Assembly (NCBI GenBank): GCA_018402365.1
Contig: JAGYJD010000010.1
Coordinates: 1 to 51,157, forward strand
DNA length: 51,157 bases
Direction: 5' to 3'
Source of the DNA: Candidatus Nanopelagicales bacterium
GTDB taxonomy: Bacteria; Actinomycetota; Actinomycetes; S36-B12; UBA5976
Both the position numbers and the translations under genes were made by a program. The notes beneath the pieces were generated by a model that did not search any database, was not told the DNA's origin, and worked only from the letters and a program-made list of their open reading frames with translations. Shown here piece after piece: positions 1-51,157 of the stretch. Position 1 is the stretch's first letter; each line of letters starts with the position of its first letter.

Positions 1-450
1 GAGTTACAAGAGCCAACTGATTTATCAATCATGCTCGAATGGGAAGGCTTCAAGATGGATGGCCATAAAGATGGCCATTTGAATTTGGGGTTTGATTTAG
101 CCCTGCAAGCTATGGAATTAAATGCCTTGAGTGAGGGCGATATATCCAAACTTCGCACCGGTAGCGACATGGATTCGTCGCTGATGGCTTCACTTTTGCC
201 AGAAGGGGCTGATCCTTATTTTAGAGCTCATGCAATTTCTAGCGGAATTGAAATTGATCCCGGCTTCGCGGTGCTGTTAGCGCTTTCCGGTAGTGGGGAA
301 TTACAAAGCGATGCGGGTGAGGCAACCCAAGTCCAAAAAGGTGATGCGTTGGTAATCCCTCACGCAATAGGAAGATGGAAATTAACTGGAGATTTGAAGG
401 CGTGGATCTCACGCCCACCTGAGATAGAAAAGGCAAGCTTAGCTATTTAG
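1..450 (+). CDS. manA: Class I mannose-6-phosphate isomerase, C-terminal part (5'-truncated by window edge)
   Basis: The reading frame is already open at base 1 (ELQEPTDLSIMLEWEGF...), so the gene starts outside the window and the first ATG at 31 is internal. The visible part (149 residues) resembles the C-terminal half of actinobacterial class I mannose-6-phosphate isomerases, which interconvert mannose-6-P and fructose-6-P with a cupin-held zinc. The EPTDLSIMLEWEGF stretch and a final cupin-like segment (SGSGELQ, then KGDALVIPHA) support this. It feeds GDP-mannose synthesis or hexose catabolism. It converges with the MscS gene, overlapping it by 8 bases. The catalytic N-terminal half is not visible, so a related sugar isomerase of the same fold cannot be excluded. 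Confidence 0.7.
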   Translation, partial: ELQEPTDLSIMLEWEGFKMDGHKDGHLNLGFDLALQAMELNALSEGDISKLRTGSDMDSSLMASLLPEGADPYFRAHAISSGIEIDPGFAVLLALSGSGELQSDAGEATQVQKGDALVIPHAIGRWKLTGDLKAWISRPPEIEKASLAI

Positions 451-1360
451 TCTTTTCGATCCATACTGATAATTGTGGGAATGGAATTTCGATCGCAGTT
501 TCGTCAAAGTGATTTTTGATTTTCTCGCGCAATTTACGAGTTAGCTCCCATTGGGTCCCCGCCTTAACTTTGATGGAAACCCGAATTTCGATTGAATTAT
601 CACTAAGACTTTGCACACCTAGTATTTCTGGATCTTCCAGTAGGTTGTCTTTATAAGAAGGATCTTGTGAAAAGTTTTCAAGTACTTTCGCTATCTCTTG
701 TTGAGTAAAAGTTAAATCACTTTTATAGGCCACAGAAATATCTAAAACAATTCGTGACCAATCTTGGCTAAGGTTTCCGACTTTGTTTATTTCACCATTT
801 GGAATATGCCAAGCGGTGCCGTCTATACCTCTTAGGCGAGTAGAGCGAAGACTGATCGATTCGACTTCACCGATGGTGCCACCCACGTCGACAATGTCGC
901 CAACTCCGTACTGATCCTCAATTAGCATTGAAATTCCAGAAAGAAAATCTTTAACTAAACTCTGCGCACCAAATCCCAAGGCGACTCCAGCGATACCTGC
1001 ACCGGCAACTAGTGGTCCGAGATTAATCCCCAGACTCCCTAGCGCAGTAAGAATGGCAATGGTCCAAATCGTGACAGAGATTACGCTGTGCGAGAGGGCA
1101 GTTAAGGCTTTTGCTCTTTGGTCGGCTCTGGCTCCATTCGCATCCTGCATGGAGGTGATGCGATAAATCCCTCTTTTTGAAAGGCGTCGCAGCAGTTTGC
1201 TTGAAATTACCGCTAGCACTAGGACTAGAAAAATTTGGCTCAAAGGTACAACGCCTTCAGCAAATATAAATGCCCAAAATTCATTATTAGAAAAGTTGAA
1301 GTTCTCGAAGATGCTCATTCTCAAAACCATATCAAACTGACGCCAAATCACAGGTTTCAC
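443..1360 (-). CDS. MscS-family small-conductance mechanosensitive ion channel
   Basis: A 305-residue membrane protein with hydrophobic segments near residues 33-55 and 92-112. They are followed by the glycine/alanine-rich pore helix typical of MscS TM3 (GPLVAGAGIAGVALGFGAQS, about residues 113-132) and then the beta domain (IEDQYGVGDIVDVGGTIGEV). Channels of this family open under membrane tension and release osmolytes on hypo-osmotic shock. Its length is normal for short MscS proteins. The longest frame begins with GTG at 1360, with no clear ribosome site; in-frame ATGs at 1330 and 1318 are alternatives. It is a lone gene, convergent with manA and divergent from the GH25 gene 29 bases away. 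Confidence 0.88.
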   Translation of the reverse strand: MKPVIWRQFDMVLRMSIFENFNFSNNEFWAFIFAEGVVPLSQIFLVLVLAVISSKLLRRLSKRGIYRITSMQDANGARADQRAKALTALSHSVISVTIWTIAILTALGSLGINLGPLVAGAGIAGVALGFGAQSLVKDFLSGISMLIEDQYGVGDIVDVGGTIGEVESISLRSTRLRGIDGTAWHIPNGEINKVGNLSQDWSRIVLDISVAYKSDLTFTQQEIAKVLENFSQDPSYKDNLLEDPEILGVQSLSDNSIEIRVSIKVKAGTQWELTRKLREKIKNHFDETAIEIPFPQLSVWIEKTK

Positions 1361-1389
1361 TTGCGTATCTGGGTAAACTTAAATATCCA

Positions 1390-2838
1390 ATGCCAAAAAA
1401 GCTTTTACAGGCAGTAGCCATAGGGCTAGCCTTATTAATCCCCGCTTCAAATTCATTTGCGGCCACATTGCCGATGAATTCTCAAGTTGATGCGGCCCGA
1501 GTTGAATTAGCCCAAACCAAAGAAGAATTAAATCAAGCTGAAGATGCGCTAGAGGCGGCCCGAGCAGAATTAGAAAAAGCTCGAACCGAAGATCGCACGG
1601 TGAATCGCGAGCTGAGTCAAGCGCAAGCTGCTCGTGAGGCGATTGGTGAGGACATCAAGGTCTTAGTCGAAGTATTGGAGTCCACTCAAAAGCAAATTGG
1701 AGATTTAGTGCGGGCGACCCACATTGATGGGGTGCAACATGAGTTACTGGTACTCGATGCAATATTGGGTTCTTCCGATAGCGGCGAACTAATGTCGATA
1801 CTTATGTCACTAGAAGTGCTTTTTAACAGTTCTTCTCAAATATTTACACAAGTTACCCAAGCCAAACTTGAATTGGATGCCCAAGAAGCGGCCGCACGAG
1901 AGCAAGAAGAAATAATTTCTGAGCGTAAAGCTCGTACTGCTCAATTGGTAGCTGAAATGGCTAAAGCAGAAGGAAAAGCTAAAGCAGAGACATCACGTAT
2001 CGAAAAATTAGTAGTCCAGCAAGAGGCCACAATTAAAAAATTAGTAATTGCTGGTTTACCTAAACCTAAACCCATTGGTGGTGATTTTGGTGCAAGGGTG
2101 GGTCCAAATGATCGCATCTTAGGTACCGATATTTCGTTGTGGCAACACCCAGGAAACGCACCAATAGATTTCGTAAAAATGTATAACGCGGGGATGCGCT
2201 ACATTTTTATTAAAGGAAGCTCTGGCGGGGATGCAGCACATCAAAGGGCTATGTATTGGTCGGGCTTAGATTTTCCGAAAGCTAGAGAAGCTGGTCTTCT
2301 GACTGGGATTTATCACGCAGCGCTAATTTCGTCTGATGCCAATGTTGAAACTGGATTTCAGCAAGGTGTTGCACAAGCAAATCGCGCGGTAGATCACCTA
2401 AATACTCTGGGTGGAATGAAGCCAGGAGTGTTGCCGATCGTTTTAGATATCGAACCCTTTTCGCGGCCCGCAAACATCGGAGCAAGCGTGGTTTCAAGTT
2501 TTTCAGTTGGATTTGTGCAACAGGTTGAAGCAAGAACTGGCAGAAAGCCAATCATTTATTCAAACTTAAATTTTATTCAACTGTATCTGCGAGACTCTCG
2601 CTTAGCGGCTTACCCGCTATGGATTGCAAATTATTCGCAAGTCACTAACCCAGCAACTACAGTTACTCGTGGCTGCACTCGAACAATTTGGAGTATTTCA
2701 GATTGCGAGAAGGCTTGGACTTTTTGGCAATACACAGATCGAGGTGATGGTAGAACCTACGGCATCGCTAGCGGCTTTTTAGACATGAATGTCTATGCGT
2801 TTACCGCTGATCGTCTGCTTCAAATGGCAGGGTATTGA
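1390..2838 (+). CDS. Secreted GH25 muramidase with N-terminal coiled coil
   Basis: A 482-residue protein with a clear signal peptide (MPKKLLQAVAIGLALLIPAS, cleavage near FAA at residue 25). A long charged heptad-like region (about residues 28-215, rich in E, A, K, Q) predicts a coiled coil like that of RipA/PcsB-type wall hydrolases. The C-terminal part (about 240-482) is a glycoside hydrolase family 25 domain: GTDISLWQ opens it, the catalytic D-x-E lies in IVLDIEPF (near residues 352-355), and FWQYTD is near the end. GH25 enzymes cleave the MurNAc-beta-1,4-GlcNAc bond of peptidoglycan. A coiled coil joined to GH25, rather than NlpC/P60, suggests a controlled autolysin acting in growth or division; that role is inferred. 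Confidence 0.87.
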   Translation: MPKKLLQAVAIGLALLIPASNSFAATLPMNSQVDAARVELAQTKEELNQAEDALEAARAELEKARTEDRTVNRELSQAQAAREAIGEDIKVLVEVLESTQKQIGDLVRATHIDGVQHELLVLDAILGSSDSGELMSILMSLEVLFNSSSQIFTQVTQAKLELDAQEAAAREQEEIISERKARTAQLVAEMAKAEGKAKAETSRIEKLVVQQEATIKKLVIAGLPKPKPIGGDFGARVGPNDRILGTDISLWQHPGNAPIDFVKMYNAGMRYIFIKGSSGGDAAHQRAMYWSGLDFPKAREAGLLTGIYHAALISSDANVETGFQQGVAQANRAVDHLNTLGGMKPGVLPIVLDIEPFSRPANIGASVVSSFSVGFVQQVEARTGRKPIIYSNLNFIQLYLRDSRLAAYPLWIANYSQVTNPATTVTRGCTRTIWSISDCEKAWTFWQYTDRGDGRTYGIASGFLDMNVYAFTADRLLQMAGY

Positions 2839-3521
2839 AAGCGACTTCTTGCGTTTTCTAAATGAATCACCATAGCCGTTCTGGCTTCATCGGCGCTGGC
2901 CTTCTTTATAGCTTCGACAATCGCCAAATGCTCACTCATGGTCTCATTAAAATTAACCGGTACATCTCTTATGAAGTGAAGCCGATAAAGGTGCAAGAAG
3001 CAATGAGTCGATCGGTAAGCCTTGGTCAAGAGGGCATTATCTGAAAAATCAAAAATCATTGCGTGAAATCTTTCATCATGCTCCGCTAAAGATTCAAATG
3101 CATCTAGGCCAGATTTGTTGCCCACTTCGTTTCCTCGCTCTAGCTCCTCGAGAAGCAGATTTACTTGATCCTCTTTAGCAATTCTTGCTGTGAGGTGAGC
3201 TGCAAAAGGTTCTACTAATTCTCTGAAACTAAATAACTCTTGCGCCTCTTTGTTGGTTAAGAGTTCAGATGCCTTAAAACCCTTTAACGGCTCTTTACTA
3301 ATCAGACCAGTTTCTTCAAGTCGAGCCAAAGCCTCACGAATTGGGGTTTGAGAAACATTGAGGTCTCGTGAAAGTGAATCAATATTCATTCTTTCACCCG
3401 GACTTATCTCACGGGTCATAATTTTTTTTCTGATAATTAAAAAAATATCATCGGATAAATTGAAACGAGTCCCAGTGGGGCGCTTGGGGAAGATCGATTC
3501 TTCAGTTTTCATAAATATCAT
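2820..3521 (-). CDS. GntR-family transcriptional regulator, FCD (FadR) subfamily
   Basis: A 233-residue protein with an N-terminal winged helix-turn-helix (about residues 25-90; SLSRDLNVSQTPIREALARL is the GntR recognition region). The all-helical FCD ligand domain follows (about 95-225), with metal-site-type histidines (EHDERFHAMIF, later EHLAIVEAI). FCD regulators usually sense sugar acids or other carboxylates and repress neighbouring catabolic genes, so control of the adjacent fuconate/pentonate genes is likely. Translation may start at 3521 or at the ATG three codons later (3512). It lies downstream of the SDR gene but with a 135-base gap containing a 16-base palindrome. Its 3' end overlaps the convergent GH25 gene by 19 bases. 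Confidence 0.86.
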   Translation of the reverse strand: MIFMKTEESIFPKRPTGTRFNLSDDIFLIIRKKIMTREISPGERMNIDSLSRDLNVSQTPIREALARLEETGLISKEPLKGFKASELLTNKEAQELFSFRELVEPFAAHLTARIAKEDQVNLLLEELERGNEVGNKSGLDAFESLAEHDERFHAMIFDFSDNALLTKAYRSTHCFLHLYRLHFIRDVPVNFNETMSEHLAIVEAIKKASADEARTAMVIHLENARSRFQYPAI

Positions 3522-3609
3522 TTTTCATAATACTGAGTGCAATAAATAAAGTATAGGAAAATTTTTTAATAAATATTCGGCGTTTTGCTGATCGTGTAGG
3601 TTTAGACTA

Positions 3610-3625
3610 AAATCATATATGATTT
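3610..3625. promoter_or_regulatory. Candidate operator: perfect 16-base palindrome upstream of the GntR gene
   Basis: AAATCATATATGATTT is a perfect inverted repeat in the gap between the SDR gene and the GntR gene, about 90 bases upstream of the GntR start. GntR-type regulators bind short palindromes and often autoregulate, so this is a reasonable autoregulatory site. I did not find the same palindrome in the 112-base divergent region 5699-5810, which weakens the case for control of the fuc genes through this exact motif. Confidence 0.4.
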
Positions 3626-3656
3626 AAATACTTTGTCTGCTACAGAAAATGCTGAG

Positions 3657-4403
3657 TTACTTAGGCAAATAAAGATTTCCTAAACCACCATCTACCGAGA
3701 GCAGGGTGCCGGTGGTTGAAGCTGACTTTGGGTCAGCCAAATACAAAATTGCATGAGCAACTTCTTCTGGTGAAACTAACCGTCCGATAGGTTGACGGGC
3801 TTCTAATGCGGCACGTTCTTTTTGTGGATCGTTAGCTTGTGCAAGTAATCTTTGCACCCAAGGGGTGTCGGCGGTACCAGGATTTACCGAGTTAACGCGG
3901 ATGCCTTCTTTTACAAAATCAGCTGCCATAGCAAGAGTTAAAGTTTGAATTGCACCTTTTGCTGCTGAGTAAACAGCTCGCTTTGGAATTCCAACAGGAG
4001 CAGCGACTGATCCAGTATTTACTATTGCCTTATTTTGAGATTTTCTTATGAGCGGAAGGAATTTTTTACTTACTCTGGCAGTGCCAAACACGCAAACGTT
4101 AAAAACCCTTTGCCAATCTTCATCAGTAGCATCTTCAATTGTTCCTATTGCACCAATGCCAGCGTTATTAATTAAAATATCGACTCGGTCTACTTGACTA
4201 GCCACCGTATCAAAAGCAGCATCTACCGAGACTTGATTGGTGATGTCGCATTCCACGTAAGTGGCAATGGAGTTTAATTCACCAGGGGTTAAGTCAAAGC
4301 CAAAAACTTTTGCACCACCCTCGGTTAATTGCTTAACACAAGAAAAGCCAATACCGCTAGCTGCGCCGGTAACGATTGCTATTTGATCTTTGAAATCAGC
4401 CAT
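3657..4403 (-). CDS. SDR-family oxidoreductase, probable 2-keto-3-deoxy-L-fuconate dehydrogenase
   Basis: A 248-residue classical short-chain dehydrogenase. It has the TGAASGIG nucleotide motif at residues 12-19, the NNAG motif, a serine in NTGSVAAP and the YSAAK catalytic pair. Its ATG shares one base with the stop codon of the L-fuconate dehydratase gene (TAATG), so the two are translationally coupled. In the oxidative L-fucose pathway the SDR oxidises 2-keto-3-deoxy-L-fuconate to 2,4-diketo-3-deoxy-L-fuconate, and this placement makes that the best call. SDR substrate specificity cannot be read from sequence alone, so the family is certain and the substrate is inferred from context. Confidence 0.82.
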   Translation of the reverse strand: MADFKDQIAIVTGAASGIGFSCVKQLTEGGAKVFGFDLTPGELNSIATYVECDITNQVSVDAAFDTVASQVDRVDILINNAGIGAIGTIEDATDEDWQRVFNVCVFGTARVSKKFLPLIRKSQNKAIVNTGSVAAPVGIPKRAVYSAAKGAIQTLTLAMAADFVKEGIRVNSVNPGTADTPWVQRLLAQANDPQKERAALEARQPIGRLVSPEEVAHAILYLADPKSASTTGTLLSVDGGLGNLYLPK

Positions 4404-5698
4404 TATTTACTCCAAGCCGAGCCATCTGGGTAACTGTATTGCTTAATGCTCTCAATCTTAATTTCAGCACCAGCTCCAGGCTCCAACGGCGCTTGGTAAT
4501 GCGCACCCTTAAGAATGGTTGGGATAACAAAGTGTTCGTGCAGGTGGTCAACAAACTCAACTACCCGCGCTTCATGATGTCCACTCACTGCTACCGCATC
4601 AAACATTGCTAAATGAGACACCATCTCGCATAAGCCAACTCCACCTGCATGAGGACAAACCGGGATGCCGAATTTAGCCGCCATCAAAATCATTGCAATG
4701 TTTTCGTTTACTCCGGCCACTCGAGTGGCGTCTATTTGCATAAAAGAAAAAGCCTTAGCTTGCAAAAATTGTTTAAACATAATGCGGTTATGCACGTGTT
4801 CGCCGGTGGCAACACGAATTGGAGCAATTGCGCGAGCAATAGTGGCGTGACCCAAGATGTCATCTGGGCTAGTGGGCTCTTCAACCCAATGTAAATTGAC
4901 ATCGCCTAAGGCTTTGATCCACTCAATGGCTTCGCTTACATCCCAAACTTGGTTTGCATCTACCGCCAACTTAATATCTGGTCCGATAGTTTCACGGACT
5001 AATTTAAGACGATGAATGTCGTTTTCTAAAGAATGCCCAACTTTCATTTTGATTAATGTAAATCCTTCAGCAACTGCTTCTTTTGCTAAACGAACCATGG
5101 TTTCATCGCTATAGCCCAACCAACCTGGGGTAGTGGTGTAGGCGGGCAAGCCCTTTTCAATCAATATTTTTTTATTAGCATTCTTTTGATCTTCAGCGTT
5201 CTTTAACATTTCTAAAGCTTCATCAGGGGTTAAGGCATCTGTGATATGTCTAAAATCAACCAAGTCAACGATTTGCTCAGGCGTCATATCTGCAAGTTGT
5301 TGCCAAAGAGGCTTTTTATTGATCTTGCAAACCAAATCCCAAACCGCATTAATAACACCGCCAGCTGCCATGTGCGGCACGCCTTTTTCTGGCCCCAACC
5401 AACGGATTTGAGAATCTCTTACTAAATCGCGACCGATGTTACCTAAGCTGTTTTCTAGTTCGCTCAGCTCTAAGCCCACGACAGTTTCGGCTAATTGCGC
5501 AATAGACGCGCATTGTAGATCGTTACCGCGACCGATTGTGAAAACTAAACTGTGGCCTTCAAGATTTGGTTGATCCGTTTTTAAAATTAAATAAGCCGCC
5601 GAATAATCAGGATCGGGATTCATGGCATCTGAACCATGCTTATCGGATGAAGTTGGAAATCTAACATCGTGAGTTTCGAACCCAACGATTGTTGCCAA
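4403..5698 (-). CDS. fucD: L-fuconate dehydratase (enolase superfamily)
   Basis: A 431-residue enolase-superfamily enzyme, full length for the fuconate dehydratase family. It removes water from L-fuconate to give 2-keto-3-deoxy-L-fuconate. Visible features are the family stretch TPGWLGYSDE, the K-x-K of the active site (IKMKVG), three Mg2+ carboxylates in VDANQVWD, VEEPTSPDD and ATGEHVHN, and the general-acid histidine in CPHAGGVG. The start is TTG at 5698, supported by GGAGA eight bases upstream. It leads the minus-strand fucD-SDR pair and is divergent from the aldose dehydrogenase gene. The neighbouring FAH hydrolase and lactate oxidase complete the pathway. Confidence 0.92.
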   Translation of the reverse strand: MATIVGFETHDVRFPTSSDKHGSDAMNPDPDYSAAYLILKTDQPNLEGHSLVFTIGRGNDLQCASIAQLAETVVGLELSELENSLGNIGRDLVRDSQIRWLGPEKGVPHMAAGGVINAVWDLVCKINKKPLWQQLADMTPEQIVDLVDFRHITDALTPDEALEMLKNAEDQKNANKKILIEKGLPAYTTTPGWLGYSDETMVRLAKEAVAEGFTLIKMKVGHSLENDIHRLKLVRETIGPDIKLAVDANQVWDVSEAIEWIKALGDVNLHWVEEPTSPDDILGHATIARAIAPIRVATGEHVHNRIMFKQFLQAKAFSFMQIDATRVAGVNENIAMILMAAKFGIPVCPHAGGVGLCEMVSHLAMFDAVAVSGHHEARVVEFVDHLHEHFVIPTILKGAHYQAPLEPGAGAEIKIESIKQYSYPDGSAWSK

Positions 5699-5810
5699 AA
5701 GAATCTCCTGTTAATGCACATTTCAGGCTGGTAAGTTTTAAAAGCCTATAGGAACAAGTTCAGGGTAATTGATTGCTGGGTAGGTTATCGCTATCGATTA
5801 AGGAGCCCCC

Positions 5811-6788
5811 ATGTTGCAGCATCACCAACTGGTGAGTTTTGGTCGTGCTGGGTTGAAAATTAGCCAGGTAGGCCTAGGAACAGCGCCGTTGGGGGGAATG
5901 TTTAGTTCCGTAAAAGAGGCTACTTCTGATGAACTGATTAAGACCGCAATCGAAATGGGTGTTAATTATTTTGATACTTCACCTTTTTATGGTCACACAA
6001 AATCTGAAAAAAGATTAGGTAGAGGATTAGCTTTTTCTGAAGCGAGAAAGCTTGCGATTATTTCAACTAAGGTAGGGCGAGTTTTTGTACCAGGCGTGCA
6101 CCAAGGGCCGACAATATTTAGAGATCTCGAACCTTTTGTTCCGGTATTTGATTATTCAGCTGGGGGAGTACGAAAATCTTTTGAAGAGAGCTTAGAAAGA
6201 TTGGGCGTTGACCATGTTGATATTTTATTGATTCATGATCCTGAAAATCATATGGATCAAGCAATTAATAAAGCATATCCCGAATTAGACAAAATGCGAT
6301 CCGAAGGATTAGTCAAATCAATTGGTGTTGGTATCAACTTCTCAAATTTGGCAACCAGATTCGTGGAAGAAACTGATATAGATATTGTCTTAATCGCAGG
6401 ACGATTCACTTTGCTGGATCAAAGCGCACTGAAAGATTTATTGCCTCAAGCGCAAAAACGAAATGTTTCAGTGGTAGCAGCGGGGGTATTTAACTCAGGA
6501 GTTTTAGTAAACCCGACAACTGAAGCCACTTATGACTATCAGCAGGCGTCAGCAGAAATCATTAAAAAAACCAAAGCGATCCATCAAGCGATTAAGCCGT
6601 ATTCAGTGCCAGTCTCTGCGGTGGGATTACAGTTTCCGCTTCGCCACCCTTCAGTAAAGGCAATTTTGACCGGGGCTCGCACCGGAGCCGAGTTGAAATC
6701 TAACTTAAAAGATTTTGATTTAGAGTTACCAAGTGAACTCTGGAGTGATTTAGAAAGCAAAGAATTAATCCAACCCATCAGTATTTAA
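5811..6788 (+). CDS. Aldo/keto reductase, probable L-fucose (D-threo-aldose) 1-dehydrogenase
   Basis: A 325-residue TIM-barrel aldo/keto reductase with the catalytic Asp in FDTSPFYG, the Tyr in the same motif, a Lys in ISTKVGR and a His in LIHDPENH. The layout matches D-threo-aldose 1-dehydrogenases, which oxidise L-fucose and also D-arabinose to the 1,5- or 1,4-lactone with NAD(P)+. A strong AAGGAG lies a few bases before the ATG. It starts a plus-strand run that includes the FAH protein and the 2-hydroxyacid dehydrogenase. Because such enzymes accept both L-fucose and D-arabinose, this one could feed both branches of the cluster. No lactonase gene is recognisable in the window. Confidence 0.83.
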
Positions 6789-6802
6789 CCCGAGAGGAAG
6801 CA

Positions 6803-7651
6803 ATGGCGTTAGTAAGCGGTAAAGATAAAAACGGAGTTTTTCACTTAGGGGTAAAGACGGAGAAGGGTGTTCGGCCAGTCATCGTTAGTAGTTGGAAGCA
6901 ACTTTTACAGATGCCACTTGAGCAAGCCAAAAATTTGATTGAAAATACCCAAGGTGACGAGGTAGAGCTAGTAGAAGTTTTACCGCCAGTTGATTTAGAT
7001 AGTGAAATTTGGGCAGCGGGAGTTACATATTTACGATCACGCGACGCCCGCACCGAAGAAAGTGGTGTGCCAGATGTATATACCAGAGTTTATGAAGCAG
7101 ATCGTCCTGAGATTTTTTTTAAGGCAATAGGCAGCAAAGTGGTATGTGAAAACGATTGGATAGGGATTCGTTACGACTCACAAATGAGTGTGCCTGAGCC
7201 AGAGATAGCGATTTTGGTAAACGCACATCAAGAAATTTTGGGATTAACTATTTGCAATGATGTGACCTCCAGAACCATAGAAGGCGAAAATCCACTGTAT
7301 TTGCCGCAAGCAAAAATGTATGAACATTCTTGTAGCTTGCTTTCGTCAGTAACTCCGATTTGGGAAATTGCAGACTTACCAAACATAGAAATAAGTGCCG
7401 AGATTTTGCGTGATAAAGAAGTCGTATGGCAAGCCACTACTTCACTTGCGCAATTAAAACGCCCCTTTGAAGTTTTGGTTGATTACTTATTTCGTTGCTA
7501 TCGATTTGAAAATGGGGTGATTTTTTCAACCGGCACCGGTATAGTTCCACCGATGGATATTTCTTTAGTCGAAGGTGACGCAGTCAAGATTGTGGCGAGT
7601 GAAATTGGAGCTTTAGCTAATCCAGTAAAAACTGTGCAGAAAGGAAACTAA
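6803..7651 (+). CDS. FAH-family protein, probable 2-keto-3-deoxy-arabinonate/xylonate dehydratase (KdaD-like)
   Basis: A 282-residue fumarylacetoacetate hydrolase-fold protein. [12 protein letters not shown] followed by [18 protein letters not shown] is the pattern of KdaD-type dehydratases, and [10 protein letters not shown] plus the later ND/E residues form the metal site. Such enzymes convert 2-keto-3-deoxy-pentonate to 2-oxoglutarate semialdehyde. The semialdehyde dehydrogenase at 10033-11481 and the sugar-acid dehydratase at 12396-14132 supply the steps on either side, which supports this over a generic FAH function. GAGAGGAAG precedes the ATG. The gene follows the aldo/keto reductase by 14 bases and is in the same transcript. 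Confidence 0.75.
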
Positions 7652-7652
7652 C

Positions 7653-8555
7653 TTGACGAAGCATGTGGTTTGGACTCAGTGGGAAGACTTAAAGGGCCCT
7701 GAAGGTTTTGAGATGCTCAATCCAAAAAATGCGCCACTGGATTCTGAGAAAGTTAATGAGATAACTTTTTATGTTCCTACCTACATGGGAGGTAGGGGTG
7801 CGCTTTTGCCTATCTTGGAAATGCCTAATCTAAAACATTTGCAATTACCTAATGCCGGATTTGATGATGCCATTGAATTTTTAAAACCAGGGGTAACGCT
7901 TTGCAATGCCCGCGGAGTTCATGATATGTCAACTGCTGAATTAGCTCTGGGTTTAACTATCTCTAGCTTGCGAGGATTTTCTCATTTTTTCAAAATGCAA
8001 CAGCAATCCTTTTGGGACCACAAGAGAATGCATTCGCTGTCGGGCAAAAAAGTTGGTTTAGTGGGCTATGGCTCAATCGGTAAAAAGTTTGCTCAAATGG
8101 TGGAGCCTTTCGAAGTTGAACTGACGGCCTTTAATCGCTCTGGTAGTGAAGGAGCTAAAAAGATAAGTGAATTGGATTCTCACTTGCCAGAATTCGATGT
8201 CATCGTTTTAATTTTGCCGGCAAACAATGAATCAGTAAAAATGTTTGACCAACGCCGGTTGAGTTTGATGAAAGATGGTGCGTTGTTAGTAAATGTGGCA
8301 CGAGGGGTAATCATCGATACTGAAGCTTTAGTTAAAGAGCTTGATGAAAAAAGAATCTTTGCCGCATTAGATGTAACCGATCCCGAGCCCTTGCCAGCAT
8401 CTCATGCGCTTTGGAAGTGCGAGAACGCGTTCATCGTTCCTCATGTGGGCGGCAATTCCACCGCTTTTGAGCCACGAATACGAAAACTAGTAAAGAGTCA
8501 GCTTGAGCTTTTGGCGCAAGGCAAAGAGATGGAAAATATAGTCGCAACTGGTTAG
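7653..8555 (+). CDS. D-isomer-specific 2-hydroxyacid dehydrogenase, NAD-binding
   Basis: A 300-residue protein of the phosphoglycerate/formate dehydrogenase superfamily. GLVGYGSIGKKF is the Rossmann glycine motif, and the catalytic triad is visible as Arg in NVARGVIID, Glu in TDPEPLP and His in VPHVGGNS. It starts at TTG 7653, one base after the FAH stop codon, so it is translationally coupled. Family function is reduction of a 2-oxo acid to the D-2-hydroxy acid, or the reverse. Its substrate here is unclear. A side reaction removing a 2-keto or glyoxylate-type intermediate of the sugar-acid pathway is possible, but the sequence does not decide it. Confidence 0.8.
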   Translation: MTKHVVWTQWEDLKGPEGFEMLNPKNAPLDSEKVNEITFYVPTYMGGRGALLPILEMPNLKHLQLPNAGFDDAIEFLKPGVTLCNARGVHDMSTAELALGLTISSLRGFSHFFKMQQQSFWDHKRMHSLSGKKVGLVGYGSIGKKFAQMVEPFEVELTAFNRSGSEGAKKISELDSHLPEFDVIVLILPANNESVKMFDQRRLSLMKDGALLVNVARGVIIDTEALVKELDEKRIFAALDVTDPEPLPASHALWKCENAFIVPHVGGNSTAFEPRIRKLVKSQLELLAQGKEMENIVATG

Positions 8556-8699
8556 AGGGCCCTATAACTTTCGGTTGGTTAGTTTTGGTGTCTAGAGACC
8601 GGACTGAGTGAGCGCGAAAAGGGCAATTGGGCAAGAATACGACAGGATATTTACAAACATGCATTTCAAAGCTAATTGAGGATTGGATTCGCAAATTTA

Positions 8700-9923
8700 A
8701 TGAGTATGAAGCGGCAGTTTCCGAGATGGAAGAGCATCAAACCCTTGTTGGGATGGAGCTTCTCTTCGTTATTTGAAAAAAAAGATCGAAAACTAGAAAA
8801 CTGCTTCACAGTCGATGATTTGAAGAGCTTAGCTAAAAAGCGAGTACCGAAGGCAGTATTTGATTATGTAGATGGGGCTGCCCTAGAAGAACTCAGTCTA
8901 ACGCGAGCTAAAGAAACTTTTAGACGAATCGAATTTCGTCCTCATGTTTTAAGAAACGTAAGTCAAATAGATTTAAGTCAAGAAGTCTTGGGTAAAAAAA
9001 CAGCAATGCCAATCATCTTTGCTCCTACCGGTTATTCACGAATGATGCACTACCTGGGTGAGCCGGCAGTAGCGCAGGCCGCTTTAGAAAATGACTTGAT
9101 TTATTCACTCTCAACCATGGGCACCACCTCCACCGAAGAATTGGCCAACGCAGTGCCTGAGGTAAGACGTTGGTTTCAACTTTATTTATGGAACGACCGT
9201 GAACAAAGTAAAAACTTTATTGAAAATGCAAAGCGTGATGGGTTTGAAGCTTTAATGCTTACAGTTGACACCCCGATCAGTGGCCAGAGAATTAAAGACA
9301 ATAGAAATGGTTTGACGGTGCCACCAAAAATTAAAACCAAAACCTTTTTTGATATGGCTACCAAGCCAAAATGGTGGGGAAATTTGTTAACAACCCCTCC
9401 TTTAGAATTCGCAACCTTTAGGGGCTATAACGCTCCCTTATTTGAACTAAGTAAAAAAATATTTGATCCCAGCGTGACAATGAACGATATTAAATGGCTC
9501 AAAGATACTTGGGGAGGTCCGCTAATTGTTAAGGGTGTTCAGCGTGTGGACGACGCGAAAGAATTAGTTAAATATGGGGTTGATGCAATAGTAATTTCGA
9601 ATCATGGCGGCAGGCAGATGGATCGAGCCACCGTGCCTTTAGAAACTTTGCCAGAAATGGTTAAAGCAGTTGGTAAGAAAATGGAAGTTTATATTGACGG
9701 CGGAGTTACTAGCGCTAGCGATGTTTTAGCTGCAATTGGATTTGGCGCAAAAGGAGTTCTATTGGGCCGCTCGTATCTTTATGGCCTGATGGCCGGTGGG
9801 CAAAATGGAGTGCAGAAAATGATTGATATCTTTAAACTCGAGATGGAAACTTCAATGAAGCTCTTAGGAGTGAAGAATTTGAGTGAAATTACACCTGACC
9901 TAGTTTCGCTACGTCCCTATTGA
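8700..9923 (+). CDS. lldD: FMN-dependent L-lactate dehydrogenase / alpha-hydroxy-acid oxidase
   Basis: About 408 residues of the FMN-dependent alpha-hydroxy-acid oxidising family. FDYVDGAA, APTGYSRMMH, the catalytic His in VISNHGGRQMD and the FMN phosphate region (IDGGVTSASDVLAAIGFGAK) are all present. In this cluster it most likely oxidises the L-lactate produced when 2,4-diketo-3-deoxy-L-fuconate is split, passing electrons to the respiratory chain. The frame is open from a TTG at 8676, but the ATG at 8700 or 8706 is more plausible, with GAGG about 18 bases upstream of 8700. A 144-base gap separates it from the previous gene, so it may have its own promoter. Glycolate or mandelate oxidase are less likely alternatives. 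Confidence 0.85.
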   Translation: MSMKRQFPRWKSIKPLLGWSFSSLFEKKDRKLENCFTVDDLKSLAKKRVPKAVFDYVDGAALEELSLTRAKETFRRIEFRPHVLRNVSQIDLSQEVLGKKTAMPIIFAPTGYSRMMHYLGEPAVAQAALENDLIYSLSTMGTTSTEELANAVPEVRRWFQLYLWNDREQSKNFIENAKRDGFEALMLTVDTPISGQRIKDNRNGLTVPPKIKTKTFFDMATKPKWWGNLLTTPPLEFATFRGYNAPLFELSKKIFDPSVTMNDIKWLKDTWGGPLIVKGVQRVDDAKELVKYGVDAIVISNHGGRQMDRATVPLETLPEMVKAVGKKMEVYIDGGVTSASDVLAAIGFGAKGVLLGRSYLYGLMAGGQNGVQKMIDIFKLEMETSMKLLGVKNLSEITPDLVSLRPY

Positions 9924-10032
9924 GTCAAATGGCGGCCTCAGCTGCGCTTTCTTTGTGATTACTAAATACACCGATTCTTAAGTTGGTAAGTGAGGCTTGT
10001 AGTCTTTCTCAAATAACTAAAGAAAGATAAAA

Positions 10033-11481
10033 ATGCCAACTCAATCAATTGACCCCAAAACTGGAACCAAGCTAGCTGATCCAATTATTGATTCAGCTGC
10101 CTCAGAGGTAGAAGAGGTTGTTACACGTAGTGCTGCTGCTTTCATCGATTGGTCAGAAGTCGCTGCCAAAGAGCGCGCAAGTGTTTTAGAGCAAATCGCG
10201 ACGGCTTTGGATTCAAATGTTGACGAATTAGCAAAATTAGCTGATCAAGAAACAGCTTTAGGGGTTGCTCGACTAGTTGGGGAAGTAGCGCGAACCACTT
10301 TTCAACTTCGCCTGTTTGCCAGTGAACTCAAAAAGGGTGAATTATTAAAAGAAGATCTTGACGAAAAAATTGAAGGTGCACCACCACAAGGTAGACCACA
10401 ACTCAGGCGCTCTTGGGTTGCCTTGGGGCCGGTCGCAGTTTTTGGTGCGAGCAACTTTCCTTTTGCCTTTGGTGAATTAGGGGGCGATACCGCCAGCGCC
10501 TTAGCCGCAGGTTGCACAGTGGTGGTTAAAGAGCACCCAGCTCATCCTCAACTTGCTCAGCGGGTAATTGAGTTAAGTCAAAATGCAATTGTGGCAGCTG
10601 GGTTTTCAAAAGATATTTTGCTCTCAGTGAGAGGATTTGAATCTGGCAGTACGTTGGTAAAGCACCCATTAATTTCTGCTTGTGGTTTTACCGGCTCACA
10701 AGTTGCGGGTAAGGCATTATTTAATTTGGCAGTAGCGAGAGAAAACCCAATACCTTTTTATGGTGAATTAGGCAGTATAAATCCGGTATTTGTTACCGAA
10801 AACGCTGCAAAAAATAGAGGTAGCGAAATTGCTAGCGGTTTTGTGGGGTCATTCACCTTAGGTGCGGGGCAGTTTTGCACTAAACCATCTCTGATTTTGG
10901 TTCCAGCCGCATCTGATTTTGAAGCGGAAGCTCTTAAAGCCATCGACCCGCTGAGTTTTTCAACACTTTTAACGCCAGAGATTCAAGCTAAATTTTTAAA
11001 GGACGTGGCCTTAGTAAACAGCAAAACGGGTGTCAAAACCTTATTAGCGCCAAAACCCAAAGCAGATGGCTTTGGAGTTTCAATTGGACTTATGAGTGTG
11101 AGCGTTGAGGATTTTTTGGCAAACTTGCATGAAATTTCTCACGAATGCTTTGGCCCGGTGGCCTTGGTAATTAATTATCAAAATGAGGCGCAATTGACCC
11201 GCGTAGCCGCTCAATTAGATGGAGCCTTGGTTACTACTTTTCAGGCAGAAGTTACACAAGATCAAGAATTACTTAAACAACTAGTAAAAATAGCAAAACA
11301 TCGTGCTGGTCGATTGGTATTAAACGGCTGGCCAACTGGGGTGGCAGTTACTCGTGCTCAACACCATGGAGGGCCTTACCCAGCCTCTACCAATGTTTTA
11401 CACACTTCGGTCGGCAGTTATTCAATGATGCGCTATCTCAGACCAATCAGCTATCAGGATTTTCCAAACGAATTAATCTAA
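10033..11481 (+). CDS. 2-oxoglutarate semialdehyde (2,5-dioxovalerate) dehydrogenase
   Basis: A 482-residue aldehyde dehydrogenase. The catalytic cysteine is C282 in GAGQFCTKP and the general base glutamate is E245 in FYGELGSINP. VFGASNFPFAFG and the ELGS/NP pattern match the branch that oxidises 2-oxoglutarate semialdehyde to 2-oxoglutarate. That is the last step of the non-phosphorylating pentose (Weimberg-type) and hexarate pathways. Flanking KdaD-like and IlvD/Edd-like genes supply its substrate. GAAAG lies upstream of the ATG. It converges with the FAH hydrolase gene, whose stop is 3 bases away. Confidence is high for the family and good for the substrate by context. Confidence 0.87.
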   Translation: MPTQSIDPKTGTKLADPIIDSAASEVEEVVTRSAAAFIDWSEVAAKERASVLEQIATALDSNVDELAKLADQETALGVARLVGEVARTTFQLRLFASELKKGELLKEDLDEKIEGAPPQGRPQLRRSWVALGPVAVFGASNFPFAFGELGGDTASALAAGCTVVVKEHPAHPQLAQRVIELSQNAIVAAGFSKDILLSVRGFESGSTLVKHPLISACGFTGSQVAGKALFNLAVARENPIPFYGELGSINPVFVTENAAKNRGSEIASGFVGSFTLGAGQFCTKPSLILVPAASDFEAEALKAIDPLSFSTLLTPEIQAKFLKDVALVNSKTGVKTLLAPKPKADGFGVSIGLMSVSVEDFLANLHEISHECFGPVALVINYQNEAQLTRVAAQLDGALVTTFQAEVTQDQELLKQLVKIAKHRAGRLVLNGWPTGVAVTRAQHHGGPYPASTNVLHTSVGSYSMMRYLRPISYQDFPNELI

Positions 11482-11484
11482 AAC

Positions 11485-12324
11485 TCAGACAGTTCGAGAT
11501 TTAATTGTTCCGATTCCTTCAATAGTTGTTTCAACTTCTTGACCTGGCTTTAAGAACTGAGGTGGCTTCATTCCCATGGCCACTCCGAAGGGTGTACCAG
11601 TATTAATGACATCTCCAGGGAACAATTCCATAAACTGGCTGATGTACCAAACGGTGTGATAGACACCAAAAATCATGTCATCGGTGTTTGAATCTTGCCT
11701 AATTCCGCCATCAACCTTACAAATTAATTGTAACTTTTGCGGGTCTAAATTTGGATCAGTATTTATCCAAGGTCCACATGGATTAAATGTTGGAAACCCT
11801 TTGCCTTTGTCCCATTGACCACCACGTTCAACTTGCCAGTGTCGTTCTGAAACATCTTGGCTAACGGTGTATCCCAAAATAATGTCTTTGGCGTCTGCTT
11901 CACTCTTTAGATAACGAGCTTGCTTACCAATCACAATTGCTAACTCAACTTCGTAGTCAGTTTTTTCTGACCCTGGAGGAATCTCGATATCATCAAAAGG
12001 ACCCACAAAACTATCAGGAGTCTTCATAAAAATAATGGGTTCGGCCGGAACATCCATACCGGTTTCAGCAGCGTGAGCTTTGTAATTCAATCCAACACAA
12101 ATAATTTTGGTGGGACGTGTCAAAGGCGCGGCAACTCGATAATCCGAAACCTTAACGCGAGGCAAAGTATTAAGATCGCTTTTCGCGACTCGATCAAAAC
12201 CGCCAGCTAAAAGTGCATCTCTTGACCAATCGTCAATTAGCGAGTCAACAAAAACGGCTTCGTTTTCGTTTAAGAAAACTACTGGTTTTTCAGAACCAAT
12301 TTTGCCTAAGCGTCCGATTAACAA
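11485..12324 (-). CDS. FAH-family hydrolase, probable 2,4-diketo-3-deoxy-L-fuconate hydrolase
   Basis: A 279-residue fumarylacetoacetate hydrolase-fold protein of the shorter kind used on acylpyruvate-like substrates. It has IICVGLNYKAHAAE, the metal-site DYEVELAIVIG, and NTGTPFGVAMG near the end, all typical of the family. In the oxidative L-fucose pathway this enzyme splits 2,4-diketo-3-deoxy-L-fuconate into pyruvate and L-lactate. The nearby fucD, SDR and lldD genes fit that exactly. It is divergent from the IlvD/Edd gene with a 71-base gap holding both ribosome sites. Annotation as ureidoglycolate lyase is a common automatic call for this family but fits the context poorly. Confidence 0.78.
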   Translation of the reverse strand: MLIGRLGKIGSEKPVVFLNENEAVFVDSLIDDWSRDALLAGGFDRVAKSDLNTLPRVKVSDYRVAAPLTRPTKIICVGLNYKAHAAETGMDVPAEPIIFMKTPDSFVGPFDDIEIPPGSEKTDYEVELAIVIGKQARYLKSEADAKDIILGYTVSQDVSERHWQVERGGQWDKGKGFPTFNPCGPWINTDPNLDPQKLQLICKVDGGIRQDSNTDDMIFGVYHTVWYISQFMELFPGDVINTGTPFGVAMGMKPPQFLKPGQEVETTIEGIGTIKSRTV

Positions 12325-12395
12325 TTGAATTGACTCCTTTTTAGATTATTAAAGGAAGCCTATAAGATTAAGTAAAACTCTCCAAAGGATGCTCT

Positions 12396-14132
12396 ATGTC
12401 AGATACTTCACATCAATCATCAGAACGCAGAAGTCAGGATTGGTTTGGAGGGATGGGCAGAAACGCTTTCATCCACCGCTCATGGATGAGAAATCAAGGT
12501 TTTGCCCCCGACGTGTTTGATGGTCGTCCGGTAATTGGCATTGCAAATACTTGGTCAGAACTAACTCCCTGTAATGCACATTTACGACGGGTTGCTGATT
12601 CGGTTAAACGTGGAGTTTGGGAGATGGGTGGCTTTCCGCTGGAATTTCCGGCAATGAGCTTGGGTGAACCAATGATGCGCCCCACCACCATGTTGTATCG
12701 AAACATGTTGGCAATGGAGACCGAAGAATTAATTAGATCTAACCCACTTGATGGTGTGGTCTTACTTTCAGGTTGTGACAAAACAACTCCTGGTCTTTTA
12801 ATGGGAACAGCTAGCGTTGATTTACCAGCATTAATGATTACGGGTGGGCCCATGTTGAATGGAAAATTTAAAGGCCGCGACATTGGCTCAGGTACCGATA
12901 CCTGGAAGTTCACCGAAGAATACCGAGCCGGCCGGATGAGCGGTGAAGATTTGATTGAAGCTGAAATTTGCATGTCCCGCAGCGCCGGTCACTGTATGAC
13001 GATGGGTACTGCTTCAACTATGGCTTCGATTGCCGAGAGCTTAGGTATGCAAATTTCTGGCACAGCAGCTATTCCAGCAGTTGATGCCCGTAGATACGCT
13101 TTCGCACATCTAGCTGGACGCAGAATCGTAGAAATGGTCGAAGAAAATTTAGTGATGTCAAAAATTGTTACAAAACCAGCAATTAAAAATGCAATTATGG
13201 CAAATGCTGCTTTAGGTGGATCTACCAATGCAATAGTTCACCTTTTGGCGCTAGCCGGAAGGCTTGGAATTGACCTGACGCTACAAGAGTTTGACGACTA
13301 TGCGTCACCAATTCCTTTGCTGGTCAATTTAATGCCTTCAGGAAAATACTTAATGGAGGATTTCTATTACGCCGGGGGAGTTCCGGTAGTTTTGAAAGAG
13401 TTGAGTGATTATTTAGATTTATCAGTGACCACAGTTAGTGGAAAAACCATGGCAGAAGACATTGCTAACGCTGAGTGCTACAACCGTGAAGTTATCGCCA
13501 CCGTTAAAGATCCGATCCAACCAGCAGGCAACAGCACCGTGGTGCTTAAAGGTTCATTGGCACCCAATGGTGCAGTGCTCAAAGTTTCAGCAGCAAGTGA
13601 AGAATTGCTTAACCATCGCGGACAAGCTTTGGTCTTTGATAGTAACGAGGAGTACATCGCAGTCTCAGACGATCTTGATTTGCCGGTAACCAAAGATACG
13701 GTTTTGATCGTGCGTAATTCCGGCCCTAAGGGATATCCAGGGTTTCCAGAAGTTGGAAATATGCCACTACCGACCAAGTTACTTAAGCAAGGCATTCTCG
13801 ACATGGTTCGAGTGTCGGATGCCCGAATGAGTGGCACTGGGTTTGGCACCTGCATCTTGCACGTCTCACCCGAATCTGCAGCTGGGGGTCCTTTGGGAGT
13901 AATTCAAACTGGAGATTGGGTTGTGCTTGATGTGAGAAACCGTCGTTTAGATATCGAAATTAGCGAAGAAGAGTTGGCTGCCAGAATGGCCTCTTACACT
14001 CCACAACCTGCGAATGTTTCGCGCGGCTGGGCAAAAATTTATGTGGAACACGTGAATGGTGCTGATCGCGGGGCAGATTTGGATTTCTTAATTGGATCTA
14101 GCGGATCTGATGTACCAAGACACTCGCACTAG
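12396..14132 (+). CDS. IlvD/Edd-family sugar-acid dehydratase (arabonate/xylonate type)
   Basis: A 578-residue Fe-S dehydratase. Three cluster cysteines are visible: C59 in NTWSELTPCNAH, C127 in LSGCDKTTPG and C200 in GHCMTMGTAST. The first-segment stretch RSWMRNQGFAPDVFDGRP and LMPSGKYLMEDFYYAGG are marks of the pentonate/hexonate dehydratase branch rather than of true IlvD. The reaction removes water from an aldonate such as arabonate or xylonate to give 2-keto-3-deoxy-pentonate, the substrate of the KdaD-like protein. Length is normal for the family. Which pentonate is preferred cannot be read from sequence. It ends 4 bases inside a convergent small membrane protein gene. Confidence 0.86.
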   Translation: MSDTSHQSSERRSQDWFGGMGRNAFIHRSWMRNQGFAPDVFDGRPVIGIANTWSELTPCNAHLRRVADSVKRGVWEMGGFPLEFPAMSLGEPMMRPTTMLYRNMLAMETEELIRSNPLDGVVLLSGCDKTTPGLLMGTASVDLPALMITGGPMLNGKFKGRDIGSGTDTWKFTEEYRAGRMSGEDLIEAEICMSRSAGHCMTMGTASTMASIAESLGMQISGTAAIPAVDARRYAFAHLAGRRIVEMVEENLVMSKIVTKPAIKNAIMANAALGGSTNAIVHLLALAGRLGIDLTLQEFDDYASPIPLLVNLMPSGKYLMEDFYYAGGVPVVLKELSDYLDLSVTTVSGKTMAEDIANAECYNREVIATVKDPIQPAGNSTVVLKGSLAPNGAVLKVSAASEELLNHRGQALVFDSNEEYIAVSDDLDLPVTKDTVLIVRNSGPKGYPGFPEVGNMPLPTKLLKQGILDMVRVSDARMSGTGFGTCILHVSPESAAGGPLGVIQTGDWVVLDVRNRRLDIEISEEELAARMASYTPQPANVSRGWAKIYVEHVNGADRGADLDFLIGSSGSDVPRHSH

Positions 14133-14314
14133 TTACTAGCGCGTGTTAAGAGTATTCCAAAAATAAGAAAAAACATCACCGCAAAAACAACCGTGAGCAC
14201 CATCAAGACTAGGTAATACTCAAAACCTGGATTTACTCTTCTGCGGTAGAAAAAAACTGTAAGCGTAAAAGCCAGCGCCATTAAAGCCAACATTCCAATA
14301 ATTACATAAAGCAT
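14129..14314 (-). CDS. Small two-helix membrane protein of unknown function
   Basis: A 61-residue frame with two hydrophobic stretches (about residues 2-22 and 34-57) separated by a short positively charged loop (YRRRVNPGFEYY), a plausible hairpin membrane protein. I do not recognise a family. It overlaps the convergent IlvD/Edd gene by 4 bases. No clear Shine-Dalgarno precedes the ATG, so the call rests on composition, topology and the fact that it fills an otherwise empty stretch. Confidence 0.45.
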   Translation of the reverse strand: MLYVIIGMLALMALAFTLTVFFYRRRVNPGFEYYLVLMVLTVVFAVMFFLIFGILLTRASN

Positions 14315-14506
14315 GGTTTTATTTTAGCCAGTTTCTTCAGTTTGCACGACTTAGTAGTAGCACTTAGTCGCATTTCTTTCCAAGATACTGCCTACTCCAT
14401 TTCTATGCTTGGGGGCACTTGTGGTCGATTCACCATTAATCCCGTGCGCTATTAATGGCCCGATTACCAAGGTGTGAGAGCTGCAAGCTGGCAATAGATT
14501 AGGTGT

Positions 14507-16978
14507 ATGAGGCTAGGGAAAGTTGCAAGTGGTGTCGCCCTGGTTTTTATATTTATTTTCACTTTTTCAGTAAGCGCTAGCGCTGACTATCTACCCGATT
14601 CACTCACAATTGATGGGGCGCCAATTTCGAAAGCTGATAAAAATCCGGTAAAGCTAGAGGTAAATTTGTACACTCCAGAGGTATTACCAGCACCGGCAGT
14701 GGTGCTGGCACATGGTTATGGAGGAGATAAGAATTCTTTACGTGCGCAAGCTAACTATTTGCGCGAGGCTGGTTATGTGGTTTTGTCTTATAGCGCGAGA
14801 GGCTTTGGACAAAGCACCGGCAAAATTTCTATGAACTCACCTGAATTTGAAATTGCAGATGCTAAAGCACTAATTGATTTTCTTGCCACTAGGTCAGAAG
14901 TTCTGCTAGATACCAGCGGTGATCCCAGAGTTGGATTGGTGGGTTCTTCGTATGGGGGAGCCTTGAGCTTGATGGTGGCGGGCCTAGACAAAAGAGTTGA
15001 TGCAGTGGTTTCAGATATTGCTTGGAATAATCTTGAAACTGCGTTGTTTCCCCAAAATGCGGTAGGAATTAATCACCCCGGCGTATTCAAGCAATTGTGG
15101 ACCGGCTTGTTTTTCAATGTGGGTTTAACGGGCGCCCTACAACTTCAGGATCGCTGCGGACGGCTTGAGGTAACTTGGTGCGAGATATATGAGAGTGTGG
15201 CTGCAGCTGGCACTTATTCTCAACAACAAGCCCGCTTAATGTTTGAGTCATCTCCTGCTAGCACAAATGAGAAAGTTACCGCACCAACTCTGTTATTGGC
15301 GGGACAGGCAGATTCTTTGTTTCCGTTATCAGAGGCGGATGCAAATTATCAACAAATAAGCACAGCGAATCCACAAACACCACTAAAGATGGTTTGGCAC
15401 AGCGGAGGCCATGATCTAGGTGTGCCAGAGACTGATCGATTGCAGTTATTAACGCAAGAGTGGTTAGATGCACATTTGCGAGAGGGAAACTCTTTTAATG
15501 AAGATTTCGAAGTGACTTTTGCCCAGGCGAGCATTATCGGGACTAATCAACCAACAGAGAGTCAAGCACAAATCGAGAGTGCACCAAAATATCAGGGACT
15601 AAATAATAGAACTTTGACCATTCCGCTAGCACCTGAGGCGCAAACCATTCTTGCGCCTGCCGGGGGAGTTCCAGCAGTAATTTCGGCATTTCCAGGGCTA
15701 GGTGGTTTTGGAGGCTTTCTCAGTCAATTGATTCCCGAGCAAACTGCAATTTTCCAATCGTCAAAACTTGACAAACTTGCGCGAATTATCGGAAGCAGTG
15801 AAGTTAAATTAAGAATTTCTAGTGAAGAAGTGCATCGTGATGTGGTGCTGTTCGCTAGTTTGCAAGTTATTTCAGAATCAGGTGTTAAGTCATTACCTAA
15901 TGGTTTGGTTGCACCAATTCGAATACCTGAAGTTTCTTCAATACCAGTTGAAATTTCTGTGAACCTTCCAGCAATTGCAATAAAGACCCAACCAGGAGAT
16001 TCACTTCAAGTGGTTGTTAGTACTACTGATTTAGCCTATCGTTTGCCATTAAGCGCAGCGCTTTACAAAATTGAATTAGCTAGCGACATTTCATTAGCGA
16101 CCGGAGATTTAGTACTAACAGATCGCGGTCAAACTCTCTGGATTTATGCCTGGTTGGTACTGGGAACAATAATTTTAATAAGTGTAGTTTTGAGAATCTT
16201 TAGGCCTTATTCGGTCTCAAAGAATAGAAGTGATTTAAGTGAAGTGCCAGTGGCAATTGAAAATTTAGTTAAACAATTTAAAAATGGTCCGCTTGCTGTA
16301 AATGATATTTCTTACAAAATTCCTAAAGGGAAAGTCGTTGGATTACTTGGCCCCAATGGCGCTGGAAAGACCACCACGATGCGAATAATTATGGGACTAA
16401 TCAACCCTAGCGCCGGAGCAGTTTATGTTTATGGCGAGAAAGTGCAGCCAGGTGCTGCTGTGCTTTCTCGAGTTGGTTCATTGGTTGAAGGTTCAGGCTT
16501 TTTGCCGCATCTGTCAGGTCGAGAAAATTTAGATTTGTATTGGCGGGCAACTGGAAGGACGACCACCTCAAATCTGGATGAGGTTTTAACGATTGCGGAC
16601 CTGGGTACTGCAATTGACAGAAAAGTACGCACCTACAGCCAAGGGATGCGGCAACGACTAGGAATTGCCCAAGCCATGCTGGGGATGCCAGATCTTTTAA
16701 TGCTGGACGAGCCAACTAATGGACTTGACCCCTCCCAAATAAAAGCGATGAGAGAGGTGTTGCACAGATACGTGGATTCAGGCGGCACCGTAATCGTCTC
16801 TTCCCATTTGTTAAGTGAAGTTGAACAAACTTGTAGTTACGTAATAGTTATGCACCGGGGACAGCTGATCACTGAAGGGGAAGTCTCGCAATTACTTTCA
16901 GGAAAAGGAAACATGCGGTTAGAGGAGTTTTTCTTAGATGTAATTGGTAGCGATCTAACGATTGGAAAATCATCGTGA
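14507..16978 (+). CDS. Secreted alpha/beta hydrolase fused to an ABC transporter ATPase
   Basis: An 823-residue fusion. A signal-like hydrophobic N-terminus (residues 8-24, then SASA) leads into an S15/X-Pro-type alpha/beta hydrolase. It has the HGYGG oxyanion motif, nucleophile serine in GSSYGG near residue 147, and Asp and His in the LLLAGQADSLFP and SGGHDLG segments. A beta-rich linker is followed by one membrane helix (about 543-565). A complete ABC ATPase then follows: Walker A GPNGAGKTTT near 616, signature YSQGMRQRLG, Walker B LLMLDEPTNGLDP and the H-loop SSHLL. The topology puts the hydrolase outside and the ATPase inside. Its stop overlaps the permease start (GTGA), so the two form one transporter unit. 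The cargo is unknown. Confidence 0.87.
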   Translation: MRLGKVASGVALVFIFIFTFSVSASADYLPDSLTIDGAPISKADKNPVKLEVNLYTPEVLPAPAVVLAHGYGGDKNSLRAQANYLREAGYVVLSYSARGFGQSTGKISMNSPEFEIADAKALIDFLATRSEVLLDTSGDPRVGLVGSSYGGALSLMVAGLDKRVDAVVSDIAWNNLETALFPQNAVGINHPGVFKQLWTGLFFNVGLTGALQLQDRCGRLEVTWCEIYESVAAAGTYSQQQARLMFESSPASTNEKVTAPTLLLAGQADSLFPLSEADANYQQISTANPQTPLKMVWHSGGHDLGVPETDRLQLLTQEWLDAHLREGNSFNEDFEVTFAQASIIGTNQPTESQAQIESAPKYQGLNNRTLTIPLAPEAQTILAPAGGVPAVISAFPGLGGFGGFLSQLIPEQTAIFQSSKLDKLARIIGSSEVKLRISSEEVHRDVVLFASLQVISESGVKSLPNGLVAPIRIPEVSSIPVEISVNLPAIAIKTQPGDSLQVVVSTTDLAYRLPLSAALYKIELASDISLATGDLVLTDRGQTLWIYAWLVLGTIILISVVLRIFRPYSVSKNRSDLSEVPVAIENLVKQFKNGPLAVNDISYKIPKGKVVGLLGPNGAGKTTTMRIIMGLINPSAGAVYVYGEKVQPGAAVLSRVGSLVEGSGFLPHLSGRENLDLYWRATGRTTTSNLDEVLTIADLGTAIDRKVRTYSQGMRQRLGIAQAMLGMPDLLMLDEPTNGLDPSQIKAMREVLHRYVDSGGTVIVSSHLLSEVEQTCSYVIVMHRGQLITEGEVSQLLSGKGNMRLEEFFLDVIGSDLTIGKSS

Positions 16979-17829
16979 AATATTTGCCAGAAAAAACACT
17001 GCCCTTTAGTGTTGAGTTTATAAGGCAATTTAGACGACGACGTACTTTAGTGGCATATAGCTTAATGGTCTTATTACCTTTACTGGTGGTTGCTGCAGTA
17101 AAGCTAGGCGGTTCCGCCGATGAAGGTACTGCAGATGGCGGCAACTTTGGCAGCGGAACTTTAAGTTTGATTGGTCTCGCTACTGCAGGAGCTGCAAATT
17201 TTACAGTGGTGATGATTTTTTTTGCTACCGGATTTTTACTAACAATTGTTTTTGCACTTTTTGCTGGCGACACTGTAGCCAGTGAGGCCTCCTGGTCTAG
17301 TTTGCGCTATCTGTTAGCGGCTCCAGTTCCACGAAGAAGATTGCTAGGCATCAAACTGGCAGTAGCAATGACATTAAACTTGTTTGCGCTATTGATTTTA
17401 ATATTGACTTCTTATCTAGTTGGGTTACTTGCATTTGGTTCAAGCCCGCTAGTTAGTCCAATAGGGGGTACATTTACTGGCGGTGAAGCGCTTTTTCGCT
17501 TAGCAATTATTGGTACCTATGTTTTTATAACGTTACTTTTTGTTTCAGCAGTTGCTTTTTATATGAGCGTGCGCACAGACGTCCCGTTGGGGGCTGTAGG
17601 AACTGCGGTTATTTTAGTAATTCTTTTTGCGATTTTAGATGCAATTTCAGCCTTAGGTGATTTGAGAAATTGGCTTCCGGGTCATTATTCGCAAGCTTGG
17701 ACAGATGCGCTTGGCTCACAAATCACTTGGGACAACATGGCAAAAGGGGCCGCGTCTTCAGTGATCCTATTTTTAATACTCATTACCTTTGCGTATCTCA
17801 AATTTGAACGCAAAGATATAATGTCTTAA
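16975..17829 (+). CDS. ABC-2 type transporter permease
   Basis: A 284-residue polytopic membrane protein with about six hydrophobic segments (starting near residues 25, 72, 118, 167, 208 and 255). The tandem-arginine N-terminal region FIRQFRRRRTLVAYSL and the APVPRRRLLGIKLAVA coupling region are typical of ABC-2 exporters. It starts at GTG 16975, overlapping the stop of the hydrolase-ATPase fusion by four bases, so it is translationally coupled and is the membrane partner of that ATPase. Such permeases usually work as dimers to export lipids, peptides or drugs. The substrate cannot be inferred from its own sequence. Confidence 0.85.
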   Translation: MKYLPEKTLPFSVEFIRQFRRRRTLVAYSLMVLLPLLVVAAVKLGGSADEGTADGGNFGSGTLSLIGLATAGAANFTVVMIFFATGFLLTIVFALFAGDTVASEASWSSLRYLLAAPVPRRRLLGIKLAVAMTLNLFALLILILTSYLVGLLAFGSSPLVSPIGGTFTGGEALFRLAIIGTYVFITLLFVSAVAFYMSVRTDVPLGAVGTAVILVILFAILDAISALGDLRNWLPGHYSQAWTDALGSQITWDNMAKGAASSVILFLILITFAYLKFERKDIMS

Positions 17830-17855
17830 CTGTAATTTAATTGGTTAAGTTTTAT

Positions 17856-18524
17856 CTATATTTTGCGAATGACCGCAACCACTTTGCCCATAATTCGAGC
17901 ATCATCACCATTAATTGGTTGATACTCAGGGTTCTCTGGCATCAACCACACATGTCCATCTTTGCGCTTTAAAGTTTTAACTGTGGCTTCATCATCCAAA
18001 AGTGCCGCAACGATGTCGCCGTTATCGGCATCTGGTTGTTTCTTAACGACCACCATGTCCCCATGACAAATGGCAGCGTCAATCATTGAATCACCCACAA
18101 CCTTTAACATAAATATTTCACCGCTTCCGACTAACTCTTTTGGAAGCGCGTAAACAGTTTCGATTGATTCTTGAGCCAAGATTGGCCCACCGGCTGCAAT
18201 TTGCCCAAGCAGAGGCACATAGACCGGGGCGGGGAGTGATTCCAGCTGCTGTGGGTCTATTGAGTCAGGTAGCACCACGTCAATGGCACGAGGGCTTTTT
18301 GGATCTCGTTTTAGAAAGCCCTTCTTCTCTAAAGCCGACAATTGGTGAGATACCGAGCTGGGGCTAGTTAGCCCGCATGCTTCGCCTATTTCACGGATCG
18401 TGGGGGGAAAGCCTCTATCTCTTACGGCCTCTTGAATTACCTCAAGAATTCGCCGTTGGCGGGCTGTTAAACCGTCTGAATCGGGTGCGGAATCTGGAAA
18501 CTGGGTGACGTTGTCTTTGCTCAT
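17856..18524 (-). CDS. lexA: LexA SOS repressor
   Basis: A 222-residue LexA. The winged helix-turn-helix DNA-binding domain covers residues 18-80 ([27 protein letters not shown]). The autocleavage bond is A111-G112 in QIAAGGP, and the catalytic dyad is S146 in GDSMID and K183 in ATVKTLK. RecA filaments trigger self-cleavage and derepress SOS genes. The promoter region between lexA and the divergent LysM gene carries overlapping SOS-box-like palindromes, so it is autoregulated. A perfect box lies at 41825-41840 before the dnaE2/dinB operon. Confidence 0.97.
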
Positions 18525-18542
18525 GGGCTAAACATACCAAAT

Positions 18543-18571
18543 TCGAACAGCTGTTTCAAACACCTGTTCGA
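18543..18571. promoter_or_regulatory. Two overlapping LexA (SOS) box-like sites between lexA and the LysM gene
   Basis: Site 1 (18543-18558) reads TCGAAC-AGCT-GTTTCA and site 2 (18556-18571) reads TCAAAC-ACCT-GTTCGA. They match the actinobacterial consensus TCGAAC-N4-GTTCGA with two and one mismatches and overlap by three bases. Another half site, GTTCGA, lies near 18617. The position, within 50 bases of the lexA start and upstream of the LysM gene, fits shared control of both divergent genes. Confidence 0.8.
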
Positions 18572-18635
18572 ACAGTGTCGAGTTTTGTCAGGGGGGTGTG
18601 TTACATTAGTACAAGTGTTCGAAAGAGAGGCAAAA

Positions 18636-18953
18636 ATGACCACCGCTGCGCTTAGCCCAAATGGCCTTAGATTGACTAGAAAAGGTCGTCTCGCAATCAC
18701 TTTTTCAGCTGCCCTATTGGTGCTAGCTGGAGTGTTCGCTTTGGCACCCAGTGGAGCAGAAGCCTCAAACACCTCAAACTCAGCCGGCGTAATTGAAGTT
18801 ATCGTTTCCCCTGGCGATTCCCTCTGGTCAATTGCAAAGGCTGCTAAACCTGATCAAGATCCGCGAGAAACCATTTATGAGATTAAAGCTATGAACCTTA
18901 TTCAAGGCAGTCAGGTCTTTCCTGGTCAAATAATTCAAATTTCGGCTAACTAA
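18636..18953 (+). CDS. LysM membrane-anchored protein, candidate SOS-induced division inhibitor (YneA/DivS/ChiZ-like position)
   Basis: A 105-residue protein starting at ATG 18636 with GAGAGG about 8 bases upstream; the frame is open further upstream but without a good start. A positively charged N-terminus precedes one hydrophobic anchor (about residues 20-42). A LysM domain follows (about 55-104; IVSPGDSLWSIAKAA, then GQIIQIS), which binds peptidoglycan glycans. Genes of this shape sit divergently from lexA in many Gram-positives (yneA in Bacillus, divS in Corynebacterium, chiZ in Mycobacterium) and delay septation during SOS. That function is inferred from position, architecture and the shared SOS boxes. 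Confidence 0.82.
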   Translation: MTTAALSPNGLRLTRKGRLAITFSAALLVLAGVFALAPSGAEASNTSNSAGVIEVIVSPGDSLWSIAKAAKPDQDPRETIYEIKAMNLIQGSQVFPGQIIQISAN

Positions 18954-18991
18954 GAACCTTTACTCATAAAAGATTGTCTATGCCGCAGCGG

Positions 18992-20656
18992 TTAGGCGTG
19001 AGAAATTTCTTCTTCTTTACCTGGCTCTATTCCTAGCGCCTCGGCTTGCTCTAATGCTTCTTGCGCGTGATGTTGGCCAGCTGCAATTTCTTCACGAGTA
19101 GGAACCGGCAAAGATCCTTTTGAATACCATTGAGAAATCTTGGCCTGTATTAACTTCTTGCGATACCCCGGAGTTGGAACTCCAGTTGCATCTGTTTTGG
19201 GTGGTAAGGGGAGCGGAGTGTAAGTACTTCTAGCGGTTAACACAGAAAGTTCAGCTTCACTCACTGGTTCGTGCACTTCTACGAATCCACCATCAGCAAG
19301 ACGCATGATACGTCCGGTTTCTTTACCGTGCAGTAGTTTGTCTAAGTCTTTGCGCTGCAAACCAATGCAGATTCTTCTGGTGAGGATAAAGGCAAGTGGT
19401 GGTGCCAATATTAGAGAGATTCTTAAGAACCACGTCACTTGATTAATCGACAGATTAAAGAGAGTGGCGATTATGTCGTTACCCCCGGCAATCCACAAAA
19501 TTAAATAAAAAGTAACTGCGGTAACTCCAAGCCCGGTACGAGTTGGGTTGTTGCGAGGACGATCCAAAATGTTGTGCTCTCTCTTATCACCAGTTATCCA
19601 AGCTTCTATGAAGGGATAGAGCGCAAGCAAGGTAAACATGATTCCTGGTAAAACCACCGCCGGAAACAAAATGTTGAAAGAGAAGGTGTAACTGCCAAAC
19701 AGAACCCATTCCCAGTTAGGCATCAGTCGAGTCGAGCCATCTAAAAAGCCGATGTACCAGTCAGGTTGAGAGCCTGCAGTTACTTGGTCGGGAGTGAAGG
19801 GCCCATAAAGCCAAATCGGGTTGATGGTTACAAAGGCACTTATCAAAGTTGTGATTCCAAAAACTACAAAGAAGAATCCACCAGCTTTCGCAACATAAAC
19901 CGGAAGCAGTGGGTAACCAACAACGTTATTTTCGGTTCTGCCGGGTCCTGGGTATTGCGTGTGCTTTTGGGTCCAAACTAAAAGTAAATGAGCTGTAATC
20001 AATGCCAAAATAATTCCTGGCAAAAGTAAGACGTGAAGAATGAAGAGCCTTGGAATAACCGCTACCCCAGGAAACTCTCCATCAAAAAGAAGATAAAGCG
20101 CCCAAGTGCCAACCACGGGAAGTGCTTGCAAAATACTAGAAGCGATTTTTAGTCCGATTCCTGAAAGTAAATCATCAACAAGTGAGTAGCCAGCGAAACC
20201 TTCAAAAAGTGCCAAGGTTAGCAGCCCAACACCCAAGAGCCAGTTGAATTCACGTGGCTTACGAAAAGCGCCTGTGAAGAAAACTCTGAGCAAGTGGATC
20301 ACTATTGCTGCAACAAAAAAGAGGGCTGCCCAGTGGTGAATTTGTCTAATTAATAAGCCACCGCGAACATCAAAAGAGATATGTAATGTAGATGAGAATG
20401 CCTCACTCATCATGATGCCTTTTAGCGGTACGTAGGAGCCATTGTAAACAACTTCAGTAACGCTTGGGATGTACCAAAAAGTTAAAAAGACACCGGTTAA
20501 CAGCAAGATAATAAATGAGTAAAGAGCAATTTCACCCAACATGAATGACCAGTGATCGGGGAATACTTTTCTCAAATTGCGCTTAAGTGCACCGCTAGCT
20601 CCCACTCGACTGTCTACATAGTCGTAAACGGCTGGAACTTTTTTAGTCTCACTCAC
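18992..20656 (-). CDS. qcrB: Cytochrome bc1 complex cytochrome b subunit QcrB
   Basis: About 554 residues, the normal actinobacterial QcrB length, with 8-9 membrane helices and a long cytoplasmic C-terminal tail. Haem-ligand histidines lie in ALFFVAAIVIHLLRVFF and nearby helices (LRVFFTGAFRKPREFNW is the family signature). It oxidises menaquinol and passes electrons to the Rieske protein and the dihaem QcrC in the bc1-aa3 supercomplex. I place the start at GTG 20656, which shares a base with the qcrA stop (TAGTG) and has GGGAG upstream; a TTG at 20671 would add five residues. It is the last gene of ctaE-qcrC-qcrA-qcrB. Confidence 0.96.
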   Translation of the reverse strand: MSETKKVPAVYDYVDSRVGASGALKRNLRKVFPDHWSFMLGEIALYSFIILLLTGVFLTFWYIPSVTEVVYNGSYVPLKGIMMSEAFSSTLHISFDVRGGLLIRQIHHWAALFFVAAIVIHLLRVFFTGAFRKPREFNWLLGVGLLTLALFEGFAGYSLVDDLLSGIGLKIASSILQALPVVGTWALYLLFDGEFPGVAVIPRLFILHVLLLPGIILALITAHLLLVWTQKHTQYPGPGRTENNVVGYPLLPVYVAKAGGFFFVVFGITTLISAFVTINPIWLYGPFTPDQVTAGSQPDWYIGFLDGSTRLMPNWEWVLFGSYTFSFNILFPAVVLPGIMFTLLALYPFIEAWITGDKREHNILDRPRNNPTRTGLGVTAVTFYLILWIAGGNDIIATLFNLSINQVTWFLRISLILAPPLAFILTRRICIGLQRKDLDKLLHGKETGRIMRLADGGFVEVHEPVSEAELSVLTARSTYTPLPLPPKTDATGVPTPGYRKKLIQAKISQWYSKGSLPVPTREEIAAGQHHAQEALEQAEALGIEPGKEEEISHA

Positions 20657-21723
20657 TATGAACGCTCCCAAAAGCTAGGTCCGACAGGTTCCTGAAAGCC
20701 CGCTCGGGCCACTATGAAACCTTCATTGTTTATCTCTATAGGTAATTGTGGCAGTCTTCTGCGAGCTGGGCCAAAGATAGCTTGTGCAGAATCCGACAAA
20801 TCAAAAATTGACTGATGGCAAGGGCAAAGTAGGTGGTGGGTTCTTTGTTCATAAAGGGCAATCGGGCAGCCGGCATGAGTACAAATCTTGGAAAAGGCCA
20901 AGATTCCTTGGTAATCCCAACCTTCGCCTTGCTGTGACTTAATCTCTTCGGGACGCATTCTCACCAAAATGATGGCTGACTTACCTCGCTCATTCAAAGT
21001 GTGCTCTTCGTGCTGAATTTCCAAGATATTTTCAGGCATGGCACTTATCAAGTTTCCAACTGGAATATCTTCTGGTCGAATTTTGTCGTAAGCGATATCA
21101 GTAACGACTGCTAACCCACGAGTCCAGGCGGTGGTACTGAGTTCACCTCGTGGTGCTGGGCCCATATCTCTCAGCAACACAAGAAAGGGGAGCGGAAACA
21201 AGCCCAAAGCACCAAGCAAAGTGCGGCGGATCAATTTGCGCTCGCCAATGCCAGATTCGGCTCCACCGATGCGAGCCATCTCTAAAGCAGCTTCTTGATC
21301 TTCTAGCTTTGGTCTCATTTCTTTACGTTCTTGCACGAACTCGACATCGCTCATGAGTTTTTTGGCCCAGTGAATAGCACCAATTCCGATTAGCAAAATT
21401 GCTAAGCCGAATGTTGTTCCTAAAAATAAATTTGAAGTACTGGTTACGCCAAAAAGTGGAAGTGAGATTCTGCTGGTAGCAGGAATGGCAATATAGGCCA
21501 CTATAAAAAGAATTGTAAATAATCCGCTTAATGCAAACATGGTTGCGACTTGTCGCTCCGCACGCTTTGCTGCTTTGGGATCAATATCAGTCCGTCGTGG
21601 GTAGTGATCTATTCCCTTAGCAAGAGTGGGAGCTTTGCTTTCTGTTTTTGCTAGTTCATTTGTGGGCTGATTATTTTTTTCGGGATCAAAAATATTGTCG
21701 AGGTCTAGTTTGTCGTCACTCAT
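20656..21723 (-). CDS. qcrA: Cytochrome bc1 complex Rieske iron-sulfur subunit QcrA
   Basis: A 355-residue actinobacterial-type Rieske protein: hydrophilic N-terminus, three membrane helices (about residues 62-84, 96-116 and 166-186), then the Rieske domain. The 2Fe-2S ligands are in CTHAGCP and CPCHQS, the two boxes that hold the cluster with two Cys and two His. It accepts electrons from menaquinol at QcrB and delivers them to QcrC. Its start overlaps the end of qcrC (ATGA-type overlap) and its stop overlaps qcrB, as in other actinobacteria. Confidence 0.96.
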   Translation of the reverse strand: MSDDKLDLDNIFDPEKNNQPTNELAKTESKAPTLAKGIDHYPRRTDIDPKAAKRAERQVATMFALSGLFTILFIVAYIAIPATSRISLPLFGVTSTSNLFLGTTFGLAILLIGIGAIHWAKKLMSDVEFVQERKEMRPKLEDQEAALEMARIGGAESGIGERKLIRRTLLGALGLFPLPFLVLLRDMGPAPRGELSTTAWTRGLAVVTDIAYDKIRPEDIPVGNLISAMPENILEIQHEEHTLNERGKSAIILVRMRPEEIKSQQGEGWDYQGILAFSKICTHAGCPIALYEQRTHHLLCPCHQSIFDLSDSAQAIFGPARRRLPQLPIEINNEGFIVARAGFQEPVGPSFWERS

Positions 21724-22508
21724 CTAACCCTGGCCCCTATCCACCAAGCAAACCCGATTAATAAGCCCAAGCCCACCGTCCACAAAAAGAGACCCTCCAC
21801 TACTGGGCCGAGACGTCCCAAAGAAATACCGCCCGGGTTTTCTTGCTTTTTCAATTCTTCAATGTAACGAATAATTGCTAATTTCGCCTCTGGAGTTAAG
21901 GTTGCTTCAGAAAATTTAGGCATCGCTTGCGGGCCGGTAATCATTGCTTCATAAATTTCTAGTGGGCTAGCAGCCATTAGGCCTGGCGCGTATTTTCCAT
22001 CGGTAAGCGCACCTCCCGAGCCAGCAAAGTTGTGACACTGCGCGCAGTTAGTTCGATAAAACTCTCCGCCTTCAGCCACGCTGGCATTCACCCATTGATC
22101 AATAAAGTCTTGTGCGGGAATTGCTGGCCCTGGCCCAAAAGTTGAAATGTAAGAAGCCAACGCTAAGACCTCTTTCTCGTTATAGCTGGGCTTTTTCTAT
22201 GTGCTGAGCGCCAGGTGCCGCGAAAGATCCTAACTGCGTAACTTCTGAGAAAGAATATCAGAAAACGCGACACCGTCAGTTGGTCCATCAGATCCACCCG
22301 TCTGAACCATGACAAGAAGAACAAACCCTTCAAGGAACAACTGACTACCTTTATCTACCAAAGTTTCGTTGCTACCAATTTGGGCTTGCACATTGCTTGA
22401 AGTGGCAATTGAAGAAACCAAAGTCACCCCGAGCCCAATCACTGCTAGGGCAAAAAACATAACAATGGTGGGTGCAGACTTTTTTCTACGCCAGCTAGTT
22501 AACTTCAT
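21720..22508 (-). pseudogene. qcrC: Dihaem cytochrome c subunit QcrC, interrupted by several frameshifts
   Basis: The 5' part (22508 to about 22330) encodes the QcrC N-terminus with its membrane anchor (residues 14-37) and GSQLFLEG. The first haem motif CSSCHG follows but in another frame (codons at 22323-22309). The frame then returns to GGSDGPT, shifts again, and passes through an APGAQHIEKAPSYNEKEV-like stretch before the intact 3' part (22160 down) with ASYISTFGPGPAIP, second motif CAQCH and a C-terminal helix. Comparison with the family suggests at least three or four indels plus substitutions within about 150 bases. QcrC is normally needed for the bc1-aa3 chain, and qcrA, qcrB and ctaE are intact, so sequence error is the likelier cause. 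Marked as broken only because no single frame encodes it. Confidence 0.85.
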
Positions 22509-22530
22509 GTCTTTAGTTTGGTTACCTTTC

Positions 22531-23118
22531 TTATCTCACCAAATAAATTACAGCGAATAATCCAATCCAAACAACATCAACGAAATGCCAGTAATAACTC
22601 GTCACCACAGCGCTTGTTGCCATGTTATGAGTCATCTTAGGTCTGGCGTAACTCCTCGCTAACACGAACAAGAAAGCCACTAAGCCACCTATTACGTGAA
22701 GGGCGTGAAATCCAGTCGTTAAATAAAATACTGAGCCGAATGCAGAAGATTGTAAAGTTAGACCGTAATGAATCAACTCTGCGTATTCAAATGCTTGACC
22801 GCCAATAAAAAATGCACCCATCAAAAAAGTGATAATGAACCAACGGCGAAGTTTTTGAGTGTCACCTCGCTCTGCGGCAAAGACACCCATTTGTGCGGTA
22901 ACAGATGAGAGCACCAAAATTGTGGTGTTGGCCGCCGCAAAAGGAATATTTAAAAATTCAGTTTCTGTGGCCCAGATACTTGGATTCACCACACGCAAGG
23001 TGAAGTACATGGCGAATAAAGCGGCAAAAAACATCAACTCACTGGAGAGCCAAACTACGGTTCCAACGGCGGTCATATTGGGCCGATTAATTTGAGGTTG
23101 GTAGGCCGTGGTGGTCAT
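22531..23118 (-). CDS. ctaE: Cytochrome c oxidase subunit III
   Basis: A 195-residue five-helix membrane protein of the actinobacterial CtaE type. Family marks are [17 protein letters not shown] near the N-terminus, [12 protein letters not shown] and [19 protein letters not shown] at the C-terminus. It supports the aa3 oxidase core, with subunits I and II encoded elsewhere. It is the first gene of the minus-strand ctaE-qcrCAB run, 22 bases before qcrC. The 70-base gap to the divergent receiver-like gene should hold promoters for both directions. Confidence 0.96.
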
Positions 23119-23188
23119 ACCTTCAGTCTGCCATTAATCCCGTCCCCAAGATGGGTAAGGGCTGCAATGTTTTACTAATGTAACCAAC

Positions 23189-23611
23189 GTGACACTAATT
23201 AATTCACAATCGCACGAACCTCGGATTTTGGTTTATTCCGACGACCGACAGGTTCGCGAAGAGATAATTTTGGGTCTTGGTCTCAAACCGGTAACGGGTT
23301 TGGCCAAAGCTAGTTATTTGCAGGTGGCAACCGAGCCGATTGTGCAACAGCAACTGCGCACCGGAAATTTTGATCTCGTGATCTTGGACGCAGAAGCCGC
23401 CCCAGTGGGTGGAATGGGAATCGCTAAAGCTGCCAAGGATGAAATTTTTAACTGCCCTCCAATTTTGCTAATAATTCAACGCTCGCAAGATGCTTGGCTA
23501 GCTACCTGGTCACGAGCTGATGGAGTGGTGCCGCGCCCAATAGATCCTGTGGTGATTAGGCAAACAGCTTCTGCCTTACTTCGTAAACGTTTAGCTATCA
23601 GCGCGGGCTAA
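23189..23611 (+). CDS. Stand-alone receiver-like domain protein (atypical response regulator)
   Basis: A 140-residue single domain resembling CheY-type receivers, with no output domain. The acidic pair is present (ILVYSDDRQ) and a phosphoacceptor-like Asp sits in LVILDAEA. The conserved Lys is replaced by Arg (PRPID) and the usual Thr/Ser strand reads LLIIQ. Switching by phosphorylation is therefore doubtful. The start is GTG 23189. It overlaps trpD by one base (TAATG), and it lies between ctaE and trpD, which suggests a housekeeping partner-binding role; its partner is unknown. Confidence 0.7.
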
Positions 23612-24656
23612 TGAATACCCCAAGCTGGGAGTCTGTAATTGGTAATTTAAAAAACTCCACCAACCTCTCCCGTACTGAATCAACTTGGGCCATGAATCAA
23701 ATGATGAGTGGTAATACTCAAGCGATGGTTATAAAAGAATTTTTATTAAGCATGAACGAAAAATCACCTAGCGCAGAAGAGATTTCAGGTTTAGTTGATG
23801 CGATGTTGGCGAACGCGACAGCCATCGATATTTCTAACGAGGCAATCGACATCGTGGGTACTGGTGGTGACAAATTTGGAACTATAAATATTTCAACCGC
23901 CAGCGCTATTGTGGTGGCAGCAGCCGGGGTACCGGTAATTAAACACGGCAATAGGGCTGCTTCAAGTGAAAACAGGATCGGCAGATGTCTTAGAAGACTT
24001 TGGTTTAAATATGAACTTAACAAGTGCGCAAGTTGCTAAATGTTTTAATGAAAACAAAATCACTTTTTGTTTTGCGCCGGTCTTTCACCCAGCGATGCGT
24101 GAAGTGGCGGCGGTTAGAAAAGAATTAAACGTTCCAACCGTCTTCAATATTTTGGGACCGCTCGCTAACCCGCGCGCAACCACAAGGCTCAAAAGCTACC
24201 GGGGTTTCTAATTTGCAAATGGCTCCTTTGATGGCAGAAGTTTTTGCCAAACGTGGGACTCGTGCCATTGTGATGCGGGGCCTTGAGGGGCTTGACGAAA
24301 TGTCAATTTCTACTGATACCCAAATCTGGGATGCCCGTGACGAAAAAGTTAGAGAAGAAGTTTTTCAGCTTTCGAAACTGCACCTAACGCCAGCAGACTT
24401 AAGCGAGTTAGCTGGTGGAGAGCCAGTTGAAAATGCCCAAATTTTGAAAAATGCACTGGCGAATCAAGCTAGTGAAGCGATATTAAATTCAATTGCGCTT
24501 AATGCTGCTGCTGCTTTGGTGGCTTATCAAAATCCGCAAAAAAGCTTTAGCGAGGCGATGAAAGAAGGTTTTGAGGTGGCGAGAGATGTTTTAGCTTCTC
24601 AGCTTGCGCTTAAATTGCTAGAAAATTGGGTTAACTGGACTCAAAAGCAGGTTTAA
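23611..24656 (+). pseudogene. trpD: Anthranilate phosphoribosyltransferase, split by two frameshifts
   Basis: Read across three frames this is a full-length TrpD (about 347 residues), which joins anthranilate and PRPP in tryptophan synthesis. Frame 1 carries the [16 protein letters not shown] loop and [10 protein letters not shown] one-base insertion near 23968 shifts to frame 2 ([27 protein letters not shown]). A second near 24178-24182 shifts to frame 3 ([17 protein letters not shown] to the end). All catalytic regions are recognisable once the frame is corrected. The surrounding sequence shows no decay, so sequencing or assembly error is the favoured explanation. It starts on the stop codon of the receiver-like gene. 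Confidence 0.85.
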
Positions 24657-24689
24657 TTTTTTGTCAGAGCTTGGCTTTACTGTTTATAT

Positions 24690-24881
24690 ATGTCTAATTT
24701 AAGAATCGATTGCGATAGTTGTGTAATGAAAGACCTGGCCTGTAGCGATTGCGTGGTTGGAGTAATGCTTTCAACCCCATTAACACTGGAAGCCAAAGAA
24801 CTTGAGGCGCTAGCGGTACTAGCGGATCGAGGTTTGGTTCCGACCCTGAAAATGAAGAGAAATTTGGCTACCGGCAGTTAG
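24690..24881 (+). CDS. Small four-cysteine protein, conserved in actinobacteria
   Basis: A 63-residue protein with the cysteine pattern CDSCVMKDLACSDC near its N-terminus (C-x2-C and C-x2-C), suitable for one metal ion such as zinc or for an Fe-S centre. Similar short proteins with CDSC...CSDCVV are common in actinobacteria and lack a known function. It sits 33 bases after trpD and 29 bases before the pimB' gene, so it is probably co-transcribed with the latter. The remainder (EAKELEALAVLADRGLVP) looks like one helix. Confidence 0.65.
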   Translation: MSNLRIDCDSCVMKDLACSDCVVGVMLSTPLTLEAKELEALAVLADRGLVPTLKMKRNLATGS

Positions 24882-24910
24882 CAAAATCGTGGGGTGAGAG
24901 AATTGCCTTA

Positions 24911-26038
24911 ATGGGAAAACTGCTGGTTATTACTAATGACTTTCCCCCTCGCATTGGGGGAATCCAAAATTTTTTATACGAATTACTGAAGGGCTTTGAC
25001 CCCGAGCAAGTGATTGTTTTTTGTTCTTCTTGGCGAAAAAGTCGAGAATTTGATCTCGCGCAAAATTTTAAAATAATCAGAGTTCGCTCTAATGTTTTGT
25101 TACCCACTAAAAAACGTACTAAGCAAGCCATAGAAATTGCCAAAACTTACAATTGTGACCGAGTTTTATTTGGCGCGAGTGCCCCCTTGGGGTTAATGGC
25201 GCCAAATTTAAAGCGGGCCGGCATAAAAAAAATAGCGGCTCTTACTCATGGGCATGAAGCTGGCTGGTCAGGTTTTTTTATTTTACGCCAAATTTTAAAA
25301 AGAATTTATAAGCATTTAGATGTTGTTACGTATTTAGGGGAGTATTCCAGAGAACGATTGGCACCACTAATGCCAGCCTCGGTTGAATTTGTGAGATTAA
25401 CGCCAGGAGTCGACACTAATTTATTTCATCCCCGAGTTAAAAAAGATAAAGAGGAACTGCTGGCAAAATATGGCTTAAGAGACAAGCAGGTAATTTTTTG
25501 TGTTTCTCGTCTTATGCCTCGCAAAGGTCAAGATCAGTTGATAGAGATCTGGCCGAAATTACTCCAAAGAAATCCAAAAGCACATTTAGTCTTAAGTGGA
25601 GGTGGCCCGTACCGGCGAACTCTTTCGCGAAAAGTAAAAACAAAAAACTTGCAGGACCACGTAACTTTCTTAGGACGACTAACGCAAGCTGAGCTGGCGA
25701 GGCATTATGGAATGAGTGAAATATTTGCCATGCCAAATCGCACTCGTAATTTTGGTTTGGACGTTGAGGGCTTGGGCATGGTCTATTTAGAAGCAGCAGC
25801 TTGCGGCTTACCCACAATCGGAGGAAGAGCTGGCGGCGTGCCGGATGCGCTAATCGAGGAGAGCTCAGGTTATTTGATAAAACCCAAAAGCAAAAAAGAG
25901 CTGGTGAGTCGCCTTGATTTTTTACTGCAAAATCCACAAGTGGCCTACAGTATGGGCGAAGCTGGTAGGGATTGGATCGTCCTAAATTGGCAGTGGGCGA
26001 TGCGGCGAGAACAATTAAAACAACTACTTGAGGTTTAA
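24911..26038 (+). CDS. pimB: GT4 glycosyltransferase, PimB'-like phosphatidylinositol mannosyltransferase
   Basis: A 375-residue GT-B glycosyltransferase of family 4. The N-terminal domain opens with VITNDFPPRIGGIQNFLYEL. The donor site contains SRLMPRKGQDQLIEIWPKL and EGLGMVYLEAAACGLPTIGG, the GT4 E-x7-E region. It matches the actinobacterial PimB' group, which transfers mannose from GDP-mannose to phosphatidylinositol mannoside at the inner face of the membrane. The plsC-type acyltransferase downstream fits phospholipid or glycolipid work. Exact acceptor is inferred, since close GT4 relatives make other mannolipids. Confidence 0.8.
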   Translation: MGKLLVITNDFPPRIGGIQNFLYELLKGFDPEQVIVFCSSWRKSREFDLAQNFKIIRVRSNVLLPTKKRTKQAIEIAKTYNCDRVLFGASAPLGLMAPNLKRAGIKKIAALTHGHEAGWSGFFILRQILKRIYKHLDVVTYLGEYSRERLAPLMPASVEFVRLTPGVDTNLFHPRVKKDKEELLAKYGLRDKQVIFCVSRLMPRKGQDQLIEIWPKLLQRNPKAHLVLSGGGPYRRTLSRKVKTKNLQDHVTFLGRLTQAELARHYGMSEIFAMPNRTRNFGLDVEGLGMVYLEAAACGLPTIGGRAGGVPDALIEESSGYLIKPKSKKELVSRLDFLLQNPQVAYSMGEAGRDWIVLNWQWAMRREQLKQLLEV

Positions 26039-26113
26039 CTGGCCAATCACCACTAGCCTGGCTCACTTGAATAGAGTCTGAGCAGAAACACCGGCAGGCA
26101 GAGAAAGGGGCTC

Positions 26114-26840
26114 ATGTTCTACTTTTTTGTTAAATATGTGGTCCTCTGGACGCCGCTACATCTATTTTTTAGACCTTGGGTGCAAGGTAGCCGCAATATT
26201 CCTAAAAAAGGTGCGGCAATTTTTGCCTCTAATCATGTGTCGTTTTCTGACTCGATTTTTTTACCCTTGGTGGTGCGGCGCAGAATTACCTTTTTGGCCA
26301 AAATAGATTATTGGCGTGGATCAGGAGTGAGAGGCTTTTTAATTAAAAGCTTTTTTAGTGGAGTGGGGCAAGTTCCGGTCGATCGCTCAGGCGGTTCTGC
26401 GGCTGAGGTACTCTCACCACCGCCATTAATATTTTAAAAGTGGAAATTTTCTTGGGATTTACCCTGAAGGCACGCGCGCACCAGATGGCAGACTTTATCG
26501 CGGACGAACTGGTGTAGCCAGGATGGCATTAGAAGCACAGGTACCAGTAATTCCGGTGGCCATGATTGGCACTTACGAGGTTCAGCCACCTGGAAAGGTT
26601 TTTCCGAAAGTTGGAAGAGTTGGAGTCAGGTTTGGAAAACCTTTGGATTTCTCGCAGCACTACGAAGATTCTAGAAACGTTGAAGTCTTAAGAAAAGTTA
26701 CTAATGAAATTATGCAGGCTATTCATAAACTCTCTGGTCAAGAATATGTTGATATTTACGCGACTAACGCTAAAGAGATTTTAAGAAAAGGTAAAAAGAT
26801 TCAGGATGAAACTAGCTTAATTGAAGGAGAAAATAAATAA
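26114..26840 (+). pseudogene. plsC: 1-acyl-sn-glycerol-3-phosphate acyltransferase, split by frameshifts
   Basis: The two pieces add up to one PlsC-family acyltransferase of about 242 residues. The first (26114-about 26408) has the NHVSFSD catalytic H-x4-D motif and PVDRSGG. The second (to 26840) has the YPEGTRAPDG motif just before MALEAQVPVIPVAM. One base appears lost near 26407-26409 (reading on as LTTAINIL) and another in the A run near 26436-26439. The enzyme acylates lysophosphatidate to phosphatidate, or a related lipid acceptor. All conserved blocks are present after correction, so a base-calling fault is likelier than true loss. The last stop overlaps the next start (TAATG). Confidence 0.82.
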
Positions 26841-27868
26841 TGCGAATTGGAATGCTGACCGGCGGTGGAGATGCTCCAGGATTGAACAACGTTATTAAAG
26901 GCGTGGTTACTCAAGGTATAAAAAAATATGATTATGAATTTGTAGGTTTTTTAGATGGCTGGAAGGGTCCACTTGAAGGCTTAACTAAATCAATTGGACT
27001 TTCAGACGTTGCCTACATACACGATCGCGGCGGCACGATCTTAGGTTCTTCAAGAACAAATCCTATGAAAATTGAAAACGGCGTCGCCCGAATTGAAGAA
27101 AACTTAAAAAAACACGAAATAGATGCCTTGATAGCTATCGGAGGGGAAGACACCTTAGGTGTAGCGACTCAGCTTCATAAGCATGATTTCAAAGTTATTG
27201 GTGTTCCTAAAACTATTGATAATGATTTATCAAATACGGATTATACTTTTGGGTTTCAAACTTCTGTGGCAATTGCCTCAGAAGCAGTAGATCGCCTACA
27301 CACCACTGCGCGCTCCCACCATCGTGTTTTGGTGGTAGAGGTTATGGGTCGTCACGCTGGTTGGATTGCTTTAGAAACTGGAATGAGTGGTGATGCTGCG
27401 GTCACTTTAATTCCAGAAGAAAAATACGACATTAATCAAGTTGTCACTTGGGTAAAAGAAAGATACGCCAGAGATCAGTACGCCATAGTGGTGGTGGCCG
27501 AAGGCGCCCTTTCGCTAGATGGTGATTTAGTAACGAAAGATGCTTCACTAGATGCCTTTGGGCACGTCAAACTTTCAGGAGTGGGGGATTCCTTAGCAGC
27601 CAGAATCGAAGACCTAACAGGTTTTGAAACTCGCAGTGTGGTGCTGGGTCATTTGCAGCGTGGCGGAACTCCGGTAGCCTTCGATCGAAATTTGGGTCAA
27701 CGCTTGGGCTTAAAAGCAGCTGAGGCGGTAAATGAAAAACAATTTGGTCAAATGGTGGCTTTACATGGAACCGAAGTTGTCTTGGTTCCCTTAGAAAGCG
27801 CAACTGGAGTACTAAAAACAGTCCCTGCTGCTCGCTACCAAGAGGCGAAGGCATTTTTCGGAGCTTAA
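26840..27868 (+). CDS. pfp: 6-phosphofructokinase with pyrophosphate-type active site
   Basis: A 342-residue group A phosphofructokinase. The phosphoryl-donor site reads GGED with D104, and the substrate loop reads PKTIDND with K124 and catalytic D127. ATP-dependent enzymes typically have Gly at 104 and, in E. coli, Gly at 124, while Asp104 plus Lys124 mark PPi-dependent enzymes. MGRHAGW is the fructose-6-phosphate site. It therefore probably uses pyrophosphate and would run glycolysis reversibly. It starts within the plsC stop codon and is followed 43 bases later by DAHP synthase. Confidence 0.9.
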   Translation: MRIGMLTGGGDAPGLNNVIKGVVTQGIKKYDYEFVGFLDGWKGPLEGLTKSIGLSDVAYIHDRGGTILGSSRTNPMKIENGVARIEENLKKHEIDALIAIGGEDTLGVATQLHKHDFKVIGVPKTIDNDLSNTDYTFGFQTSVAIASEAVDRLHTTARSHHRVLVVEVMGRHAGWIALETGMSGDAAVTLIPEEKYDINQVVTWVKERYARDQYAIVVVAEGALSLDGDLVTKDASLDAFGHVKLSGVGDSLAARIEDLTGFETRSVVLGHLQRGGTPVAFDRNLGQRLGLKAAEAVNEKQFGQMVALHGTEVVLVPLESATGVLKTVPAARYQEAKAFFGA

Positions 27869-27911
27869 CCTCAATAGCACCACCAGGTGAGCCATCGCCT
27901 AAATTAGTGTT

Positions 27912-29228
27912 ATGAGTATTTCTGCCGACCTAAAGCCGAAACAGCAGCCCCAGTGGCCCGATGCTGATGCTTTAGCTCGCGCGGTTGGTGAATTAAAGTC
28001 ACTGCCTCCTTTGGTCTTCGCCTCTGAGGCAGATCTTTTAACGCAACGCTTAGCTGATGTGAGTCGCGGTGAAGCATTCTTTTTAACTGGCGGCGACTGT
28101 GCCGAAACTTTCGCGGCCAATACCGCTGAATCGGTGAGAGCCAGATTACGCACGGTATTGCAGATGGCAGTAATTCTTACTTACGGCGCCAAAATGCCGG
28201 TAGTAAAAGTGGGAAGAATGGCAGGACAATACTTCAAGCCACGCTCTAGCGGAACAGAAGTTATTAATGGAATCGAACTCCCGTCATATCGCGGGGACGC
28301 AATCAATGATGTTGCTTTTACTCCAGAAGCAAGACAACCAGATCCGCAACGTTTAATTCGTGCTTACCGCGCGTCTAATGCCACCTTAAATTTAATTAGA
28401 TCTTTTTCTCAGGATGGTTCAGCTGATTTACGGATGGTGCACGCCTGGAACAGAGATTTTGTTTCTGGATTTAGCGCCGGACAGCGTTATGAACAAACTG
28501 CTATTGATATAGATCGCGCGCTGCAATTTATGCATGCCTGTGGAGCTGATCCAGTGGAATTTAGAAGTGTCGAATTTTTTACAGCTCACGAGGCTCTGCT
28601 TTTAGATTATGAAAAATCTTTAACGCGCCTAGATCCAACCACCGGACGTTACTATGACACCAGCGCCCATTTTTTGTGGATTGGTGAAAGAACTCGCGAA
28701 CCTAATGGTGCCCACGTTAAATTTGTAGAATCAATTAAAAATCCAATTGGGGTAAAAGTCGGCCCAACCGCTGACCCTAAAGCAGTTGTTGAGCTAGTAA
28801 AAAAATTAGATCCTGAAAAAACTCCTGGGCGCTTAACTTTAATTAGTCGTATGGGTTTTCAAAACGTTGAAGACAAGTTACCGGCTATCGTCGAGGCGGT
28901 AGAAAATTCACAGCATCCAGTTATTTGGGTTTGCGATCCCATGCACGGAAATACTCGCGAAGCTTCTACTGGGCATAAAACACGTGACTACCAAGAAGTC
29001 TTAACCGAAGTCAAAGGCTTCTTTAGTGTTCATAAAAAACTAGGAACCCATCCAGGCGGAATGCACATTGAATTGACAGGCGATGACGTAACTGAGTGCT
29101 TGGGCGGAATTTCTGGCGTAATGGAGCAAGACCTACCGCAACGCTACGAAACTGCGTGCGACCCTCGGTTAAATCGCGTTCAAGCCTTGGAATTAGCATT
29201 TCAAGTCTCTGACATGCTAAGTGAATAG
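27912..29228 (+). CDS. aroG: Class II 3-deoxy-D-arabino-heptulosonate-7-phosphate synthase
   Basis: A 438-residue class II (plant/actinobacterial) DAHP synthase, normal for the family. It condenses phosphoenolpyruvate and erythrose-4-phosphate in the first shikimate step. Visible family blocks are GGDCAETF (metal-site Cys), VKVGRMAGQYFKPRS, LWIGERTRE, WVCDPMHGNT and HPGGMHIELTGDDVTECLGG, which carry the metal and phosphate ligands. It is well known to be feedback-regulated in mycobacteria, but I cannot judge regulation from this sequence. The trpD gene is in the same region, so aromatic synthesis genes are clustered. Confidence 0.95.
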   Translation: MSISADLKPKQQPQWPDADALARAVGELKSLPPLVFASEADLLTQRLADVSRGEAFFLTGGDCAETFAANTAESVRARLRTVLQMAVILTYGAKMPVVKVGRMAGQYFKPRSSGTEVINGIELPSYRGDAINDVAFTPEARQPDPQRLIRAYRASNATLNLIRSFSQDGSADLRMVHAWNRDFVSGFSAGQRYEQTAIDIDRALQFMHACGADPVEFRSVEFFTAHEALLLDYEKSLTRLDPTTGRYYDTSAHFLWIGERTREPNGAHVKFVESIKNPIGVKVGPTADPKAVVELVKKLDPEKTPGRLTLISRMGFQNVEDKLPAIVEAVENSQHPVIWVCDPMHGNTREASTGHKTRDYQEVLTEVKGFFSVHKKLGTHPGGMHIELTGDDVTECLGGISGVMEQDLPQRYETACDPRLNRVQALELAFQVSDMLSE

Positions 29229-29231
29229 TTA

Positions 29232-29696
29232 ATGTCTCGCACAAATCAGATTCTGATCTGGCTCACACTTTCAGTTTTGGCGCTCTCTCTTACTACTGCA
29301 TATTTTTGGCCTGAAAAGGAGGGAGAGCTGCTGGTGGAGGAGGAAGAAATTCAACTTCAGATTGAACCTGAAAAAATAACTCAACTGGAAGATTTAGTTG
29401 TGACGGTTTTAAATGGCTCCCAAAGAGGGGGCCTAGCTGGTAAGACTCAAGATTATTTAGCCACCCAAAATATTTATGTGACCCGAGTGGGCAATGCCCC
29501 TACCCGAGACTATGCGGTCTCTGAGATCATTTACCACCCCGAATCCGCTCAAGCGGCTTATGAGCTTGCCAAGCTCTTGCAGATTAATAAGCGCACCCCG
29601 GCAAGCAGTTTTGATTCGAAACTTTTTGCAACCGTCGTGTTGGGGACGGATTTTATTGAACCTGCAATTGCGGAGGAGTCAGAATCACCCACCTAA
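29232..29696 (+). CDS. Membrane-anchored LytR_C-domain protein
   Basis: A 154-residue protein with an N-terminal membrane helix (residues 8-26, ILIWLTLSVLALSLTTAYF), an acidic spacer (EEEEIQLQIEPEK) and a LytR C-terminal-type domain. VVTVLNGSQRGGLAGKTQDYL is recognisable, and the final segment ATVVLGTDF closes the fold. LytR_C domains occur alone or after LytR-CpsA-Psr wall-polymer ligases and are thought to bind at the envelope. It lies 3 bases after the DAHP synthase stop codon and before the Rpf-like gene. Confidence 0.75.
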   Translation: MSRTNQILIWLTLSVLALSLTTAYFWPEKEGELLVEEEEIQLQIEPEKITQLEDLVVTVLNGSQRGGLAGKTQDYLATQNIYVTRVGNAPTRDYAVSEIIYHPESAQAAYELAKLLQINKRTPASSFDSKLFATVVLGTDFIEPAIAEESESPT

Positions 29697-29730
29697 GCTG
29701 TGAATTCTAGCAAAAAAGGCACTTTTAGCG

Positions 29731-29784
29731 CCTCAAAAATGGCACCAGCGCGGGTAAATTACCTGCTTAAGAACCCTTTTGAGG
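29731..29784 (+). promoter_or_regulatory. Candidate stem-loop in the 5' leader of the Rpf-like gene
   Basis: CCTCAAAA (29731-29738) and TTTTGAGG (29777-29784) form a perfect 8-base inverted repeat enclosing GGTAA-A-TTACC (29753-29763). The GAGG of the right arm lies 13 bases before the ATG at 29798, so the stem could mask a ribosome site. I checked for the c-di-AMP (ydaO) riboswitch often found before rpf genes and see no match. Confidence 0.35.
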
Positions 29785-29797
29785 TACTGTAAATTAA

Positions 29798-30499
29798 ATG
29801 ACAAGCCGAACGAAGAGTTTTCTTTCGTCTCTAGCGGTAGCGGCGATTTTATGGTCGGGCCTTACCCCGCAAGTTGCAGCCTCTGAATATCCAGGTCAAG
29901 AGAATTTGGTTGTGGGAGTACAAAATAAATATGTCCAGCAAGTTCAGGTGGCTTTGGTTAGTTTGGGTTATCCCATTTCCCCTACCAACGGTCGCTACGG
30001 CCCACAAACTACAGCGGCGGTAAGCGATTTTTACTCTTCCCGGGGAGATCGCTCAGATGGGACTTCAATTGGTCCAGCTGGCTATAAAGCGATTCTGAGC
30101 TCGGCTAGCACCACCAAAACCCCAAAGAAAAAAACTTCTACTACAAAAAAGGCCAAGAACTCTAAAGCCGCTACTCGCAGTCGCTTTCGCGAGATGGGGG
30201 ATGTCACCTTAATTAACGGTGCTCGCAAATCTCGAAAAGCACGAGAGGCAGTTTCTTTCGAAGAGTGGCGAGCTGCACCCTTTTCAAAGTTCATTGCCAA
30301 GCGAGAGTCCAACCGGAGGTGTAAAGCTGTGAACCGAACCGGTAAATATCGGGGACGTTGGCAGATGGACAAGAACTTTTGGCGCAGTTACGGGGGCCGC
30401 AAATTCGCCAAGCGCCCAGAGAAAGCCTCTTGCGTTGAGCAGGATTTAGTTGCTTACCGGGGTTGGATTGCTCGCGGTTGGCAACCATGGAATTACTAG
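29798..30499 (+). CDS. Secreted Rpf-like transglycosylase with peptidoglycan-binding domain
   Basis: A 233-residue secreted protein: signal peptide (residues 1-29, ending VAAS), a PG_binding_1 domain (about 36-82; VQQVQVALVSLGY, NGRYGPQTTAAV), a lysine- and threonine-rich linker, then a transglycosylase-like domain (about 165-233). The catalytic Glu is likely the one in FIAKRESN. NRTGKYRGRWQMDKNFWRSY and a final GWQPWNY match the resuscitation-promoting factor fold. Rpf proteins cleave peptidoglycan glycan strands and help regrowth from dormancy. The domain is smaller and its cysteines differ from mycobacterial Rpfs. Confidence 0.78.
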   Translation: MTSRTKSFLSSLAVAAILWSGLTPQVAASEYPGQENLVVGVQNKYVQQVQVALVSLGYPISPTNGRYGPQTTAAVSDFYSSRGDRSDGTSIGPAGYKAILSSASTTKTPKKKTSTTKKAKNSKAATRSRFREMGDVTLINGARKSRKAREAVSFEEWRAAPFSKFIAKRESNRRCKAVNRTGKYRGRWQMDKNFWRSYGGRKFAKRPEKASCVEQDLVAYRGWIARGWQPWNY

Positions 30500-30510
30500 A
30501 CTAAACATTA

Positions 30511-30843
30511 ATGGAGCAATTTTCGTATCTAGCGGTACTCTTCTTTATTTTTTTTACTACCCTATTTTTAGAGTTAATTCTTAAAGCCAGAGTTTGGCAA
30601 AAAATGAAAAGATTATTCTTAACTGTGCTTCCAGTTCTTATTGCCATGACAGTTTGGGATTGGTACGCCATCAAAGAGAGTCACTGGTTTTTTGATAAAG
30701 ATTTAACAACCGGTTTAATTTTATTTGGGTTTTTACCAATTGAAGAGTTTTTATTTTTTATTTTTGTACCGATCGCAGCGCTGCTTTCCTTTGAGGCAGT
30801 TCGCGCAATAAAAAAACAATCGATACCGGGTGAGAACTCATGA
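30511..30843 (+). CDS. crtYc: Lycopene cyclase subunit CrtYc-type
   Basis: A 110-residue membrane protein with three hydrophobic segments and the PIEEFLFF motif (near residues 75-82) that identifies one half of the heterodimeric lycopene cyclase of actinobacteria. Together with the next gene it cyclises lycopene ends; beta-ring formation (CrtYcYd) versus epsilon-ring formation (CrtYeYf) cannot be separated by sight. Its stop overlaps the next start (ATGA). Precursor genes crtE, crtI and crtB lie in the minus-strand run at 35095-38657. It is on the opposite strand from that run, 12 bases after the Rpf-like gene. Confidence 0.82.
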   Translation: MEQFSYLAVLFFIFFTTLFLELILKARVWQKMKRLFLTVLPVLIAMTVWDWYAIKESHWFFDKDLTTGLILFGFLPIEEFLFFIFVPIAALLSFEAVRAIKKQSIPGENS

Positions 30844-31244
30844 GCTATCTTCAAATAGCCATAATTTATATTATCTTTGCGCTGTTACTTGATTCAATTA
30901 TTTTAAAAACCTATGTTCTTAGATTGAAAGTATTTTGGCTGTCTTATTCAATTGTGCTTTTTTTCCAATTTTTAACAAATGGAATCTTAACAGGATTTTT
31001 AATTGTTACTTACAACCCAGCTGTATTACTAGGTTCAGGAAATTACACAGATACCACTCCACCGTTAATTGGGGATGGTAGATTATTTTATGCGCCTATT
31101 GAAGATGTTATGTTTGGTTTTTCTATGATTGTATTTACAATTTCGCTTTGGGTTTATTGGGGAAGAAAAGGGATTCAAAAAGAGCCCATCTCTGGCCCAC
31201 CACCAAAATGGTGGCCAAAGGGCCATTGGTACGGAACTAAATAA
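30840..31244 (+). CDS. crtYd: Lycopene cyclase subunit CrtYd-type
   Basis: A 134-residue membrane protein with three or four hydrophobic segments and PIEDVMFGF (about residues 81-89), the counterpart of the PxEE motif in its partner. The four-base overlap with crtYc predicts coupled translation of an equimolar heterodimer. If the ring type is beta, the product could serve as precursor of retinal for a rhodopsin; no oxygenase (blh) is seen in this window. It ends one base before the convergent sulfotransferase stop codon. Confidence 0.82.
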   Translation: MSYLQIAIIYIIFALLLDSIILKTYVLRLKVFWLSYSIVLFFQFLTNGILTGFLIVTYNPAVLLGSGNYTDTTPPLIGDGRLFYAPIEDVMFGFSMIVFTISLWVYWGRKGIQKEPISGPPPKWWPKGHWYGTK

Positions 31245-32345
31245 TTATCTTTTAAACCGAGCTTTAACTCGTCGCAATATTTCATTCTTTAAAGAATTAA
31301 AAGGTAATCTTTTCATTCCATTTTTTTGTACACCCTGCATGCCAATCGCCACTGCGGCAATTGCAATTGACTCAGGTAATTTTTGGTCAGGTGATCCTTT
31401 AATTTCAGTTGCCAAATTAGCAGCGTCACCAATGATTTTTAAATCCATTGAGCGAATTTGCTCGGCGTAAGTGAGAGCTATTTGATTGGCCTTATCAGCT
31501 GCCCACGAGGGGGTAGTGAGTTTTTCTGGATTTTCTTCGCTGATTGGCGAATTTAAAATTTCATGCATCATGCTGCGTCGAACGAATGATTCATACTTAT
31601 CCCAAGTGGAATTATCTGGCTGGCGCAAATTGATTTGACGCAAGAATTCGGCTTCAGCCAAGGTCATAGAGCGGTTTGAAACCTTTTCTTTTCGTTTTTG
31701 TAAGGTGCCGGCTGAAAGATTAAGCATGCCTTCGAAAGCTTGATAAACAAAATCATGGTCAGAATCATCAACCACTACCAAGGTGACTTTGTCTCTTCCT
31801 ACCAACTCGACCCAGCGCTGAATTACCGCTGGATGATCGTGTCTCATCCAAAAAGTAGGGGTAGGTGCCGACTCTCTTGGTTCATTTAAAATCGCGGTGA
31901 GCCACTGGGGGTAAGTAAGTTTGACGCCATACTTTAAATATTGCTGCCAGGCTGAAGGTAGTAATTTTCCGAATGGGCGCAGTGTGATTACCACCTCCAA
32001 GCGGCTAATTCCCAAATCAGAAACTATTTTTTTGGCTTGACGTTGATTTGCCTCGCAAAAAAATTCACTACTTAAAACCACGGTTTTGTTCGTTTTGGTT
32101 TCTTTGACCAACGAATTCCAGTGTTTGATCGGGGTAGTTGTGCCACCACGCCCCTTCCAGCCCCAAGTTCTTTCAGTTATTGCCCAGGCCGCTCGATGGT
32201 GAGCATTACGCCATTGTGAGGGGTAGAGAACGTTTTGAGAATTTAATTCTTTGCGATTATTGGCCAAGGCAGCTTGCAATGCGGTGGTTCCAGTTTTAGG
32301 AACACCAATATGTAACAGAATTGAATTTTTGCTTAATTGATTCAT
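31245..32345 (-). CDS. PAPS-dependent sulfotransferase
   Basis: A 366-residue sulfotransferase. The 5'-phosphosulfate loop is at residues 12-20 (HIGVPKTGTT) and the 3'-phosphate region is ITLRPFGKLLPSAWQQYL. It transfers sulfate from PAPS to a hydroxyl. It is the last gene of the minus-strand run and starts two bases after the CysNC stop, so PAPS supply and use are co-transcribed. This cysD-cysNC-sulfotransferase order recalls the rhizobial nodP-nodQ-nodH module that makes sulfated Nod factor. The adjacent crtE/crtI/crtB genes suggest a carotenoid or glycosylated carotenoid acceptor, but a polysaccharide or glycolipid acceptor is possible. Confidence 0.83.
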   Translation of the reverse strand: MNQLSKNSILLHIGVPKTGTTALQAALANNRKELNSQNVLYPSQWRNAHHRAAWAITERTWGWKGRGGTTTPIKHWNSLVKETKTNKTVVLSSEFFCEANQRQAKKIVSDLGISRLEVVITLRPFGKLLPSAWQQYLKYGVKLTYPQWLTAILNEPRESAPTPTFWMRHDHPAVIQRWVELVGRDKVTLVVVDDSDHDFVYQAFEGMLNLSAGTLQKRKEKVSNRSMTLAEAEFLRQINLRQPDNSTWDKYESFVRRSMMHEILNSPISEENPEKLTTPSWAADKANQIALTYAEQIRSMDLKIIGDAANLATEIKGSPDQKLPESIAIAAVAIGMQGVQKNGMKRLPFNSLKNEILRRVKARFKR

Positions 32346-32347
32346 AA

Positions 32348-34171
32348 CTATTTCACAATCAAATCTATTAGTTTTGCAACATTCTCTTCAAGCGGCTTTG
32401 CCCCATCTAATATTAATTCAGGATTAGTTGGCGCTTCGTATTCTTGACCTACGCCAGTGAGATTTGGCAACAGCCCTGCTTTTGCTTTTGCGTATAGACC
32501 CTTTGGATCGCGCGATCTACACACTTCTGGATCAGTAGAAATAAAAATTTCTTTAAATTCATTCTTCTCAAAAGTACTTCTAGCGGCATCTCGATCGGAT
32601 TTAAAAGGACTGACTAGTGCCACTAGAACAACTAAACCCGCATCAAGCATTAATTTGGCAACTTCTGCAACCCGTCGCACGTTTTCAGCCCGATCTTCTT
32701 TGGTGAAACCTAGATCTTTATTTATTCCTAATCGTAAATTATCACCATCTAATACATAAGTATGTAAGCCAAGTGAGTGCAATTGTTTTTCAACAGCACC
32801 TGCAATAGTTGACTTACCAGAGCCACTGAGTCCGGTTAACCAAATAACTTGTGGAGTCTGTTGCTTTTGTTTGGCCCGAAGTTGCTGATTAATTTCAAAA
32901 TCATGATGAGTTATGTTAAAAGCCCTGCGAAGTGTTTTTTGAACCATGCCGGCAGCAACTGTTTGAAAATTAATTCGATCTACCAAAATAAAGTTTCCGC
33001 CAGTACGTGAGTTTTGATAGAGATCTAAATTAACCGGGGAATCAGTTGCAATCTCTACTAAACCTATTTCATTCATATTTAAAGTTCGTGCGGGTTGAGT
33101 TACCCCTGAATTAACTTCGATCCGGTGACGTAACACTGTAACGGTCGCAGTGATACTGGTGGGTCCACTCATTAGAAAATAACTACGACCATGTGCTAGC
33201 GGCTCATCGGTTAACCAAACTAGATGCGCTGAATAGCGATCGGCTGGCAGCACTTGGTTAGATTTTGCTAAAATTACATCCCCACGACTCACATCTCGCT
33301 CTGGCTCAAGTACCAGTGTCACCGATTGATTTGCTGATGCGACTTTTAGCTCATCTTTAAAAAGTCGGATCTCTTTAATTGTGGCGCTATGACCTTGTGG
33401 GGCAATGGTTACTTCTTCGCCAAGTTTAAATTCACCATCGGTCACAAAGCCAGCTAAACCACGATAATTTTGATCTCTAATTACCATCTGTACATTCAAG
33501 CGGGCACGGTTAACTTCTTGTGGCGGTTCCCAACTACTTAGAAAATCTAAAACAGTTACGCCTTTGTACCAAGGAGTATTCTCAGTAATAGTTGATACAT
33601 TGTCCCCAACTAGAGCACTTACTGGAATTGCCACCAAATCTTTTATTTCAAGGCGTTTTGCAGCGGCAGTAACTTCTTGCTTAATTTTTTCGAATTCGAC
33701 TTGATTGTATTTAATCGCATCTAACTTATTAACTGCTAAAAGCACAGTTTTAATTCCACTGAGCGCTACCACTGTCAAATGTCTGAGAGTTTGTTCTCTC
33801 ACTCCACGAGTGGCGTCTACCAGGATTAAAGCAATATCACTACGAGAGGCAGCAACCACCATGTTGCGGGTGTATTGCTCGTGTCCCGGTGCGTCAGCAA
33901 TTATTAAACGTCTACCGCTCGGAAGGTTCATGCTGCGGTAGGCCACGTCAATTGTGATGCCTTGCTCACGCTCCGCTTCGAGTCCGTCAGTGAGCAAGCT
34001 GAAATCAACTTCACCCATTTTCACAGTGGAGCCAGTTCGCCTCACGGTTCGCGCTTGTTCGATGGTGTCTTGGGGAACAGAATTTGTTTCAACCAACAAG
34101 CGACCGATTAAGGTGCTCTTACCATCATCAACACTTCCACAAGTAACTAATCGGATTAAAGGTGCATTCAT
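32348..34171 (-). CDS. cysNC: Bifunctional sulfate adenylyltransferase subunit 1 / APS kinase
   Basis: A 607-residue fusion. Residues 1-410 form the CysN GTPase (VTCGSVDDGKSTLIGRLL, DAPGHEQY, NKLDAI), which with CysD makes adenosine-5'-phosphosulfate using GTP hydrolysis. Residues 430-607 are an intact APS kinase (GLSGSGKST, DGDNLR, and YEAPTNPEL near the end), which phosphorylates APS to PAPS. The fused arrangement is known from mycobacterial CysNC and rhizobial NodQ. No APS/PAPS reductase is present beside it, which favours sulfation over assimilation. It abuts the cysD stop. Confidence 0.95.
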   Translation of the reverse strand: MNAPLIRLVTCGSVDDGKSTLIGRLLVETNSVPQDTIEQARTVRRTGSTVKMGEVDFSLLTDGLEAEREQGITIDVAYRSMNLPSGRRLIIADAPGHEQYTRNMVVAASRSDIALILVDATRGVREQTLRHLTVVALSGIKTVLLAVNKLDAIKYNQVEFEKIKQEVTAAAKRLEIKDLVAIPVSALVGDNVSTITENTPWYKGVTVLDFLSSWEPPQEVNRARLNVQMVIRDQNYRGLAGFVTDGEFKLGEEVTIAPQGHSATIKEIRLFKDELKVASANQSVTLVLEPERDVSRGDVILAKSNQVLPADRYSAHLVWLTDEPLAHGRSYFLMSGPTSITATVTVLRHRIEVNSGVTQPARTLNMNEIGLVEIATDSPVNLDLYQNSRTGGNFILVDRINFQTVAAGMVQKTLRRAFNITHHDFEINQQLRAKQKQQTPQVIWLTGLSGSGKSTIAGAVEKQLHSLGLHTYVLDGDNLRLGINKDLGFTKEDRAENVRRVAEVAKLMLDAGLVVLVALVSPFKSDRDAARSTFEKNEFKEIFISTDPEVCRSRDPKGLYAKAKAGLLPNLTGVGQEYEAPTNPELILDGAKPLEENVAKLIDLIVK

Positions 34172-35088
34172 TTAGAAGTAGCCTTCGATCTTTTTTCTTT
34201 CCATGGAATCTTCTCTGTCACCATCGATAAGTCTGGTGGCTCTTTCGCTTAGTGAAACTTCTTCAAGTTCTTTAATTATTTCGGCGATGGTGGTGGCTTT
34301 AGATTCACTGGCGGCAGTCAACGGGTAACAGCCCAAGGTTCTAAATCTCACTTCTCTAAGTTGTGGAGTTTCATTTGCTTCGAGGCGATATCTTTCATCG
34401 TCAACCATGATGATTTGATTTCCGCGCATTACCGTCGGGCGCTGGCTGGCAAAATAGAGCGGAACCACGGGTATGTTTTCGCGTTCGATGTAACGCCAAA
34501 CATCTAGTTCTGTCCAGTCACTCATTGGAAAGACTCGCATACTTTGCTCTGGCTTCATTTTTGTATTAAATGAATGCCATAATTCAGGCCTTTGTTGACG
34601 TGGGTCCCAGCGATGGCCACTTTCTCTTAATGAAAATATTCTTTCTTTGGCGCGGGATTTTTCTTCATCACGCCGAGCTCCTATTGCAGCATCAAATTCA
34701 TACTTATCTAAGGCCTCTCCTGCAAAGCAACCGTTTTCATGATTCGGGTGTATTCGGTAGAACCCAAATCAAACGGATTTACATTTTGTTCGACGCCAGC
34801 TTGATTGGTGTGCACAATTAAGTCAATACCGGCAGCCTTTGCCGCTTCATTGCGAAAGGAAATCATCTCTTTAAATTTCCAAGTGGTATCTATGTGCATC
34901 AAACGAAAAGGTATTTTTGCCGGATAAAAGGCTTTTTCGGCCAAACGGAGTAATACCGAAGAATCTTTGCCAATTGAGTACAGCATTACGATATTTTTAA
35001 AAGCGCTAGCCGTCTCTCTAAAAATCTCTATGGCTTCGGCTTCGAGTTGATCTAAGACTTGGTCTTGAGAAATAATTATGTTTGCCAT
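34172..35088 (-). pseudogene. cysD: Sulfate adenylyltransferase subunit 2, split by one frameshift
   Basis: The two frames together give a full CysD of about 302 residues, the small ATP-sulfurylase subunit with PP-loop fold. The N-terminal frame (35088 to about 34720) has [16 protein letters not shown], the ATP PP-motif. After an indel near 34714-34722 the next frame continues EALDKYEFD...[20 protein letters not shown], then [24 protein letters not shown] to the end. The shift fits a two-base insertion or one-base deletion, and one glycine of the usual IGGARR is also missing. The rest is intact, so an error in the sequence is likely. It lies 6 bases after crtB and abuts cysNC. Confidence 0.85.
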
Positions 35089-35094
35089 CTGTGA

Positions 35095-36045
35095 CTATTT
35101 TGCCTTAACGGAGCCGGTAACTGAACCGGGCCCAAATTTCTTGCGTGCCTTAACTGCTTCTCGCCAGGCAGGGAATGCCACCTGAAGTCTTCTCGCCAGC
35201 GAAACAGTGGCCCGCTTTTGAAAGACCTCAAAATCAATCTCTTCAACGGCGTCCACTATTCCGCAATAAAGTACGCGGGCGGCTTCTATGCAAGGTTGAC
35301 TCGAAGGGTGCAAGAGTGCGATTCCGCTTCGTGAATTTTCTTCAAGTTTTTTGACTCTTTGAATCTGAAATTTCAAGGCAGCCTTGACGCTTTCATCTGC
35401 CACTCTTTCTTCTAATTTCGCTCGATCAACACCAAATTTTTTTAGCTCAGCCAGAGGTAGATAAATTCTGCCGCGATCTAAATCTTCACTTACATCCCTA
35501 ATGAAGTTCGCTAGCTGAAAAGCGACCCCTAAGTCCTTAGCTCTCTCGTAAGCTTCGGGGCTAGTTGGCTCCAAGATCGAGACCATTTGTAGGCCAATCA
35601 CTGCAGCCGAACCGTAGACATACTCATACAAATCTTCAAATGTTTCATATTCATTCACAGTTAAATCCATCTTCATGGAATGAAGAAAACTTTCAAAATA
35701 TTCGTGAGGGATTTGCCAGCGAATCACGGTGTCTACTACTGCTTTGCATATCTTGTCTTCTGAAGACCCTTGCTTTAAGTCTTGTAAAAATTTATCCCCC
35801 CAGGCGCCAAGCCAAGCGGCCTTTTCTTGGTTAGTAAGGGTGCTAGAGAGATCGTCGACTATTTCATCGGCGTAACGTGCAAAACCATAGAGCGCATGAA
35901 CATATGGACGTTTACCACTTGGCAGTAATTGAGTTGCCAGGTAATAAGTCTTTCCATGTTTGGCGTTAAGTAAGCGGCAAGCTTCGTAAGATTCCCGTAA
36001 TTCGGGTTCGAGGATTTGTGCCGCGTCTAGTTCGCGTTTTGACAT
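35095..36045 (-). CDS. crtB: Phytoene synthase
   Basis: A 316-residue trans-isoprenyl diphosphate synthase that condenses two geranylgeranyl diphosphates to phytoene. The first Asp-rich motif is in FARYADEIVDDL and the second in NFIRDVSEDLDRGRIYLP, holding Mg2+ and the diphosphates. Length fits bacterial CrtB. It lies 12 bases after crtI and 6 bases before cysD, so it connects the carotenoid and sulfation halves of the run. Squalene synthase is the nearest alternative, excluded by crtI and crtE beside it. Confidence 0.93.
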   Translation of the reverse strand: MSKRELDAAQILEPELRESYEACRLLNAKHGKTYYLATQLLPSGKRPYVHALYGFARYADEIVDDLSSTLTNQEKAAWLGAWGDKFLQDLKQGSSEDKICKAVVDTVIRWQIPHEYFESFLHSMKMDLTVNEYETFEDLYEYVYGSAAVIGLQMVSILEPTSPEAYERAKDLGVAFQLANFIRDVSEDLDRGRIYLPLAELKKFGVDRAKLEERVADESVKAALKFQIQRVKKLEENSRSGIALLHPSSQPCIEAARVLYCGIVDAVEEIDFEVFQKRATVSLARRLQVAFPAWREAVKARKKFGPGSVTGSVKAK

Positions 36046-36057
36046 ACTCCGATTTTG

Positions 36058-37599
36058 CTAGCGATAAGCGCGAGAGCGGTAGGAGGGGTCTTTGCCCAAG
36101 ATTCGCTCTGCCGCTAAACGCCCACTAATGAGGACCATTGGCACTCCAACTCCGGGCTGGGTTCCACTGCCAGCGAAAACTACATTTTCACCCCAAATGT
36201 TTCGAGGTCGAAATGGCCCAGTTTGAAAAAAGGTGTGCGCAGAAGCAAAGGGAGCTCCCCGCTCCATGCCACGCTCTTGCCAATCCAAAGGCGAAGTTGG
36301 GTAGGCAACTTCAATATTTTTTTCAAAATCGGTGTATCCGCGTTGCTCTAAAATCCTGATTATTTCTTCTTGATAGCGAGGGGTTTCTTTGGTCCAATCT
36401 ATGTCGGCATCCATATTCGGCGTTGGGAGCAGCACATAGTAGATGTCACGATTTTTTGGTGCTAGGTCTGGATCTGAATGAGTTGGATTAGTCACCAGCA
36501 AAGATGGATCTTTCATCAATCGCTTACGATCAATTAAATCTGTGAATACTTCTTTCCAGTCTTGACCAAAATGAATATTGTGGTGCGCAATTTTTTCATA
36601 CTTCTTTTTGCTGCCGACTAAAAGAGTAAAAGCAGAAGGTGAGTAGCGTAATCGAGAAACATTCCACGATTTTTCACCTAACAAGTCCCGCCAAGCAACT
36701 GGTAAGTCAGCATTTAGAACAAAAGCATCTGCCACTATGCGCTCGCCAGTTGACGTAATTACTGCACTAGCTCGTCCGTTATTATGTTCAACCTTTGCAA
36801 CAGTGGTGTTATATTTAAAAGTCACACCATGCTTTTCTGCTGCAGCCGCTAAAGCTCTTGGAACCGCGTGCATTCCACCTTTTGGAAAAAACACACCAGC
36901 GACTGAGTCCATATAAGCGATGACTGCGTAGATAGCCAAGGCCTGGTAGGGCGAGAGACCGGCATACATGGCTTGAAAGGAATAAATTCTTTCAGTTCTA
37001 AAGTCTTTAAAGTACTGCTTAGCCTTTGGTGCTAATTTTCTGAAACCACCTAAAGCTACCAATTTTGCCAAGTTGGGAGTTAATAAATCTAAAGGTGTGT
37101 CAATATTCTTGTCTATAAAGTCTTTCATTTCGTATTTGTAGAGTTTTGAAACGAAATCTACGTACTTCAAATAACCTTGAGCTTCATCTGGACCAATCAC
37201 TGATTCAATCTCTGCCGCCATTCGGGCAGGGTCGGCGTGCACATCTAGTTGTGAGCCATCGTGATAAAAAGCTCTATAAAGCGGGCTAACCGGACTTAGT
37301 TCTAACCAGTCTTCCATTTTTTCGCCAACTGCATCAAACGCATCTCTGATCAAATCAGGCATCGTTAAAACGGATGGGCCGGTATCAAATTTGTATCCGT
37401 CGGTTGAAAGTAAACCGTTGCGACCACCTGGGACTGGCTCTTTTTCTAAAACAGTTACCTTGCGACCCTTGCCAGCTAAACGCAGCGCACAAGAGAGTCC
37501 GGCTAAACCAGCTCCTACAATCACAATCTCATCAGTTTTACCCGAGACGGTGCGTACTTTGCCGGGTACTAGATCTTCGATTTTTAAACTCATGGTCAT
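36058..37599 (-). CDS. crtI: Phytoene desaturase
   Basis: A 513-residue FAD-dependent desaturase. The dinucleotide-binding motif GAGLAGLSCALRLAGKGRKV lies near residues 28-47 and is followed by VLEKEPVPGGRNG. The C-terminal end has GTQPGVGVPMVLISGRLAAE, the usual CrtI tail. It introduces four double bonds into phytoene to give lycopene. Translation may start at the first or second of two nearby ATGs (37599 or 37593). Its start overlaps the crtE stop by four bases, showing coupling. Confidence 0.94.
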   Translation of the reverse strand: MTMSLKIEDLVPGKVRTVSGKTDEIVIVGAGLAGLSCALRLAGKGRKVTVLEKEPVPGGRNGLLSTDGYKFDTGPSVLTMPDLIRDAFDAVGEKMEDWLELSPVSPLYRAFYHDGSQLDVHADPARMAAEIESVIGPDEAQGYLKYVDFVSKLYKYEMKDFIDKNIDTPLDLLTPNLAKLVALGGFRKLAPKAKQYFKDFRTERIYSFQAMYAGLSPYQALAIYAVIAYMDSVAGVFFPKGGMHAVPRALAAAAEKHGVTFKYNTTVAKVEHNNGRASAVITSTGERIVADAFVLNADLPVAWRDLLGEKSWNVSRLRYSPSAFTLLVGSKKKYEKIAHHNIHFGQDWKEVFTDLIDRKRLMKDPSLLVTNPTHSDPDLAPKNRDIYYVLLPTPNMDADIDWTKETPRYQEEIIRILEQRGYTDFEKNIEVAYPTSPLDWQERGMERGAPFASAHTFFQTGPFRPRNIWGENVVFAGSGTQPGVGVPMVLISGRLAAERILGKDPSYRSRAYR

Positions 37600-38657
37600 A
37601 GTCTGCGGCTAGTTGCGGCAACTGCCAACTCGGAAAGTGCAGTTTTGGCTTCTGCTGTGATCGAAGACACCGCCAGAGCTGACTGGGATTGCTCAAAAAG
37701 TTGATTTATCAGGCTTTCTACCTTTTCTAGGGCGCCAGTGGCCTGAATAACTTCTCTGAGCTGGTTTACCCCTGTTGGTGAGAGGTCGGCTTTTGCGAAG
37801 AGTTCATCCAAAATCATCATTTGCGGTTTCGTGGCTCCCTTAAATGCCAACTCGATCAACACAGTTCTTTTACCCTCTCGTAAATCATCACCAGCTGGTT
37901 TTCCCGTCTCTTCAGGATCGCCAAATACCCCTAAAATATCATCGCGAAGTTGAAAGGCTTCACCTAACGGCAAGCCGTAATCAGTGAAAGATTGAATTAA
38001 CTCGGCGTCAGCTACCGCTAAGTTACAACCTAGATGCAAGGGTCGTTCGATGGTGTACTTAGCAGACTTAAATCTAATAACATTTAAGGCTTCCTCAATT
38101 GATCCACCACCCTTGGCTTGACTATATAAATCTAAATATTGGCCTGCCATCAATTCTGTGCGCATCAAATCATAAAGATTTTTACCGCGTCGCAAGGCCA
38201 CTTCATCAATACCACTGGTTAAGAGCATTTGGTCTGCCCAAGAGAGCATTAGATCACCAAGTAAAACTGCTCCACCGATACCAAATAATTCTTCACCACC
38301 AGCCCATTTGCCAGCTTGATGCAAATGTTCAAATCTTTTATGAATTGAAGGCTTACCTCGTCTGGTATCTGAAGCATCCATCACGTCATCGTGAACTAGT
38401 GCGCAACCTTGTAAAAATTCTAATGCACTCGCTGCGTACAGAATCTCTGTTTCACCCGCGCCACCAGAGCCTTTGTAACCCCAGTAGCAAAAAGCTGCCC
38501 GCAAACGCTTACCACCAGAAAGAAAGTCTTTTGCAAAATTAATCATTTGACCAGCAGCCGGTGAGACATTATCTAAAATTAGTTTTTGTTCGTTCAAAAA
38601 ATTATCAATATTTTCTTGAACCTGCGGGCGAATTTTTAAGCTTTCCATTTTTTCCAC
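37596..38657 (-). CDS. crtE: Geranylgeranyl diphosphate synthase
   Basis: A 353-residue trans-prenyltransferase. The first Asp-rich motif DDVMD lies in LVHDDVMDASDTRRGKPS and the second in LRDDILGVFGD; both bind diphosphate with Mg2+. Length and the LVHDD context fit the actinobacterial IdsA/CrtE group that makes C20 diphosphate for carotenoids and other lipids. It overlaps the upstream glycosyltransferase-like gene by 22 bases and crtI by four, placing it firmly in the operon. Confidence 0.92.
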   Translation of the reverse strand: MEKMESLKIRPQVQENIDNFLNEQKLILDNVSPAAGQMINFAKDFLSGGKRLRAAFCYWGYKGSGGAGETEILYAASALEFLQGCALVHDDVMDASDTRRGKPSIHKRFEHLHQAGKWAGGEELFGIGGAVLLGDLMLSWADQMLLTSGIDEVALRRGKNLYDLMRTELMAGQYLDLYSQAKGGGSIEEALNVIRFKSAKYTIERPLHLGCNLAVADAELIQSFTDYGLPLGEAFQLRDDILGVFGDPEETGKPAGDDLREGKRTVLIELAFKGATKPQMMILDELFAKADLSPTGVNQLREVIQATGALEKVESLINQLFEQSQSALAVSSITAEAKTALSELAVAATSRRL

Positions 38658-39664
38658 CAGGCATGTGAGTCAAAAATTATGCTTACCAGCGCCGCCAGGG
38701 GAGTTAAGGCAATTTTTTGAAAATTAATCGGTTTATAATTTGCGAGTTGCCTAAACGATAAAAGCGAGCCTAGTTTAATGCCAATTAGACCGAGCAGCTT
38801 CAACGATCTGCTTCTTGAAAAAATAAAAACTAATACCGGAGCTAGATAAGTTAAAGCTCGTATCGCTAATTCATCTAAAGGAGTCGGCTCTTTTTTTGTA
38901 GACCGGTGTTCATCAATTGTTAAAAGAGTCTTACCATTCACAATCGCTACCGGTAATTCATGCTGCTGAAGCACCTTGACTAGCCCCACTCCTAAATCGG
39001 GATTTGTGCCCACCCGAGTATGACCAGCAATCCGGTTATAAGCATCCTTTTGAATTATTAGCAGATCTGGGCTAACTGCTGATTCGCTCTGCATTTTGGT
39101 AAGGGTCAATAAACTTTTGCCGAGTTCATCTAAATAATTAAGATTCAAGGGGTTTTTGATTTTGGGATTAATAAAAAGTGCGGTTAGCTCGTTTGCGATT
39201 AAATAATTGAGGCTGCTGATAAATAAATTAGATGAAACTAACACCCTAGGATTAATAAAAACCAGTATTTCGCCCTCAGCAGCAAAAGCTAATTTTTGAC
39301 AATTCCAAGCCACCTCACTCCAACCGGCGGGAGTTAAATCAGCTTCATTAAAAAGATTTTTTACCCGATCGTCACTTGCGGGCAAGCTTTCATTTACTAA
39401 TATTTCTGAGTCCTTTAATCCTTCTTGTGTGAGTAAATCTGCGATCAAGGCAGCGGTTTGAGGTTGATTACTTAGCGCGATAATGAATGAAATTTTATTT
39501 TGATACTCACCCTTGGTTTCAGGAAGTGGATTAATTTTCAATTGATTTAGCGGTTTATATTCCAGCAAAGTTTTAATGCCTAGCGCCACTGAACCTGCTG
39601 CTAAAAGTGAGAGAGTCGAGTTTGTTTTAGCCAATTTAGCGATCCTTAAATGCAATAAAGGCAT
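38636..39664 (-). CDS. Degenerate GT2-like (CruG-like) glycosyltransferase
   Basis: A 342-residue protein that aligns by eye with GT2 enzymes of the CruG type. An N-terminal hydrophobic segment precedes FIIALSNQPQ, and the motif block PAGWSEVAWNCQKLAFAA followed by EGEILVFINPRV copies the P-x-GW...WAC...GD-LLFLDADV pattern. The DxD metal site reads NPR and the later ED motif reads PDLGVGL, so key catalytic residues are missing. C-terminal hydrophobic segments suggest membrane attachment. It overlaps crtE and the CruF-like gene. It may have lost catalysis, act as a partner, or use another donor. Confidence 0.55.
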   Translation of the reverse strand: MPLLHLRIAKLAKTNSTLSLLAAGSVALGIKTLLEYKPLNQLKINPLPETKGEYQNKISFIIALSNQPQTAALIADLLTQEGLKDSEILVNESLPASDDRVKNLFNEADLTPAGWSEVAWNCQKLAFAAEGEILVFINPRVLVSSNLFISSLNYLIANELTALFINPKIKNPLNLNYLDELGKSLLTLTKMQSESAVSPDLLIIQKDAYNRIAGHTRVGTNPDLGVGLVKVLQQHELPVAIVNGKTLLTIDEHRSTKKEPTPLDELAIRALTYLAPVLVFIFSRSRSLKLLGLIGIKLGSLLSFRQLANYKPINFQKIALTPLAALVSIIFDSHAWWKKWKA

Positions 39665-40430
39665 AAAGAAGTGCCAGCACGCCTAAATAAGAGAATATCC
39701 AGAGTGCATTAATAAACAAATCAAATTCGATAAAAACTATCAGGGAGCAAAAAAATGAAAAAATTAAATAGGCTGCAAAAGGAGGGCGGGAACTTAACTT
39801 ATCATTTCGCGGTAGTTGACTTGCCATAATTAAAATTAAAGCAAAAACAAAGAACCCAACGACAAGAGCTCTAGTGGGAATACTTACAAAAGTTCGAGTT
39901 GATTCCGTTAGATTTAGCCATTGCCAGTATCCAGCATTTGTCGCGACCTGTTCTAGCGCAAATTGAACAGAGTTTGCAATAAAAGCTCCAATTACTACTA
40001 CCGCAATCGGAGAATAAACCATTCTTCTCGCCATAGTGAAAGCAAAGTAGCTAATCGCTACCCAAAATAATGGCAAAATACTTGGAACCGAAAATAATTG
40101 ATTACCCAAGAGATAGGTATACGCGATCTCTCCGAACAAAATTCCGGCAGAGCCATTTAAGGCCAGTGCAGAAAAGCTAATTCCGTAGCCAATTATCCCA
40201 AAAGTTATAGCCCAACTGAAGCCGTGCCAAATTACTGCATGAAATACAGCAGTAGAAAAAAGAAAAATGAGAATAAATAGAAAAAGAGAGTCTTGCCGGT
40301 TCGCAGGCATAAATAGCCAAAGTGCACTTGAAATAAACAGGGCTAAAACGTTTAGCCAGGGTACGAGTCGAAGCCCCTTGCTGGGGCCGCCTAGTTCACG
40401 ATGCTTACCCCGATATACCCGAACGCTCAT
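39636..40430 (-). CDS. CruF-like (DUF422) carotenoid biosynthesis membrane protein
   Basis: A polytopic membrane protein of about 265 residues from ATG 40430. An upstream-open frame reaches 40751 but would run through the divergent riboswitch and encodes a non-membrane extension, so I reject that. The segment YTYLLGNQLFSVPSILPLFW followed by about 40 residues and GYWQW is the pattern of DUF422 carotenoid proteins, which include CruF (1',2'-hydratase) and bacterioruberin-pathway hydratases. Paired with a CruG-like gene, it predicts hydration of an acyclic carotenoid end. The match is by eye and is weaker than for the other crt genes. Confidence 0.55.
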   Translation of the reverse strand: MSVRVYRGKHRELGGPSKGLRLVPWLNVLALFISSALWLFMPANRQDSLFLFILIFLFSTAVFHAVIWHGFSWAITFGIIGYGISFSALALNGSAGILFGEIAYTYLLGNQLFSVPSILPLFWVAISYFAFTMARRMVYSPIAVVVIGAFIANSVQFALEQVATNAGYWQWLNLTESTRTFVSIPTRALVVGFFVFALILIMASQLPRNDKLSSRPPFAAYLIFSFFCSLIVFIEFDLFINALWIFSYLGVLALLYAFIAFKDR

Positions 40431-40550
40431 ACCCAGACAACTTAATAGCAACAGCCACCAGGCCAGCGAACGCCTCTTCTGGCAACCCTTGCAAAAGTGG
40501 AGTATCGATATAGCCCAGCAATTATGTGAGGTTTGTTCTATACTTGTGTG

Positions 40551-40638
40551 CACACGGGAGTTCGAGCAATCGGACTGAGAGGAAGGCAACGCGCCTTCGA
40601 CCGTAAGACCATTCGGGTAATGCCGAGTTAGGGAGAAG
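40551..40638 (+). promoter_or_regulatory. TPP (THI-box) riboswitch
   Basis: The region has the hallmark elements of a thiamine pyrophosphate aptamer in order: GGGAG, CTGAGAGG (THI box, 40573-40580), CGACCGTAAGACC, and TTCGGGTAATGCCGAGTTAGGGA. The closing 3' arm TTAGGGAGA contains the Shine-Dalgarno for the gene starting at 40642, so ligand binding would mask it and shut off translation. TATACT at 40539-40544 is a good -10 box. Its position just before a PnuC-family transporter predicts thiamine control. Confidence 0.88.
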
Positions 40639-40641
40639 CTA

Positions 40642-41232
40642 ATGATCGTTTTATTTGACGTTTTTGGATATCCAGTGACTGTGCTAGAAATTCTTGCTAC
40701 TACCGCAGCCTTAATCGGAGTTTGGCTGGGTACTACCGGTAAAAGAATCACTTGGCCTTGGTGGATTTTAGGTAGTGTGCTGTACGCAGTTTTATTTTGG
40801 CAATACGACCTTTATGCCAGCGCTGCTTTGCAATTGGTCTTTATCGCGGCAGCAATTTGGGGCTGGTTTGGCTGGGGTAGCGAGGGAGCTCAACCTAGCA
40901 ACTTAAAAAATTCTCAACGCTTTATTACGCTGAGCATTTTAGTAGTTGCAGTGCTGGCTCTGGCTCCTTGGTTAGAGAGCATTGGTGCTGCCGCCTCTTT
41001 GCCGGATTCATTTATTTTGGTAGCCAGCGTGGTAGCGCAAGTAATTATGGTGAGAGAAAAGTTTGAAGCGTGGCCAATTTGGGCTGTGGTAAATGTGGTA
41101 GCAACTGTTCACTACGCCAATCAAGGCCTCATATTCACCGCTGTGCTTTATGCGGTATTTGTGGCAGTAGCGATTGTGGGATGGAAGCGATGGAGCGACC
41201 GCGCTCGTTCAGCGAACTCACTAAAGAGTTAA
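40642..41232 (+). CDS. pnuT: PnuC-family transporter, predicted thiamine transporter PnuT
   Basis: A 196-residue protein with about seven hydrophobic segments. The PnuC signature is present as TWPWWILGSVLYAVLFWQYD (near residues 37-56), and a second W-x3-G repeat (WGWFGWG) follows. PnuC proteins move nicotinamide riboside by facilitated diffusion and PnuT variants move thiamine. The upstream TPP riboswitch is decisive for thiamine here. These carriers need an internal kinase to trap the vitamin, and the overlapping P-loop kinase gene could supply it. Confidence 0.83.
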   Translation: MIVLFDVFGYPVTVLEILATTAALIGVWLGTTGKRITWPWWILGSVLYAVLFWQYDLYASAALQLVFIAAAIWGWFGWGSEGAQPSNLKNSQRFITLSILVVAVLALAPWLESIGAAASLPDSFILVASVVAQVIMVREKFEAWPIWAVVNVVATVHYANQGLIFTAVLYAVFVAVAIVGWKRWSDRARSANSLKS

Positions 41233-41777
41233 TTACTCGCGAAAGTAATTTGCTTATCGCAGTCGACGGGCCTGCCGGCTCTGGTAAGACTACTTTTGCC
41301 AAAGCTTTAAGTGAGTACTTACCAAAGTCGGCAGTAGTACACATGGATGAGATTTATAACGGCTGGGATGACGCACTAACTGAAAGTCTTTCTGACAATT
41401 TACTTAACTGGATGATCGAGCCTTTTAAAGAAAAAAGACCAATCAAATACCCGGTGTTTGATTGGCACCAAAGTCGTTATCTTGAGATTAAAACCCTTGA
41501 AGAGCTAGATTTTTTGATTTTAGAAGGGGTGGGGTCGGGGAGTAATCGAGTGTTTTCTGAACTTGATTATTTAATCTGGATAGAAGCTGATTTAAAGCTA
41601 GGGCTTGAGCGAGTAAAGCTGCGCGATGGTGAAGAGGTAGCTCAGCAAATGGCTAAGTGGCGAGGATTAGAGGCAGCTTGGTTTAAAGAAAATCAAACTA
41701 AAGAAAATGCCCATCTTCAAGTAAATGGCAATCTGAGGAATGAGATCGATTTAACTAAGGAATTTTGGCCACTTTAA
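41190..41777 (+). CDS. P-loop kinase of the uridine-kinase-like type, possible vitamin trap
   Basis: About 195 residues from ATG 41190 (or 41181), overlapping pnuT by 43 bases. The Walker A motif is GPAGSGKTTFAK (about residues 27-38), the Asp in VVHMDEIYNGWDD corresponds to the substrate-binding Asp of uridine/nucleoside kinases, and a LEGVGSG segment follows the Walker B position. Context (TPP riboswitch, PnuT) suggests phosphorylation of thiamine or its precursor. It is not a known ThiN, ThiK or TnrA-type family by eye. Nucleoside kinase or another vitamin kinase remains possible. Confidence 0.7.
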   Translation: MERPRSFSELTKELITRESNLLIAVDGPAGSGKTTFAKALSEYLPKSAVVHMDEIYNGWDDALTESLSDNLLNWMIEPFKEKRPIKYPVFDWHQSRYLEIKTLEELDFLILEGVGSGSNRVFSELDYLIWIEADLKLGLERVKLRDGEEVAQQMAKWRGLEAAWFKENQTKENAHLQVNGNLRNEIDLTKEFWPL

Positions 41778-41786
41778 GACCCAGGG

Positions 41787-41817
41787 TTGACTTTTGTCGG
41801 GGGTGGGTAGTTAACTA
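41787..41817 (+). promoter_or_regulatory. Candidate promoter of the SOS mutagenesis operon
   Basis: TTGACT at 41787-41792 is a good -35 and TTAACT/TAACTA near 41811-41817 a plausible -10 with 18-19 base spacing. The LexA box begins eight bases downstream at 41825, a position that would block initiation. Confidence 0.5.
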
Positions 41818-41824
41818 TGAGTAT

Positions 41825-41840
41825 TCGAACACCTGTTCGA
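41825..41840. promoter_or_regulatory. Perfect LexA (SOS) box
   Basis: TCGAACACCTGTTCGA matches the actinobacterial consensus TCGAAC-N4-GTTCGA at every position, unlike the imperfect sites near lexA. It is 139 bases upstream of the DUF6504-dnaE2-dinB operon and just downstream of a promoter-like pair. Tight repression, released by DNA damage, is expected. Confidence 0.92.
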
Positions 41841-41842
41841 AA

Positions 41843-41978
41843 GATGGCCTAGTGGAACCCCCAACTACTTAGGCCATCAGCATTTCATCACCGGCCTCGC
41901 TGATGCGGGGAAGCGCTCAGCTGGGTCGGTGGCCCCCAACCGTCTTCCCACGGAAAACCACAAAAGGATTTAAGACGG
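41843..41978 (+). promoter_or_regulatory. Structured 5' leader of the SOS mutagenesis operon with competing hairpins
   Basis: Three inverted repeats are visible. GATGGCCTA (41843-41851) pairs perfectly with TAGGCCATC (41870-41878). CATCAGC (41875-41881) pairs with GCTGATG (41899-41905) and shares CATC with the first stem, so the two are mutually exclusive. CCGTCTT (41940-41946) pairs with AAGACGG (41972-41978), placing the AAGGA ribosome site in its loop directly before the ATG at 41979. Such an arrangement is typical of leaders that switch. I do not recognise it as a named RNA family. Confidence 0.5.
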
Positions 41979-42260
41979 ATGCGGTTGCGTCGTAGTGAAG
42001 CGGTAACAGTTTGGTCGGAGGGCGAGCGCCCGACTCGATTTATTTGGAATCAAAACCGGTATTTGGTAGTTGAACATTTATCTCGCTGGTTTGAAATGAC
42101 TCCTTGGTGGGTAGCTACTGATTTAGCAATTGCCAATCTGGGTGAGCAAGAGGTGTGGCGAGTAGTTGCTCGCCGGATTAACTCTGCCAATAGCGGGGTT
42201 TTTGACTTAATTACTTTTGAAAATAATTCTCACTGGTATCTATCGAGAGTGATCGACTAA
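41979..42260 (+). CDS. DUF6504-type small protein of the dnaE2 operon
   Basis: A 93-residue protein rich in Trp and Arg (SWF-type strand motifs such as RFIWNQNRYLVVEHLSRWFE). Proteins of this size and pattern are found next to error-prone polymerase genes in actinobacteria (DUF6504); no activity is known. It is the first gene after the LexA box and its stop codon directly abuts the dnaE2 start. Expression with dnaE2 and dinB implies a role in translesion synthesis, perhaps as a partner protein; that is inference. Confidence 0.72.
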   Translation: MRLRRSEAVTVWSEGERPTRFIWNQNRYLVVEHLSRWFEMTPWWVATDLAIANLGEQEVWRVVARRINSANSGVFDLITFENNSHWYLSRVID

Positions 42261-45200
42261 ATGTTTGCTCACTTAAATACAGTTTCAGGCTTTTCACTGC
42301 AGTACGGGACTTGCCAAGTAGAGCAGTTAGTAAGTCAAGCTAAAAAATTAGGATTTTCTCATTTAGCTTTAGCAGATCACGACACTTTAGCTGGAGCCAT
42401 TGCCTTTGCCTTGGCTTGTCAGAAAGCGCAAATTCACCCAATTTTAGGAGTCAACTTTAAAGTTGCCCAGTCAAGATTAGTACTACTTGCTAAAAATTCA
42501 CTAGGGTTTGGTTCGCTATGCAGATTAGTTTCATTATCTAATTTAACTATTGACCATATTTACAAAGAAGTAGCGCAAGGTAATTTAGCAGTTTTGTTAG
42601 GCCCGCACTCTAACTTTGGACAAGCAGTTAGAGCTAAACAGTTTGAAGTTGCACAAGAAATATTACGACATTGGACCTTATTAGCAAAAGAAAACATTGC
42701 AATTGAAGTAGTTACCCACCAAGCAAGTAAAAGTGCCTTTAGTACCAGCAATGCTGCAGTAATGTTGCAGTTAGCAAAAGCTAATCGAGTTAAAGCAGTA
42801 ATTACAAACGCGGTTAGATATTTAACCCCAACAGATGCTAAAACTGCAGATATTTTGGATGCAATTCGAATTAAGCAAAAAATAAATCCTAATCGAGTCG
42901 AACGCAATAATTCACAAGGTTATTTAAAAACTCCTTTTGAAATGGCGGCTTTAGCGCAAGAGGTTGCTAGTGCAGCAGGGCAAAGCGATTTGGCTGGTTT
43001 GCTAGTTACCTTCACTGAAGATTTAGCTGCTAGTTGTGCCTTAGATCCAATAAAAGATTTAGGTTTTGGCTCAATTAGTTTGCCTGAAACAGAAGTTGTT
43101 TTAAACGGCAAAACACAAGGTGCGCATCGAGAGTTAGTGGCGAGGTGTGAAGCTGGTCTGGCTAAGTGGGGAGTAGCTCAAAAATCTGATTATTTACAAA
43201 GGCTAGAAGCTGAACTTTCAACAATTTCTCAGCTGGGTTTTGCTACTTATTTTTTGACAGTGGCTGAAGTAGTTGATTTAACAAAAAAGTTAAATATTCG
43301 AGTGGCTGCCCGTGGCTCTGGAGCAGGCTCATTAGTGAACTTTGCACTAGGGATTTCAGGGGTAGACCCGATTGTTAATGGCTTATTAATGGAGCGATTT
43401 CTTTCACCGCTTCGAACGGCATTACCCGATATTGATATCGATGTGGAATCTCATCGTCGACTAGCGGTTTATGACGCAATTATCGAGCGATTTGGAGCAG
43501 AGCGGGCAATTTGTTTATCAATGCGTGATACCTATCGAGTGCGACATGCAATTAGGGATGTGGGCGCGGCTTTAGGGTATCCAGCTGGCGAGATTGATTT
43601 ATTTGCTAAATCGCTTCCACGAATTAAAGCAAAAGATGTTCGTAAAGCTTTAAGTGAGTTACCTGAATTAAAAAGATCAAGTTTTTATAAGCTCTTCACC
43701 CAAGGAAAACTTGATACCTATTTAGATTTAGTAGAAAAATTAGATGGTTTACCAAGAAATTTAGCAATGCACCCCTGTGGGGTTTTGTTGTCAAATTCTG
43801 AACTACTAAATAGAACTCCGGTTATTACTAGCGCTAGTGGTTATCCGATGAGTGAATTTGATAAAGATGATGTAGAAACCCTAGGTCTTTTAAAGCTAGA
43901 TGTTTTAGGGGTAAGAATGCAATCCGCCCTCTCACACGCAGTATCAGAAATAAAAAATACAGAAAAGATAGAAATTGAATTAGAGAAAATTGATTTAGCA
44001 GATAAAAAAACTTTTGAGCTAATTCAATCAACTAAAGTTTTGGGTTGTTTTCAAATTGAATCACCTGGGCAAAGAGAGCTAATTGGAAAGTTCTCACCCG
44101 AAGTTTTTAACGATTTAATAATTGATATCTCACTATTTCGCCCGGGGCCTATGAAATCTGGAATGATCGAGCCTTTTCTTAAAGCACGCGGTGGCTTTAG
44201 CGAGGCTGACTATTTGCACTCAGATTTAAAACCAATTCTTCAAGAAACTTGGGGAGTGGTGGTTTTTCATGAGCAAGTAATTAGGTTAATTAGTTTGGTT
44301 ACTGGCTGTTCGCTAGCAGCAGCAGACGAAAACGTCGTAGACTAGGCGACTTTAATCAACAACTAGAAATTCGTGGTTGGTTTATTAAGAAAGCTCTAAA
44401 AAAATATTCACTTGAATTAGCTGAAAAACTCTGGGGAATTTTAGAATCTTTTGCCTCATTTGGCTTTTGTAAAGCTCACGCCGCCGCTTTTGCTTTGCCG
44501 ACTTATCAATCAGCTTGGCTCAAGACCTACTACCCGGCAGCTTTTTTTGCAGGGGTATTAACCCATGATCCAGGAATGTATCCAAAAAGATTGATAGTTA
44601 ATGATGCTAAAAATTTTAAAGTAAAAGTATTGCCGCTTGACATAAATATTTCTGACAGAGTATATCGCGCTGAAAGCCCTGATTCTTTACGAATTTCGTT
44701 AGCAGAAGTTAGGGGAATTAGCGAGGATGAAGTAGAAAGAATTTTGGAGTATCGCCCCTTTACTTCTTTAGCTGACTTTTATAATCGCGCCCGAATTTCT
44801 CGTCCAGTAACTGAACGATTGATCTTGACTGGAGCTTTTGACTCACTTTATGACTTACCAAATAAAGACCTAAATCGCAGAGATTTGCTAATGCAGCTAT
44901 CACGATTAGAGCATTCGACTGGTAGCGATAAAGCCCAGTTAGGGTTAGGGATTTTCTTAAAAGAAGAAATTATTTCTCATAAATTGCCCGACTTGACGCT
45001 AGATGAGGTGCTAAAACATGAGGTAGAAATTTTAGGAATGGATTTAAGTTGCCACTTAACTTATTTTTATCGAAACTTACTAAAAGATTTAAACGTAGTA
45101 TTTTCTAAAAATCTCTTGAACTATCGACAAAACACTGAAGTATTGATGGCAGGGGTAAAAGTTTCAACTCAAACTCCTCCCATTAGAAGTGGTAAACGCG

Positions 45201-45460
45201 TAGTTTTTTTGACGATAGATGACACCACTGGTCCAATTGATGTCACTTTTTTTGAAGATATACAAAGAGATTATGCACAAACTGTTTTTAACTCTTGGCT
45301 CTTTTTAGTTAAAGGGAACATTCGGCGTACAGGACCACGAGGTATTTCTGTAATTGCCTCAGGCTGTTGGGATCTATCTCAGCTAAATCAAATTTATAGA
45401 AGCGAAGGACTGATTGCAGTAAAAACACTTTTAAACAATAGCCCGCAGTTAGTGGCTTAA
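42261..45460 (+). pseudogene. dnaE2: Error-prone DNA polymerase DnaE2, broken by one frameshift
   Basis: About 1066 codons in two frames. The first (42261-44345) has the PHP domain (HLNTVSGFSLQYGTC, ALADHDTLAGA) and the polymerase core with the catalytic Asp residues in LPDIDIDVESHRR. It stops after LAAADEN. One base missing in the A run near 44328-44333 restores RRRLGDFNQQLEIRGWF, and the rest continues to SYQSAWLK... and an OB-fold end at 45460. DnaE2 polymerises past lesions with low fidelity and works with an accessory Y-family protein. Everything except the A-run indel looks conserved, so a base-calling error is likely. Confidence 0.87.
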
Positions 45461-45488
45461 GTGACCAACAAGAGGGAGGATAAGAAGT

Positions 45489-46706
45489 ATGACTCATCGA
45501 CAAGTTAGAAAATTACCTCAAGGTGTACTAAGTGGTAGAGATGAGGATTCAAACATTTTGCATGTCGATATGGACGCCTTTTACGCATCAGTTGAAATTC
45601 GAGATCGGCCGGAGTTAAAGGGTAAGCCGGTGATTATTGGGTATAACGCAGGCCGAGGGGTGGTGACTTCTGCCACCTATCAAGCTCGTGAATTTGGTGT
45701 TCATGCTGCAATGAGCATGGTGCAAGCACTCAGGTTGTGCCCTAAAGCAGTAGTGATAGAGCCTAATCATTACAAATACGCAGAAGTTTCTGAAAGAATC
45801 AGAGAAATATTTTTTGACTTCACCCCACTAGTTGAACCCTTGGCCTTAGATGAAGCTTTTTTAGATGTTTCAGGTGCTAAGAAAATTTTTTCTAGCCCTA
45901 CCTTTATTGCTCAAGCAATTAGAGAACGAGTGGAAAAAGAGTTAAACATTACTTGCTCAGTAGGGATTGCCCCTAATAAATTTGTTGCCAAACTTGCTTC
46001 AACTATGGCTAAGCCAGATGGTTATTTGGTAGTTGCACCAGAAGAGGTGTTAGATTTTTTACACCCTTTACCAATTGGAGCTTTATGGGGAGTTGGGGGG
46101 AAAACCGAAGCTGAATTAAATCGACTTGGTTTAAAAACTATTAAGCAAGTAGCTCAAATTCCTTTAAGAACTCTAAAAACTGCTATTGGAGAAAGTTTAG
46201 GTGAGCATTTACATCAACTTTCTTGGGGAAAAGATGATCGAACGGTCGAAATTTGGGAAGCCGAAAAAAGCATTGGAAATGAAGAAACCTTTTCGCAAGA
46301 TCTTGATGAGAGTGAAGATATCTTGCGTGAAATTTTAAGATTAAGTGAAAAAGTAGGCTCCCGAGTAAGGGGAGCTAATTTAGTATCTAAAACTGTAGTT
46401 TTGAAGGTAAGGTTTGCTAACTTTTCAACCATCACTCGTTCTAAAACATTGCTGCACCCGACCAACAGTAAGAGAGAAATTTATAAAACTGCTAGCGATT
46501 TATTTAATGCCTTAAAGTTGACTGGGGTAAAAATCCGATTAGTTGGGGTGAGGGCTGAGAATTTAATTCCTATCACCAGAAGTTCTCAACAATTATCGCT
46601 AGATGGAGCAGAAGAAGGCTGGAAGCAAATTGAAAACGCTACGGACCGCGCCAGTGAGCGTTTTGGTCCAGCGGCGGTCCAGCCTGGCAGGCTGATAGGG
46701 GAATAG
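45489..46706 (+). CDS. dinB: DNA polymerase IV (Y family), SOS mutasome partner
   Basis: A 405-residue Y-family polymerase. The catalytic carboxylates are in HVDMDAFYASVE and ALDEAFLDVSG, both intact, so it should be an active Pol IV rather than the catalytically dead ImuB. GWKQIENATDRASERFGPAAVQ and its basic tail are the C-terminal region. GGGAGGATAAG lies before ATG 45489, 28 bases after dnaE2. In many actinobacteria the dnaE2 operon carries imuA'/imuB; here no imuA' or imuB is seen and DinB takes that place. Confidence 0.94.
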   Translation: MTHRQVRKLPQGVLSGRDEDSNILHVDMDAFYASVEIRDRPELKGKPVIIGYNAGRGVVTSATYQAREFGVHAAMSMVQALRLCPKAVVIEPNHYKYAEVSERIREIFFDFTPLVEPLALDEAFLDVSGAKKIFSSPTFIAQAIRERVEKELNITCSVGIAPNKFVAKLASTMAKPDGYLVVAPEEVLDFLHPLPIGALWGVGGKTEAELNRLGLKTIKQVAQIPLRTLKTAIGESLGEHLHQLSWGKDDRTVEIWEAEKSIGNEETFSQDLDESEDILREILRLSEKVGSRVRGANLVSKTVVLKVRFANFSTITRSKTLLHPTNSKREIYKTASDLFNALKLTGVKIRLVGVRAENLIPITRSSQQLSLDGAEEGWKQIENATDRASERFGPAAVQPGRLIGE

Positions 46707-46775
46707 AATAAGCCTCTACTTGCAATTGTTCAGCGAGGTTCTATTCTTAGATAGTAGAGAGTTGGGAGAGCGCAG

Positions 46776-47153
46776 ATGGCACTGTCAGACCGAGAGCAAA
46801 AGTTGCTAGAGCAGATGGAACAGGCGCTCTATGCTGAAGATCCACGCTTTGCCACTTCACTAAAGAAGCCCGCTCGAATCGCTATTGCCCCAGGTGAGCG
46901 CAGACATTTACTGACTGGCACCTTGGCACTCGTTATTGCTATTGGGCTGGTAATTGGGTCAGTCGCGACAAAACTTGTTTTATTGGGCATTTTAGGCTTC
47001 GTATTTCTTTTAATTGGGCTGTTTATGCTGATTCGGGGCCTACAAGCTCCGGTAGCTGCGGTCACTCCAAAACCTCGAAAAGGTCCAGGAGCTGGGGATT
47101 TTATGCGCCGTATGGAACAACGCTGGCAACAAAGGCGTGAAGGCGACTACTAA
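46776..47153 (+). CDS. DUF3040 membrane protein
   Basis: A 125-residue protein with the DUF3040 opening MALSDREQKLLEQMEQALYAEDPRFATSL, two adjacent hydrophobic helices (about residues 46-66 and 68-90) and a basic C-terminal tail. DUF3040 proteins commonly lie just upstream of mraZ in actinobacteria and are of unknown function. GGGAGAGCGCAG precedes the ATG. It follows dinB by 69 bases. Confidence 0.86.
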   Translation: MALSDREQKLLEQMEQALYAEDPRFATSLKKPARIAIAPGERRHLLTGTLALVIAIGLVIGSVATKLVLLGILGFVFLLIGLFMLIRGLQAPVAAVTPKPRKGPGAGDFMRRMEQRWQQRREGDY

Positions 47154-47267
47154 AGCTCGCTCAGCAACCTTTATTTCATAAATCAAATTAAACATCTTCA
47201 ATCCATATAACTACGCCCAAACCTAGGGAGGAATCTCCCATATTTGTGTGGTAAAAGGGTTGATTTT

Positions 47268-47292
47268 GGAGCAATATGGAGTAAAGTGGGTA
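47268..47292. promoter_or_regulatory. MraZ-box direct repeats upstream of mraZ
   Basis: Three TGGNN units occur with exact 10-base period: TGGAG at 47268, TGGAG at 47278 and TGGGT at 47288. This is the TGGGN-N5 direct-repeat pattern that MraZ binds at its own promoter in E. coli. The site lies about 75 bases upstream of the mraZ start, so it probably mediates autoregulation of the division cluster. Confidence 0.75.
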
Positions 47293-47365
47293 AATCGATC
47301 TGGCTGATCGAGGCAAAAAGACTTTAAAAATCGTCTTTTTGGGGGATTGCCAAGGGGATTACCAA

Positions 47366-47797
47366 GTGTTTCTAGGTACACACGAACCGCGTCTTGACGA
47401 CAAAGGTCGATTGGTATTGCCCGCTAAATTTCGCGAACCTTTGGCCCTTGGGATTGTTATAACAAAAGGCCAAGATAGATCTCTGATTTTGTGGCCAATG
47501 CAGCAATTCACGGCCTATACCGAAAAACTACGTGAAGCTTCTCGTAATGACGCAAAGGTTCGTAGTTATTTAAGAGTTTTCTTTTCAAGCGCCTTTGATG
47601 AACAGCCCGACAAACAGGGTCGAATCACAATTCCAAACACCTTGCGTGAATACGCCCAACTCGATCGAGAGTTAGTCGTAGTGGGGGCTGATACCACAAT
47701 CGAAATTTGGGAGCCAGGTGCTTGGCGCGAGTACCTAGAAGTGGCAGAACCAAAATTTGCGCACACTCAAGAAGAGGTTGCACCAGGAATTTTTTAA
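47366..47797 (+). CDS. mraZ: MraZ division-cluster transcription regulator
   Basis: About 143 residues from GTG 47366, the normal MraZ length, with AAGGGG eight bases upstream; an open TTG at 47339 would add nine residues without a good site. It has the two AbrB-like repeats, LDDKGRLVLPAKFRE and PDKQGRITIPNTLRE, with conserved DxxGR. MraZ rings bind direct-repeat boxes upstream and control the dcw cluster. The next element is the mraW-type RNA, then rsmH. Confidence 0.94.
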   Translation: MFLGTHEPRLDDKGRLVLPAKFREPLALGIVITKGQDRSLILWPMQQFTAYTEKLREASRNDAKVRSYLRVFFSSAFDEQPDKQGRITIPNTLREYAQLDRELVVVGADTTIEIWEPGAWREYLEVAEPKFAHTQEEVAPGIF

Positions 47798-47798
47798 G

Positions 47799-47890
47799 GG
47801 TTTAAGGCCTCGGCCTCTTTCCGTCGCATAAGCCGACTCTCCTTCCCCAGAGCCGGACTTGTAACGGAGAGGGACCGAAGAACTTAAACC
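47799..47890 (+). ncRNA. mraW-type structured RNA between mraZ and rsmH
   Basis: The gap is spanned by a long hairpin. GGTTTAAG (47799-47806) pairs with CTTAAACC (47883-47890), CCTCT-TT-CCGT pairs with ACGGAGAGG, and GCCGACTCT pairs almost perfectly with AGAGCCGGA at the tip. The position and shape match the mraW RNA motif, a cis-acting RNA described in actinobacterial mraW (rsmH) leaders. Its ligand and mechanism are unknown. It begins two bases after the mraZ stop. Confidence 0.75.
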
Positions 47891-47917
47891 ACACACCAGA
47901 AGCGGAAAGGGGAGAAA

Positions 47918-48880
47918 GTGCAAAAAATTCTTACCGAGCAACACGTGCCGGTAATGGTGCAAGAAGTATTTGAAATACTTTCACCTGCGCTTGAGTTTGA
48001 GAATTCTGTTTTGGTGGATTGCACCTTGGGTTTAGGTGGACATAGTGAACACTTTCTTAAAGAGCACGATCGATTAAAAGTAATTGGGTTCGACCAAGAT
48101 TCCATAGCTTTGACTCGAGCAAAAGAGCGATTGGCAGCATATAAAAATCGAGTGGTTTTTGTAGGTAAAAACTTTAATCAATTAAGAACTGAATTAAATA
48201 AAATTCAAATAGAAAAAGTTAATGCAATAATTTTTGATCTAGGAGTTTCTTCAATTCAGATTGATGAAAAAGAAAGAGGATTTTCATATCTTTCTAGCGA
48301 TCCATTAGACATGAGAATGAATCAGAGTCAATCATTAAATGCACAAGAAATAGTTAATACTTGGCAAGAGCATGAAATAGCAAAAATTTTGTTTCAGTAT
48401 GGTGAAGAAAAATTTGCTAAAAAAATTGCAAAAAATATTATTAATAAAAGAAATAAATCTTTAATTAAAACTACCGCAGAATTAGTAGAGATCATTAACA
48501 ATTCAATACCGGCACCAGCTCGTCGCACTGGAGGAAACCCAGCAAAAAAGACTTTTCAAGCATTGAGGATTGCAGTTAATCAAGAGTTAGATGTTTTAAA
48601 AGAAGCACTTTTGCAAGCTGTAGAAATAGTAGCTCCGGGTGGGCGTATTGCCGTTTTAACTTACCACTCATTAGAAGATCGAATTGTAAAACAATTTTTT
48701 AAATCTTTAATACGAGTCAGTGATATTCCCCGAGAAATCCCAGTAATTGAATCTTTGCAGCAAGATTTTAAATTGATTACTAATAAACCCCTCCGGCCCA
48801 CTAAGGCAGAGATTGCTGTTAATTCAAGAAGTAAATCAGCCAAGTTACGTGGCATAGAAAAACTAATGAGGGCAGCATGA
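47918..48880 (+). CDS. rsmH: 16S rRNA (cytosine1402-N4)-methyltransferase RsmH
   Basis: A 320-residue SAM-dependent methyltransferase. LVDCTLGLGGHSEHFL is the SAM motif I, IIFDLGVSSIQID is motif IV-like, and RTGGNPAKKTFQALRIAVNQEL is the family hallmark. It methylates C1402 N4 in 16S rRNA helix 44. The start is GTG 47918 with GGGGAGA upstream. It overlaps the ftsL start by four bases (ATGA) and lies 27 bases past the leader RNA. Confidence 0.95.
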   Translation: MQKILTEQHVPVMVQEVFEILSPALEFENSVLVDCTLGLGGHSEHFLKEHDRLKVIGFDQDSIALTRAKERLAAYKNRVVFVGKNFNQLRTELNKIQIEKVNAIIFDLGVSSIQIDEKERGFSYLSSDPLDMRMNQSQSLNAQEIVNTWQEHEIAKILFQYGEEKFAKKIAKNIINKRNKSLIKTTAELVEIINNSIPAPARRTGGNPAKKTFQALRIAVNQELDVLKEALLQAVEIVAPGGRIAVLTYHSLEDRIVKQFFKSLIRVSDIPREIPVIESLQQDFKLITNKPLRPTKAEIAVNSRSKSAKLRGIEKLMRAA

Positions 48881-49278
48881 GCGCTATTAGTTACCAAGTA
48901 ACAAAGGCAAATTCAAAACCAGCGGTAAAAAATGTGCGAGATTCGGTTTCAAATTTTGGATTCGGGCTTTTTATTTCAGCAATTTTATTGTTGGGACTTT
49001 TGGGTGGTTTAGTAATTAATACCTCTTTAAGTCATAGCCAATTCACTATTAGTCAATTACGAGCTGAATTGACCCTGGCGGCGGATTTGCAAGAAACGCT
49101 GGCGCAGGAGGTGGCACGTTTGGAATCACCCGAGTTGTTAAAAGAGCGGGCGATTTTACTGGGCATGGTTCCGGGGCCTGGTGCTGGTTTTGTGGATTTA
49201 CGCGATGGACGAATTATTGCCCCTGGCTTAGATGACAAATATCGCGAGGCAGATTACTCACGAGTAGTGGGACAATAA
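48877..49278 (+). CDS. ftsL: FtsL-like septum protein
   Basis: A 133-residue bitopic protein: basic N-terminus, one membrane helix (about residues 28-51), then a short leucine-zipper-like segment (SQLRAELTLAADLQETLAQEV) and a loop. This is the FtsL/DivIC architecture in its usual position between rsmH and ftsI. It would connect FtsQ/FtsB with FtsI at the divisome. Sequence identity in this family is low, so the call relies on topology and synteny. Confidence 0.85.
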   Translation: MSAISYQVTKANSKPAVKNVRDSVSNFGFGLFISAILLLGLLGGLVINTSLSHSQFTISQLRAELTLAADLQETLAQEVARLESPELLKERAILLGMVPGPGAGFVDLRDGRIIAPGLDDKYREADYSRVVGQ

Positions 49279-49280
49279 AA

Positions 49281-51026
49281 ATGAATTTCTTAGATAAAAA
49301 GGCTCGCTTATCAAGAAAGTCACAACGATTTCATGCCATTGCAGCACTAACCGTGTTGGTTTTGGGTGGCTACGGAGTTAAGTTGGTTGAATTGCAGGCT
49401 TATCAAGCCCCCTCGCTCAGCCTTAAAGCAACCGAAAACAGAACTCGTACCGTGCTTTTGACAGCAAATCGTGGTGAAATCACCGATCGAAAAGGTGCCC
49501 CTTTGGCCATTTCTGTGGAGGCAAGAAACCTAACCGCTGATCAAACGAAGGTTGTTAATCCGGGTGAGACCGCTCGTCTAATTGCCGAAATTTTGAAAGT
49601 TGACCAAGAGCAGCAAGCGGCTATTGAAAATTCATTAATTGGTGAAAAAAGATTTGTATACCTCACTAAAAAGATAACTCCAAGTCAATGGAATGAAATA
49701 AAAGCTCTGAGACTTCCCGGAATTTATTCTGAAAAAACTAATTCAAGAATTTACCCCGGAGATTCCATTGCGGCGAGCTTGATTGGCTTTGTCGGGGCTG
49801 AGGGATACGGCATGAACGGAATTGAACATTCCTTTAACGAGATGCTTGCTGGGGCAGATGGACGAATGAAGTACGAATCAAGTGCAGGTGGGCGCCAACT
49901 GCCGCAAGGACTTTCTTCTCAACAGGATCCGGTGCCGGGTATTGGAATTCGTTTAACGATTGACCGGGATCTTCAATATGTAGCAGAGCAAGCTTTAGCT
50001 GAACGAGTCGAGTATGCCCAAGCCAAAAGTGGAACATTAGTAGCGATCGAAGTGAAGACTGGCAAAATTTTAGCTTTGGCCAATTACCCTACCTTTAATC
50101 CGAATACCCCACTGGAATCTGATCCAAATACTTGGGTAAACCGTGCCTTAGTGGATTCATATGAGCCAGGCTCTACCGCGAAGGTCATGACAATGGCGGC
50201 GGTAGTTAACGAAAACATTGCTGGTCCAAATACTCAATTTGTGATTCCTCCAGTTTTAAAAAGACCCTCAAAAACTTTTAAGGATCACGAACCTCATCCA
50301 ACCTTGCAATTAACTTTGACTGGGGTTTTAGCAAAATCGAGTAATATCGGGACAATCTTGGCAGCAGAAATGCTTGGTAAAAATAAGTTTTACGATTACT
50401 TAAAAAAATTTGGTGTAGGGGACCCTACTGGACTGAATTTTCCTGGCGAGAGTAACGGCCGATTGCCAAAGTTGAACGATTGGTCGGTCACTAGTCTTCC
50501 AACTTTTGCTTTTGGTCAAGGATACATGGTTAATGCAGTTCAAATTGCCAGCATGTATGCCACGGTAGCTAACGACGGAAAAAGAATCCCCCCGAGTTTA
50601 GTTGAAGGTTTTATTCAAGAAGATGGAACTTTTACCCATGCCCCAGCGCCAACACCAGTGGAGGTTATTTCACCTAGCTCGGCACAAATTGTTCGCGAAA
50701 TGATGGAAACCGTAGTTTCGGCCGAAGGTACTGCGCCGATGGCTTCGATTCCTGGATATCGTGTCGGCGGTAAAACTGGAACAGCTCAAGTTGTTGATCC
50801 TGAGTGCCGTTGTTATTCCACAGAAGTAATTGCCTCATTTATTGGAATGGCGCCAGCAGAAGATCCTGAAATAGTTGTGGCAATTGCAATTCACCATCCA
50901 AAAAATGGAAGATGGGGCGGCAGGTTGGCAGGTCCCGTCTTTAAAGAAGTAGCTCAATATGCCCTGCAAGATAGAAATCTTCCACCTTCAGAAGGAACTC
51001 CACCTCAATTACCGGTCGAGTGGTGA
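49281..51026 (+). CDS. ftsI: Division transpeptidase FtsI (PBP3)
   Basis: A 581-residue class B penicillin-binding protein. A short cytoplasmic N-terminus and membrane helix (about residues 20-38) precede the dimerisation region. The transpeptidase motifs are S-x-x-K in EPGSTAKVM, S-x-N in KSSNIG and K-T-G in GGKTGTAQ. It crosslinks septal peptidoglycan. It begins 3 bases after ftsL and its stop shares a base with the murE start (TGATG). Confidence 0.96.
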   Translation: MNFLDKKARLSRKSQRFHAIAALTVLVLGGYGVKLVELQAYQAPSLSLKATENRTRTVLLTANRGEITDRKGAPLAISVEARNLTADQTKVVNPGETARLIAEILKVDQEQQAAIENSLIGEKRFVYLTKKITPSQWNEIKALRLPGIYSEKTNSRIYPGDSIAASLIGFVGAEGYGMNGIEHSFNEMLAGADGRMKYESSAGGRQLPQGLSSQQDPVPGIGIRLTIDRDLQYVAEQALAERVEYAQAKSGTLVAIEVKTGKILALANYPTFNPNTPLESDPNTWVNRALVDSYEPGSTAKVMTMAAVVNENIAGPNTQFVIPPVLKRPSKTFKDHEPHPTLQLTLTGVLAKSSNIGTILAAEMLGKNKFYDYLKKFGVGDPTGLNFPGESNGRLPKLNDWSVTSLPTFAFGQGYMVNAVQIASMYATVANDGKRIPPSLVEGFIQEDGTFTHAPAPTPVEVISPSSAQIVREMMETVVSAEGTAPMASIPGYRVGGKTGTAQVVDPECRCYSTEVIASFIGMAPAEDPEIVVAIAIHHPKNGRWGGRLAGPVFKEVAQYALQDRNLPPSEGTPPQLPVEW

Positions 51027-51157
51027 TGATGGCAGACCTTCGACCAAAAATTCAACCAGTGGCCTTATCAGCACTTAAAGAATTTAAGGTAGCTGGTGTG
51101 CCTGCTTTAGATGTTTTCATTACCGGGGTAACTCATGATTCATCGCAAGTACAGGTG
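51026..51157 (+). CDS. murE: UDP-MurNAc-tripeptide synthetase, N-terminal fragment (3'-truncated by window edge)
   Basis: The first 44 codons of the next gene, from ATG 51026 (or 51029), stay open to the window edge. The visible text (MADLRPKIQPVALSALKEF, then ITGVTHDSSQVQV) matches the N-terminal domain of MurE, in which VTxDSR-type text is conserved. The expected position after ftsI also supports it. MurE adds the third amino acid of the peptidoglycan stem. The catalytic domain is outside. Confidence 0.85.
   Translation, partial: MMADLRPKIQPVALSALKEFKVAGVPALDVFITGVTHDSSQVQV

Follow-up and report, generated by a model that had tools for sequence, protein, structure and literature searches.

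What is the task of a single polypeptide that carries a secreted serine hydrolase at one end and an ABC ATPase at the other, and whose gene runs directly into that of a permease? The locus raising this question lies in a window of 51,157 nucleotides (the whole stretch of DNA that was analysed) from a Candidatus Nanopelagicales bacterium, and consists of the following features.

14507..16978, plus strand: fusion gene for a secreted S15/CocE-like hydrolase, membrane helix and ABC ATPase; 823 aa, ATG start
14507..14587, plus strand: signal peptide, aa 1–27, with AxA site (sequence and hydropathy)
14648..15412, plus strand: alpha/beta hydrolase, Peptidase_S15, aa 48–302 (Pfam)
14948..14950, plus strand: predicted nucleophile Ser148 in GSSYGG (aa 146–151), kept in 73/73 relatives; role assigned from the family
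15155..15181, plus strand: Cys217 and Cys225, a probable disulfide in the cap region, co-retained
15311..15313, plus strand: putative catalytic Asp269, kept in 73/73 relatives
15410..15412, plus strand: putative catalytic His302, kept in 74/74 relatives
15737..16033, plus strand: PepX_C-like beta domain, aa 411–509 (Pfam, marginal here)
16136..16204, plus strand: single transmembrane helix, aa 544–566 (hydropathy)
16250..16942, plus strand: ABC ATPase domain, aa 582–812 (motifs; Pfam ABC_tran at aa 598–738)
16975..17829, plus strand: ABC-2 permease, 284 aa, GTG start (ABC2_membrane_2 and ABC2_membrane_4)

Pfam profiles, hydropathy and motifs agree with the original prediction that an 823-residue protein joins a signal-led serine hydrolase (GSSYGG) to one helix and a complete ABC ATPase, and the four-base permease overlap claimed with it is exactly the tetranucleotide GTGA, in which the permease starts at 16975 and the fusion ends at 16978. 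The domain-architecture search suggested as a check placed Peptidase_S15, PepX_C and ABC_tran above their cut-offs and typed the hydrolase as S15/CocE. The N-terminus is of the cleavable type, with a short basic segment followed by a hydrophobic stretch up to the AxA site (VSASA↓DY). The helix has a hydropathy of 2.44 and the corresponding region is hydrophobic in 32/32 relatives, its sequence being poorly conserved (14% identity); Arg566, on the inner side of the helix, is invariant (74/74 relatives), and basic residues come after the helix. Cys217 and Cys225 are retained or lost as a pair, with both present in 71 relatives and neither in 2. Based on the signal peptide, on the basic residues and Arg566 behind the helix and on the paired cysteines, we infer that the N-terminal hydrolase probably lies outside the membrane and the C-terminal ATPase inside.

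The outer part scores 78.5 bits with Peptidase_S15, against a gathering score of 23, and a marginal 23.7 bits with PepX_C, against a cut-off of 22.5; both models were matched in 32/32 relatives scanned, PepX_C at E <= 0.001 and at best with 1.1e-16. Like the S15/CocE-NonD hydrolases (CocE, PepX, 8yzn), it has an alpha/beta core, the GxSYxG motif, a Ser-Asp-His triad (S148, D269, H302) and a PepX_C-like domain, whereas the membrane helix and ABC ATPase are additions of the fusion; the tallies for Ser148 and Asp269 refer to the 73 ungapped rows within an alignment of 74 proteins. When a profile of 30 relatives was compared with the PDB, the best match of the outer part was a solved 'Lipase', 8yzn (E 2.4e-38), and cocaine esterase matched its C-terminal domain. 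The fusion does not reach the cut-off of the NCBIfam model CocE_NonD (TIGR00976; 54.5 vs 66.3), which one relative (L119) clears with 113.8, and on these profile scores its hydrolase is assigned to the Pfam S15 family, outside the CocE_NonD subfamily. Identity as a Xaa-Pro dipeptidyl-peptidase (PepX) was rejected, the NCBIfam PepX model falling far short at 22 vs 642 bits. The outer enzyme is an active-looking serine hydrolase of the esterase/peptidase type.

The ATPase motifs are complete (Walker A GPNGAGKT, signature YSQGMRQR, Walker B LLMLDEP, H-loop SSH), and among the fused relatives the Walker A lysine is kept in 74/74, the Walker B glutamate in 72/72 and the H-loop histidine in 71/71. 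Pfam ABC_tran covers aa 598–738 with 101.8 bits, above the curated cut-off. By sequence this half is like the ABCA lipid transporters, NosF and LanF; the nearest NCBIfam models are of the lantibiotic-protection and daunorubicin-resistance (DrrA) types, both well under their curated cut-offs, with TIGR03740 (LanF-type ATPase) at 190 vs 310 bits. Its fold match is NosF (Z 18.9, 39% identity over 222 aligned residues). Fold matches from the predicted models were obtained for the ATPase only, the AlphaFold models being poor both for the whole fusion (5-sequence alignment, mean pLDDT 53) and for the outer part (single-sequence, mean pLDDT 36). PADLOC matches of the fusion to mad3, mad8 and AriA were set aside as explained by the ATPase domain alone. 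The permease, with six hydrophobic segments, exceeds the cut-offs of ABC2_membrane_2 (32.6 vs 27.2 bits) and ABC2_membrane_4 (27.7 vs 27 bits) and weakly resembles lantibiotic permeases (NCBIfam); its only PDB match, NosY, is insignificant (E 0.86). The unit shares a NosF-like ATPase and a six-helix ABC-2 permease with transporters of the NosFY, LanFEG and DrrA type, whose ATPases, unlike the fusion, have no outer enzyme, and is best read as a family of ABC-2 (NosFY/LanFE-like) half-transporters in which the ATPase bears its own surface serine hydrolase.

To place the fusion among its relatives, 198 genomes of the class, 166 of the order and 396 of the phylum were searched. A match at about E <= 1e-95 was present in 44/198 genomes of the class, the outer part was matched at E <= 1e-30 in 66/166 genomes of the order, and the phylum search returned fused copies beyond the class (L131, L132, L133, L134, L137 and L138). 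With duplicates taken out, 74 distinct relatives spread over several classes of Actinomycetota, the phylum of Nonomuraea, Tsukamurella and the small-genome Nanopelagicales, have the two halves in one open reading frame, and pairwise identity drops to 36%. The permease adjoins the fusion in all 65 of the 65 loci in which the sequence reaches far enough, in 63 of them no more than 150 bases past the end of the fusion, while in the other two the domain match begins at 170 and 239 bases. The expectation that similar fusions exist in other actinobacteria was hence borne out and, as judged from these comparisons, the fusion is real, ancient and conserved across them. The original prediction had also considered that orthologues might encode the halves as separate genes, joined here by an error; no split orthologue was found among the loci read, the same frame recurs in 74 relatives from independent genomes, and the probability of a joining artefact, whether from assembly or frameshift, is negligible.

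Of the loci read, all that scored over 440 bits for the outer domain carry the fusion, save one at a contig end; L097, considered as a hydrolase-only relative, was discarded because its gene is cut by the end of its contig. Free hydrolases do occur at lower scores (L067, L068, L071–L075, L077, L078, L128, L129, L136, L139–L143), and in the loci read none of them adjoins ABC genes of the fused-ATPase clade. Those sampled in the tree branch apart from the fused proteins, the split being weak (support 0.505). One of them (L136, 8310–11273) carries three CWB2 cell-wall-binding repeats and no ABC part, and another (L141) has an LPATGG-like end. A single clade of the ATPase tree, with support 0.999, contains the fused proteins and also two ABC units devoid of the hydrolase, L130 and L157. 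The former groups with the fused L060 (support 0.66). In the latter (1563–3386) the ATPase is fused to the permease in a 607-codon frame with the helix retained in front, and because the helix is kept ahead of an ATPase joined to its permease, the outer domain seems to have been lost. The simplest reading is a single ancient fusion, from which the hydrolase would rarely have been lost afterwards.

Across 32 neighbourhoods, no third conserved gene was found beside the pair except among close relatives; other shared neighbour clusters, examined as operon partners, were explained by shadow frames or by close relatives. In the window, a sugar-acid catabolic cluster precedes the pair and lexA follows it. 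The cluster (3657–14132) comprises an SDR, an enolase-superfamily dehydratase, an aldo/keto reductase, two FAH-type hydrolases, 2-hydroxyacid and FMN dehydrogenases, an aldehyde dehydrogenase and an ILVD/EDD dehydratase, and looks like an island for non-phosphorylative catabolism of a sugar acid (e.g. from fucose or arabinose). On the other side (17856–18953), lexA stands beside a divergent LysM-type gene. The gene pair is patchy within the family, and four congeners that have neither fusion nor permease keep the lexA/LysM-type pairing, one of which (L150), read in detail, has other genes at the site. Since this pairing is intact without them, the fusion and permease form a self-contained, dispensable unit. 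In one genus, repeated short secreted chaplin-like proteins are encoded beside the fusion (L117, 12293–14049; L119, 12773–13601), one of which was checked against Pfam and gave no match. Two related loci (L145, 4419–6771; L048, 11745–14094) have genes like glpK and glpF downstream of the pair, and in an unrelated lineage (L108, 11344–13068) a glpD-like gene is oriented divergently from it; glycerol genes beside the pair in two lineages are a weak, post hoc hint of a glycerolipid link, or may be due to chance.

In E. coli YbbAP-TesA, a periplasmic esterase is bound by an ABC transporter, which is suggested to pull out hydrophobic compounds that the enzyme then hydrolyses; this hand-over of membrane compounds is a proposal still awaiting experimental confirmation there, and the authors' substrates gave little ATP stimulation (PMC12646458). 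By analogy, our best explanation of the present locus, put forward tentatively and at somewhat less than an even chance, is that the ABC-2 core delivers a membrane compound to the tethered surface hydrolase. Probably two fusion chains and two permeases would make up one machine, in which the ABC-2 core would use ATP to drive an ester, amide or acyl compound of hydrophobic or amphiphilic character out of the membrane or out of its inner leaflet, for cleavage at the outer surface by the tethered serine hydrolases. That two active sites, presumably separated by the membrane, are conserved together speaks for coupling or, at the least, for a need of both, and the absence of a conserved third gene suits a general compound better than one dedicated peptide. 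Neither processing of cargo in the course of export nor sensing of wall or lipid products, the two roles originally put forward, was established, a dedicated cargo being made less likely by that same absence. A lipid or hydrophobic substrate would be compatible with the precedent of YbbAP-TesA, and both the likeness of the ATPase to lipid transporters (ABCA) and the match of the outer part to the 'Lipase' 8yzn favour this explanation, as do the constant adjacency of the permease (65/65 loci) and the one well-supported clade of fused ATPases. Against it count the range of S15 relatives, which span peptidases, amidases and esterases, the ABC-2 type of the permease, which lacks a large outer domain like that of YbbP, the poor AlphaFold models, which showed no hydrolase-permease interface, and the presence of L130 and L157 in the same ATPase clade, from which it appears that the ABC part can work without the hydrolase. 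More doubtful still is the wider proposal of a phylum-wide class of ABC-powered surface hydrolases, independent of YbbAP-TesA and with motor and outer enzyme in one chain, in which the ABC-2 core would pull compounds from the membrane for the ATPase-borne enzyme to cleave.

The same features might instead describe an exporter for detoxification or immunity, in which the ABC-2 pair would expel an antimicrobial or toxic amphiphile in the manner of LanFEG, BcrA or DrrA and the surface hydrolase would inactivate it on exit. The lantibiotic-protection and daunorubicin-resistance models that best match the ATPase, together with the weakly lantibiotic-like permease, point in this direction, as does the patchiness of the pair, which is missing beside lexA in four congeners as accessory functions are; however, even the best of the curated cut-offs is missed widely, and the pair comes with no shared regulator or biosynthetic neighbour, so that we consider this reading unlikely. 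That the transporter is just a surface anchor for the hydrolase, with each activity serving its own unrelated end, is improbable: although some free relatives are surface-held by other means (the CWB2 repeats and the LPATGG-like end), which would fit simple anchoring, the ABC motifs and the permease are conserved along with the triad in 74 relatives, and the sole breaks seen are the two hydrolase losses.

The covalent connection of ATPase and enzyme through one helix would also allow ATP binding to shift that helix and toggle the outer enzyme without any transport. NosFY, the closest ABC relative of known structure, acts together with a periplasmic partner (as NosDFY), and FtsEX, an ABC complex controlling an outer hydrolase, is reported to govern wall hydrolases in mycobacteria (PMC10694151). 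The hydrolases of FtsEX are, however, separate proteins recruited by FtsX, the permease here is of the ABC-2 and not the FtsX-like type, and the little-conserved sequence of the helix also speaks against such gating. No S15-type enzyme is known to act as a wall hydrolase, and we hold ATP gating to be quite improbable. An exporter-type ATPase and an S15 family that contains dipeptidyl-peptidases would suit a dedicated peptide exported and then processed outside, as by peptidase-containing transporters (PCAT; ComA, LagD, LanT), in which a hydrolase is also fused to an ABC protein; but the peptidase of the latter, a cysteine (C39) domain, sits in the cytosol as part of a complete transporter chain, as opposed to an outer serine enzyme on an ATPase with a separate permease. 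With no conserved small cargo gene in 32 neighbourhoods and the Xaa-Pro dipeptidyl-peptidase model so far out of reach, we regard peptide processing as very improbable.

Returning to the delivery of a membrane compound to the tethered hydrolase, the locus resembles YbbAP-TesA in that the genes are co-located and an ABC transporter is physically attached to a serine hydrolase outside the cytoplasm (an esterase there). Yet YbbAP is a type VII (FtsX/MacB-like) transporter, whereas the permease here belongs to the ABC-2 type (ABC2_membrane families); and TesA is a separate esterase that binds YbbP, whereas the S15/CocE-like enzyme is covalently fused to the ATPase. Set apart by its class of ABC transporter, by the fold of its hydrolase and by the covalent link between them, the system stands outside the YbbAP-TesA family and, if transport and hydrolysis are coupled, would represent a second, covalent way of connecting an ABC motor with an external enzyme. 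With both activities on one chain, the question of coupling is directly testable with point mutants. The domain families are already known, and any domain search would reveal their combination; a published description of a hydrolase-ABC ATPase fusion was not found in the open-access literature. In RefSeq, the Tsukamurella copy is labelled 'alpha/beta fold hydrolase', a name that hides the ATPase half, and stands beside an 'ABC transporter permease'.
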